NCBI GenBank assembly: GCA_024811115.1
Contig: JAKOGH010000783.1
Span: 186,001 to 250,000, forward strand
Origin: Terana coerulea
Taxonomy: Eukaryota; Basidiomycota; Agaricomycetes; Polyporales; Phanerochaetaceae
Reading direction: 5' to 3'
Length of the DNA: 64,000 bases
The position numbers were made by a program, and so were the translations under genes. Below the pieces are notes generated by a model that was given only the letters and a program-made list of their open reading frames with translations, ran no database searches and was not told where the DNA came from. Shown here in pieces: positions 1-64,000 of the stretch (position 1 is the first letter of the stretch; the number at the start of each line of letters is the position of its first letter).

Positions 1-3000
1 GCCATTGAGCTTTGCCTAACATCGGTGCACGTTGATGTCGTGCAGTCTATTCCTACGGAGGGGACAGGGACCCGTTCTCGGCCTTCAGCTCCGCAACGCA
101 ACTCTCTAGCTAGTATCGAAGTGCTCGCGAACAACTTTCGTGTGAAGGCCAGCTCGGTTCGGGGGAGGAGGCCGCGATCAGCTCGAGATCGCTGGCGTTG
201 GAGTTTGACCGACTCGCATGCGGAATTGGTGCCAGTGATTCGGCGGAACTGCCGTGGCATATCCTTGTCGGCCCCAGTCAAGTCGGCCTTATCGGCACAG
301 ACGTCGAGTCCTCTCTGGGCAGCATCTTCACCGAAACAAAACACAGTGCTCCTGAACATATACTTCCTTTACTTCTCGTGACACTACGCTTGGAGAAGGC
401 CCTGCAGACATCTCTGACGAAATACACCAATCTCTCAAGCAACTCCGACCAGCAGGTTATACTTCAAGCAATTGAACTTGTCGGGCAAAGGAACGTGCTT
501 GATCCGCTATCCACCACTCAGCCATCGTATTTGATTCAAAGCGGAAGACCTCATGAGCTCCGCACAGACGTAGGGTTTAGGTATCTGGCGTTCTTGCGGA
601 GATGTATAGAAGCCCTGGATGCGTCCGAACGGCACTCGCTGCGCAAGATACTCGCGGATTCTTCTACCCAATCCCTAGTCGAAGACGCTACTCGACTTAT
701 ACACAACTACCTGATCCAATTCGGAGCTGATGTGCATGCACTTTCCTTCCCGCGCGGCTCACCCCTCTCTTTCCTCGATACCGATGCCGCCGCGTCTGAA
801 GATACGAGCGGTGAGATGTTGATCAAATCATGTTCTCTGCGATTCAACGCGATTCAGGCCGTCTATGGCTCCCCGGACGGGATACAATGCGGGATTATCG
901 TCGTTCCTTTGACAGTCAACGCTCGGTCTCGCAAAGCAGAATGGCACGAGCCCCATTTTCCCAATCTTCCCAAGAGCACTGCGGCACTTCCTTTGGGCGA
1001 ACAAAGTGGCCAGGAAATACAGCATGTCGGGATCATCGTTTCTATTGGCGACGTAGTTCTTGATATCTACCCCCTCTTATCGACTTCGCTCAGCATGTCA
1101 TTCGGGTTACGAAGTGTCATAAGAGAGAGCTGTTCAAGAATAGGAACCACCATTCTCCTCCAGCTGACCTTACAGCCCAGAATGAGCCTCCGCCCTCCAT
1201 TGTATACCTCGATGCCGTCCTCTCTACGAACACCTTCAATATTCGAGCAGGCGCTGAGAACCTCCTCATCGAATACAAGGCGTCGGCCGTCGACTACGCG
1301 TTCTCATCCTTGGTGAAAAGCCCTGCCGGTCGCGCAGGCTCACTACATGTGTCAATGAACAACTCACTGATGTTCAAAGAAGCTCGTCTTCAGGCATGCG
1401 CGGTGGCTGACTTGTCAACTCCCAACGAACGTGCGGTCCTGGCTGCCCTCATTCTTGCCGGGGGCAAATGCAATATCCTAGGTCAGTATCATGCAGACAC
1501 AGGCCCATCGATCAGGGTAACGTCCGGCCTGGATAGCCTCCATCTGAACGTTCCTCGGAGTGCGATGCGACTATACCGCTGGATGGAGGAATGGAGGGAG
1601 GATTATCTTCCCAGGTTACAGGAGACTATTCAAGCGTTGTTGGCTGAGCTCAGTCCAGAAGAAGACCCCGCCTCGCCGGTTTCCGTGCAATCCAAGCCGG
1701 CCAATCAAAATTCCTGGGCGCCGAGGCATGTCGAAGTCGTCCTTGGATCTTGCCGGGTTTCTCTCCAAGTCATGCGTGGGACATGGATAGCCTGGGAAGT
1801 CGGCCAAGCAATGGCCTACATGAAGACTTCTGCGATCATCCGTGGATCAGAGAAGATGGCTTTTGGTGCACAGATCAGCTCTCACACGTTCATCGTTTCG
1901 TCGAAAGACAAGGTCGTAGGCTCTACACCCAGCATACGCGTCAAGCTCCCACTACCCACGTTTACAGCCACTGGCGCTCTCACCGGAACCCGCCTCGATG
2001 GCTTGGTCCTGGTCAACGCGTTTGCGATGAAGATGAAGCCTTCGCATTTGGACACTCTTTTGACCGTGCAACAGAAGTTTGGCCAGGACTTCAACGATCT
2101 CGCGTCTCTTATGGAGGACAGCCGACCAAAGGAAACACACAAGCCGCAAGGGATAGGAGCGTCTTCCACTCCAGCACTTCGCTATGGACTTCGCGCGAAG
2201 ATGCAAGGCCTCTCTGTGGGCGTGGAAGGCGGTGCTTCAATGGTATTACTGGAGTGCGACCACATAGCCGGAACTATCTCGAGAAACGACAACGGATTCA
2301 GCTGGCAAGCTGAGCTCTCTGATCTTGCATTGTCACTGGCGCCTCGAACAAGCCCTTCAAGTCCCGTACAAGCATTTGAAAGAGGAGGGCGATCTGCTTT
2401 TGTGGTCATAGACATGTCGGCCGGAATGGGAGATTCAACCCACAGTACAGACCAACGCCTCAATCTCGCCGTCACGAAAATCCATGCCGTGATGCAACCA
2501 AGTTCCATCGGCCAACTGGGCGACTTCATAGATCATCTGCAGGTAATATGTGCCCACTATCTCACTAAATCATTAATTCACGAGATTTTTTAGGCCGAGC
2601 TTTCTATCCGAAAGGAGCAGCGTGCTCAAGATTTAGCGGATTTCAAGGAGAAGACCTCAATACTCATGCGATCGTTCGGTAGGACTGAGACCAAGCCGCA
2701 ATCCGAAACTCTTAGCCTTCTGGACAAATACGTCATCAATGTCTCCTTGACAAACGTTGGATTTGCTTTCCCTCTGGCCCTCGATGGCGACCTTCAGATT
2801 CCTCGATCTAACAGGGCCAGTGATGGTACTGTACGAGCCTTTTTGTTTTCGATTAGGTCTATTACTTTCAGCGCGAACAGAGGCGAGAGTGGCCAAGCTT
2901 CCATGAAAGGCTTTTCTTTCCAATTTGTTCCCAGGTATCGTGTTCACGACTTCGAAATTAGTAAAAATATCCACTTACATGCGCCGTAGGTTTAGGCAAT

Positions 3001-6000
3001 CCGTCTCCGTCGACTACTCGGGCGAAAGTCACTCAACCCGCAACAGACTGATCTATCCCGAGATGACTGCGCAACTGCGAGCGGAGCAGAAGAAAAACTC
3101 TAGGGAGCTCCACATAGCTGCTGACGTAGACGGATTCATCCTGGATTTGGATTCTACAATCCCCGACTACGTCTCTTCGCTAATCGAAGTCTATCGTGAA
3201 GGCAAAGATCGAGTTGACCGTTTGACGAGTTCTTCCGGTCAAGCGGTAGTAGATGAAGAGACCCATACCACCGAACGTCGGGCCACTGAAGACGACTACA
3301 CCGCTCTCCTGACGTCAAATATCTTCCTTTCCCTCATCTTCAAGAGTGGCCGGGTTCGAATGTTCAGCCAAGCACATGGTACTAGTGGCAGGCCCCGCGC
3401 CATCTCAACGCCCTCTCAAGAACCCCTGGACAGTAGTCCTTACAACGGAGACTTGGATGGTGAATTGTTCAACTTACCTGAAGTGTCGGTATGGGGGAGT
3501 ATCGTGCGACGCCAGCCTCGCAGAAAGTGGGGAGCCGCAACAAACTTCGAGAACCTCCTACACTTCTCTTCAAGAGTACGATTCATTCCAGCCAGAACAC
3601 CCTGCGACCTTCGTTACTTCCGTTCTTTACGGAAGTGATGAATCATGTCGAAGCACGGATGAAGAAAACGAACTCGCCGGAGTCCCAGCTTACACCGCGA
3701 TCTGCGCCTGGGATCACTCCTACGTCTGCTGTGTCGAACTTGAAGCACCTGGATGAAACCGCACCCCGCCTCAACGACTCTGTGTCAAGCATGCAGATCA
3801 CCCTGAGTTTGCGCATAGACCAGTCCCGGCTCGAGCTTACGTGTCAACCCGACGTCAATGTTATTGCCGGACTTCACTGGGATAGCGGAGGATTCGTGGT
3901 CAACATTTCACCCGGAGCGCATCGTGTGACGTTTAGCGGCAGTGTCGGAGGACTCACCGTAGGCTTGAAACATGGCTTCCTCAGTGAAGACTGTGTTAGA
4001 CTGCACGCGCGGGACCTCGCCTTCACAGTGGACTTTGCGAAGGCTCGAGGATCTACCGTCAGCTCCGTCTCCGTGGTCTGTGATACCGAATTCTCTGGAG
4101 GTGTTAGAATCTCCCGACTTCAGGACATTCTCTGTTTCCAAAGCTGTCTGGCTCGAACGAATCCCGGTATTCAATGCCCCTCCCGCCACTCCTGGACCAA
4201 TGCACTCCAGGACCGCGAGCCATGCGAGCGTCTCCACAGCTACCCCCAAGCAAGAACTGACTACAGCCGTGCTCGTACGATTGCGCAAAGTCGGCGTGGA
4301 GGTCGACCTCGGCCAGTCCATATCATCCATACAACTTGACCTGTCCGATGTGGTGTTGCGTACGAAGCTCATGGAGAGCGAGTCTCAGGTATCCTTATCC
4401 GTAGCCCAGTTGGAGGCCGTTGCAACCGGCAATCTCGCTGGTCGTGTCACCGTTCCCGACTTCTTGTTCCAAACATTACGCAAGAAGGGCCGCAATGTTT
4501 CCGACGGATGCGCGAGCAAAATGCTGGATCTTCAAATGACGAGTGGTCCGTTGGATATCGTGTTAGAATCTGAATATCAGAAGCTGCTCTTGTACCGGTA
4601 TGTTCCCGATTGACTCTACGCTGAGACATGAGCTCACAGGCATTCATAGCGCTGAGCCGTTGGTCGTTCGTATCTACGATGACTGGTCTTCATTCGCGAA
4701 CACAGTCTTGCCGAAGGACCGTAAAGTCCGTCTGACATTCACTGTGAAGGGCTCCGATGTCACGGCCATCATGAACGTTGGAACGGTTCCGAAGCTGGTT
4801 TCTTACGCCACCAAGTTGAAGGCTACCATTGATGCCCAAAAGGAAGGCGCAAGTCGTGAATCTCAGGCGTTCCGGCAGTCCAATCCCTCGAAGCCGGAAA
4901 ATCCTCTATCCGACGTCGCAAACGCGATGCTTCTTTCCGCTAGGACTAGGTTTATGGAATCCGAGCCTGGGTTCACCTGCGTTATTGGCCAGCGGCTCAG
5001 CCTCGAACTCAACATGTTGCGGCTCGTGGTTTTCCCTCGAAACATGCGAGATCCCGAGCTTGCGCAGTTCGTCGGTTCTCGCATCCACGCCCGGCTGGAC
5101 AGGATTGTCGAATCGGAATCACTCCCTCCTAAACGCGAGCTGCATCTCTCCTTCTCCTCCATCTCGATCTCAAAGCTGTCGCACCTCAGTCTCGCCTTGG
5201 CCTCGAAGGAACAGGATGCGTCGAGTGTACAGTGGCTGGATACCCTCACCAAAGATGCCTCTCAAGCGACGATCTTCACACTGCCCTCAATGGATATGCA
5301 CATGAGCAGCGAAGAGTCCGTCGAAGATGGCACGAGGGTCTTGTCCTATGACTTCAGCAGCAAATTCTCTCAGAAGCAAGAAGGGCTGAAGGAGGAGGAC
5401 ATCTACATCACGCTCAACATGTCCCTGTACGCGTGGCTGACGATCCTGCGCAAGACCTTTGCTAGGGAAATGGACCAAGTTCAAGCCCCTTCTGAGGCTC
5501 GCCAGCCGGTCGTCGGGTTGGTCCAACCTAATGCATTGCGAAGAAACAAAGTGCCGGAGCCCCTTGTGTTGATGAACGAGCGCGACGGCCAGCTTCCCAG
5601 CCCTGAGGACAAGACAGAGGACGAGTCGTCGGCGACGATACGAGCGGGAGTGTCACGTATACGATCGATGCCCGCTAGGTACGCGAGCTTGGTGTCACCA
5701 GCTTCGTCCGACTATGCCCCCTCATCGCCTCCTCCACAATCACCCCCGGCGTCGGTAGGACGAACCTCGCGCATGAGCACGTCGCTAAACACGGCCACAG
5801 CTTCGCCGCTCGAAGAAGCGACCTCGCGCGCCCCGTCGCCGGGGCTGCCAGCGAACAAGAAGGCTTTAGGCATCGTGTACAAGCCGCAGTCGCGGAAAAT
5901 CGATCGTCTGACGATGCGCCAGCTAGGAGAGGCTACACCGGATGTCATGCACCCCTTCTTCATGAAGACAGCTGGGTTCAACCTCGAAGAGTCCTTGCCG

Positions 6001-6102
6001 CAGTACGTGCACGAGTATGCGACAATGCCTACCGAGGAGATCATGAAGGCTTTGTTGAAGTTGTACAGCAAGCAGCTCCGGATGGACTATGCTGCAGAAT
6101 GA
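1..6102 (+). CDS. CSF1: Csf1/BLTP1 bridge-like lipid-transfer protein, C-terminal two-thirds (5' end outside window)
   Basis: Giant protein of the VPS13-like bridge family (Csf1 in yeast, Tweek/BLTP1 in animals), which moves phospholipids at ER contact sites. About 2,000 residues are present; the N-terminus lies before base 1. Recognised from the conserved C-terminus (HPFFMKTAGFNLEESLPQYV, then a YSKQL block just before the TGA) and the RIYDDW and KAVWLERIPVF blocks. Clear introns are 2543-2593, 2935-2989 and 4598-4649. Frame breaks remain at the G5 run near 161-165, the C5 run near 1070-1074, the G5 run near 3491-3495 and an apparent extra C near 4140. At each, a one-base change restores a family-like reading frame. 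At 3489-3523 a 35-nt GT-AG intron would also restore frame, but that is very short. I infer sequencing indels. Transcribed toward the inverted repeat at 6381. Confidence 0.88.
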
Positions 6103-6621
6103 TGTCTGGAATATCAAGTTAACTGGCTACTCATGTGCTACATACAATACTCCCTTACTTGCAATACTGCACCTGTGATTTGAGTTGAAATCAAAGAGTA
6201 GGTTACTCTTCAGGGACATTCCGTCGGTGTCACTGAAGTAGGTCTGAGGCGGCGATCGTGCCCCCAGACCGGAAGACCACATGTTTCACGGATTCCCCCA
6301 TTTGATTTCACAGTTGCTGTATCACGTCACATACGAAAATGAGCCAGCTAAGTGGGTATTCGATTCAGATAGGGTGCAGGACACAGAGATGGGATGATTA
6401 CGATACACGGAGAATAACACACGGGAATAAGCGACTACTCGTACAAAGCCATACTAAGCGAGAATACAGGAAGACCATCAAGCAAGAAACCCAGTCAGCA
6501 GGCTCATGGGACTTTCATACGGTCGCGTCACTGCACATGAACGAAACGTACAACGAGCGCAAACTGCCAGGCATGTGAGCAGGTAGCAACGGGCCTGCGT
6601 ACCGGGCGCACGTTCCACCCA

Positions 6622-7094
6622 TCACTGTAGCCGGAGGGCATGTCAGCACGACAATGTGGCATAGCACGGGCTGGGTGGACGGCACTCACCGCACCAAGGG
6701 CACGAGTGTAGATCTGAGCAAGCTCCTCCGCGGTCTGAATCTCGCCCATCGCCACCTTGCTGTGCGCGTCGCCGATAGCTCCCATATAAGCGGAAGCGTG
6801 TTCGGGAGCAACGTTAGCGAAGGGGCGACCACCTCCGGTCGAGCGCAAGTATTCGTTCGCTACGAGAAACGCCGTGCGTTTGTTCCCGTCCTGGAAAGGG
6901 TGGTTCATGATGATGCCGAAAGCCAGCTCAGCGGCGAGGCGCGGGGCGGAGGCTTCAGTGGGCTTGTAGTACGCCACGAACTCGGGGCGTCTGAGTGCGG
7001 AGTCGAGCTCGTTGGGCTTGACGACGACAGACCGGTTGCTGGTCACGAGGTTGTTGAGCTGCTGAACGAACTCCTTGGTGAGGCGGGAGGCCAT
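6622..7094 (-). CDS. Doc-like Fic-domain protein, left inverted-repeat copy
   Basis: Small Fic/Doc (Fido-fold) protein of 135 residues. The signature HPFQDGNKRT lies at residues 65-74. The catalytic His is first and the last motif residues are GNKR, not the GNGR of AMP-transferring Fic enzymes. In phage P1 Doc this Gly-to-Lys form is known to phosphorylate a Thr of EF-Tu, so a kinase-type activity is plausible here but not shown. I see no [S/T]xxxE[G/N] autoinhibitory motif. Exon 1 is 6690-7094. A 65-nt intron (6625-6689, donor GTGAGT) is followed directly by TGA at 6622-6624, so the last coding exon holds only the stop codon. A TATA box lies about 107 bp upstream of the ATG. The gene points outward, toward the 3' end of CSF1. 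Confidence 0.85.
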
Positions 7095-7200
7095 GGCTGT
7101 GATAAGCTGGTTGGGGGGTCGGGTGAGGAGGCGGTTGGGTGAAGCTCAGAATGAAGCTGAAGATGCGTTGGTGCTGGGACTGGTAGAGGTCTTGTGCAGC

Positions 7201-7207
7201 TTATATA
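7201..7207 (-). promoter_or_regulatory. TATA box of left Fic gene
   Basis: TATATAA on the minus strand, about 107 bp before the ATG at 7094. The same box occurs at the mirrored position in the right arm. Confidence 0.6.
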
Positions 7208-7983
7208 GCGGTGGGAGGAACGCTCGTAGCCTTTAACAGGAGACCTATGGTCACCGCGCGAGCGAACACGCACCAGTACCAGCGGTGGAGGCACAGCCAT
7301 ATGTTCCCATACAATGGCCCTGAATTTCCTAAACATCACTATTGTGAGCCTCGTGAGTCAGAATCAGAGGAGGCGAATCTGAAGGTTCACCCAAGGAGAC
7401 ATGAGGCTAGTGATACGCAGACTGAGGACTAGGTCGAATAGGGATTGGTCTTCATTCCTCGCGCAGAAGCACCGATGGCCAGCGCACCCCTCCAACGAAA
7501 TTCGGTACTTGTACACCAGCGTCCTAGGGCCACATCATCGACGCAGCATTCAGCTCCCGAGGTTGCGAGTCATTGCCAAGATGGTAAGAGCAACACGCTT
7601 CCCTGTATTTGGAGGTCAAACAGTGGTCAACACGTATACCTTCCAGGACCGTCCCAGATGTAGTTACATGGGACTCCGCTCTGTAGTTTCGTTCCCATGA
7701 TACTTCTATGGCAATATGACTCTTGTTGTGCTGGGCTGTTGGCGTTGTCAAGAACTTCACCAACTACAATGACGCCACCAGGAAAACTCACGATTTGTCG
7801 ATGTTTGCTGAGGGTCTAGGGTGTAATGGGCATGGAGGTCACTCCTGGGCGGCGCAAAAGCTTCCGTCGCCTTGCCATTCAGCACCAAGGTCGTACGTTG
7901 CACTGCTCGGGCTCGGGCTCAGTACGCGGTGGATTCGACTGCCACGCCACCATTAACAGCACAACTCGCTCGCCACATTCAAA
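7208..7983. other. Gene-free inner part of left arm
   Basis: About 780 bp upstream of the left Fic promoter, mirrored exactly at 9424-10199. Several short open frames exist on both strands, but none shows a recognisable domain, splice pattern or codon bias. I see upstream and promoter DNA only. Confidence 0.5.
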
Positions 7984-8036
7984 TATTCACCGAGAATAAA
8001 CGTACAAGCTTAGTAAGCAGCATGAGCATTGTACAG

Positions 8037-8569
8037 CTACGAGCTGCCCCGCATAGCCTTAGCTAATCCTTCTACGTCTAGTTTTCCAGCAGCTGCGTTG
8101 ATGTGCTCATCCGCAATTGTGCTGAGTTTTGCATAGACGGCACCAACTTTCCCTGCATCGGCCAGGCCGGGCAGGCCCTGAGCCCGAAGGTATTCGTTTG
8201 CGATGAAAAAGCTGTGAAAAAGGTAAGAATACAACTGGTGAAAAAGGAGTATCATTTACGATACCTGTGCGTTTGTTTCCATCCTTGAAAGGATGACCTG
8301 TTGACAGTTGGTCGGTCTCTTCGCGGTCATTCCGAGGGTTGTCATGTAAATTACGTACCATTAATCAGCCCAAACGAGAGCGTGGCTGCTAGATACGTTG
8401 CATTTCGTTCGGGCTCATAGATTGACACGTTTAAGGGACGTGCTAGAGCAGACTCGAGTTCATTTGGTTTTACAACCACCGACTCTGCGGGATGGACGAT
8501 CTGGGCATTAATACGTCGAGCATACTCAGGTGTGAAGAGTCGATGGAGGCGTGTAGCGTGTGCGGACAT
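8037..8569 (-). CDS. Second Doc-like Fic-domain protein, divergent paralogue in the spacer
   Basis: Paralogue of the arm-encoded Fic proteins: both share the N-terminal VVVKPNEL block and the motif HPFKDGNKRT (here about residues 72-81). Three exons are visible: 8359-8569, 8265-8297 and 8037-8211, with GT-AG introns of 61 nt (8298-8358) and 53 nt (8212-8264). The arm copies have no intron at these positions. The exon lengths sum to 419, one short of a multiple of three. The break is at the five-A run 8206-8210 just inside exon 3, beyond which the frame continues with the shared ANEYLR block. It is either a one-base sequencing loss or a real inactivating frameshift just after the catalytic motif. 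As in the arm copies, a Lys replaces the second Gly of the canonical motif. It is divergent from the gene at 8909. Confidence 0.75.
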
Positions 8570-8908
8570 GATTTTCGCAGAGAAGACTCGAAGGGAGAGG
8601 CAGCTTTGCGGCAGATTGTTCGAACGCGCTGAGTGTCGAGGTTCAACGTTGTAACGTTCAAGTTGAAAACCTAGGCGACCGTAATGTGGGGTTGATGATG
8701 TTGATCGCGGGATACGCGGTCCGCCACGGCCGTGCGGAAGTTGTTCGTTCTCCGGGAGTTTGGCGCCGTGTTACTTCAAACTTGAACTTCGCCAACGCTC
8801 CCCATCCGTCACCGCCAAACGAATTCCTAACCACTTGGTGCTAAGCTGGGTCGTGCTTTACACCTTGCTTGCTGCTATTGCTGAGCTTCTCGCTCGCATA
8901 CTCGCCAT

Positions 8909-9290
8909 ATGCACCAGCTCTGCCGGCAGACATACCGCGTTCTTCCTGTCGGGAGGCGACTACTGTCCAGTCTCACAGGGCAGTCTTCGCGCCGGGAATT
9001 CAAAGTGATACTTGACAACGACACTCTCTACGTTGAAGAAGCTTTGGCTGAGGCGCTTGGGTGGAAGGCTGACGTGGACAGCGCAAAGGGTGTCCCGTTG
9101 ACACTGAGTGGCTGGGGCCCGAATTATTTCGCCATAGCCAGAACAGGAACTGACAGTGGTATGTAATCCAATGGAGATGCAGTGTCCGGCTAAGCTCTTT
9201 CTTGATACAGATCTTTTGGCCCGGGGAACAGTGGAGAGTAGTCGAAATCCTCGAGTGCAACAATTGCTCGACTATTTGAAGGACAAATGA
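8909..9290 (+). CDS. Small probable mitochondrial protein of unknown function
   Basis: Two exons, 8909-9158 and 9211-9290, with a clean 52-nt intron (GTATGT to ACAG), give exactly 110 codons (109 residues). The first 30 or so residues are rich in Arg, Leu and Ser and have no acidic residue before about position 31, like a mitochondrial targeting presequence. The body has a conserved-looking block, LTLSGWGPNYFAIARTG, and ends DYLKDK. I do not recognise the family. It lies in the spacer between the two repeat arms, divergent from the middle Fic gene, with no second copy in the window. The start codon is the first ATG of the frame, and the presequence begins there. The joined frame and intron make this more than a chance frame. 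Confidence 0.6.
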
Positions 9291-10199
9291 ACGAAGGTAA
9301 GTTTGTGTTTTACGATCCAGCATTTTTATCGCCCACTAACTTATTTAATAGACAGAACTTGAGCTTACAGAACACGTCATTTGAAGTTTGTATCTACAAC
9401 TACGTTCTTAAGCCCTTTGATTGTTTGAATGTGGCGAGCGAGTTGTGCTGTTAATGGTGGCGTGGCAGTCGAATCCACCGCGTACTGAGCCCGAGCCCGA
9501 GCAGTGCAACGTACGACCTTGGTGCTGAATGGCAAGGCGACGGAAGCTTTTGCGCCGCCCAGGAGTGACCTCCATGCCCATTACACCCTAGACCCTCAGC
9601 AAACATCGACAAATCGTGAGTTTTCCTGGTGGCGTCATTGTAGTTGGTGAAGTTCTTGACAACGCCAACAGCCCAGCACAACAAGAGTCATATTGCCATA
9701 GAAGTATCATGGGAACGAAACTACAGAGCGGAGTCCCATGTAACTACATCTGGGACGGTCCTGGAAGGTATACGTGTTGACCACTGTTTGACCTCCAAAT
9801 ACAGGGAAGCGTGTTGCTCTTACCATCTTGGCAATGACTCGCAACCTCGGGAGCTGAATGCTGCGTCGATGATGTGGCCCTAGGACGCTGGTGTACAAGT
9901 ACCGAATTTCGTTGGAGGGGTGCGCTGGCCATCGGTGCTTCTGCGCGAGGAATGAAGACCAATCCCTATTCGACCTAGTCCTCAGTCTGCGTATCACTAG
10001 CCTCATGTCTCCTTGGGTGAACCTTCAGATTCGCCTCCTCTGATTCTGACTCACGAGGCTCACAATAGTGATGTTTAGGAAATTCAGGGCCATTGTATGG
10101 GAACATATGGCTGTGCCTCCACCGCTGGTACTGGTGCGTGTTCGCTCGCGCGGTGACCATAGGTCTCCTGTTAAAGGCTACGAGCGTTCCTCCCACCGC

Positions 10200-10206
10200 T
10201 ATATAA
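10200..10206 (+). promoter_or_regulatory. TATA box of right Fic gene
   Basis: TATATAA, mirror of 7201-7207. It lies about 110 bp before the ATG at 10314, so the open frame that continues upstream of that ATG is probably untranslated or promoter DNA. Confidence 0.6.
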
Positions 10207-10313
10207 GCTGCACAAGACCTCTACCAGTCCCAGCACCAACGCATCTTCAGCTTCATTCTGAGCTTCACCCAACCGCCTCCTCACCCGACCCCCCCAACCA
10301 GCTTATCACAGCC

Positions 10314-10766
10314 ATGGCCTCCCGCCTCACCAAGGAGTTCGTTCAGCAGCTCAACAACCTCGTGACCAGCAACCGGTCTGTCGTCGTCAAGCCCAACGAG
10401 CTCGACTCCGCACTCAGACGCCCCGAGTTCGTGGCGTACTACAAGCCCACTGAAGCCTCCGCCCCGCGCCTCGCCGCTGAGCTGGCTTTCGGCATCATCA
10501 TGAACCACCCTTTCCAGGACGGGAACAAACGCACGGCGTTTCTCGTAGCGAACGAATACTTGCGCTCGACCGGAGGTGGTCGCCCCTTCGCTAACGTTGC
10601 TCCCGAACACGCTTCCGCTTATATGGGAGCTATCGGCGACGCGCACAGCAAGGTGGCGATGGGCGAGATTCAGACCGCGGAGGAGCTTGCTCAGATCTAC
10701 ACTCGTGCCCTTGGTGCGGTGGAGTGCCGTCCACCCAGCCCGTGCTATGCCACATTGTCGTGCTGA
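10314..10766 (+). CDS. Doc-like Fic-domain protein, right inverted-repeat copy with altered 3' end
   Basis: Identical to the left-arm Fic protein through residue 135, including the HPFQDGNKRT motif. The splice donor that ends exon 1 in the left copy (GTGAGT) reads GTGGAG here because of one extra G. As written, translation reads through and stops at 10764-10766 with a different tail of about 15 residues, giving about 150 residues. If the extra G is an error, the gene is identical to the left copy and ends at a TGA directly after the intron. Transcribed outward toward YIP1. As with the left copy, no antitoxin-like partner is recognisable beside it. Confidence 0.8.
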   Translation: MASRLTKEFVQQLNNLVTSNRSVVVKPNELDSALRRPEFVAYYKPTEASAPRLAAELAFGIIMNHPFQDGNKRTAFLVANEYLRSTGGGRPFANVAPEHASAYMGAIGDAHSKVAMGEIQTAEELAQIYTRALGAVECRPPSPCYATLSC

Positions 10767-11288
10767 CATGCCCTCCGGCTACAGTGATGGGTGGAACGTG
10801 CGCCCGGTACGCAGGCCCGTTGCTACCTGCTCACATGCCTGGCAGTTTGCGCTCGTTGTACGTTTCGTTCATGTGCAGTGACGCGACCGTATGAAAGTCC
10901 CATGAGCCTGCTGACTGGGTTTCTTGCTTGATGGTCTTCCTGTATTCTCGCTTAGTATGGCTTTGTACGAGTAGTCGCTTATTCCCGTGTGTTATTCTCC
11001 GTGTATCGTAATCATCCCATCTCTGTGTTCCGTCCATGAATTTAGTTCTTGCGCAACCGTATTATGGACTTATTGTGACGTCGAGAAGCTCTTCAGCGGT
11101 AAGTTATCAACGTCACACACCCAGCTCGATCTGAATCTCGGCACCTCACAGTATGAATACTGACGTGAATATTCGACGCGCAGTCTCTCGGGGCATATGT
11201 TTGTAGCTATAAGCACGTCCAGCTGGCCACTGATCCCTCCTGACAACTCGATTGTTGACCATATATTCTCGATATCTACGCGCGGGGA

Positions 11289-12246
11289 CTATTTTGATAC
11301 TCCAGATCCGACATTGAAGACGCTGAGAAGCGCAAAGCATCCGTAGAGGAGGCCGACGGGATATGCGACAAGTAGTCTCTGGTCGGACATCCGTAACACT
11401 GCGACAAAAATATTGGATGCAGACCAGGTGCACCATAGGATTGACAAGGTGGAGAGGAGGTAGCCCAGCATACCACTGTGAGATAACCTTAGACACGGAA
11501 CGATGTAGTGGGTAGTATGTGACATACTCTAGTGTGATCATGACGCTGATGGCACCCACCCCCACCATCGGTAGTAAACAGTACCCAAGCACTGATACCA
11601 CGCGGTATGCGTCGATTCCCTTCTCAGACATTAGGTTCAGCAGGGTGTAGAGAGACAGAGAGCCTAGTAGGCCAACTCCATAGATATACCCGAATTGAGG
11701 TTTGCCAGACTGACACATGTGATATTAGTTAAATAGCACTCTAGAATAGACTTCGCGCTTACAAAGAGCAAGAATATGCCAAAGCAAATAATGAACAGCA
11801 AGGGTCCAGCCAAATCTGCGTCGTCCATAATTTGCTCGTCTACGCGTCGAATGGGGTTCAGGACGGTCATAGACTTGGCACGTATGTGAGAAAAGTTAAT
11901 CCCAAGTTCTGCAGCCAGTTTAAATCGCGAGTATATACCTCGAAATAGGGCGAACGTACCTTCCAGTAGCGGGGTTCGCCCTCCACACCACCTGTCCCGA
12001 ACGCCGTCCACCATCCACCTGTCTGCATATTTCCATACGCCGGAGGTACACCCCTCCCTGCGCCATCGACCCTTGGACGCCAGGGTTACCGTCCAAGCTT
12101 GAACGCGAGCCTGGGTAGAAGGTGCTTCCGACAGGGCTGGGCGCATAGAACTGCAGCGGTACACCGGACTGTGCACTGGGAGCCTGAGCGTAGTATTGAC
12201 TCTGTGAAGCGCTAGCTCCGTACGGAGCAGTGTTATCTTGCCACAT
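11289..12246 (-). CDS. YIP1: Yip1 family ER/Golgi membrane protein (YIPF5 type)
   Basis: Multi-spanning membrane protein that binds Rab GTPases (Ypt1/Ypt31) and Yif1 in COPII vesicle formation. The C-terminal half matches the family closely: FGYIYGVGLLG, SVLGYCLLPM, LSILWCTWSAS and LLVAYPVGLLYG segments form the hydrophobic helices. The N-terminus is a soluble Gln/Ser/Tyr/Pro-rich tail. Exons are 11960-12246, 11763-11908, 11528-11709 and 11289-11475. Two frame breaks occur in exon 1, at a G4 run (on the + strand the C run near 12051) and a C4 run (near 11972). Adding one base at each gives 804 nt and a continuous 267-residue protein reading into the conserved LLEELGINF block. It shares a 185-bp divergent promoter with NSA2. 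Confidence 0.9.
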
Positions 12247-12431
12247 GTCGTGTTTTGGGTAGGATTGGCAGAGAAGGTGGGTGGGATGAGGGTGAAGGAG
12301 TGTGAGCGGTGCTGCGTTCTGCGTGTCCGCGTCCGGGCTACGTGGGTGATGGGTGCGGAAACAGACGCCGGAGGAACAGTTGGCGGCAATTTGCGATCGA
12401 GTTCGACCCCGCCTCTTTTCCTTCGGCCACC

Positions 12432-13442
12432 ATGGTCAGTGTACGCTTTGCTCCTAATGCACAGAATTGCTGACAGCTAGTTTCGCCCAATCCAAACAGC
12501 CGCAGAACGAGTATATTGAAGAGCACATCAAGCGACATGGTCGACGGTTAGATTACTACGAGCGGAAGTGAGTAGCCTTAATTGGCGTCCAGCGGAGAAC
12601 TGTCTCACATAGCTTTGCGACAGACGCAAGCGCGAGGCTCGTGAAGCCCACAAGTCGTCCGCCCATGCACAAAAAGCCTTCGGTCTAAAGGCTAAGATCC
12701 TTCACGCCAAGCGTCACGCGGAGAAGGTCCAGCTGAAGAAGACCCTCAAGGCACACGACGAGCGGAATGTCAAGCAGAAAGACAACGCGGCCGTACCAGA
12801 TGGTGCTCTGCCGACGTATTTACTTGATAGGGAGGGTCAGAAGGATGCGAAGGCCTTGTCGACCGCCATCAAGGAGAAGCGGAAAGACAAGGCTGCCAAG
12901 TTTGCCGTGCCGTTGCCCAAGGTCAGAGGCATTGCGGAGGACGAGATGTTCAAGGTTATGCGAACAGGGAAGAGCAAGAAGAAGGCATGGAAGCGGATGG
13001 TCACGAAGGCCACATTTGTTGGAGAGGGTTCACGCGTAAGCCGGTTAAGATGGAGAGATTCGTCCGGCCCATGGCTCTGCGATACAAGAAGGCCAATGTG
13101 ACACATCGTCCGTCTGCCTATTACCCCTACTTGTTTCGGAAGCTTACATATATTCTTTCAGCCGATCTCAAAGCAACATTCCAGCTTAATATCCTTGGTG
13201 TCAAGAAAAACCCACAGTCGCCCATGTACACACAACTGGGTGTTCTTACCAAGGGTACGGTCATCGAGGTGAATGTATCTGAGTTGGGTATGGTCACCGC
13301 TGGTGGAAAAGTCGTATTTGGAAAGTACGCACAAATCACCAACAATCCTGAAAACGATGGCTGCATCAATGCTGTTCTTCGTAAGTCGCCAATCCTTCCT
13401 CCGTTAAATTTCACTTCTAAACTTTTCTTTTCAGTGGTCTAA
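12432..13442 (+). CDS. NSA2: Nsa2 ribosome biogenesis protein (eS8-like, TINP1)
   Basis: Pre-60S assembly factor of the nucleolus, needed for 27SB rRNA processing. The protein begins [20 protein letters not shown] right after the start Met and ends INAVLLV, as in yeast Nsa2. Length is 260 residues, matching the family (yeast 261). Exons are 12432-12434, 12500-12567, 12624-13107, 13162-13380 and 13435-13442. The first coding exon is only the ATG (context CCACCATGG), with intron 1 starting at the next base. One T appears missing near 13029 (GGTTC should read as GGTTTC), which would restore the [11 protein letters not shown] block and a total of 783 nt. Divergent from YIP1. Confidence 0.92.
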
Positions 13443-13716
13443 TATCTTCCTCGTTGCATCTTTTGTCGCATTAATCAGCACTCTTCCCCGCATTGTATCT
13501 TTAGACTACATGTATACTCGCATAGCTCTCTGTATGGATTTCCTGTACATGTCTTCTGCTTTCCCTCGTCGTTGTTGCTTGAGTTAGGCGCTCATGGCTG
13601 GTTGTGCGAGTGAGCGCCACTGTTCCGGATCTGGACGTGCTTTCTCCCTTCATCGCAGACCGTCTGTGCATACAAGTGTACCCTCTAATCCACCTCTACT
13701 CTCGCATATCCCTAAT

Positions 13717-14444
13717 ATGTCTGCCTCTCCCGCTCCTCCCTCTGGATCAGCTACGCCGCCAGTGAATCGGCATGCGCCTACGGCTGTCGAGCGGCAAAGG
13801 GCCCAGCTGGAGAAGCTGCTCAAGGACCCCGCTAAGCCGGCGTATGTGCCCGCACCACCAAAGGAGAAGACGATCAGACCTGCACGAGAGATGATGAAGA
13901 ACGTGCAGGGATCAAGTGCAGGTGCTGGCTCGGGAGAATTCCATGTGTACAAGGCGAGCAGGCGGAGAGAGTACGAACGGCTGAAGTTGATGGAGGAGGA
14001 AACGCAGAAGGTGCGCATGCAAGGTCGCTGGTTCTTTGCCACAGTCCTCACACACTCTGAGTCTAGGAAACGGAGCAGGCTGAGTTCGAGAAGAAGCGTC
14101 GCGATTGGGAGGAACAGGCGGATGCCAAAACGGCGAAGAACAGGGCAAAGCGGCAGAAGAAGAAAGACCGCTCGAAGGGCAAGGGGCCCGAAGGCGAGGC
14201 AGACGGGAAAGCTGGGGCGTCACGAGTTGCAGGGTCAGATGCTCCGCTGAAGAAGCGGAGACTGGTCGATGGCCAAGAGCTCGTGTTCAAGCGACCTGGG
14301 GAGGAGAGCGACGAGGATGACGAAGGTCACGAAGATGTTGGGCCGACACACGCGTATACTTCGCAAACTAACGACTCCGCGGAAGAGCCTGTCGCTGTGC
14401 CAATAGTGAACGCGCAACGAATAGTCATCCACGAGGAAGACTGA
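13717..14444 (+). CDS. PRKRIP1-like spliceosomal protein (DUF1168)
   Basis: Homologue of PRKR-interacting protein 1, a component of catalytic spliceosomes. The diagnostic segment is SGEFHVYKASRRREYERL at about residues 69-86. A coiled-coil, Lys/Arg-rich region follows (QAEFEKKRRDWEEQADAK), then an acidic tail with EESDEDDEGHED. Exons 13717-14010 and 14067-14444, separated by a 56-nt intron, give exactly 224 codons (223 residues) with no frame problem. The start is the first ATG followed by a Ser/Pro-rich leader; an in-frame upstream extension exists but looks non-coding. Family assignment is from the motif by eye. Confidence 0.82.
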
Positions 14445-14937
14445 GTCACGGAGGCTCCGAGGTGTGGTCTGTATGTATCCTGTATTCTATCGAAGTTTGC
14501 TTGCTTCGGATGATTGCAATCTCTAGAAGAGCTTCTATGACGCTCAGGTGCACAGTGTGCTGCGGGCTCTTGCCTTCCTATTGGTGATCGCTACTTTGCC
14601 AAGACTTTCTACGGAGGTTTATACTTGAGTGATCTTTCCAATGACTTACTTCCTGCTCCTCAGACGTCCGGACCTTTGTCGTCTGTTGCTCGAGTGTACG
14701 CTGTCACCAGTTTCTCAGAGCCAAACAATTAGCCGCAATTCCGAAATTCAGCCCGAATTGCGCACTGCTCAGCTCCAATATCGCCACTATGGACGCCGAA
14801 GCAAACCCTCTGGTCTCCTCACCCAGACGGACAGCACTGATACAGACTATACTATCATCATTTTGCCACACCTACAAATACGCTCATCCAGACGAGACAA
14901 TCCCCAACATTCAAACCAGCGTTGCTCCAAGCCAAAG
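14445..14937. other. Intergenic region, LPMO promoter
   Basis: About 490 bp between the PRKRIP1-like gene and the AA9 gene. It holds a 3' UTR and the AA9 promoter; I see no gene and no strong TATA box. Confidence 0.5.
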
Positions 14938-16106
14938 ATGCGTCTTTCCGTCGCACTTGTTGCACTTGCGGCCGCCATCACGGAGGTATGCGTCTTCTAC
15001 ATATGCTCCTCATGAATTCATGATTTATGTACTGTGTGTAGGTTGTTGCCCACGGTGGCGTTCTCAGCTACAGGATCGGGGGACAAGCCTACGACGGGTA
15101 CGTTTGTTCCTGGTAGGTTACATGGCTCGGTTACTTGACGGAAACAGGTTCAAATCGTACAACACGCCGAGCGGGCAAAGCACCATTCAACGTGAATGGG
15201 ATACCTACAACCCGCTCACCAGCCCTACGGACGCCAACCTTGCCTGCAACACTAACGGCGCGTCCCTTGGAAGCGGTCAACTTTCTGCTACAGTTGCTGG
15301 CGAGTATTAGCATCCGATCGCCAATTTCCGTATCATAGGTCTGAGATTGCATGCAGCTGGCTCTCAGGTGACCGCATTCTGGAAGTACGTACCTTGCCAC
15401 ATTTGATGAGCTGGATCGTGGCACTGAGTCCATATTTCACTAGCCAATGGACCCACACCATCGGCCCTGTCTTGGTGTACATGGCTAACTGCAACGGGGC
15501 TTGTTCTTCCGCGAGCCCTTCGTCCCTCAGCTGGGTAGGTAGCTGATGTGCCCTACACCACTGGCCGCATCTAACCATTTTCTCCGCGTGTAGTTCAAGA
15601 TTGACCAAGCTGGCCTCATTCCGGCACCGTCGCCTCCGGTACGTGGGGGCAGGGGGAACTCGTGTCGGGCGGGAACTCTTGGACTTCCACTATTTCCGCA
15701 TCTTTGAAGGCAGGCGAATACCTTATCCGTCATGAGGCGAATGTTTGTCTTCATCGAGCCATGTAACACGCCCCTCAAATTTTCCTTCAGCTACTTGCCA
15801 TCCACACCGCCAACCAGCCGCAGTTCTATCCTGAATGTGCCCAGCTGAAACTTACTGTGAGCTCGCACCGCTTGCTGATTTGGATGATGCTGACGTCGGC
15901 GCAGGGCTCTGGCTCATCCGTGCTCTCCGGCTCGTATTTGGTCAAATTCCCAGGTGCCTACAAAGCGTATGATCTCTCACTTACTGACTGCGGCAGTGAT
16001 ATTGATTGGGCTGTATAGATCTGACCCTGGTATTACTATCGACATCTACTCCCACTCAACCTGGACCAACTATACCATTCCCGGCCCCGCTGTCTGGCAT
16101 GGATGA
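14938..16106 (+). CDS. AA9 lytic polysaccharide monooxygenase (formerly GH61)
   Basis: Secreted copper enzyme that oxidatively cleaves cellulose or related glucans. A signal peptide of 19 residues ends VVA, leaving His20 as the N-terminal copper-brace His of the mature enzyme (HGGV). THTIGPVLVYMANC supplies the second His region and a Cys. RHELLAIH and QFYPECAQL supply the conserved His and axial Tyr environment. The sequence ends VWHG. There is no CBM1 module. Nine exons: 14938-14985, 15042-15097, 15148-15299, 15357-15384, 15444-15534, 15594-15736, 15791-15856, 15905-15966 and 16019-16106. Introns 15300-15356 and 15737-15790 begin GCGAGT and GCGAAT, so they appear to be GC-AG introns. One T is missing near 15627; adding it gives 735 nt, 244 residues. 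Confidence 0.88.
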
Positions 16107-16565
16107 TTTTGGGATAAATAACTTAACTGTGACCCAACGAGCTGTATTGTTCGATTAAAATCATTTGTAACAGCTCAGACATCGAATGGCACACAAGCAG
16201 TTTACTTCTCAGACATTTGCATGAGCTGGCTCAGGCCTATTTGCGATCTTCATATGAGAGTGCATTTGGGAATTTGCAACGCGATTTAGAAGATACTCCT
16301 GCTCATGGTCCAGGAGGCAGCCGTGGTACAGATGGTAACGCCGCGAACTCTAAATCGCTCCGGGCGCATCAAAATGACCGCCCTTTCTATTTCGGGCAGT
16401 CATCTAACTTGGAGGCCGACGACGAAGGCGTAGTTGGTAACCGCACGCAGTACGTTGCGAATGTTCGCTCATCCACTCCGACCATTTACACTGCATATGA
16501 CTTAGCATATCTACTCTCATTCTCCGGTCTTAGCGAGTTGCACCATTGCGGTGACTCTGCGAGTC

Positions 16566-17300
16566 ATGACGATTTACAGTCTGTACATCTACGATAGGTA
16601 AGCACATGTGGGGCGAAACTGCCAGTTTTGCCGCGCTCACAGTGTAATGTATGTAGGCATTGCGCGTGTGTGTATTACCATGACTGGCACCGAACTAAGC
16701 CTCCGCGGCCCGCCAACGAGGGCGGCATCTTACCTGCTGTTGCTCGCCAGCTGCTCCCGTTGGCCAATGGTATGGCCGTCGCCAGCCCAAGTAGTACCCT
16801 GATGTCCTCCTCGGGCGTAGTGATTGCTGTCAACGATGACATCCCTCGCACCCCTGGACCAAACGCCATACACCAGCAACCACCGCCCGTATATACTGGG
16901 CTGCCGTTCGACGAAGAGGCCAAGCTCGTGTACGGTGTCGTCCTCTCCCTCCGGAACATGATCAAAAAGATGTCTGGGCGGTATGTCATACGATTGAAGT
17001 GGAGTGACGGCTTCCTGAGCTTGCTTTCGACACAGAGACGAGAGCTTCGTCAACTACAAGACCTCAACGTACAAGCTCCATGTTTATGAGACGATGTCTG
17101 GCTACAAGTTTATCATGCTTAGCGATCCCAACACAGATTCGCTCCGCTTTGTGTTGCGGCAGATATACTCCGGTCCATTCCTCGAATACGTCGTTCGGAA
17201 TCCTCTGGTGAAGATGGACTCGAAGGAACATGGGATTGATAATGAATACTTCAGAACGAGCACAGACAGAATGATTAGGGGACTGAGTGTCTTTCAATAG
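16566..17300 (+). CDS. BET5: TRAPP complex subunit Bet5 (TRAPPC1)
   Basis: Core subunit of the TRAPP tethering complex and Ypt1/Rab1 exchange factor at the Golgi. The longin-like fold is recognised from MTIYSLYIYDRHC at the start, VLSLRNMIKKMSG, YKLHVYETMSGYKFIML and YSGPFLEYVVRNPL. Exons 16566-16597, 16657-16980 and 17036-17300 give 621 nt, 206 residues, in frame. This is longer than human TRAPPC1 (145) because of a Ser/Pro-rich insertion at about residues 35-75, common in fungal forms. It converges on FUN30 with about 125 bp between the stop codons. The 459 bp upstream (16107-16565) hold no recognisable gene. Confidence 0.88.
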
Positions 17301-17424
17301 GATGTATACTTGTGTTATGCAAAGACAGCATGACAAGTGGGATATAAGCTAGGTAATACATGTACAGGACAAAAGAATCCGAATGATAAGCTCAGCAGAT
17401 CTACTATCTCCGTTTAAACAACTT

Positions 17425-20400
17425 TCATGGACTGACATCCATCGTGACTTCGCTGTCCTCCTGGGCAACTCCTGGTTCCGCAACTTCCAGCTTCTTCCGC
17501 ACCACGTTCATCAGCGAGGTCTTCACCTCGCGCTCCACCTTCTCCTCGCCCTCTTCACCGGCAACGGCCTCGTCCAAAGCCAGCTTCGTCATGCCCAACT
17601 CCAGCATGTCCTCCTCTATTGACCCTTTGGTGATCAATTTCACGACCTCTACGTCGCGCTTCTGACCGATGCGATACGCTCTGTCTTGCGCTTGTTTGTC
17701 GTTATGAGGGTTGAAGTCTTGGTCAAACCTGCAATGAGGATGTCAATAACGAGCACCACCAGGAATGACAGTAGACGTACATAATCACGACGCTGGCAGC
17801 TGTCAAGTTGATACCCATGCCACCCGCTTTCGTCGACAACAAGAACACCTGAATGGACTCGTCCTCTGTGAACTCATCGACGAGCGATTGACGTGCGTCC
17901 ACAGGCGTCGACCCAGTAAGAACCACAAACTTGATCTTCTGCTTGTCGAGCACTTTCTGCAAGATGTCCAGGATTTGCGTGAACTGCGAGAAGATGAGCA
18001 CCCGTCTTCCCTGTTCTCGGTATCCGTTGAGCAGCTTCAGGAGCACCTTGACCTTGCCGGCCTGAATATAGCAATCCTCCTCTTGCAGGTATTTGCGAAT
18101 CGACTGATGACACCAAGCATAAGAGCAGAGCATAGACAAGCGTTGGGTAGACGCACCTTGTACGAGTTGCAGAACACTTGCAGCTCCGAGTCCGTCATCA
18201 CAGACATATCCTCCTTGACATACTCGAACACAGCCCCTCGTCTCTTATAATCGGACTCCTTCAGGAGCAGATTGGCTATAGACGTCAGGATGTCGTCTGT
18301 GAACCGCCGACGGAACAGCATGGGGTGCGATGCAGCTTTGCGGAGATCCATAAGGACGTTGGTACTGTTTTCCACGTACATTTTGTCCTTCGTTCGCGCA
18401 TTGGACCGTGTCTTCTTTTTGCCTTTCGCGTTGGTAGCTTCCGCATCGGGGTTCTCCATGTCGAAGATGGTTTTCCGCGACCGTTGAAGGGCGTCGTTGT
18501 AGATAGACTTCTGAAGGTTCGTCATCTCACACCATTCTATTCGCTCCGTCTTCTTAGGGAGATCTTGTAGAACCTGCCAGAACTCGTCAATATCACTGCA
18601 TCGGTGAGTAGAGATATGCTTACTTGGTCTTTCCTTCTTCTCAACACGAAGGGGGTCATCATCTTCTTTGCTCTTGACACACGTTCCTGGGCAAGAAGTG
18701 TGATCTTTGAATCACCCTTCGTCTTGAACACCGCCCGCAGAGAATCTAGTCCGCTGGCGAAATGCGATGGTAGAATGAAGTTCATCAAGGACTGAAGGCA
18801 AGAGGTGAACGTAAGCTTTCGCATCGTCGGGAACGAGGAGAGGATCCATACCACCAACTCTTGAAGGTTATTCTGCAGCGGTGTACCCGTCAGCAACAAA
18901 CGCCATCTTGCCTCGTATTTCAGAAGGGCTTGATAGCGTTGAGACTGGAAATTCTTCAGAACGTGACCTTCGTCAAAAACGCAGGTCTAGCCGGTTAATG
19001 ATATCAGTACCGTCACAATGAGGAAAGGCGATGCACGCACATCCCAGTCCATTTTCCTGAAGAATTTTCGATCTCTCTCATCTCCCTGAGCCAAGTTGTA
19101 CGTCGTTATGAGAATCTCCCATCCACTGTCATCCTTCTTGCGACAGGTGTCGATCAGCTCTTGCCGTAGGTACGCTCGCTCCTCCTTGCCGGCGTAGTAT
19201 GCTCGAACGCTGATCGAAGGAGCGAACCGGTTGAACTCCCGCAGCCAGTTCTCCAGCGTTGAAGACCTAGAAGGATACGAAGGCTCAGAAGAAATCCAGG
19301 CGACTCAAGATTGCCGCACTTACGGAACGACAACTAGGTGAGGGCCTTTGCTCCCCTTGTCTTTCAGGTGAGCGAAAAAGCTGATGACCTGAACAGTCTT
19401 CCCCAGACCTGCAAAGCCGTCGTCATGAAGTGCGCTGTTGAACGCCAGCTACGACACATACCCATCTCATCGGCCAAGATGCAGCTCAGCCTCCTGTTGT
19501 AGAGAAGATTGAGCCAGTTGATACCGATCATCTGGTATTCTTTCAGTTGCACGTCCGAAGAGAGGGTCTTGGGTTGGGACGAGATGTAATAGTCGGGCTT
19601 GTTGGAGGCGAGCACGGCCTGCGCTCGCAGAGACAGCGCTCCATCCGCAGCCTCAGCGACAGCTGGCGAATCCCTCGATGTAGAGCCTTCTCGGGCCTTG
19701 CCTTTCCCCTCTGGTTCCGTCCACTTCGCAATCTCCTGACGCAAGCTCGCCGATATCTTCTCGCACTTGGTAACGATGCTGTCGACAGTACCATAGCCAG
19801 CGAAGATAACAGCACAGTCCTCGAACATACGAGGGCTGATGCCCACCGGTCCAGCCTTCTTGCGACCCTGGCCAAGCCTTGCGCTGAGGTCCTCCATCGA
19901 GGAGAAGGGGCGTAGCTCAGCAATCTTGGTTGCCTGCTCGATGCTGCAGCCTGTGTATAGGATATAAATGATGAGATGAGACAGCGTACTTGACTTCAGG
20001 AAACTTACCTGTCAACTCTTGCAACGCTTCCGGGGAAGCTGAGTTGAAGTAGTCAAACGCTGCCTGCTCGTTAGCATGAGATGAAGATGTGCTGCCTCCA
20101 TCGTCATCACTGTCCGCGTAGTCCGGCTCGGAATCTGACTCTACGACCTTCCGTTTCAGGCGGCTGGGACGCGTACGGACAATCTCGGGGCTGTCAGGTA
20201 CGGGTGTGGATGGTGTCGCAGGCGTGATCGAGGACGACTTGACGGTGTTCGGAATCGCCTTCGAAGCCGGTGGGGTAGTCACCAGTGCCGCGCCCGACTT
20301 TGCGTAAATCATGGACTTCTTCCCCATCTCCTTCACGCGAGCACGCTCAGCCCTGTTCGCCTCATCAACTTCCTTCACCCGTCCAACGTCGGAGGAATTC

Positions 20401-21303
20401 TGAGGCCGCTTGACCGTCGCCACCGGTGCCGGCTTCGGGGGCTGCCAGTTCGGGTCAGTCAATAGCAGGTTAGCCTTCACCGGGTCGCCGTGACCATGCT
20501 GCCACGCAGCTTGTATGCGAGCGGCGGGCTCTGTAGGATAGCTTATCCTAAAGCGCAAAAACACCGGGTCGGCCTGTGCGGTATCGGCGCCGACAGATGG
20601 CGCCGACACATCCGAGGGTGGGTTGCGGACGATCCGTGGCTTGGATGGCCCTGCGACCCCACTGGGTACTTCTGAGATCGACTCATCAGACGACGACGAA
20701 GGCAACCTGGTGTTTGGCTTTCGTCGCTGGCCTGGACGCACGATTTCAGGAGAGGCGGGCGAGTCGAAGAGATTGAGAGGGTCCGGGCTTGGGGGAGAGC
20801 TGCCGCGGTTCAGACGTTTGCGGGGACGTTCTTCGTCGTGTCCGTTGGCTTGAGATGAAAGCCGTGACGACGCGGCACCGTTCGCACCCCGTGTATGCGC
20901 CAAAGACGCGTCCGCTGTCCGCTTACTCGAGATGAATCCGCTCGGGGCGGAGAACGAGTCGGCGACGGAGGACATACGGGAGTGGGGCTCGAGCGAGCCA
21001 TTACGGAGACCTGGTATCGAATCGTCCGAATTCGTGTCAAAAAGGCTTCGATGTTCACGATAAGGAGGATCCGAGGGCGGTGGGCTCGAGCTGGGGACTA
21101 AGACCTTCCCTGCCGAGGCAGGGGACGCGGCGAAATAGCGCGATGGGACAGTACCGTCGCGCGACTGCGTTGGTGGCACCTCGTTTGCGGGTCGCTGAGC
21201 TGACCATGAAGGCAGAGACGTCGACGGCAGTGGTTCTGAAGAGTCTTGTCGTTGTTTCGCCGACTTCTTGAACTTGAGTCCTTCCAGAGCCGCTTTCTAA
21301 CAT
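17425..21303 (-). CDS. FUN30: Fun30/SMARCAD1 SNF2-family chromatin remodeller
   Basis: ATP-dependent nucleosome remodeller acting in silencing and DNA end resection. The long Ser/Pro-rich N-terminus contains a CUE-like segment near [20 protein letters not shown]. The SNF2 ATPase follows: ADEMGLGKT (motif I, split by an intron), FDEGH (motif II), [14 protein letters not shown] (III), [14 protein letters not shown] (V) and [10 protein letters not shown] (VI). Exons are 20009-21303, 19462-19950, 19324-19408, 19041-19266, 18852-18986, 18624-18791, 18157-18573, 17781-18103 and 17425-17728, all with GT-AG introns of 50-60 nt. The total is 3,442 nt; removing one A from the AAA run just after the proposed ATG (near 21295) gives 3,441 nt, 1,146 residues. 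Without that, the N-terminal frame has no ATG start. Confidence 0.92.
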
Positions 21304-23263
21304 GACGGAACGGGACAAGTGCTCCGCGGTCAGGACGCCGCTCAAAAACACCAACAAAATAGAGAAATAACCAACTTTAGTGGCTTGCGCACTCGCCGTC
21401 AGAGACATCGCTCTGAGTCCAAATTATATTTGAGGGACCGTGGGTGGAGAGTGAGGCAGGATGAAGTCGGCCACAGCGTGTGTCACAGCAAGATGGCGGT
21501 GAACAACAAGGTGGGAACCCTAAACTGAGAGCCAAACAAATGGGGTGCGTGGCTTGCATAAACGGTCACAAAACGTGCGGCCGAATATGCAGGCAGTCAT
21601 ACAAGAAGTCAGGATAAGTGAACGGGACAACAGCGGTGGTTCGTATGGTATCTGAGCGAGTAGAGAAAGAGCAACCAACGTAGACAGAACTGTCACGACA
21701 CCGACGGCAGATATAGGATACAACGAAATATATTCTCTGAACTCAGAGCTACGAACATTGTGGACTAGACTACCCAAGAAAGCAAAGCAACCATGCGGCG
21801 AGGTATGGAAGAGGTGCCTGCCAATAGCGAGTGCCATTATAGAGACTTCGGAGGACGACGGTGTACGAGGAAGGGAGACAGAGGAGGTAGTAACGATGTC
21901 TTGGGACGGTGGCGAATACGTGTGCTGCCACGAGCACGGGAGCACATCTTCCGTCACGACAAAAAGAACAGTAACCCCAGGTACCAGTGAGAGGTAATAC
22001 AGTGCTCACCACGGCGCAAACCCGCCAGTAGTGCACCGAATACTCTTCTAACATCTCCATAACACGACATCGAGTGCACACAATAGATGTAATGACGAGC
22101 ACATATGAACGATGAGGGATAGAATAGCCTATCCTCAACGGCATGAGTGGTAGAACATCCCCAACATGGCTGTAGACGAACCTTGTGGAACCATGAAACT
22201 GCTTCACGATTTGAAGCATCCTCAAGGATGATAGACCGTGAAAACGGCCATAGGTCCAATTCAACTGCTTTCACTGAACTACCGACCGCTGCGCTGGAGA
22301 TAGGCCAGAACCGTAAGCCCGCGGGAGAACGCTTTACGCATGCCCTACCTCGAGGGCTGCAGAAATTCGTCCTGTGTTTCGTCGCGATTAGGGCCCGCAC
22401 CGCTGCCTCAATCAGTTATGATCTTCGCGACCTCACAGGACCGACAACTTCCTCCGACACCTCGGGAGCAACCAGGCGCTTCTCTCCGTTCGGCGCATGA
22501 CGCTTCTTCATCGGCGTCCTGGACAGACGATGAATGCCGAGACTCTGAAGTAACAACCCCGGCAAGAGTAGGCGAGCGGAGCAGACGCTTGAATCCACGA
22601 ACGGCACAACCTAGCGGAACAGGCACTTCAACGCCCATACGTCATTTTATTTCTGGATGCCCGGGACATCGGCACGGGTCTGGGAACGATCTACAAGTCA
22701 ACGGATGCCTTGCGATGCGACACGGACAAGATTTACTCACTCGGTGCAGTTAGAGCGAAGAATGCCGAGCCATGCCGTAGAGAGTTAACAGAATCGCTAA
22801 CCGTAAGGAGACGAGGCTATGCATCCCAAGCGGAGATGCGGTGACGAGACGGCTGGCTGCTGGCTAGCAATCGCATTTATATCGGCCGAGGGCAAGGTGT
22901 CCCCACGACTAGGCCATCGCGGTCGGTATAGAGGAAAGCTGTGCCACGTTTGCGAAGGGAGGCATGTAGTAAGACGCGCCGTGATATCCGATTACGGAGA
23001 GCAAGGTAGACGCAGAGCCGAAGGATCGCAAAAGGGCCTGCTAGGGAAAACGGGGAGATGGTGGTGGTTCGAGATCAAGAGGGGATGGAAAATGCCGAGG
23101 TCGTTTCGGGAGTATAGCGGCGCCTGGTGCTGCGTAGCGCCAGAGATGCCAACTGCGTAGGTGCTGTGCTGCGTAGCGGCCGACGAGCCTCGCCACAACT
23201 CTACACGTAACCACCTCCTGGGCAGTCTCCCAATTGCTTCTGACGACGTCCAAGCCCTCCATC
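21304..23263. other. Intergenic region with a possible unresolved membrane-protein gene
   Basis: About 2 kb between FUN30 and the carrier gene. On the minus strand between about 21540 and 22080, overlapping frames encode hydrophobic stretches (for example AVGVVTVLSTLVALSLLAQI), which hint at a small multi-exon membrane protein. I could not connect them with splice sites into one frame, so no gene is called. The rest shows nothing recognisable. Confidence 0.3.
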
Positions 23264-24523
23264 ATGTTGCTCGAGTTTCTGGGACTGCTCATTTCTTTGG
23301 CGATGTACATGGCCGTCATCGTCCCTCTGACCGGTGCGCTAGTGCGCTTGAGGGCGAACTTCAATCCAAAGTCCCTTCAACTGGACGCGGAAGGTGCTGC
23401 AGAGCCCCATACGGGACCTGTAGTCACCTCGTTCTTTGGAATGCTGAGAAGAGTGAAGCGGGTTGAGGTGTGTTTCTTGATGTTTCACTCGGGTTGCGTC
23501 CGCCGTTCTTACCTGTTTTCTAGGGCTGGGCTGGACTATACAAGGGCTTTAGTACGTCCCATTTGTGTGCATCCGTCACGAAGCTCACTATGTGATGTAG
23601 TGCCGATGGCGGTGGAGCTCTCGCTTCTCACTGTCTTTGTGCTTATTGCATTGGACAGCGATGCAGTTCGTTACGGAGCCCGGGTGCCGCGGACAGGTGT
23701 CCTAGGCACTTTTGCCTATGCGACGACAGCGATAATTTTGAACCTCCCGGCAGTAGTTATCACTTACAGGCGAGTTGCCTCGATATCATAGAGGGCCGCA
23801 TACTGAGACCTAGATTTAGAGCCATTACCACACCCTACAGGCTCCCATGGTTTAACCCCGTGCAATCCCTTCGCATTCTCTTGACACCCACCGAACGCCG
23901 CCGGCCCGTGGACCATCTTCCTCACTCCTGGCTTGTTTGCGGCCCAATTTCTCCATATTGCGTACAAAATCCTTTTGCTTGGCGGCCTGAGACGCCTTCT
24001 GCTGCCGGACTTCCCAAACATCGACCAAACCAACGCCGACGGCGCCATGCTGTTCAAGCTGGGCATCATGATCGTAGTGGGCCTGCTGAGCACGGTCATT
24101 CTTTGTCCCCTCGAAGTGCTCGGAACCAAGTTGGCCATTCAGCGCAACCACGCGGCCCCAGAGTACAACTCGGTTGCCCAAGAGGTGGAGGACGACGCAG
24201 TCACGGGTGAGGAGTATGCGGAGTACAGCGGCGCGGAAGAGGATGTCATAGGGTGAGTGTCCTCTTGTCTCTTGTCATGTCCGATAGACTTATGCCTGTG
24301 CCCCCTTGGCAGCCTCCGCCATGAGCGGGATCCGTACCTCGGCCTCGTCGACTGCGCCAAGAAGGTCACCCAAGAGGAGGGCTGGCAGGCACTGTACCGG
24401 GCTTGGTGGTTGACCGCGTTCGGCAGCTTGGGCAAATGCCCTTGGCTGAACAACGGTTCTTTGAGGCTCGGGATGGGCACGACGGGGAAACTCATGTCGA
24501 ACAAGGCAGTGGCATCTTGGTGA
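23264..24523 (+). CDS. Divergent mitochondrial-carrier-family protein (SLC25-like), 5' end uncertain
   Basis: Membrane protein with carrier-type repeats. EGWAGLYKGLMPMAVE and EEGWQALYRAWW follow the carrier EGxxxLYxG pattern, and CPLEVLGTKLAIQR resembles a degenerate PxDxxKx signature. The basic/acidic signature residues are poorly kept, as in several fungal carrier-like proteins. Exons seen are 23264-23467, 23524-23551, 23601-23769, 23841-24252 and 24313-24523. Intron 23770-23840 starts GCGAGT (GC-AG). One C near 23907 seems extra: removing it gives RRPWTIFLTPGLF. Coding-like sequence extends upstream of the ATG at 23264 to about 23181, so a 5' exon is probably missing from this model. The true stop could also be earlier if one A near 24437 is extra. 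Substrate unknown. Confidence 0.65.
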
Positions 24524-27500
24524 TACAATCACGCACAGCGCTGGGAAGCGATGATATGGCAGTGATGGACCATTGCTCTTACGTTCTTGTAGTCTCGGTA
24601 ATGTATGATAATTCCAGAGCTCGGGTTTGCACAACATACGCGGCGGGCTACGGACTCCACCCATGCAAAGGCGGGGCGCCCTTCGGTGAACGGAAGACGT
24701 AAGTGGTGCACTGCCCCGACTAGCGCTCCTTGTGGCGTCTAGTGGCGTCTGTAGAAGGGCTTGGCACTATGCCCGAATAGGCAAGGAAGGTTGTTCGCCC
24801 TTGTCGAAGGACTGGTTCCCTGGCAATGGGTGTGTACTTCCGTTTATCTCACGCATTGATTGGAACTCATGTCCGTCCTTTAGTCTGTGCTTTCACTCAG
24901 ATATGAGGCAGCATGAATGCTTGGGCGATTTTGAGGCAATAGCTACTGTCCCCGTGGAGCGGGTCGCGCGTGCTTCCTGCTCCTGCTCCGAGTCGAAGGA
25001 GGGCACCGAGAGCTCTACTGCCGTACAACGTTCGACGAAGCTCAGGCAAGGACATCGTATCGCACGCGGCTAGATTACCCACTGATATCGAACGGTCCGC
25101 AGGCTTTGCTGATTTGAGAAGCAACCATCGCCGCCTGAGGCGTCGCGTTCGAGCTCTTCAGCGGACAAAGGCGTTGCCGCGCGCATGTTCGGGGCCGTGG
25201 AGAACCTCGCGAACGCCGGAGGCGCACGCTAGCTCCGGTTAGCCTCGGGCGGCCTGCCATCGGTGGGATCCGCCTGCCTCGCCGTGCAGCCGCGAATTCA
25301 GTCGCTGTGTAAGTATCACTCGGCCTGCCTGAACTTTCGCTGTGGAACGCTACCTAACTCAATGCCTATCGCCTATATCAAGCCATGGCCTTCCGCTTCC
25401 TTAGGAGCAATCCATCACCATACGCGAAGGATGGAACGTTGTACAGCCTCTGGTCAACAAGACGACGCCCAGGCGGGTCTCTTCCATCGCTTCCTCCAAT
25501 GACGTGAGACCGGCTCATGAAGGGTGCTCGCGGGATACCAAGACGAGTCACCGAATATACCGCGTGATGTCCCATTGTCGCCGCCCTTCGTGGAACATTC
25601 GCTGGAGACCGCACGGTAGTAAGGGCTGCACCGATAGGGGCCGACTCCCAGACAGTGCCTGCCTGGCTCCAACCAAAGTGCGCCTTCCGTTTACGCCTGA
25701 GTTTACGCAGATCTGCTATACTTTTCCTCAGAGAAACAGCTCGGCACTAACGAGCCTCTCGGATAAATTTGTTATATGGCCCGCGTCGGGTCGGGGGCGC
25801 ACGGACTTGCCCGAACGATCAACAACACGGATGGTGCTGACCAGTCAGACTGTTGAACGCTACCCAGGTCCCCTTCAGCATGTGGTTGCGCAGCTAGTAA
25901 GTTTCCATGCAAGCAACATGCGGGTCGGAGAACTCATTCCGTGCTTCAATAGGCAGTCAGACAGCTTTCAAACACGCTTCAACTCGTGAGTTTAAACGCA
26001 TATCTTGATTAAATATCTGAGGTGCGTCATGCTATCAGTAGTTTATTCATGCTGTATTGACAGGCTTATAGCAATGCTCTCGCACGCATACTCCATTGGA
26101 AAGCTCGCTTAGATGACCGCCCATCGAGCTTTCCACCACCATGTTGCTAAATACCTATATGGGTAGCTGCATTCAATCAAGTCGGTGCTGAGCCCTCTAA
26201 GCCTATCTCGTTCTCATCCACGACATCACGGCAACCCTGGATGTGCGGCGCCACAACGACATCGTCCACCTGTCTCGTGCATTCCAGACGGTATTCCTTC
26301 GCTCGATTCTCGTCTCGGTGCCCGGAAGTTACCTGCCCAACAACAAACAAGTTTGATCTTCAAATTCCGCTACGACCGCCCAGGTGCCGACCCATAATTG
26401 TGGTGTGCTCTCGAGTGCATTCGCTACGCTTAACGCTCAACGGTGTCCCAGGAGATAACCGCCAGCTCCGTACATTACTCCAGGCACATTGTCCTCTTTC
26501 TCCCGAGGTGCGGGCCCTACGGCCGGGCCAGTGTTGGACGCTGGTTCTCAGAGAGTCCTTGTGCTACCTATGAACAAACCCGCCTCGTACGCCTTGGTGG
26601 AGAGTGTGTGGGCATCAGCGCGCGCGGGGGCCATGAACCAATCACCCACCGCTCGTCATGTCGGGACTCGCTTGCTCGTATAGGATACAGGTTGGCGGCA
26701 AGCACCATACACTCCGTGCGCACCTGCTCAGAAGGCATGCACCGCCTCGTCGCAGGCGATCGCTTGTGGGAATGCTCCTGCTCGTCGCTTAGGTGGCCTC
26801 CACCGATGGATCGGGGTCCAGTCAGGCCTGCGCTGAGGAGGCGGCGGTTCCCTCGAAGGTCCCTTGAAGTCACTGGTCGAACATGGCCACCCGCGTGAGC
26901 CGCCGCCTGCTCTATCGGCGGGCACCCCTGCCACCCTGCCCGCGTGCGAAGGTGCAACTCGAAGACGGACGCGCGAGGTATCCATGTTCCTGAAGTGCCT
27001 TCGTCAAGGGTCCGGGATTGTGTTTCTCGACCGTCGGACCCAGTCACATATCGGAGGAGCAGATTAGATTGTCCCAGGCGGAAACGACTTCCATATCGAG
27101 GTCGAGCCGAACTTTCTTCGCGCTCTCGTTCAGGACACGACATGTCTTCATGGGAGCGCAGCGATTCTCCGGCTTGGCACGCACGGGTATATTAGAAGGC
27201 AGGAAAGGGAAAGCCTGCCCATCGCTCGCTAAGGCGAGTAGAGGGCCGGTCTGATGACTTGACCGACTATGCGCCTCAGCATCACAATGCGGTACCCTCG
27301 GCGCCGTAGGCGATGGCTTTGTGGCAGCCAAGGCGGGGGAGAATGCCGCCGGCTGCCCTCAGGTGTCCAGGCCAAGGGTTTCGAGAGGCGTTGAGCAACC
27401 ATGGGATACCTCCGAGGAACCATCACTGTTTACCGCATCCACACGTTTATTGTGACATAAATCAAAAGATGCATTATCTTGGCTACAAGCCTGTTTTTGA

Positions 27501-29237
27501 GGTGGTATGGTTTCCATTCGCACGTATACTCCCACAGTCAACGCGGAGACTGGCACGTTCAGAGATCCGATTAAACTTTTCTTGGCGACGCGAGCTGCGC
27601 GCACGTCCAGTCTCGCACAGTGGCTGCGCGGAAGAAATAGCCATGGTTTGAGTTAAGGTGGATCGACATTAAAGTGAGCAAGTTGAACGAATTCCTTCGC
27701 ACAGTCGGTCTGTACATGTCGGGCCGTTTCAGGACAGACACTCAGTTTTGATGCCATCACATTAGACCGCCGGCTTCCTAACTGAGCAGCTGGTCCAGGG
27801 TTTCCTCCGGTCCACGACACCGCGGCGCAGATCACACGCCGTTAGGCCCGACTCTCCCGTGGACACTCGTACCGCCCACCCTCACAGGGCGCAATCCCTA
27901 AGCGGCTTATCAGATAAGATCTACCCACCGACTGCGGGAGCGCAGAGAGAGATTACACCTCGCCACGACGCCACATTCGCACAGGAGAGGCCCAGACGTC
28001 GACCCGGTCGCGATGCGCACCAGCAACGTCCAACAGCCCGGGGAAAAACTTGGCGATAGCCTCGATGGCGGTCGGTGGTAGCACACTATTTTCCATTGTC
28101 GTGGGTGCGTTCGGAAGAGGTTTCTCACTACGGATTGATTCGTTTCAGCTGCGCTTGGCGGCCACGCAATCGAATGGGGCGATTCTGTCGACGTCGCCTT
28201 ACGTGACAGCTTGTGCACAGAAGAAAGCGCGAACACAACTGATACATTCGTGCTGGGTATGCACGGTAGCAATCAATCCACCGGTGGCGTAGCTGGTCAG
28301 AATCGAAGCCTGTTCATCTCACGAGCACTGCGCAATAGCACCACGACCGGTCATGCAGGCTGGTGCGCGGTGTTGCTGACTGTGATCATAGTACGCCATC
28401 CGTCGCGGTCGCTGTCCGGTCACTGCATGACCAGGGCGGAGGCGTCGCCAGTAGCGGCCTGTGGTCGGGACAGCCCCGATTGCCGGAACGCTTGCGCACG
28501 CTTCTCGCAGAGGCTTCCCGTGTGTACGCCCAAGTCAATCAGAGAGAAGGGAGTCATATAGCCCCGGCGTGGGCAAGAATGGTCCTGTACCAGTGAGTGT
28601 CCGGTATTACGCATGCGAAATATTCAGACGCTCATAAGTAATATTTCGTCTGCCTTGCGTTGGCAGAAGGCTTTGCTGTACCGCGGTTCATCCACGGGGC
28701 ATTAGGCAAGAACCATAGGACATAGCACCCTGGTCCGCGTCCCCTTAGCCGCGCTCTAGGCAGGAAGGGGGGGGTCCGTGACTGCCGCGTAAGGGACCCA
28801 GGGAGAATAACCGAGTGAGTCTGATCGGTGGTCGGGGTCCATCGCGCGCGCTAATAAGAGTATTGATTGGCGCCATCCGGGGAGAACCAGGATTCGACCC
28901 TTGCAAAAACCGACCAGCTTAGGCAGGCGTTCGATAGGAAGGGGCAGATGAGATTGGCGATGGAGCGTCGAGAATGACAGTTCCACGTCGTGGGTCCGTG
29001 ATTGGATGTTTCCCCAAAACGACTGAGTTTAACTCGGCATTTCGCAGTACAAGCCCCCTTCATTCCACCTATCACGCTTCCCTCGATGCGTTATATAAAC
29101 GCACTGGCTATTCGCCCCAAGCCTACCCCCTACCATTGTTCCAAATCACCCAGCCAATAGCCACCATCCTCCGACTTACCTAGTCTTCAATCTTGCCCAT
29201 TTACCCTTGACCACTACCATCCTACTCTACGCTCGTC
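24524..29237. other. Gene-poor stretch of about 4.7 kb
   Basis: Only short overlapping frames on both strands, with no conserved domain, spliceable exon series, transposase or reverse-transcriptase motif that I can recognise. The last 150 bp are the promoter of the Zn2Cys6 gene. It could be ancient, mutated repeat DNA or long non-coding sequence. Confidence 0.45.
29092..29099 (+). promoter_or_regulatory. TATA box of Zn2Cys6 regulator
   Basis: TATATAAA about 140 bp before the ATG at 29238, with a pyrimidine-rich stretch after it typical of fungal start regions. Confidence 0.5.
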
Positions 29238-30749
29238 ATGTCCTCGTCACCGGAGCCCGCCACCCGCAAGAAACGTTCCAGCGACGCTGTCAAGAAGACT
29301 CCAGAGGATGACCACCGTCGTATGTCTGCGTATGTGCTACGCAAAGGCGAACCCCAACTTACCCTCTGTTACAGGGAAGCGCAGGAACAGGACGACCCAG
29401 TCATGCCTTAACTGCCACACTTCGAAGCGCATGGTATGCCATTCACCGGAGCTTGTGCTTGCGCAACCTCTGACACGTTGTCTAGTGTGATCGTAAACGG
29501 CCTTGTGGTCGGTGCACACAGCTTGGCCTGGTACGCTTGTGAACGTTCCCTTGCCTAATACGACCTTCTTATGCTTGGCATCCCAGACCGGACTCTGTGT
29601 TTACGAAGTGGATGATCCCAACCAGAGGTGCGGGTCATCCGTTCCATAGAGTCTGACACCTCCTGACGTCGCTCTTCCAGGAGCGACACGTCTGACGAGA
29701 AGGGCCGCCTGCAGAAGCGTGTTGCGGAACTGGAAAGCGTCATACGAGAGGTATGTCAGGAACACACCATGAGGTGATCCCGACTGACCGCTCGATACAA
29801 TTTCCAGTTGAAGAATAAGCCCCACCCGAGATGGGTCCAGACTGCAGTCGCCGATGCCCATAAGAGTCGTGGCAAGGAAATTCCAAAGATAGGGTCCGTG
29901 GCCTCGTCCTCCCGGAGCGCGTCAGAAGAAGCCGACTCCGGTGGATCGCCCGGAATCCACCTGCACCCGCCTTCACTCTCATCTTTGCGCACGACACCGC
30001 TTGACAGCGCCGTCTCATCGCCATCATCCTCCTCCGGCCTCAATACACCACTGAGCGCAAGCAGCCCCTCACCGGCGATCCTGACACCTATCGACGACGA
30101 AAGCGGATATGACCTCGCGTCGCTGCTATCCTCCTGTTACCCAGGGGGGACGGGTTTGGACGGCGGATTTGATACCCTGTTCGATGGCCTTATCCGGTCC
30201 GACAGTCTGGGTATGACGAACCCGGAGTCATGTCTCGTACACTCTGATAGCGTCCACTGCGGTTGCTTGGGCGAGTCGGGCAGCTACAACGTCGTACTCG
30301 AGCTCTCTCTGCGCCTGCGACGGGCAGCAGAAGCCCTCGGACACTTGTCAAAACACCACGCGTCGTCGTCGGACTGCCAGATACATCGACGCATCGCAGA
30401 CCTGGATCGTTATACCACGTAAGTCCTCCAATCACCGAGCCTCGGGGGCAATGCAGAAACTCAAACGGCTTTCCCATGCAGCGAGGCTCTTGCCAACGTC
30501 CATACTCCGGCGCTCAGCTACCCGCCATACACGACGCCCGCCCATTCCTCATTCCCCTCCCCGCAAGCCTCATCTCACGCCAGGACTCCCAACGTCGGTG
30601 GCACCATTGCGCCCCAATCGCTACACGCCAACATGCGCACGTGGGAATTCAAGCCCTCATCGGCTTATCCGAGCCCACCTTGCGATGACGCTTTCATGAC
30701 TTGGGAACCCTCGCGCCGGTCGTCGGACTGGGCGCAGTCAGGGTTATGA
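29238..30749 (+). CDS. Zn2Cys6 (Gal4-type) transcription factor
   Basis: Fungal binuclear zinc-cluster regulator. Residues 38-66 have Cys38-x2-Cys41-x6-Cys48-x5-Cys54-x2-Cys57-x8-Cys66, preceded by a basic stretch and followed by a short coiled coil (GRLQKRVAELESVIRELKN). The rest is Ser/Pro-rich, with a second Cys-containing patch (HCGCLG) and no fungal_trans domain that I recognise. Seven exons: 29238-29319, 29375-29433, 29486-29530, 29587-29627, 29681-29750, 29808-30418 and 30482-30749. They total 1,176 nt and 391 residues with no frame error. The zinc cluster is split by two introns. It stands alone in a gene-poor region, so its targets cannot be guessed from neighbours. Confidence 0.9.
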
Positions 30750-33700
30750 CGGCAAGGATCTGCACGGACTGCGCTGTGTTGTGTCGTAACTTATTTCATT
30801 GTCTTGTGTACTACAATGGGCCGCCGGCGTGCGCCCACGAGATACCTCCGCGTTTGTATTAGATAGTCTAGACGCTTGTCACCGTAGAAGCGTGAACCTT
30901 GTTGTTACCTGTTAGCCACACACGTATGCTCGTCAATCTGTATCTAAACGCCACCACGCCTGAAAGCCACACCTACGTCAGCCGCACTCTGGGCTGGGCT
31001 GTTGCAAACGCCCGCTCGCGGAGTCCGCGTCGGAACTTTAGGAGTTCGAGATGGTACCAGGACTCATCGGTCGGAGTGTCTGTCCGTGAATGGACCTAGG
31101 AATACCTGCGGGGATCTGGTCAGACACTACTCAAGTATCCTTCGCACCATAATCGAATCTTTTAAACTTGAATGAAGGTAAATAAGGAAGATCGTATTCC
31201 CTCGCGGCAATGTCACAATGGAGACTTACCAAGGAGGGGTGACCTGCGTTTCTTCTTAAGCTTCTTGGATTGATACATGAGGCATGGCAGGAACGATCAC
31301 CTCTATACGAACGGACTGTGTCCTGAATGAATTCGGACTTCGTACGCGTCTCATTGCGATATGAAGGTGCGACTCGGTGCTACAATTCTTCCACAGTGCG
31401 CCGTGAAATTTCACATCCGTTGAGTTCATAATGAACTGGGCAATGGTCTAGATTTCTAGACATGCCTTAGACATGCCTATAGGGTTGTTCGATGAGCATT
31501 GAGCCTTGAACGCGGGAAGCCAGACATCGCCAGTAGCACTCACTGATTACAACAGAGCGGCCCTGCGCGTCGTCGGAATCGGCGGAGCGCGAGCTGGTGG
31601 TACCCTCGGTGTCAGGACGTGTCTTCTCCGCGAGCAGGAGGGCGACAGGGAGCGCCCTGCACTGCCAAGCGAACTGATGCGTACGGACAAAGACTCCCTC
31701 GATTAACGGGACTCCCATTCCGACCGTCTCGGGCAATTATGCAGCCTGCCCGCAGCCTGCAGGACACTGAGCGTCGTACCGCCGGTTCGTCCATAGCGTT
31801 GACCGTCGCCATCTCCGGTGATGGACCCTGTCATCGGTTAGATCTCGCCAGTGCCACAATAACGCCACTTAGTCATCCCGAGGACGCTGAGGACTCAAAG
31901 AGGCCCATCTGGAAAGATCACCGTGGCCAAAATCAAAATGGGTGAGTTGAAGAGTCCAGAGAGATCTTCGAGCGCACTGTACCTCGCTGCTGCCCTGGCA
32001 CCCAACAGCACGGTCAGGGTCGTCGCACGGCCTTCGCCAATATGCGGCGAACTGATTGTGCGCCCCTCCTCGTGCTGACTGCCGCGAAGCAGTGTTGGGC
32101 GCCGCCGCATGGCTCACAAAGGGCTGGCGGGGCGCCAGGGAGCGACTAGGGGGCCGAGCACTGCAGCTCTTCCATTAGCCCTGCAGCATAAGGATGAGCT
32201 TGGCGTGCCAAGACCATGTTTAACAAACGTTCTTTGCTCACGGTCGTAAGAGGGCTCCTTCTCTTCACATAGCAAGAAGCCAGCTCGCATCAATGTTGGA
32301 GGCATGCTATCACGTTCCACGACTTCCAGCACCATGAGAGGCATATGCCCCACATGCAGGCAGGGAAGTTGGGGCCAGTGGTCTTCAAGCTTCGTGTCCA
32401 ATGCTCCGACCCTCTTTGTGTAACGTGCGCTCGCACACGGCCGACGGGCGGGGGCGCGTATGCATTGTTCTAGTCCCACGCCGCACAGCCATGCCAGATA
32501 GCGTGGAAATAGCAGAAGACGCTGTATTGGAAGTTATTCCGATAGCTTTCACTGCTCGCCTTCGCGGAAAGATATGCTCATCTGCAGAAGAATTCCATTG
32601 AAGGATGATCGAAAGACAACGGTCTGCTTGGGAGAGCAGAAGAGCATTCTGGGCGACCACGGGAGGCCGAGACCACCGGGCTGGTAACCAGGAGGCGCGA
32701 GAATAAAACCTACCAACAAAGAGCCCGCTCAGTAAACGACGCATCCACAGCAACGGTGCCGACGTACCGCAGTCGTGCTAAAGACATATAGCACGTAATG
32801 AGGATGCTGCGACCCCCGGCAACGCAGCCGACTCCTCCGCGGCCCTCTGAAGGACAAATTGTGCTCCAGAGGAACGGGCGCACCGATACTATAAAGACTA
32901 CTCGTGACGCTCGAGGCGATGCGTTCCAGCGGCACACCACGCGTGTATAAAGAACCTCCAAGTCATGTTACCCAGGGCCGTGTAATGGAACAGCAGTGCC
33001 AGTGACCACGCTGGAGAGGTGCCGCTGTTGGCCAAGCGTACGAATGAGAAAGTCACGATCGCTAGAGAAAGTCCGGTCAGAAATCTGAATTATACACCGA
33101 AAAGGAACACACGGGCTGCACAGTCGACATTCAACGCGGAAAGCTTCTGGGTCCGAATCGATACGCTTCGACAAACGAAGAACTCTCTGCGGACGCAGGA
33201 CCCTATAGATATTTGCCACGGATCACCGGAGTTCAGGCAACAAAAACCAGTCATGCAAGTCATACTAGCTGACCTGTCTGCGCTGAGGCCGTCCATTGTC
33301 GCCCTCATTGAACAACTATTATGATGCTTGATCCAGTATTTGCACTGGAGTCGGGAGATGTACATGAACCGCGCGGCGTGCGCAAAATGAAATGTTTCCA
33401 TATGTTGCGGCAAGTATACTGGCCAAGTAGCTAGGCATCCGCCAAGCCACAGTCTTGACTGCTCGGCGCGATGACCCTCGGAGCGAGACGGCGGCCATCG
33501 TCACCGAGTCGCCCTTGGGCACGACGATCATAGAAAATCTAATCGGATGATCCCGGGATCAGTGCACAAATGCTGCATAACTTCTCGATGAGGCTTACCG
33601 AGACTCAGTGGCCACAGTATCCGCAGCCCGTCGGTCGTCGCCTCAGGCTATCCGCTCGTCGCGGGGCGGGGGTGCGGGTTTGAACAACACTTGCCGTAAA

Positions 33701-33856
33701 CGGAAGCACTCGAAGGTTCACGAACAAACACGAACAAGCTTGATGCATCAATAGTTTGAAACTCCGATTTACTCAGCTTTCTGCGGCACGCTCGCGTTGA
33801 GGACGCTGTTCACTGCAGCCTGCGGCACCAACCATCTCGACTAACCGAGTCTCACC
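30750..33856. other. Gene-poor stretch of about 3.1 kb
   Basis: No recognisable protein, RNA or mobile-element signature. Short open frames on both strands lack domains and splice patterns. The right end contains the U2AF35 promoter. Confidence 0.45.
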
Positions 33857-34758
33857 ATGGCGTCTCATTTGGTACGCTAGCTTGTTGTGTGCTTACAGTA
33901 CCACCACGCTCATGCTGTGCTTCCTAGGCCAACATCTTCGGTACGGAGCAAGACCGTGTTAATTGCTCGTTCTACTACAAAGTGCGTGTGCACAGGTGTT
34001 CAATGTGAACCATCGTAGAACTAATCTCTCCCAACTCGGTGCAGATTGGTGCATGTCGGCACGGAGACAGGTGCTCGCGAAAGCACATCAAGCCCGCGTT
34101 CTCGCAAACCATACTTCTGCCGAACGTGTACCACAACCCCGCGCATGACCCAGTGTGCAAATTGACGGACAAGGAGTTGCAAGAGGGGTTTGATGCAGTC
34201 TACGAAGATCTCTACAGCGAACTGGCGAAGTTTGGGCACCTGCTGGAGTTGCATGTGAGTACCGTTTACGTGACGCGTACAACGTGATCTGACTCTTTCT
34301 AGGTCTGTGACAACGTCGGCGACCACCTCATAGGAAATGTATATGCCAGATATGAATGGGAAACGGAAGCACAAGCAGCTGTGGACAATCTGAACGACCG
34401 CTGGTATGCAGGTATGTAGTTCGCTGCTCTGTATTCTGTTTCATGTTGACGCTTTATCCACCGCTCAGGTCGTCCGCTTTACGCCGAACTGTCACCAGTA
34501 ACAGACTTCCGAGAAGCATGCTGCAGACAGAACGAGAACGGCGAATGCAATCGCGGTGGCTTCTGCAACTTCATGCATCTGAGACTAGCGTCCAAGCCAC
34601 TCGTTTCATCGCTCCGCGCCGGTCAACGGATCGAGAGGCGGCTGCACCCGCCACAGGCTACCGGCGGAGGCGGCTGGGAGCCCAGCAAGTCTCGTGCTCG
34701 CAGCGCCAGCCCGCGTCGGAAGGGCAACGACGGCGAGGATAGATGGACGCGGAAGTGA
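33857..34758 (+). CDS. U2AF1: U2 snRNP auxiliary factor small subunit (U2AF35)
   Basis: Splicing factor that recognises the AG at 3' splice sites as a partner of U2AF65. The order is: MASHLANIFGTEQDRVNC start, CCCH zinc finger 1 (CSFYYKIGACRHGDRC then H), an RRM of the UHM type (LLELHVCDNVGDHLIGNVY, YARYEWETEAQAAV) and CCCH zinc finger 2 (CRQNENGECNRGGFCNFMH). A short Arg/Ser-rich tail follows. Exons 33857-33871, 33928-33981, 34045-34254, 34303-34411 and 34469-34758 total 678 nt, 225 residues, with no frame error. The first coding exon is only 15 nt. The next gene, ALG14, converges on it with about 280 bp between. Confidence 0.95.
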
Positions 34759-35039
34759 TCATGCTAGGCAATCCTCGAGTCGTAGTCTTTATCGTCGCAT
34801 GTAGTATTGGTATCCTATCTATTTCCTTCGGGTATGTGCTTGTAAGTTCGTGAGCGTGAGTCAAAGGAGCTCCACCGGGGTTTCCTACAGAACGTCGAAA
34901 GACAAGCCGCCGCCTCTCGGCGGGCGGGCAGAGTTCAGCCCATTCATCGTGCTGGGCTCGTGAACAGCAACGACTGCGCTTATACGCTTAGTGAGAAAGA
35001 GCGGCAAGGAGCGTGGAGAGGGATGCGCACTTTGCAGGC

Positions 35040-35981
35040 CTATACAAGGCAACCTCTGTACGAGATACGGCGGTCGTCTGTTGCGAGCTCAGGCCATTGG
35101 ACAAGGAATCTGGGTGGAGAGCACAGCCCCGTCTTACGAAGCCCTGTCAGCGTTCATAAAGGGAGCACGCACCTATCCACGAAGGGTTGCAGAATTCTGC
35201 CCGAGAGAGATAGCCTCTTAACACGGGCGAAGGACTCAATATATACCAGCTTAGGAGAATGGAGTCCAAGGAACTACGGCGGAATCAGCATACGGGTGCA
35301 ATGTTAACCGTTGATAAAGTAACCAACACTCACTCTGTTGAGGTACGCAGCAACGCAGATAATTACACATGTTCCTGGGCCATTGAGTATTAAAATATCT
35401 GCGAATGGACGTCCAGATAACAGCGGCGCGAGCGTTATGTGGTATATGCAGAAGAGCAAAGATCGCATGGATGAGATGGGCGTCGTAAGAAGGGACTGGT
35501 GCACGCGCCGTGCCCGTGGGATGGTAAGGATACCGTAAGGGGCCTGTGGTCCCAGATGGCGGGGTCGGTATGTCAATGAGGCCGTCAGCGAATAGAGGCA
35601 ATCTCGCGATAGAAGACTGACATTGAGCGGCGCAGAACCAGAACCAGAACTCTTGTCTGATTCCAAGCTGATGGCTTTCTTGGCACTGAGGATATCACCT
35701 TCACTCAGGACGTACTTCCGGGGATAGTAGCGGTCGAAATCCAGGCCGGAGAGAAGGGCGAGTGCTTCGCTGGTGTGCCCACCTATCGGCTACGGTCAGA
35801 TGGTAATGTTGCTTCGCGTGCTCTGCGTTTGCCTACCTGAGCCTAGGAACACCGCAAGAGAGGACGTCTCTGAGCGCGAGCGCGCGCCATGACGAGACGG
35901 CTTCTCACGCCGTAAAATTGCGTACAGCCTCAGCAATACGAACGCCGACAACAGGACGACAATGAGGAGGCCGTATGACAT
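35040..35981 (-). CDS. ALG14: Alg14, membrane anchor subunit of UDP-GlcNAc transferase
   Basis: Recruits Alg13 to the ER to add the second GlcNAc of the dolichol-linked N-glycan precursor. The N-terminal TM helix (SYGLLIVVLLSAFVLLRL) is followed by FLGSGGHTSEALALL, the glycine-rich sugar-nucleotide region. ILNGPGTCV, LVYIESFARVKRLSLSGRIL and RFLVQWPEL are family hallmarks. Exons are 35837-35981, 35334-35782, 35173-35273 and 35040-35109, totalling 765 nt, 254 residues, fully in frame. An in-frame ATG at 36002 would add seven residues; I prefer 35981 because the TM helix starts there. Divergent from CDC23. Confidence 0.93.
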
Positions 35982-36334
35982 CCTGCGAGACCGTAGGTGC
36001 ACTCAGAGCAGGAGTAGTAGCCCAATCGGATGGGTACAACGCCTAACAGAAGATAGGCGAGCAAGGGCACAACTGCAAACGTACACGGAGGATCAGCGCA
36101 TTGTTCCATACTGCCAGATAGTAGAGGCCAACCTTCAGAAATACGAGCAAGGACGGACTGGTTGGCCACTCGCCTCCTGCCTCCCGCACGGATGTCTCAA
36201 AGCGAGAGAGGCGCCCAACGCGGTCACCGCGTCAATTCGAGCGGAGTTCGGCGTCCCAGCTCACGCGCGTCTGCACGCGACCGCCTCTGCTACTCCTCTG
36301 CCGAAACGACCTCCTCGAATCCGGCTCGAGCATT
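35982..36334. promoter_or_regulatory. Divergent ALG14/CDC23 promoter region
   Basis: 353 bp between two oppositely transcribed start codons, so it must carry both promoters. No clear TATA box is visible for either gene, as expected for housekeeping genes. Confidence 0.5.
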
Positions 36335-38930
36335 ATGGCGACCGTTACCGTCGCTGACGCTGAGCTCGTCTCTGCCTTGAGGAGCGCGGCGCAGGACTGC
36401 AAGGATCGCGCTCTGACGTTTGGGTCGAAGTGGTGCGTTGAGCGAGAGTCGATGCTGGCCCGGTACTATGCTGAACATGAGACAGGGCTTCAGAGCTCCT
36501 GCTGTCTATTCCTAACGCGAAACGCACTGCTTCGACCGAATTTGACTTCCAGACGCTTGCGACGGCGGGGTCTCAGACTCCTGGACCTTCACACCCATTT
36601 GCAAGCCGCACCCCAGCCAAGCTAGACATTCACGCTATGGACACCGCTCCCGCTACCGCCACTTTCGTCGCCCGCCACCCCTCCGCGCCGAATTTGAAAC
36701 CACCATCACCCGAAGAGCGCGCACGCGAACGACAGCTCGAAGCCGTGGACGAAGATTGCATCAGCCATGCAAGAGCACTCGTCGAAGCAAAAGAATACCT
36801 GAGGGCTACGCACTGGCTGAGGGAATGCAAGAGTGCCAAGGCGGCTTTCCTCAGCATATATAGTCAATACATGGTGAATAGTCTTATATATGCTACGCTT
36901 CGAACTCTGTGTGACAGTTAGCTTCAAGGCCGGGGAGAAGAGGGCTATGCGTGATTGGTACAAGCTCAACCGTGAGTCCAACTAGCCTTTCAAGAACACT
37001 ATAGATTCATTATGTCGCAGAATCAAAGCATCAACCTCCGCTTCCCATTAACCCTGCCCTGCTCCCGCTCTTGCAAGTGGTGCAGAATGCGACTGATCCG
37101 TGGCTGTTGTTCATGTACGTCCCGGCGTGGATGACATGTTGGATGACTGAAACGAGATAACATGTTAGGAAGGCTCTGTTTCTCAAGCGTATGTCAAGGC
37201 GAGAAGAAGCTATGGAGGCCGCCCTACTGTCTATAGCAGGGTACCCGTGGAATTGGTCCACATGGATTCTTCTTGGAGAATGCCTGAGCGACGGAGAGGA
37301 GGTCAGTGTCAAATCATCTAGAGCAGTGCATGACTGGATATTCATCTTGCTAATTTCTCTTTGTTTGCACAGCTTTCCGCACTGCTGCCACTGCTTCCTC
37401 TACCCACAACACACCCACTCGTCCAACTGTTTCAAATCAAAACCCTGAACAGCCTCAACAACCCATCTGAAAACGAGCTTGCCTTGTGTGACAGACTTCT
37501 GAGTAATGACTTCTTCCCTCAAAGTCTCTGGATCATGTCACTCCGTGCTTGCGTTCTCTATCACCTCCATGGTGAGTCTCATTCTGTCTCTGATATATGC
37601 ACACAGCAGCGAACAACATTCTCCATATCATCACAGATTTCGCCAGTGCCGAAGTCCAGTTCAAGAAGATCCTGGGTGCGGACCCATTCCGCATAGACGA
37701 CATCGACGTTTATTCAAATATCCTCTACGTGACGGAAAATCGCCTCGATTTGTCAAAGCTCGCGCACGATTTCCTTCATTTGGACAAGGATCGACCAGAG
37801 GTCTGTTGTCTCGTTGGTAAGTTGCCTGCCTGGTTCCCTACCTTCTCCCGCGAACCGCCCCTGACGCTACCCAGGGAACCACTACTCCCTGCGCGCGGAA
37901 CACGAGAAGGCGGTCAAGTATTTCAGGCGCGCCACGCAACTGGATCGGACATACCTCTCAGCGTGGACCCTTATGGGGCACGAATACGTCGAGATGAAGA
38001 ATTCCCATGCAGCGATAGAAGCATACCGGAAAGCTGTGGGTGCGTCGACGATGCCTCTCCTTCTCCCGAGGACATATCGAGCGCGAGACTGATGCACGTC
38101 GGGCATCGCAGACGTGAATAGAAAAGACTATCGCGCATGGTATGGTCTCGGACAAGCATATGAGCTTCTGAGTATGCACCAGTACGCGCTGTACTATTAT
38201 CAGCATGCGACGGCCCTTCGGTGCGTCTAAGCTATTGTTGACACAGGGTTTGCTCTGCATGAACTCACTGGATCTTCCTTGCCCTGCCCCTTCGCGACTT
38301 CGCGCGTCTGGGACGCAGCCCTTACGACGTCCGCATCTGGCAGGCACAAGGAATGTGTTACGAGGAAATGGCGCGGTGTGTTCCCTTTCATTTTCCCGCA
38401 GCCTATGAATGCGTGCTTAATTTCGCGTGCTGGTCCTGCGTCTCCCGCCGCGCCCGCAGACCGCGCGAAGCCATCGAATGCCTGAAGCGTGCGCTCATCG
38501 GCGCCGACCCCCTGGAGACCGCAATCCACCTCCGGCTCGCCAAACTCTATCACGACTCTGGGGACCTTGCGGAAGCCGCGAGCTATCACCGGCACGTCGT
38601 CGACCTCTGCCAGAGCGCAAGTAAGCCGCGGTGGCTTCTCCATCATGGTGTAGACTCTCATGTGACCTTCGATATTGTAGACAAGCCGGTCATCGACTAC
38701 GCACGGTCGGCCGTGCACGTCGCGCGCTATCACCTGCTCCAGGGCGGCGACGATCTGGAGCTCGCGAAAGATTACATGGAGAAGGTGTCGACGAGTAACG
38801 CGGAGGAGGTGCGCGAAGCGGGGAGCTGTTGAAGAAGATCCGGCATGCACTGTTTCTCAAGGAGAGCACTGCGCGGATGAGGAGTGCAGCGGACATTTCG
38901 GTGGGAATATCGGACTCGCCGACGACATAA
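36335..38930 (+). CDS. CDC23: Anaphase-promoting complex subunit Cdc23/Apc8, TPR protein
   Basis: TPR scaffold of the APC/C ubiquitin ligase. An N-terminal helical region is followed by TPR arrays including [40 protein letters not shown] and [20 protein letters not shown]. Twelve exons: 36335-36432, 36486-36873, 36918-36971, 37021-37114, 37169-37301, 37373-37571, 37637-37816, 37875-38039, 38112-38220, 38319-38375, 38460-38620 and 38681-38930. The sum is 1,888 nt. One G is missing at the exon 2/3 junction (ATGGTGAAT should carry one more G) and one in the G4 run near 38821. With both, 1,890 nt encode 629 residues. Without the second, the protein would stop early at 38830. Confidence 0.93.
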
Positions 38931-39200
38931 TCAAGAAGCGCGATGTGCTGAGGGTGCGCAGGTATTTATAGGAAGGATTCGCACCGGCTCGGAGGTTAAG
39001 GCCTTCTTCTTGTCTTGAGGGATAGTGTTATGTATAACAAGCTACACCTTCTTCCGAACCCGTGCAGCTGCTTATGCATACGTCGTGCCGCCTCATGCGG
39101 TAAATCATCAGAGTAGCGGAGACGAGATCTCCTCCGAGTGGACCGCAGATACCTGCCCTAAACTCACACGGTCACGGGCTCCGTGCAGAAGGACCAAAGT

Positions 39201-40816
39201 ATGGCAAAACAAGCGACAGAGATGTCGAGCTTTTCCGTGCACCCCTCGCTCGCTACGCCTATATCGCCTGCAGCACCGCCTGTTACACGCACAGAGTCGA
39301 CCTCGAATGCCAGTCAAACACCAGCCAGCACCGGAGAGCTCTCGCGCGCGGCATCAGGCTCCGAGCCCCCGGCGTCGGCAGCGGAGGCAGGGCCCAGCAC
39401 CGCGCATGGTGGCGGGCCCCCGAAGCCGCTCGTGAGCGTGAACGTGGAGGGGCTCATTCTGGATGTGCAGCGGCGAGGGGTTGCAGAAGGGCAGGAACGC
39501 GGAAGAGGTGGAGGCGATGGCGCAGACCGCCGCAAGGTACGCTCGCACGCCCATATCTCTGTGGTCCGCCGCCGCCACTCACCACGCCTGCGCCGCACCC
39601 TTCTCATCTGGCCATGCTCTTGCAGAATCGCGCAGCGGATAGCCGCAGATCAGACGGCCGCGCTGCAGCCCGACGTGGAGAGCCCGTTCGCGAACGCCGC
39701 AGATGCCGTTCGGCGCCTACTTCCGTACCACATCTTCCAGCAGCCGGCGGAGGATCTGCGCAAGGGGAAGCGCAAGGCGACGGCGGAGGACTTGCTGCGG
39801 GAGGAGATTGCAGGTGCGTGTTGCCTCGAGGTGTCTGTGGGTGCCGCCTCACGCGAGATGTTCTCCAGAGACGAGGTTTGCGATTGATTGCTGGAAGCGG
39901 AAGGCTGCTTTGGAACGGAGGCTGAGACGTATTCGAACGCAAGAGGGACAGGTCAGCTACTCCAATGGGAATGTATTGGATGTTGTATGCTTATGGGAGT
40001 GCACAGCGCACTGCTCCAGATGATCAGGGATACGTCCTCGCCCAGGCGGTCTTGGAAGCAGACCGGGCGGATCTGGCTGCTCTGACTACAGAATACCGAA
40101 CTGCACGAGCTGAGTTGGACAAGGTAGAACGTGCGAAGAAGGCCGCTGCTGCTGCTGCTGCCCCTCCGCCGGCACCAACGACTCCCACTGCGACGCGTCT
40201 ACCGTATTATCCGCCACTGCCTGCGGTGCCGAATCCCACCACACCAACATTTTCCGCCAGCTCTTCAACGTATTCTTCACAGTACCGAAACTACGCTTAT
40301 CCGTATTCACAGACGTATAATTCACCATATTCATACACTCCCCCTCCTGGTCAAACTACAACTCCCGGTCAGAAGCAACCCGCGCGTGTGCCAACAAGTG
40401 TACCCGTGTTGACTCTTGCACCACCAGGAGTTACGCCAACGATCTCTTCCGCTCCAGCTTCTGCTTCGTCTCCCAGCGCTCCTTCCCCTGCTGCCACTGC
40501 ACCCTCTTCTACCATCGCTGCCATACCGGTTCACCTTCCCGCATCTTCGCTCACATCTCTTGCGGCTCTTGGAATCATACCTGTTCCGGCGAGCAACGCT
40601 CCGCCAGCAGGCCAGCCGCAGCCTGCGTGCGTGTTGAAGGGCACGACCCAGAATGGAACGATGGTCAGCCTGGACATCAACGTGTCTGCTCTGCAGCCCG
40701 CCCAAGCGAGCGGTCTCGCCGTGCTGCTGAGCGCGCTTAGCAGCACTCGCACCGGCGCTGCTGCCAGCGTCCCGACGTCGTCTGCGGCCGCCGACGCCCC
40801 CGGAGCAAAAACCTAG
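39201..40816 (+). CDS. GLTSCR1/BICRA-domain-like protein, candidate SWI/SNF accessory subunit
   Basis: Four exons: 39201-39536, 39626-39813, 39869-39951 and 40007-40816. An N-terminal Ser/Pro/Ala-rich segment is followed by ESPFANAADAVRRLLPYHIF (about residues 145-164). This resembles the conserved start of the GLTSCR1 domain found in BICRA/BICRAL and fungal relatives, and a helical Lys/Arg-rich stretch follows (CWKRKAALERRLRRIRTQEG). The C-terminal half is low-complexity Pro/Ser/Tyr/Thr-rich, as in transcriptional co-regulators. One G of the GGGG run near 39477-39480 seems extra; removing it gives 1,416 nt, 471 residues, and reads into KGRNAEEVEAMAQTAA. The domain call is from memory of the pattern. 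The alternative is an uncharacterised basidiomycete protein. Confidence 0.6.
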
Positions 40817-41715
40817 TCAGACAAGGACAAGACAGCTCCGGTCAGATACGCCGATGCACTGTAGCGTAGGGTTTGGCAGTTTTGCGCGTGTGAGACCGCG
40901 ACAGACACCGGCGGACACAGCTTCGTGCATGGATGTAATAATTATCAGTACTTATCGACGCTGCTCAGTGGATGCAGAGGACGTGCGAGCATCACGCGCC
41001 CGGTGCGTGGGGATGTGCTCGCACGGTTGTCCCTCATGTTACGTTGCGCCTGCGCGGATTTCGAACCCCAGATGCTCCTCTGACAAGCGAGCGTTGAGAA
41101 AGAGAGCAGAAACCAGGCTGGTTGTCCCGGTATGGCAACTGCAAATATGGTGGCGCTGCCGTAAACGCCGTCAACAGACGCCGGGCGGGTGTCGTGACTG
41201 TCGTCATCGTCTCCAACGGCGAACGCAAGAACTCAGTCTGCTGCCCCGCCGCTGCGCCATCTTGTCTCCGACGTCCATCCAGGCTCCGTCGCGGTGGCAG
41301 ACGACGAGGAGTCCGCCTTATCTGGCGCCGACGAGCAGGGCTATGCGCGCCATCAGCCCCGATGCGGGTTTCGGCATGACGCCACGGAAGTGCCCCAGAA
41401 ATTGTCGGCGGCACACTCCACCGCGAGAAGCGATAGCCAAAGCACGCCCGCAACGCTGCATCGATGCCGTCGAGCGCAAATTCTCGCGAGGCTATATAAG
41501 CCGTCGCCGAGGACGCTGAACAGGTTCTCTTCCCCAACACCACCGCCCTTGTCGCTTGCCAGTGCGTATTGGCGTCTTTGATAGGCCTCCGCGCGGACGA
41601 TTGATACTCTACGTACGTGTTTCTGCTATCGCTGTGCTCTCACGGAGAGGATCTGACGGTCTGTGCAGGTATTGAGAAGCCGTTGCAAACCGCCAGCACA
41701 ACCACTATCACCACT
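40817..41715. other. Intergenic region with F-box gene promoter and probable 5' UTR intron
   Basis: No gene is recognised in the first 650 bp. TATATAAG at 41493-41500 is a likely TATA box for the next gene. A GTACGT...GTGCAG segment at 41613-41668 looks like a 56-nt intron in its 5' UTR. Confidence 0.45.
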
Positions 41716-42642
41716 ATGAACGCACCATGCATTTTTGCAAAGCTCCCTAACGAGCTTTTGCACGACGTGTTCCAACACGCAGCACATCTGGACACGCCCA
41801 CAGCCCTGGCGCTGACCCTCGTCGCATCCTGGACCAGGCATCTCGTGGAACCTACGCTTTACGACACAGTCGTCCTCTCCTCCTCGCGCGGCGTCAACGC
41901 CTTCCTGGACGCGCTCTCACACAAGCCCGCGGCGTTCGCCACACGCACCGTCAGGCATCTCGGCATCTTCTCGCAGGGGCCAGTCGACAAGGTCGACCAG
42001 GTCCTGGACACGTGCCGGGGTGTGGACAGCCTCGCGTGGGGCTTCTCGCTGCCGAGCTACAAGTGCGTGAACGGGTGCGGCACCGTGCGGGCGTTGGAGG
42101 GCCCGCGGGAGCAGCACCTCCTCGGCGCCGCCTGCCGCGACGGCTGGGACGCGGCCCTCGTGGGCCCGACCGTCACCCACCTTCGAGTGCACCTGGCCGC
42201 GCCCGCGCGAGCGACGCCACTGCCGCAGGACGGCGAGGACAGCGCGCTCACCGCGACGACCCTCGAGAGCCTCCGGAGCCTCCCCGCGCTGACCCACCTC
42301 GCGGTCGTCTACAAGCCCACGAAGCGCGAGCCGGTGCCCGCCCTACTGGCCTCGCTCCGTGCGCTTCTCTCGCCGCCGGCGCGCCCGGAGGCAGGGCCGA
42401 AGCAGAAGCTCGCGTTGGTGCTCGTGCAGGTGCTGGGGGCGAGAGCGTCGCAGGCCGCGGCGGTTGAGGCCCTCAATCGGGCAGCCCTTGAGGAGGGCGG
42501 GGAAGCGTTGCGCATCGTGGCGGAGCGGGCACCGCTGAGCGCCGTCTGCCAGTGGGAGGACGCCGTGCGAGGGGGAAGGAGCGTGTGGGACCACGCCGAG
42601 GAGGTCGTTCAGCATCGTCTACCGCGCGACACTACGTGCTAG
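41716..42642 (+). CDS. F-box-like protein, single exon
   Basis: 308-residue protein without coding introns. The N-terminal FAKLPNELLHDVFQHAA (about residues 6-22) with a following helical LxxSWTRHLVEPTLYDTVVL segment is an F-box-like motif, as in the very large agaricomycete F-box family whose members feed substrates to SCF ubiquitin ligases. The rest shows weak leucine-rich periodicity (LRSLPALTHLAVV) without clear LRRs. The ATG at 41716 was chosen because the F-box starts right after it and a TATA box plus 5' UTR intron lie upstream. The coding sequence is very GC-rich compared with its flanks. Its substrate cannot be inferred. Confidence 0.75.
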   Translation: MNAPCIFAKLPNELLHDVFQHAAHLDTPTALALTLVASWTRHLVEPTLYDTVVLSSSRGVNAFLDALSHKPAAFATRTVRHLGIFSQGPVDKVDQVLDTCRGVDSLAWGFSLPSYKCVNGCGTVRALEGPREQHLLGAACRDGWDAALVGPTVTHLRVHLAAPARATPLPQDGEDSALTATTLESLRSLPALTHLAVVYKPTKREPVPALLASLRALLSPPARPEAGPKQKLALVLVQVLGARASQAAAVEALNRAALEEGGEALRIVAERAPLSAVCQWEDAVRGGRSVWDHAEEVVQHRLPRDTTC

Positions 42643-44099
42643 AGCCAGCATACCCGCCAGCACCATGTTACCCAACCTACAGTACTCGATACCCGCAACT
42701 TGAATGCTTAATCATGGATTGGTCCACCTGCTGTCGCACGTAATCGCCCCGCGTTGTAGTAATCTACAGTTTCATTGTACGCTGTACACTTGTATCGACC
42801 CTTGTCAATCAAGACTGTCCCAGATATTAATAGCGGGAAACGGATGTTTCTGCGAGTCACATCGGGTGTCCTGGTGCGTATTTTGGTGGAGGTTGGCAGG
42901 GCGTGCTGGGCGGCTGCTGTGGGGGAGTGCCCGAGGTCCGTCTGGGGGGCTTTGCGAGTCTGATGTCCGACGGGTCCTTCAAAGTTAACGGCCTCTGCAC
43001 AGTGCAAATCTCTTTTCTACCCCGAGTACCTGGAGCGATGCTGCGATGGCCGCCTGCCGTCGACTTACCCCTGGCGCCGCGGGAAGGATGAGCCATCGCC
43101 CATCTCGATCCCGTCAACGGCCTACGCCCCGCTCACGCCGCCTGCCGTTGCCCCCTTGCCTTTCCTAACCTCCTTCTCGACGCCCCCAAGCGTACGGTGC
43201 TTCGCCCGGTCTTGCATCCGGCACGACGAGGGCGCACAACCTACCCTCTCCTGCCCCCGTGAGCCCGTCGTGGTCGCGCTCCAGCCAGCGGTACCCGCGC
43301 CGTGCTGACGCATTCCAAAAATTCCGCGCATTCTTCGAAGGCTCGCCCAGGCGCGCGGTGTGCGAGCCCTCGCAGCTTCTCCCCCCTGCTCCAAGAATAC
43401 GTCGCTGCGACTTGTGCGCATTCCAAGGCCCCTTACACCAGCGTCCCTCGGCCAGAATCGCACCGCAGGTTCTGACCGTGCCCTTATCCGGCCTATTACG
43501 AGCGACAGTCGACGACGCGGGGGTCACAGTACGCTTACAGCACGCGTGCCAGCGCCGATCTGGGGACGAGCAATGGCGGCGCAAGCAGGAGCAGCGTCTC
43601 CCGCAGGAAAAGGTGCAGAGGATACGATAGCCGACGCGCGCGATGAACGGAGGTACAACCGAGTGAGCCCTCTCTTCCTCTTCTGCTCTTCTCTGTCTTC
43701 CAATGCAGCCTCTGTCTTCCCATACAGCCCTCGCGGGTAGTGGCCCCAGGCTTCCTCAGGGTCCCGAGCTGGCGTAAGAGAGGGCTTGCTGCCGCCACAT
43801 GACGGTGACGCTCGCTATTCCGAGACAGTTTTGCTCGCTTGGACAGCAGAAGACCTAGAATTTGCTGCAGAAAAAGGGCCACAAAACCGTGCAGAAACCT
43901 TGCTGGGCCCCTGCGCTGTCCCGCCAAGCCAAACTGTGCGCGGTGAGGCATAGCGAGCGGGCCTGGCGGCTGCCCCGGCGCTGGAGGGGCGGTTCTGCGA
44001 GCTCTATCTTCCGATCTATCCGAGGCCGCCTTCTTTGCTGCAGACTGTACCACGGCCCTCTGTCAGCCTCAGCCTTCACGGCTGCGTCATCTCTCGCCT
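42643..44099. other. Intergenic region of about 1.45 kb
   Basis: GC-rich with overlapping open frames on all strands and no recognisable domain. The last part may contain the 5' exon or exons of the hemerythrin-domain gene, which I could not place. Confidence 0.4.
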
Positions 44100-44991
44100 G
44101 GGCCGATCGCGATGCGCAATGCAATCTGCTGACTGACGTCGTTCTCGCTTCGCAGCTCGCAGACAGCATGTCCCACTACTCACAACTACTTCAAATCCGA
44201 ATGTGAGCCGCCGATTCCTTGCATTGACTGGTCTGGACCGTGCGCCACCGCCGCGGGAGCGCGCAGGGACGCAAATTGACTTTCACAATGTCTCGGTGCT
44301 CACACGTTTCCTTCCGTGCACCAGTTAATGCCGTCTACGAAGTGAGCCTGGTGCTCCTCCAGACCTACATCGGGCCCTTACGAATGAGTAATGTTAATGC
44401 AGATGGCGGACGGGTCCTTCAACAAGCGCGGGCTGAACCTCCGGATGTACCTCGCCCAAGCGGGCGAGATGACGAAGCGTATGTGCTATCTATATACGGA
44501 TATGCCCCTCGGGTCGGACAGGGTTGAACGTTCGCCCCAGACCTGACCGTGCACCACACGATCGAGGAGCGGCACATCTTCCCCGTGCTCGCGAAGCGGG
44601 ATGCCCATGTTCCGCGAAGACGAAGCGCACCTCAAATCGCACCACGGAATCCACGAAGGTGATTGCAGTTTTGCGTTGTGCGTCTCGGCTGCCCTGGCGC
44701 GGGAGATGGCTGAAGCAGGTTCGTGGACAGGATTAGACAAGCTCACCGCCCTCCTGCGCAAGTGGCGCGGCGAGCCGTCGGCGTACGCGCCGCAGGAGAT
44801 GAAGGACTGCCTCGACAGCTGGCGCGAGGTGCTCTTCACGCACCTGGACCAGGAGGTGCGTCAGCCGATGCTTCTGCCTCGCTTTGTGCTGATGGTGTGC
44901 CGTGCGCGGGCCCCTGCAGGTGAAGGACCTTTCTGCGGAGAATATGAAGAAGTATTGGACCGTAGAAGAAGTCGATCGCATCCCTATGTGA
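44100..44991 (+). CDS. Hemerythrin (HHE) domain protein, 5' end unresolved
   Basis: Putative metal-binding four-helix protein. Family marks are the HNYFKSE region, HHTIEERHIFPVLA with HxxxE-type iron ligands, HLKSHHGIHEG and LFTHLDQEV. It ends VEEVDRIPM. Exons: about 44100-44202, 44325-44341, 44403-44478, 44541-44658, 44719-44855 and 44920-44991. The second is a 17-nt micro-exon encoding the NAVYE junction between FKSE and MADGSF. Two apparent extra bases (near 44178 and in the GGG near 44598) break the frame and look like indel errors. The start codon was not identified; coding-like sequence runs back to about 44100. Such fungal proteins are often annotated as haemerythrin-like, with unproven roles in oxygen or iron handling. 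Confidence 0.75.
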
Positions 44992-46508
44992 CAGACCGCC
45001 GCCGTATAGTGCACCCATCTATTACGATATCCGTAATCAACATGCGATTTATATATGATTTTCGGGCTCAAGCCGTGTCTCTGTTCTCTTCCCCGTCGAC
45101 AGCGAGTTGTCAGAGTTGTAACGCCAGTAGTACACGTGCGCCCTGTGACCCGCAGTTTGATGGATGACTTGCTTAATTCTCGCGACACCATAGTAGGACT
45201 GCCAAAGTGCGTATACGACATGGCACAGCATGTCGCGTGATTTGCACCACGTCTTCCCGCAACCGTCGAGGATGACGACGATACCAATGCCATGATACCC
45301 AGAGTACATGCCCGGCGCATCGGAGCTGCCATTCACGACATCTGCCTCCACATTGCTCTTGACCAGGCGTAGTACGTCCGCAGTGTCTGATGGACGTGCC
45401 AACCTCATAAATGCTAATCAGTGTGAGCATAGAGTAGTATCGGTGGCTCGGTGGGGGCCATGAGGTGTGCCAACGCTGGGTAGCTTGTGCGCCCGCTCAC
45501 GGACTCTATAACGCAACTCTATCAATCTGTGCTGCGTGCTCGGTCCAAAACACTCAATCTCTGTTTGATCACTTTTCATTTCAGAAGTATTCTGGCAGGT
45601 GTAGGCGTCGAAATAGCGCGATGGAGTGTTCTGCTTGCGCAACGCCCAACGACAGTGTCCAAATAGAGACAGCACATCCGCCACACCACGATCCGATCGG
45701 GCAGCACGCTGATTGATGGCGCCTACCCCCAAACCTCGCGACATCGTCAACTGCTGTTGTATCTCTGCTCACTCGCACCCAAGAACCCGCCAGCTTGGAT
45801 CGTCACGGTGTTGCGAGGAGATGGTGCGGCCAGCTGCGAATGGTTAGCACGGAAAGCCGACCAAATCCAGGCATTGTCACTATGATGCTGCACCGCCTGT
45901 CTGGATGTTCAGTAAATCTTTAGACTCCAACACACGACAATTTCCCGACGGCGGCCGCGCCTGCGGCTCTCATTGGCTTTGGCGGAGCGCAGTAAAAGGA
46001 CTACTAGCTACCACACCTCAACAACGCGGGCGTGGCACCGCAGCAAACGCTGCAGGCGTGTACAACAGAAACACATACGAAGTGAGGCAAGTGGCTGGCT
46101 GCGGAAAGGTGCAGTCTCGGAGCCGAGGAGTTCATAGTAGAAACATTCGTGGGCATCGCCTTCGTGGTATGTTTTGTGCATGGAATGTCTCGCCGAGTAG
46201 TGCTGATTGTTCATCCTTACACTCGTCGAGTCTAAAGACGAGGCTGTGCGGTCTCGAGGGAACTCCCGCGCAACGTTTGCCGTACGGCGCACGCGGGATA
46301 GCTGGCAGCGAGATGCCCACGTGCTCATACACCAGGCCAGGACAGACCCTCGCCGCGTTCCAGTGCAGCTTGAGCTGACTATGCGATCTGCTTGCTGTGT
46401 ATGCGCAGAGGCCCCCGGGCGTGGCTGCGATCGCGATGGCCAGAATGAGCGGGGGCCGCTAAGATTGCGCTATTGGCTCGACTGGATGTTGATTACCGAA
46501 GAACCTTG
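44992..46508. other. Intergenic region of about 1.5 kb
   Basis: One minus-strand open frame (45049-45408) contains a protein-like stretch around GMYSGYHGIGIVVILDG that I do not recognise and cannot extend by splicing. Otherwise nothing is identified. Confidence 0.35.
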
Positions 46509-46516
46509 TATATAAG
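46509..46516 (+). promoter_or_regulatory. TATA box of MFS transporter
   Basis: TATATAAG about 115 bp upstream of the ATG at 46631. Confidence 0.55.
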
Positions 46517-46630
46517 GCACCCACGCCCCTGAACAGGTTGTGATTCATATAACACGCAAGGGCGAACCATATCGCACTTGGATCCCATCCCTTTCCCATC
46601 CCCCCTCTTTCCTCAGGGCGCTGAGCAGAG

Positions 46631-48959
46631 ATGATCATCACCTGGATCTACCGGACAGTGAAGAGGAAGTTACAGGGCAACCAGCAGCCTGCAGCTGGGG
46701 ATGCCTCGCAGCCTTCGGCACCTGTGCGAGAGGTTCAAAATCACTCCAATGCGACCAACAACGGGAAGAAGAAATGGCACATGAACTCGACCACGAAATG
46801 GAACCTAATGCTGATGATTGGGCTTGCCATCCCAGTGTTTTTGGAGACCTTGGATTATACAGGTGCGTGTCGAACAGTCGCCCAATTCGACTGCAGGATC
46901 TCATATAATATGAATCACAGTCGTCGCTACCGCACAGGTTCATATTGCTGTATGTCTTCCGGTCTACGACTTCGTCCGCCGTGTCTGATTGCATTACTCG
47001 GTATAGTCGCAATTCAACCGTCTCGACCTCCAGAGTTGGATCGGAACAATATATCTTCTTACGTCGACGGTCTTTCTACCGCCATTCGCATCAGTCGCGG
47101 ACATCTTTGGTCGCCACTGGGCCTTGCAACTCGCTCTATTGCTGTTCATGGTGGGAAGCGCGATCAGCACAGGCAGTAACAGCATGCCCACTATGCTGGT
47201 CGGCAGGGCCGTAGCTGGTATAGGCGCGGGGGGTTGCTTGCGGTAAGCCTTAAAATTCTTTATCGCACATTATATGCGCACCTGACATGCTCCCCGGGCA
47301 GCTCGTCCGAATTATTCTGGCGGATAGCAACTCCTTGAACTCGAATAATTGGCAGCAGGGCATCTTGTTCTTCCTATACACCGTCGGTTACTGCTTAGGA
47401 CCTTTCATTGGCGGGGAGCTCATCACTGTCTCGTTCCGCCGGATTTTTGCCATCAAGTACGTCCAACGTCCCATTCTCCATAATCAAGGAGACTTATTTA
47501 TTGCTTTGGTCCTTCGGCAGCCTGCCATGCTGTGCTGTGGCCATGGCTCTGGCGGGGCTTGTACTTTACAGGCGTGCCAAGGGCAGCCAACACTCGTCGA
47601 AGCTACCCTCCGACGCCCCCGAAACCTTTGCGGACAAGCTCCTCCGCATCGACTGGGTCGGTGCAGGCCTGTTCATGGCCGGCGGCATCCTTGTCCTCCT
47701 CGCCCTGAATTGGGGGTCGAACGAGCAGTGGAACTCCGCGAAGGTCATCGCGTGCTTCGTCGTCGGCGGGGTTATGATCGTCCTCTTCGGCATATGGGAG
47801 TACCTGTTGGAGCGCCAGGGGCTCTCGCCAGCGACGACGGCGCACCGACGCTTGCGCGCGACGGACCCGATGATCCCGCTCGACCTCTTCCGCTCGCTCG
47901 ACGTGTGCGTGGTGATGTACGGCACGTTCGTGAACGGCATGGTGATGCTCGTCATGTTCTACTTCGTCGCGATCTTCTTCGTGATCGTGTCGGGCCTGTC
48001 CGCGAGCAAGTCTGGGGTGCAGCTCATCTACTTTGCGCCTGGCATGGTGAGATCTGGCGCTGTTTCCGATGGACTGCGGCATCTATGCTTATATGCGCTT
48101 ATTTTAGGGTGGCGGAGGACTTATCGCTATGCGCCTCGTACGGTGGTTGCGACAGGTATGGCATCCAAGTCTGCCTCTCTCTAGCACGCGCTGATGTACC
48201 TCTACAGCCAAGGTACCCTATAGTGTTTGGTAACCTCGTAACTGCAATCGCGCTCGGACTGGTGTCTTTCGGGATGGACAAGAACAAGCAAGGGCTCGTG
48301 AACGGGTAAACCATGCTATCGTCAAGCCAGTCAATTTTCAAGATAGCTTATCTTGTAATACAGCTTCATGGCACTGGCCGGTGTCGGCGTTGGTCTCTGC
48401 GTCGGGCCATTCGCCGTGCAGGCGCGCTTCTCGCAACCCGCGGAGCGCAACGCCGTCGTGTCCGCTCTACTGCTCTTCGTACGTGCCCCGCCCTCCTCGC
48501 GCCTCCCGCGGCGGCTGACGTCCCCGCGCACCGCAGTTCCGCTCCTTCGGCGGCACCGTCGGGCTCGCGCAGTGCGCCGCGGTGCTGAACGGCAAGGTCA
48601 CGCACGCCATCGGCGCCGCCGTCGTATCCGGCACGCTCTCTGCGGAGGACGCCGCCGCCGTCGCGCGCGCCGCGGCTGCGGGCGTGGACTCGGCCGGCGG
48701 GATCGACGCGCTGCCGCCGGCTGTGCAGGCCCTCGTCCGGGATGCGTTCCGGCAGGGCACGCGTTTCGCATTTATCTCGCTCGTGCCGTGGTGCGCCCTC
48801 GCGTTCTTCGCGTCGTTGCTGCTCGGGAAGATCCGCGACACCGACACCGACACCGAGAAAACGCCCGCGGTCACAGGCGAGGAAGGTGTCAAGGGAAAGG
48901 AGGAGAACATGACCCCGGAGATGAAGGCGGAGGACCCCATTCAGCTTCGCACGTTATAA
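46631..48959 (+). CDS. MFS transporter, DHA2 (14-TM drug:H+ antiporter) type
   Basis: Plasma-membrane or vacuolar exporter of the DHA2 family. A hydrophilic N-terminal tail is followed by LMIGLAIPVFLETLDYTVVA (TM1 with the family's LDxTVV motif), SVADIFGRHWALQ (motif A), VGRAVAGIGAGG (motif B) and YTVGYCLGPFIGG (motif C, antiporter type). Further helices follow, with a Lys/Glu-rich C-tail. Nine exons: 46631-46862, 46921-46949, 47007-47242, 47302-47456, 47521-48046, 48108-48155, 48208-48305, 48364-48478 and 48537-48959. One G is missing in the G6 run at about 47228-47233; adding it gives 1,863 nt, 620 residues. Substrates are unknown. No biosynthetic cluster surrounds it. Confidence 0.9.
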
Positions 48960-49319
48960 CCAATGATTCGCTTCTATGGTTTTGGACAGGGTCGTATCGT
49001 TCTGAACGGATTCATGTCAAGAAGACGATTTTAACGAAAGCCTTTATGATATCCTATGTCACTGCGTTAGCTCATGTAATTTTCTCTGGGTTTTGGATAT
49101 GACCTCGCTGCTTGAGTAGCTGATGTTGCTGATGTTGTGGTGAGTTTCATCGTCACCAATTCCTGACATGCAGACCGGCATTATGGGCACACGGATGCCC
49201 CGTGTTTCAGCGGGTCAGAAATGTATCGTATAATGCCGCCCAACAAACACGTCAACTTTATTCTACACAGCCGACACCTTCGCCCAGCCGTCATTCGTAA
49301 GTCGTCGTAAGCCCTACAC
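48960..49319. other. Convergent 3' region
   Basis: 360 bp between the stop codons of the MFS gene and the two-TM protein. It holds 3' UTRs only, as far as I can see. Confidence 0.5.
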
Positions 49320-50607
49320 TTAAACCTTGACCTCCTCGAATCCCTGCTTTTCCTTATCGTGCTGGGCGACAGGGAAGCCGGTGTACGCGGGCACCTGCTC
49401 GTCGCGGGTGTTGTACATCGGCACTGCGCCCGGGCCCTGAGGCATCCCAGGCGCACCCGTCGGTGGGCCGTAGCCCGCGGACGCGGGCGCCCACTGTGCG
49501 TGCACGCCAGGGGTTGCCTGCTGCTGGTACTGGTAGTACGCCGCGGCGGCGCCGTCATACTGCTGGTACTCCTGCGACTGCTGAGGTTGTTGGTTCTGGT
49601 TCTGGTAGTACGTCGCAGCCTCGGGGTCCGATGGTGGGTTCGCGAGATACTGAGCATAGCGGTGATGAGTTGTGGGATCATACCGCAGGACGCAGGGTAG
49701 GGAGAACTCACGGGAGGGACTGGTGCGCCGGGCTGATAGATGGTCGGTACAGGGCCGGGAGGAATGGAGACCGAAATTTTCTGAATCGTGACATCAGTAC
49801 AGTGGGCAGGTGAGGCAGCAGGTCAGACGTACAATGGCCGAGGTCACCACTCCTGGGGTTTTTAAGCGCAGGGTCGGGAAGGGCTGACCGGCAGGGCGTA
49901 CGGCGCGGTCCTCATTCTCCCAGTCCATGAGCATCTGGTTGACTGCCTTCTTGCCCTGCAGATGTTGTTCAGTACATGGGAAGCTGATACCGCGAGTTCA
50001 GAACACTGACCTTCTTCTTCCACATGTTCATGGGGACGAAGAGTATGATCATAAGCCCGATGAAGACAGCCAGGCTGATGAGCCTGGCTTTCCACACCCT
50101 ATCGAAGCCGTGCCAGTGCCACCAGTGGTGATCCTCGTCATCCTTCTTGTCTTCAGCATCCTCGGGTAGGTTGTGCTCCGCAACATAAAACATGGCTATG
50201 GGGACTCCGATAAGTGAGCTGCAGTGTCAAGTCAGGAACATGATAGTAGTAGCGAAAAACTGTTCAGAGCCCACCCAAGGGTTATAATCAGCCAGATCCA
50301 TTCAATGCCCTTCTTGTAGTAACGCGAAGCTTTCTTGGTGATGGCAGGAATGCGGGCTGCCCAAACGTCGTCGGAGTACTAACCAAAACACTGGCATGAG
50401 CTCGGTTGATGAGAACTTAAAAAGAGTGCTCACGAAGGGCTTCAGCGAGTATGGGACCTCGAGGTCAGGTTCTTGACCAACCGTGTAGCGCTGCGGTAAC
50501 GTGAACATGAGCTCCTCCCGCAGATCCACAAAGAAGGGTGAATAGTACGCACGAGGGTAAAGTTTGGCCGCGATTGGCATGACTTGGGCTTGGTTGTAGT
50601 AAGACAT
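49320..50607 (-). CDS. Two-TM protein with Gln/Tyr/Pro-rich cytosolic tail, unknown function
   Basis: I do not recognise the family. The N-terminus (MSYYNQAQVMPIAAKLYPRA, then YYSPFFVDLREELMFTLPQR) looks conserved rather than random. Two hydrophobic helices follow: WIWLIITLGSLIGVPIAMFY and ISLAVFIGLMIILFVPM, separated by an acidic/His/Trp segment (DDEDHHWWHWHGFD) that could bind metal. The C-terminal third is rich in Gln, Tyr, Pro and Ala (YYQNQNQQPQQSQEYQQY). Exons begin 50434-50607, 50275-50378 and 50011-50218, then 49955 down through two more introns to the TAA/TGA-side stop at 49320. The first three exons total 486 nt in frame. A TATA box lies near 50774-50781. Confidence 0.75.
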
Positions 50608-50773
50608 GCCGGGTCTTCAAATGTCGTCAATGTAAATGAGAAAAGAAGTTGACTGTCGGTCGTTAGAACCTCGTTGGAAAGCAAGATAAAATACAGCGAA
50701 AACAAAGTCGAGCCAGTCGACTGAGTGGAAAGGAGCAAGACCCGCTGGAGGAACGAGGCATGCGGGCATCTGC

Positions 50774-50781
50774 CTTATATA
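50774..50781 (-). promoter_or_regulatory. TATA box of two-TM protein gene
   Basis: TATATAAG on the minus strand about 170 bp upstream of the ATG at 50607. Confidence 0.45.
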
Positions 50782-51047
50782 TGAAAACACAGCATGGGTC
50801 GGAATGGCGATGCGCGTTGTTACGCGTGATCCCGAACCGCCATCGTCAACGGGGTGGGTGTGAGACAGCGCATCATTATCACATCAAACGGGTTAGTCGC
50901 CTCGGACGTCATGTTTACTGATTGTGTCCAGGGTCTGCCAGTTGGATTTACCGGTTTGGTGATATTTATCGAGAGGTATGTAGCTCCTGCAAGACAGTCA
51001 ACCAAGTCGCTTGGCAATAAACGCATCGTTGTCAATGCCGGACAGTG

Positions 51048-52526
51048 CTACAGCGTACGCATCTTCGCCACTGGGAGGCGGTACAGTCGCCGCCCAAAGT
51101 ACTCCCTCGTTTTGCCCCACCTGTGCTCGCTACCACCGAACACGTCCACCTCGCTCCACTGCACGTCCATCCCCACGTCGGCCAGGTGGAAGTCGGACAC
51201 ATGCGTGTACACATCGTAGAACAGAGCATCTGAAACCATCAATACATCAGCGGGCATCGTGCACGCAAATCATGATGCGCTTACTTGTGGCGCCCAGTCC
51301 GTGGAAGAAACTGAACCGCGACTCTGGACCTGCGAGGAGGTCAGGAACATTACCAAAGAATTTCTGCAGCTCTATTGCAGATTGTTGAGTGGGCGGCACC
51401 GTCCCAACGAAGCGAGGGTACTTGCCTTGATAGTCTTCGGAGAAGGTATCGGTATATATAACGTCGAAACCACCGACAGCAAGGAGGTCTTCGCTTTCGA
51501 TAAAGTCCTGCCATTTTCCCTCCAGAATCTTGACGCCAGACTTCTCATACCATCCGAGTTCTTTCATGTGCGCCAGAACATCCGGATGTGCCTCGATGAT
51601 GACATGCTGTGAGGGCCGGACGGGAAGGTCTTGGAAAAACGTATCGATCTAGAGTTCGCATTGAATATCTAGTGAGCATCGCAAGGCAAAAGTGAACCTA
51701 CAATGCCAAGTCCAAACCCGATGTTGAGAACTTTCAGTCCGTCGCCGAGGTTTTCGTGGTCGGAGCACAGCTTCTTGACAGTTTCTCTCACTTCAAGCTA
51801 TCTTGTTTAAGCTCAAATTATGCATATAGGCGGGTGGGAACTCACTAATGTCCCGTTCCCAACCCATCATGACGCCGACCTCTTCCTCGTCGTTTACTTT
51901 CACCACACAGATTTCTTGGCCATGCTCGTCCTTCTTGTATACGAGAGGCGTAGTAAGATATGTCACTGTCGAGCCTGCTGCAGTCGTATCGGTGGCCTTG
52001 AGTACCAGCGAAAGAGCAGAGTCGGCACTTGGGCCTTTTGAGGAGAGCAGAGCCAAGAGAAGTTCTGTAACGATTGTTTGATGACTACAAGCACAACAGT
52101 AGACGGCAACGAGGGATATACCTGACCGAATGCCTGCATCACGTATTGTAGTGTAGCAAGCCTCATTATTTAGAGACAGCGCAACGTCTCCCGCACTGTT
52201 GTGTAAGTTGTCCACTAAGTTGAACTTTGAATTGGTGAAACATTCAAATAAGCACAAATCAGGATGAAAAATGACTGACCTGCATTCCATATCGCTCCTT
52301 GTTCAATCAAAAGCCTGACCAATGCTTCGCTCTCTACATACGCCGCTGCGTGTAAAGCAGATGTTCCGTCGTCGTCTTGGAACCAGAGAGGTGCACCCGC
52401 GTCGACCTGAGCCTTCACCACTTCGAAAGGCGCTCGATTGAGGATGGTCTCGATGAGCCCTAAACCCATCGCTGAGGCCTCCTCAACTATCACATTTGTT
52501 CCCGTATTTTCATGCGATGAGCTCAT
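51048..52526 (-). CDS. RMT2: Rmt2 protein arginine N-methyltransferase (ankyrin plus methyltransferase)
   Basis: Yeast Rmt2 makes delta-N-monomethylarginine on ribosomal protein uL11 (Rpl12). N-terminal ankyrin-like repeats (DDDGTSALHAAAYVESEALV) precede the SAM-binding Rossmann fold: VLNIGFGLGIIDTFFQ (motif I), HVIIEAHPDVLAHMK and GFDVIYTDTFSEDY. FSFFHGLGATNALFYDVYTH follows. Exons 52280-52526, 52122-52214, 51846-52064, 51702-51790, 51426-51648, 51285-51371 and 51048-51229 total 1,140 nt, 379 residues, in frame. Intron 51372-51425 starts GCAAGT (a consensus GC-AG donor). It is 54 nt without a stop, so retention would insert 18 residues. The start at 52526 is preferred over an in-frame ATG at 52601. 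Divergent from the TGT gene. Confidence 0.92.
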
Positions 52527-52801
52527 AGTTCGGTGAGGAAGAGGGGAGTGGCAGGATAGAGACCAAAGGCGTCCGTCAAGTTTTCCAGCTATCCTGGACA
52601 AATCCTGGACGGATCAATACAAGCGGATCATACATTCGGAGCGCCCTATACTAACGCTAGAGTATTCCGAGGAGCGAAGGGCTTTCCTTCTCTCTCATCT
52701 GCTACTAGAGGCTCATCAGAGACCTCAATTCTCAGGGTTTACGAAGGCTCACACGATCAAACATACTTTTTAGAAGGGTTTACTCTGCTGCATCCATCGG
52801 A

Positions 52802-54535
<1,734 letters not shown>

Positions 54536-54635
54536 CGGGAGGAGGAGCGAACTGGGAAAGGCCACAATAATTGCAGTAGATGTGTGTGGGATATATAGCA
54601 CGAGAAACGCTAGGTAGTAGAATGCCGAACCATGA

Positions 54636-57600
54636 TTATCGTCTTCCTTTCTTACCTCCCCTGTGTGGCGCTCTTGCGTTTTTCGCTCTCTTTCTCTCCT
54701 CGACCTGCCTCGTCTTGCGAATCTGGTCGACGGTCCTGAGCTCGTTCTTGACCTTGCCGACCGGTTTCCCACCGAACCTGCTACCGAGAGCTTTGCTGCC
54801 TTTGCCTTTAGGCGTAGGCTCGGGTACCGCATCGCCTTGCTTCTTCTTGAGCCGCCGTGACTTCTTCTCGAAGTTCTTGTCGAGCTTGTCGAGAGGTTTC
54901 GCCGCGGTAACCTGCGTGTGCTTCCACTTGCGACCGCCGGCACCCATCGGTCCTCTGCTCTGCGGGCCTTTCGACTCAGTCTCGCCTACCCGTGGCAAAG
55001 AAACCCGAGCTTTCGCCTTCCACTCGTCGAACCGCCCGCTGCGGTACGTCGCAGGCAGCTTGACGCCGCTTTCGGTCTTGACCATCTTGACGTTGTCCGC
55101 ACCTTCGCCTCCGCCCTTGACAAACTTCTTTTTCTTCTTGTCCCATTGAAGCTCCTTGCGCTTCCGTGCGAGAACCCCTTCGTCGCCAACAAGGTCGAAG
55201 GTAACGTTCCCAGCTTGCTCGGCGAAAGTGGCACCGTCCCGAAGAGAGTATCTGCCAAGGCATGAAGATTACCGTGTGTTAGGCAGCGCAAAGGTGTACG
55301 TACCCCTTCTCGGTGTCCGCATCCTTCTGAACATATGCCATGTAGTACTCCGAGTCGCGGTGACTGCCCTTCTTCTCTTTGCCGTTGCCAGACTCGAACA
55401 CAGCCTATCACACGACATGAGTAGAATGCTCTCAAACAGACCCTTGAAACTTACCGCAATCTGCTCCTCATCCGCCATCTCCACCTCTCCTGCATGTGGA
55501 CCTTCGCCATCGCCGTCTTCCCCCTCATCATTCTCTTCAGTATTTGCTGCGGCTGCATACGATAACGCAACCTGCGCTCTCTGCGCTGCCTTACTCAGGG
55601 CCACCCTCCGCTGCTTCATCAGTGCAGACGTCTCCGCGTTCCCCCTCGCCCCAATCTCCAACACCGTTTCGTTCGGCCTGAAGGAATTCACGGCCATGAG
55701 AAGGTCCTTCCTCCGCTTCTGCTCCTCCATCTTCTTTGCAATACTCTTCCCGTCTTTGCTGCGCAGTAGGACAGGGTGGGGTGTCGAGGTCGAGGTCGAG
55801 CCGACCAGCCCGGAGTTACCATCCTTCATCATAATCTTCGCGCGGTTGTACGACGCCTGACTGGCTTTGCCTTTGCTGCGCTCATACATCGAGTGACCCT
55901 TCAGCATGATTCCTCGCAGGGTGGGAAGATTGTGATTCTCCTCGTCCAGCTTCTTTACGTAGTCGACATCTTCGTCCACACGATCGCGGTCGAAAGGACC
56001 CAGTATGAGAGATTCGGTGTACGGCTGATCACCTTGTTGCGCAACCTCGCTCTTGATAGGGCGGCCAAGGAAGAGTTGAAGATCGAGAAGGTAGGGCAAG
56101 TCCGTGTTTGTAACAAAAGACCACGCCCACCCCTGACGGCCTGCACGCGCTGTGCGTCCAACACGATGCACAAAGACACGAGCACCGTGTGGAAAGTCGT
56201 AGTTGACGACATTTTCAAGGACAGGGATATCGATACCACGCGCGGCAACGTCCGTTACGACAAGGACATTAGTGAATCCCTTTCGAAAATGCTCCATTTG
56301 TTCGGACCGAGCTCCTTGGTCGAGCGAGCCGTATATGTGTGACACGGCATATCCAGCGGTGGTCAGCATGTTCGTGAGATACTCAACATGATGTTTAGTC
56401 GCGGCGAAGACGAGGGTCTGGTGTGGTGCAGTAACTTGGTCCCTGTATTTCGCTCTGCCCTTGCCCTTCCTGTCTGGCTTCTCTTCGTTCTCTGCGGCCT
56501 TGTTACTCCCAAGCGGCACTCCGATGACATCTCGAAGGAGAATGAGAAGGCAGGCGTCTTTCTCCGCCTGCTTGACAGAGAAAAAGGCCAGACGCAAATC
56601 TGTGCTGATTTTGCCTTCCGCGTCGAGTCGAACGAGCTTGGGATTCTCGAGGCCAGCCTTCGCGAACTCCACGAGAGATTTTGGAAGAGTCGCAGAGAAG
56701 AGCAGAGTTTGGCGGGTGGTAGGTAGTCGATGCAGGATCTCCGTGAGTGCCGTCTCAAAACCCATCTCAAAAAGACGGTCTGCCTCATCGAAAACAACGT
56801 ACTCGACCGACTTGAGGTCCAGGTTCATTTCCACTATCAAGTGAAGAAGTCGACCAGGTGTGGCAATAATGCTATTGAGCGGGTCAGTGATCTGAATGCG
56901 CATGTAAAGAACCAACGCACACGTCCGGGTTATTTGAGATCATTTCAAACTGCTCGTCCAGTCCTTCACCACCAACGACGAGACCCCAACGCAGTGACTG
57001 ACCCTTCTTCGAGTCTTCGCCGTTCTTGACATCGCCAGCGTGGTCCCCTTCCCCTCCGTGATATCCTCTCGCCAACTCCTTTCCGACCTTCATCACTTGC
57101 AGGGCAAGCTCGCGTGCAGGGAGAAGGATGAGAGCGCGGGCACCAAAAGCTGTGGAGTGTCTGCCGCCAAGTCGTTGCACCAGAGGAACGAGATATGCAA
57201 GAGATTTTCCCGAGCCGGTTCGGGCCATCCCAACCAAGTCTCGTGGAGGACTTTGGAGCAAAGCCGGGATAGCAAGTCGCTGTATAGGTGTAGGTATCCG
57301 GAAGCCTTGTAAAGTCAAGGACCGTAGGAGCCACGGGTAAAGGCCTGAAAGCGTGTATGAGGCATGCAGCGACAATAAAGACTTGAATAATGACACACCC
57401 ATGCTCTGAAAGCTCCCTCCGCCAACTTCGCCCTTGACAATCTTCGCTTTGCCCTTCGTCTTCTTCAGCATGTCAGTTCCACCCTTCTTATCCCTCTCTT
57501 CGCTATTGACTCCCGAATAATGTCCTGGAGCTCCTCTTCTTCATCATCGACGATTTCTTCAAGCCGAGACGTGGTGGTACCCGTCCGACGTTTCTTGCCC

Positions 57601-57716
57601 GTAAGGGCGGATGAGATGTCAATGTCGAAGTCATCATCATCTGAGGCAGAAGCATATGAGATGTTGTCGCTCTCGTCTTCAGGTGCTTGGGCACGTTTGC
57701 GCTTTTGTATGGGCAT
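54636..57716 (-). CDS. DBP10: DEAD-box ATP-dependent RNA helicase Dbp10 (DDX54)
   Basis: Nucleolar helicase for 60S ribosome assembly. The acidic N-terminus (residues 1-80) is followed by the Q motif region (GFRIPTPIQRLAIP), ARTGSGKS (I), PARELALQ (Ia), TPGRL (Ib), VFDEADRLFEMGF (II), LFSATLP (III), VTDVAARGIDIP (V) and HRVGRTARAG (VI). The Lys-rich C-terminal Dbp10CT region with RSGRFDEWK comes last. Exons 57399-57716, 56921-57344, 55455-56871, 55304-55404 and 54636-55251 total 2,876 nt. One G is missing from the GGG run near 57493 (between KR and DKKGGTD); with it, 2,877 nt encode 958 residues. It converges on TGT with 100 bp between stop codons. Confidence 0.94.
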
Positions 57717-58111
57717 GATGAATATGGGGATAGAGAAAGTCGCGTTTACAAGTGCAGCGGCAGGAAATTGTTGCAGACTTTGATCGGGCTCTCAGATCTT
57801 AACTTTGACCGCATCAAAGTGCATCGGCGATCCATGTCAAGCGCAACCAGGCCAGACGCCCATGGGATTCGCTCCGAGTCTATATATCCCAAGCAAGTCC
57901 CAAGACTCCCGACTTACCCACAAGGCCACAGCCGGGCCGCTGCTCTTGTCTCTTCATCTGGTCATCAGCTTTACACGAAGCTCTTGAGATTGACTAAGCA
58001 TCATGAATAGGACATAATAAGAGGTGAGCCAGCAAATTCATCCAGTGGCTTCGCACCCTGACGCTGTCTGTGCCCTCATCCCCAACACCAGTTACTTGGT
58101 AGAGAACCAAG
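57717..58111. promoter_or_regulatory. Divergent DBP10/aldo-keto reductase promoter region
   Basis: 395 bp between two start codons on opposite strands. CTATATATCC near 57882 is a possible TATA box for the aldo-keto reductase. Nothing else is recognised. Confidence 0.4.
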
Positions 58112-59326
58112 ATGCCCACCCGAGTTCCTCTTCTTCTCGTAAGCACTCTGCGGTCGTTATGCACTTCACGCCAGGCTGACTCTCTTGTCATAGGGAACAG
58201 CCCTCATTGGCCACCCCGACACAGACGCAACGGTCACAGACCCCGCCGTCGCCCAACAGCTCATTGATTTGATGCTGCAGCATGGTCAGAATGGTATCGA
58301 CACGGCCCGTAGATATGCCAATGGAACGTCTGAGAAGGTACGCATCTCCCACGCATCGTCATCGCGCAGCTTGTTGACAGCATATACTCACGCTGTTTGA
58401 TCTAGCTCTTGGGCGAGAGGGACTTGCATGGCATAGCGCAGCTCGACACAAAGGTACTGCCATTGCCACCCGGGGGTCACGCACCCGAGAAGCTCAAGGA
58501 GACATTCCGGCTATCGCTGGAGGCTCTCAACGGGGTCAAAATACGCGTTTTCTACCTCCATGCGCCTGACCGAAGCGTTCCTTTCGAAGACACTCTCCAG
58601 GCGGTCAATGACCTTTACAAGGAGGGACATTTGTACGTTCCTGCGGTCAGAATGTAGTGCTCGATCTAACAAATTTTCACCCCAGCGAACAATTCGGCCT
58701 GAGCAACTTCTATTCATGGGAAGTGGCTGAGGTAGTCACTATCTGCCGGCTTCGAGGCTTCGTAACGCCCACCGTATATCAGGGTGGCTACAACCTGCTC
58801 GATCGCACTCCAGAAGCAGAATTGTTCCCTTGTCTGCGCAAATTCAACATCAAATTCGCTGCTTACTCTGCACTTGCTGGAGGGTACTTGACCGACCGCT
58901 TCTTCGTTCCTACCGGAGCCGACGACAAGACCAACCTAGACGGCTTGTCTCATTTCGATCCCAAGTGGAGACTCGCTGGCGTGTATTCAGCGAGATATTT
59001 ACCGAAGGCGTCCGCGGTCGCAGAGCTCTTGGAGGTGGCCAAATCTCACGATCTGACGTTGACGGAGGTTGCCTATCGCTGGCTCCAGTGGCATAGCAAG
59101 TTAAATGAGAACGACCACGGCGTTATCGTTGCTGCTAGCAGGATTGCACAGCTCGAAACTACACTGGCAGACTGGTAAGTTTATCCTGTAGAGTACCCAT
59201 CACGGAACAACAGCAAATATTGACTCATGTTACAGTGAAAAGGGCCCTTTACCGGAGGCAGTAGTGCAAGCATGCGAGGAGACATGGGCAAAGGTCAAAC
59301 CGATCGCGAACAACTACTGGTTCTGA
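58112..59326 (+). CDS. Aldo-keto reductase 1 (AKR7/aflatoxin-aldehyde-reductase-like)
   Basis: NADPH-dependent oxidoreductase of the TIM-barrel AKR superfamily. LLLGTALIG is the first strand. GIDTARRYANGTSE holds the catalytic Asp and Tyr, IRVFYLHAPDRSVPFEDTL the His after strand 4, FGLSNFYSWEV the substrate loop and TPTVYQGGYNLLDR the Gln/Tyr positions. Exons 58112-58138, 58194-58337, 58406-58632, 58686-59174 and 59236-59326 give 978 nt, 325 residues, with no frame error. It shares all four intron positions and phases with the copy at 60345, so the two arose by tandem duplication. The substrate is unknown; such enzymes reduce aldehydes from secondary metabolites or lipid peroxidation. Confidence 0.9.
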
Positions 59327-59755
59327 ATATCGCTACAAGACTTTGTTGTCTCGACAATCCATCATCCTAGTTGACCGCTAGAATTAAGCTGATTCCATAG
59401 CATGATATTGTCTAAGCATTCATAAATAATAAAGCTACTAGTATTCACTCATGCAGCGATGAGTTACTTACGTAATTTGGAGTGTGGCTGTTTTGGATGT
59501 TTCAGAGGTTTGTTGCAGGCACAGCTCAATCAGCGGCAGCTGGAGGTCATGCTGCAGCTTCGTGGCTATTACTGGTCATCTCACGCTGCAAGAGCTTACA
59601 GCAAAATTTTATGAATTTCATGGACGGCAAGCGACTTTTGTGTCCCCGAAGTTGTGGCGTGGGAACATACCACGTGTCATCTCAATTTAACGCGCAAAAT
59701 GTTCGATTGGGCTTACGCGCCCACCACCGTCTCCGCTCCCAACTTTGACTACTTA

Positions 59756-59966
59756 CAGCAAATCTCAAAACGATAGACCCGAGCGCCCGGCAGGTGATTC
59801 AAACGCGCAAAACACCACTCAAAGGATAGCCAAAGGTGGCACCTTTGCGGTGTGTGGTGGCGTCTGCGGTCGATATTGGAGCTTTTTGTGTTTCGCGGTC
59901 GTCTGCAGGGCGCTCGGAGCCATATGTCCCAAAAGCCCGCCGGGTCTATCGTTTTGAGATCTGCTG
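59756..59966. mobile_element. Tc1/mariner-type MITE, 211 bp
   Basis: Terminal inverted repeats of about 26 bp, beginning CAGCAAATCTCAAAACGATA on the left and CAGCAGATCTCAAAACGATA read inward from the right end (one mismatch). A TA dinucleotide flanks both ends (59754-59755 and 59967-59968), as expected for Tc1/mariner target-site duplication. There is no coding capacity. It lies between the two aldo-keto reductase genes, and the flanking DNA in 59327-60344 shows no gene. Confidence 0.75.
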
Positions 59967-60344
59967 TATTCGCTTTGACCGCTAAGGGTACAAACCTCAC
60001 AATCGCACTTATGCCTTACGAACAAAGAGAAATCGGCACAAGTACTCGCCACTTCCGAACAGTTGTACATCATAGCCAGTATTACCGATCAGTATCGAGT
60101 CATCGTAGATGTTCCGCGCCAAAACCATCCCCGTTTCCGTCGGAATTCGCGTCGTGGACGCCTCTCAACGGACGCTTTGAGTTTGTTTGTAACCCTAGGA
60201 CTGCCCGAGGCCTCGCCGATGACTTCTCCTGCAGGGATTGACTAAGCTGTGATAACAATAGTACTTAAAAGGTGAGCCTGAGCCTTTCAGTCTTCCATCA
60301 AGCTCCCCTACTCCAGAAGCAGCCACAAGAAGAACAATATTAAT

Positions 60345-61527
60345 ATGCCTACGAGGATTCCTCTTCTTCTTGTAGGCACCCCTTCTTGGTATGTCCTACC
60401 ACGCTGACTTTCTGGCCGTAGGGTGCCGGCCTTATTGGTCGTGCCGGCACAGACGCGACCGTTACAGACCCCAAAGTTGCCCAGCAATTCGTCGACTTGA
60501 TGCTGCGACATGGCCAGACTGCGATCGACACTGCCCGCGGGTATTGCTTGGGGACATCCGAGAAAGTATGTGTTTCCCTCGTATTTAATGTTGCTCACCG
60601 TATCCATCACTCACAGTTTGTGGCCTAGACCCTGAGCGAGTTGGATTTTCACAGCACCGTTCAGCTCGACACTAAAGCGACCCCGAGCCACGCTCCTGAG
60701 AAACTGAAGGCGACCTTCCGGTTATCGCTGGAGGCCCTTAACGGCGTCAAGATCCGCGTCTTCTACCTCCATGCGCCCGACAGAAGTGTCCCTTATGAGG
60801 ACACCCTCCGAGCCGTTGATGAACTCTACAAGGAGGGGCATTTGTACGTGACCATTGCTGATGGGGCAAACCCACTCTAACTCATTATAATTCCTAGTGA
60901 GCAATTGGGTCTGAGCAACTATACCTCGTGGGAAGTGGCCGAAATCGTCACGATCTCTAGGCTCCGGGGATTCGTAGTGCCGACTGTCTACCAGGGTAGC
61001 TATAATCTGCTCGACCGCGCCCCTGAAGCAGAGCTATTCCCCTGTCTACGTAAATTCAACATCAAATTCGCTGCCTACTCTGCGCTTGCCGGAGGCCTTT
61101 TGACCGACCGCTTCTTTGCTTCTAAGGAGGCCGACGACAAGGCTAAACTATCTCATTTCGACCCGACGTGGAGACTCTACGGGTTTTATTCTTCGAAATA
61201 TCTTACGAAGACCCCCGCAGTTGCAGAGCTTCTGGATGTAGCCAAATCCCATGGCTTGACGTTGACCGAGATCGCACATCGCTGGCTCCAGTGGCACAGC
61301 AAGATGAACGAGAATGACCATGGGGTGATTGTCGGTGCCAGTAAGCTAGCTCAGCTCGAGACTACGCTGGCGGACTGGTAGGTCTATGCATCGCTGCCAT
61401 CATGTCTGTATACTGATTGTCCTTTAGCGAGAAGGGGCCTCTGCCTGAGCCAGTCGTGCAAGCATGTGAGGAGACGTGGGCGAAAATCAAACCGATCGCG
61501 AACAACTATTGGTTTGGAACCGTCTAG
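60345..61527 (+). CDS. Aldo-keto reductase 2, tandem paralogue
   Basis: Close paralogue of the gene at 58112, with the same catalytic blocks: AIDTARGYCLGTSE, RVFYLHAPDRSVPYEDTLRA, LGLSNYTSWEV and PTVYQGSYNLLDR. Exons 60345-60371, 60422-60565, 60629-60843, 60898-61377 and 61428-61527 total 966 nt, 321 residues, in frame. It lacks four residues in the third exon relative to copy 1 and a short Asn/Leu/Asp/Gly insertion before SHFDP, and it extends three residues past the shared ANNYWF end. TACTTAAAAG near 60260 is the nearest TATA-like box. Both copies being intact suggests each is under selection. Confidence 0.9.
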
Positions 61528-61999
61528 AGCTTCTACGGTGCATTATCCACGTAGTTTGCTCCGCTTAGCAGCAGCTCACTATACGCTATGATATTCATTT
61601 GCGGGTTTATGGGATCTGCAGTGAACTTAACATTGCTACTCGCTGAAAGTGTGTCCGGAAAACCGACCAGCGCCACATGAGCACTGTTGTATAGCGCACA
61701 GCAGCACGTCCATTCATTCCGCACATGATCACCTGCATATTGGTGTTTACTTTGCAGGCTCAATCTCATCGATATTTCGGCTTTTAATGAGAAGACTTCA
61801 CTATTTAGAAGTCGACGCTGTTGCCGTGCATCGGATAATACCGGCTGCGGATCAAGTGCCACAAAGCTGCATTTATTCCGTAACAGGCCTTCCTTCTCCC
61901 CTGCTGTGCCTGCCGGCTTCCACTACGTGATGTTCTTACTCTGTAATTTGCGCAGACTTTGGAAACCAGTGTGTTCTGACAGTACTCTGCAAGTCGGCA
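61528..61999. other. Convergent 3' region
   Basis: About 470 bp between the stop codons of the aldo-keto reductase and RAD10. No gene or repeat is recognised. Confidence 0.45.
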
Positions 62000-63543
62000 T
62001 CATTGTAGCAAGTCTGCCATACTGAATGCATCCTCGTCTTCGTCGATGTCGTGGTGAACGCTCTTGTGCCTCTTTCGCGTAGTGTCGTCATCGGCGTCAG
62101 AATCGTTGAGGTCAAGCTCGATGTCCCACACCGGACTCGGTGGGCGTTTTCGAGCGGTTTGAGCGGCGGCTTCTGGCTCTGCGAGTGGTCCAGATAGATG
62201 AACACTTGCTGGAGGTGAAGGATCCAGGTCAAGCTCAATATCCCACACTGGGCTGTACTCTCGCGCTGCACCCTTGTCTGCGCTACTAGTACTACCCGTA
62301 GCGGTGCTGTTGACTTCCCGCTGTTTCCCCTTATTCTTCTTCGCAGCGGTACCAGATGCAGCGCTGTTCTGCGGCTGAGGTTGTGATGCAAAAGGAATGA
62401 TGTTTGCTGGATTGCTTCGGAGCGGCTTCTCGAAGGCGTCCTTGATTCGCTTCACCTTGACCTGACCGAAGCCTGGAAGCTGTTGTAGCTGGTCCGAGGT
62501 CGCACGCGCGATATCTGCAAAGCTCTTTGGCAAAGTTACTCGCGTAGTTGACGATACTGTGAGGGATGCATACCCCGACGGAAGTGCGAAGTATCTCGAC
62601 ATCAGTCTTGTTGACCTTGTTCACGCTGGTGAGGGCCGTCCGCAGCATTGAATAGTAGTCTTTGTCGACACGTTCTTTGATGAGGGTAGGTGGCCGATGC
62701 TCAAATTGTTTGAAAGTCGACAGGTAGAAACCGGCCTCCTCAACACTGTTCGCGGGGAGTCAGACAGAGTACAGCGATGATGAAAATCGGCTCACTTCCA
62801 AGCAACAATGACGGTAATGTTGTTTATTAAGCATATCTAGAAGACATTAAGCATATGATATAAATGCACAAAGAGAGACCCTACCTTAGTCAACTCTCGT
62901 ATGGAGTCTTGGTGCTCGCTCTAACATTACGGAGTCAGTGTGCAGTGGAGTAGAATGAATTCGGAGGATACTCACAGTGTCACAGAGAAAAAGCAATATT
63001 CGAAGATTATACGATGTCCCAAGCCGCTCTATCCTCTGGTGGATGTACTCAGGATGTAGCCTGTGGTATTTGAGGCTGGGTCCTTGTGAGCGTCGCAATT
63101 GTGGCGATTCAGAGGAGCTGGGCCAAACCTGAGGTAAAGCACGCCGGTGGTCCGTCCTACTTGATAGTCTGCGAAGATGTCACCAAACTCTCTGCCCACA
63201 TTCTTGGCATGCTCGAGTACCGGGTTGCCTCGCTATACTCTATCTGTTGAGCTGGGCTTGGATCGAAAGAGACGGCGCTCAAGCGACGTACCTGACATGG
63301 GTTGACGATAATGTTATTTCCAGTGCCCGGCTGGACGACAGGCGGTTTCACCGATCCGGAACCACTCGCTGTGCGCGAGCCCGACGGATTTGAAGACGAC
63401 GCCGCGCCGTTCTGCATGGCGGTGTCCTTCAACGTTTGCCCGAACGGGCGACGCTCAGTTTTGATGGGACCTGGCGGCAGCGGCAGGACGATGCCGGGGC
63501 GTGAGCGCCGTCGGCCAGCGTCGGCCCCCCGTCCTGATAGCAT
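62000..63543 (-). CDS. RAD10: Rad10/ERCC1, structure-specific endonuclease partner of Rad1/XPF
   Basis: Non-catalytic subunit of the nuclease that cuts 5' of damage in nucleotide excision repair. The central inactive nuclease-like domain includes [40 protein letters not shown] and [18 protein letters not shown]. The tandem helix-hairpin-helix region includes [14 protein letters not shown] and [19 protein letters not shown]. Exons 63292-63543, 63129-63232, 62976-63075, 62885-62920, 62796-62836, 62574-62745 and 62000-62524 total 1,230 nt, 409 residues, with no frame error. A C-terminal extension of about 140 residues beyond the HhH domain carries a repeated [10 protein letters not shown] peptide. 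The N-terminal start at 63543 is the likeliest ATG, though upstream in-frame ATGs exist. Divergent from the amidohydrolase gene. Confidence 0.93.
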
Positions 63544-63681
63544 GGGAGCGCAACCAGGCCTCGCAATTCGCTCATCCTCTGCACAGCATGTGCTTCTCAT
63601 CAACTCACATGGACGCTACTACACGCACAAATCCTTCCCACTCCCGCCCAGTTCGTCTCGCAAGGGTTGACTCTACCCACC

Positions 63682-64000
63682 ATGGACAAGAGGCCTCAAC
63701 CGACGACGTCCGACCCCATCCTCCCCGTGTTAGCGAGGGAGGCCGGAACGCGAAGGCATCCAAAGCGGGGGGAGGGTCTGGAGGCTTCTCTCTGCAGCCG
63801 TTCTGCTCTTCGTCTTCGCCCAGGTCACTCTGAACGGCTCTCAAACTCGTGAGAGGACCTCTGTTCAGGTTCCTATCCATGCCGAGGAGATTCTGGACAA
63901 ATGTCGGTCGCTGAACGTCAAGCCTGGTCCTCCAGAGGACTTCAATCTGAGGACACACTCTGACCGGTTCGTACCGGGAACCAAGTCGACGTTGATCAAG
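63682..64000 (+). CDS. N-terminus of membrane-anchored amidohydrolase-family protein (3' end outside window)
   Basis: Only about 105 residues are present. A basic N-terminus is followed by one TM helix (LLSAAVLLFVFAQVTL) and then IHAEEILDKCRSLNVKPGPP with THSDRFVPGTKSTLIK. This matches the start of fungal metal-dependent amidohydrolases that are often labelled carbohydrate esterase family 9; the catalytic HxH and later ligands lie beyond the window. From the ATG at 63682 the frame fits the TM segment only if one G of the G6 run near 63769-63774 is removed, another likely indel. It shares a promoter of about 140 bp with RAD10. Confidence 0.65.

Follow-up and report, generated by a model that had tools for sequence, protein, structure and literature searches.

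A Fic/Doc gene with a conserved, possibly antitoxin-like partner and a mirror-image Fic duplication in the fungus Terana coerulea

Overview

The nuclear genome of Terana coerulea contains a Fic/Doc gene beside a small, divergently transcribed partner gene which, judging from sequence comparison, is a conserved neighbour of this Fic gene in many Agaricomycetes. The pair lies in the spacer between two near-identical inverted arms that carry a second, more divergent type of Fic gene; the Doc-like spacer gene itself is of the type usual in Agaricomycetes. The preferred reading, held tentatively and at somewhat less than an even chance, is that a Fic gene has been kept together with an antitoxin-like partner and that one haplotype has been enlarged by inverted duplication of the second Fic gene. 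The window, meaning the whole stretch of DNA analysed, comprises 64,000 nucleotides of contig JAKOGH010000783.1 (C610 below; positions 186,001 to 250,000), and its features are as follows.

4600..6102, + strand: final open frame in the left-flank gene, 98% identical to contig C330 (CSF1 is the label given in the original prediction)
6089..11287, no strand: idiomorph-like interval; only the Fic gene (74% nucleotide identity) and short promoter remnants are matched on C330, whose own interval measures about 0.95 kb
6381..7983, + strand: inverted repeat, left arm, 1,603 nt long (self-BLAST, global alignment)
6622..7094, - strand: left copy of the arm-type Fic gene, with an exon at 7094-6690 and an intron of 65 nt at 6689-6625 (GTGAGT...CAG) that the stop follows immediately; splicing predicted by eye
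8037..8569, - strand: spacer-type Fic gene; introns flank the HPFKDGNKRT exon on both sides
8909..9290, + strand: partner gene with a single 52-nt intron; its product of 109 aa has a presequence-like N terminus
9424..11028, - strand: right arm, 1,605 nt long, matching the left arm in reverse complement (self-BLAST, global alignment)
10314..10766, + strand: right copy of the arm-type Fic gene; as assembled it reads 150 aa without splicing
11289..12246, - strand: right-flank gene, Yip1-like, its 3' end adjoining the right arm

Fic genes and inverted arms

Three Fic/Doc-type genes, two of them mirrored, had been described in the original prediction, and searches with PF02661 together with alignment confirmed them. 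The domain was matched in the left arm protein at an E value of 4.7e-13, and the scores of 50.2 bits for the arm type and 46.7 bits for the spacer type (the latter as a read-through protein) both exceed the gathering cut-off of 24. The catalytic motif HxFx[DE]GN[GK]R is present in the arm (HPFQDGNKR) and spacer (HPFKDGNKR) proteins and in a paralogue on contig C243 (HPFMDGNKR). Against TIGR01550, the death-on-curing model (curated cut-off 38.65), the read-through spacer protein scored 38.9 and the arm proteins 30.6 and, for the right copy, 31.4, below the cut-off, and a PDB search with the arm Fic protein returned no match at E <= 0.001.

Each arm does contain a Fic gene, transcribed outward, with one qualification: the left gene encodes 135 aa once spliced, while the right copy reads unspliced because the assembled donor site contains one extra base. 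This is one of the two arm indels, which falls inside the 5' splice site of the terminal intron (GTGAGT in the left arm). The spacer likewise contains the divergent Fic gene and the small gene that had been claimed for it, although the Fic frame as assembled is broken before exon 3 and runs out of frame from the third exon.

The arms themselves are as near-perfect as had been stated, and self-BLAST and global alignment of 6381-7983 with the reverse complement of 9424-11028 revealed 0 substitutions and two one-base indels, placed by the global alignment at 6686/10722 and 7112/10295. Identity stops abruptly at 7984/9423 on the inner side and just beyond 6381/11028 on the outer side. So close a match rules out coincidence. 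The arms most probably stem from an inverted duplication in the recent past, or gene conversion keeps them alike. The single-base differences deserve little weight because one-base indels are frequent in the region: from window position -83 to 6088, C610 and C330 differ by 27 indels, and in 24 of these the length is not a multiple of 3. An indel-prone assembly and arms that differ by indels only would also suit an assembly artefact, yet a fold-back read would run into the reversed left flank, and the true right flank, seen independently on C330, was found instead. With the second haplotype already represented by C330, there is no further version that could have been mixed into the assembly, and an artefact is regarded as very unlikely.

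Long, near-identical terminal inverted repeats enclosing a unique spacer also recall a transposon of the fold-back or long-terminal-inverted-repeat kind with Fic genes as its cargo. However, the arms are limited to two copies, with no third or dispersed copy in the fungus's own 48.4-Mb assembly, the frames examined included no recognisable transposase, and no target-site duplication was seen by eye at the borders. A transposon is hardly credible, and was rejected because the arms occupy a single place in the assembly.

The partner gene

The start codons of the partner and the spacer Fic gene are 339 nt apart, and the same genome holds a paralogous Fic-partner pair on C243, also divergent and separated by 241 nt. 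Beyond this species, at least 17 of 27 named fungal partner entries have a Fic entry on an equal-sized contig, and at least 18 of 31 partner rows on contigs of 5 kb or more match a Fic row, against at least 1 of 24 on shorter contigs (55 rows), where equal-sized contigs are taken as the same contig, the first of these counts draws on 37 of the 55 rows, and the Fic side comprises 120 listed of 300 matches. Matches of this kind occur in Obba rivulosa (13.1 kb contig), in Amylostereum (63.8 kb) and on a contig of 1,948 bases, and the two genes have adjoining locus tags in Grifola (A0H81_03787/03788) and Panus (1659451/1659450). From the tags and small contigs we infer that the partner lies directly beside Fic in other species. 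The conserved partner, the C243 pair and the contrast between Fic and its flanks in the two haplotypes (see below) did not feature in the original prediction.

The small gene had been thought to encode a probable mitochondrial protein, and its presequence-like start is borne out by composition, with acidic residues making up 1.8% of partner N-extensions vs 13.7% of the mature parts (43 rows). The partner product looks mitochondrial on these sequence features. A first fold prediction was set aside as too poor (pLDDT 61). When the predicted fold was searched with Foldseek and VIA-align, entries of the VapB/MazE/AbrB/SpoVT/Abh group filled 15 of 33 and 7 of 8 rows, respectively, and the modelled partner weakly resembles AbrB/MazE/VapB antitoxins.

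Sequence comparison gave no support for a MazE-type relationship: hhalign against MazE-type profiles (9 and 79 rows; local and global) returned probabilities of 1.6-2.6%, and HMM searches in both directions reached an E value of 0.24 at best. No MazE Pfam match was found among 35 rows scanned, Pfam and PDB profile searches with the partner were empty or under cut-off, and no partner relative was confirmed in prokaryote or viral collections. AbrB/MazE ancestry by sequence was set aside, being supported by neither profile-profile comparison nor HMM searches.

A Fic/Doc enzyme with a small conserved neighbour is classically a toxin-antitoxin pair (PMC2701414), and we infer that the Fic-partner pair may act as such a couple. 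As in type II systems, a small conserved gene adjoins the putative toxin gene at both C610 and C243; the co-directional operon with the antitoxin first is absent, the genes being divergent. No description of the Fic-partner pair was found in the limited body of open-licence literature searched.

The same locus can be read as an ordinary gene-family cluster, in which Fic is a regulatory enzyme of no toxin character, the partner is co-regulated from the promoter the two share, and the arms reflect a recent duplication of no selective consequence. This is rather unlikely, though it deserves serious weight. Many Agaricomycetes have the family, with 300 proteins reaching E <= 0.001 and 120 of them listed, and the motif is intact in most listed rows, as a useful gene predicts, and the lack of confirmed prokaryote or viral partner relatives and of antitoxin homology in the profile comparison also fits. 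The classical toxin-antitoxin arrangement noted above speaks against it, as do the large difference between the Fic haplotypes and the joint loss, on C330, of the partner and the intact motif.

A second haplotype

An arm-less version of the CSF1-YIP1 interval, for which the original prediction had looked to related species, was found in the same assembly. Contig C330 has the order left-flank gene, single Fic gene, YIP1; neither arm DNA nor the partner gene was found on it, and it looks like the other haplotype of the window interval. The two sequences share 98.3% identity in the left-flank gene over 6 kb and 92.4% in the right flank over 2.6 kb, but only 74% nucleotide identity between the C330 and spacer Fic genes. 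Between haplotypes, dS is about 1.2 in Fic exon 1, compared with 0.016-0.074 in the left-flank gene, 0.10-0.38 in YIP1 pieces and 0.087 in an S8e-family gene. The neighbour names fared unevenly: YIP1 is weakly supported by two exon pieces that cover consecutive parts of the Yip1 model at 15-16 bits (cut-off 28.6), and the gene labelled CSF1 gave no Pfam match in two pieces tested.

In the tree the spacer and C330 Fic genes group as sisters with support of 99/94; the branch leading to the spacer gene is 0.053 long and that to the C330 gene 0.56. The C330 motif is altered to HPFQDGHKR, vs HPFxDGNKR in most relatives, and departs from the catalytic consensus. The window carries what looks like one of two very different Fic/Doc haplotypes; the other, on C330, keeps one fast-evolving Fic without partner or arms.

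Selection may maintain unlike Fic haplotypes at a balanced or self/non-self locus, for heterokaryon incompatibility or defence, whether or not an antidote pair is involved. The idiomorph-like interval and the dS peak at Fic favour this, as does the absence of a second haplotig for four other stretches (2.5, 8 and 8 kb in the window and 2.5 kb on C243), one of the window stretches having only a 138-nt, 83% match on C382. Only two haplotypes were compared, however, the C330 Fic could be no true allele but another tandem paralogue, and far-left windows also reach 9.5% divergence. This reading is considered improbable.

Possible function

Under the preferred reading, in which Fic has been retained beside an antitoxin-like partner, the Fic enzyme, which like Doc has K after GN, would modify some other protein. 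A mitochondrial translation factor is one possibility, for instance EF-Tu, which is the target of bacterial Doc. The partner would restrain Fic through its antitoxin-like fold, and the arm copies could raise Fic dose or supply a second specificity.

A bolder proposal is a nuclear toxin-antidote module derived from bacterial MazE-Doc, retained by mushroom-forming fungi at large, acting on mitochondria and segregating as long-maintained armed and disarmed haplotypes. Here the partner would be imported and Fic would strike the mitochondrial counterpart of Doc's target; the armed haplotype would have mirror Fic copies plus antidote, and the disarmed one an altered Fic motif without antidote. This is judged a long shot. 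If true, the locus would be a selfish or nucleus-mitochondrion conflict locus. The selfish, drive-like, heterokaryon or dosage roles suggested originally are conjectural, and the ideas of a cruciform or of double-stranded RNA from the arms were set aside. A conserved partner with a start resembling a presequence would make fungal Docs a testable eukaryotic toxin-antidote module and provide a first candidate regulator, and having an armed and a disarmed haplotype in one assembly makes it possible to ask whether selection, drive or conflict maintains such modules.

Comparison with known systems

A MazE/AbrB-type ORF adjoins 70 of 79 near bacterial Docs, in a scan that used the single pattern [GN]HPFxDGNK, kept 80 of 382 relatives (one locus lacking a Doc frame), was biased by six MazE-paired bacterial Docs in the query alignment and under-sampled Docs with other motifs, many Phd-paired ones among them. 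At 12 plasmid loci read from 40 listed rows (199 records), the neighbour was annotated AbrB/MazE at seven, MazE-like by sequence at two, Phd at two and other at one; for two of the rows, AbrB was apparent from the listing beforehand.

The bacterial TasAB / MazE-Doc (AbrB-Fic) systems resemble the fungal pair in having a small partner of similar mature length and weakly similar predicted fold, and the near bacterial Docs in the set stand mostly beside MazE/AbrB-type ORFs (70/79; 9/12 plasmid loci). In contrast, the fungal pair is nuclear, intron-bearing and divergent rather than co-directional, and its partner has a presequence and no detectable sequence homology. Phd-Doc of phage P1 and its relatives shares the Fic/Doc domain and the K after GN, and the spacer protein narrowly reaches TIGR01550 (38.9 vs 38.65, as a read-through protein), whereas no Phd-type partner is present here and Phd occurs at 2/12 of the plasmid loci read.

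Mating-type, het and spore killer loci are idiomorphic or killer loci of fungi. They share with the Fic locus unlike sequences at one chromosomal place and a divergence peak, and differ in that the Fic locus has no known incompatibility or killing phenotype.

Among fungal Doc-like genes, a solitary one is reported in Aspergillus fumigatus (PMC1626090), and Coprinopsis cinerea CC1G_11123, which belongs to the same Fic family as here (P0089), is tabulated among primordium-specific defence loci with a value of 11 (PMC4082614). Both are nuclear, as here. These sources describe them as solitary or as a toxin component only, whereas at the Terana coerulea locus the Fic gene has a partner that is conserved, and another Fic type is present as an inverted duplication.

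Mirror arms and their Fic genes

The original prediction had described a near-perfect 1.6-kb inverted duplication around a third Fic gene, and this observation is confirmed: by self-comparison and alignment, the two arms are exactly as it gave them. The locus thus described holds three Fic genes. A protein search of the same genome placed further Fic genes on two other contigs only, C243 and C330.

Fic loci in the Terana coerulea genome
6381-7983: left mirror arm (1,603 nt), with an arm-type Fic gene
8037-8569, minus strand: spacer-type Fic gene
8909-9290, plus strand: small partner gene, divergent from the spacer-type Fic gene
9424-11028: right mirror arm (1,605 nt), with an arm-type Fic gene
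C243, contig of ~89 kb: Fic gene (motif HPFMDGNKR) divergent from a second copy of the partner gene, 241 nt apart, versus 339 nt in the window
C330, contig of 13.9 kb: Fic gene alone between the left-flank gene and the Yip1-like right-flank gene (YIP1)

Searching the assembly that holds the window (48.4 Mb, 896 contigs) with the arm sequence returned two places only, the arms themselves. The arm Fic gene encodes 135 aa, with its stop codon directly 3' of the terminal intron. One of the two inter-arm indels alters the donor site of this intron in the right arm; since one-base indels are common in this assembly, neither is a firm sign of a functional difference. Numerous one-base indels in coding sequence also separate C330 from C610, the contig whose positions 186001-250000 form the window (window 1-6102 and 11288-13923), and the reading frames of the left-flank gene are split. 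Together these features of the sequence suggest that some indel errors persist in the assembly.

Arm-type and spacer-type Fic proteins share 48% identity. In the tree, the arm type falls outside the well-supported spacer-type clade and near proteins of Mycena pura and M. vitilis (support 94/46). Among the matches listed, both Mycena species have arm-type and spacer-type rows on equal-sized contigs (3,327,505 and 854,849), and therefore the association of the two types may predate the mirror duplication.

Elsewhere in the window, self-comparison revealed a direct repeat of ~850 bases with 75% identity (58478-59322 and 60689-61514), and no ATG-started frame of at least 110 aa was found overlapping it.

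A second haplotype

The locus exists in two haplotypes, the second being C330, which is collinear with C610: identity is 98.3% across 6 kb on the left side and 92.4% across 2.6 kb on the right side. When four other stretches (2.5, 2.5, 8 and 8 kb) were searched, none had a second contig comparable to C330, the sole extra match being 138 nt at 83%. Outside Fic and short promoter remnants, no sequence common to both haplotypes was found across the interval. The unlike interval starts within the 3' end of the left-flank gene, whose last codons are haplotype-specific (window 6089-6102 versus the matching C330 end).

Measured per 250 bases, divergence mostly stays below 2% across the left-flank gene. 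It is 18-25% for Fic and 11-16% over the 700 nearest bases of YIP1, then drops to 0-7.6% beyond 12 kb. Two observations speak against a simple divergence peak: far-left windows also reach 4-9.5%, and values return to 4-5% at the right end. The pattern of dS agrees with these values: 1.2 for Fic exon 1 (34 of 56.3 sites), 0.016-0.074 for the left-flank gene, 0.10-0.38 for pieces of YIP1, 0.087 for an S8e-family gene and 0.36, inflated by indels, for the last partial gene.

The C330 Fic gene retains an open frame of 139 aa. Its protein is sister to the spacer Fic in the tree (99/94), with the C243 Fic joining next (97/81), and its branch is tenfold longer (0.56 vs 0.053 for the spacer Fic). An old allele pair and the retention of different tandem copies both fit this relationship. 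Its motif is HPFQDGHKR, and on this contig the loss of the motif goes together with the loss of the partner.

Altered motifs (e.g., RPFKAGNSAT and RPFLDGNKR) were also seen in eight other Fic relatives among the matches listed (P0138, P0144, P0146, P0163, P0172, P0122, P0149 and P0094). In Ephemerocybe angulata, the altered P0138 adjoins the intact P0121 by locus tag (923960/923961).

The partner gene and its association with Fic

A protein search identified 55 relatives of the partner at E <= 0.001; those with a named organism all belong to the Agaricomycetes, and none was confirmed in prokaryote or viral collections. The N-terminal extensions contain 1.8% acidic and 15.1% basic residues, versus 13.7% and 9.7% in the remainder of the protein, and 30 of 43 partner rows have an extension without any acidic residue. 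Judged from residue composition, such extensions are typical of mitochondrial presequences.

The Fic/partner pair is conserved. With equal contig size taken as the same contig, and among 120 of the 300 Fic matches, partner and Fic occur together for at least 17 of the 27 partner rows with a named organism, and, counting only partner rows from contigs of at least 5 kb, a Fic row of equal contig size exists for at least 18 of 31. A single 1,948-base contig carries both genes. The interpretation in the original prediction is broadened to a Fic/partner locus, of which the mirror duplication forms the outer, haplotype-specific part.

The Fic relatives listed include CC1G_11123 of Coprinopsis cinerea (P0089), which one table of a published study lists as a toxin component among primordium-specific defence loci, with a value of 11 (PMC4082614). 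Going by that table, the Fic family is therefore expressed at least in Coprinopsis cinerea.

Possible function and comparison with known systems

Perhaps the Fic/partner locus works like a toxin-antitoxin pair. The Fic protein would then be enzymatically active and toxic, its toxicity would be neutralised, and it would act on a target, with mitochondria as the putative site of action; the arm copies might add a dose effect. However, the pair is not classed as a toxin-antitoxin system, because, by sequence, the partner does not qualify as a MazE/AbrB antitoxin and the gene order differs from that of toxin-antitoxin pairs. In the Fic motif, the K after GN is the Doc-like state; Doc phosphorylates EF-Tu.
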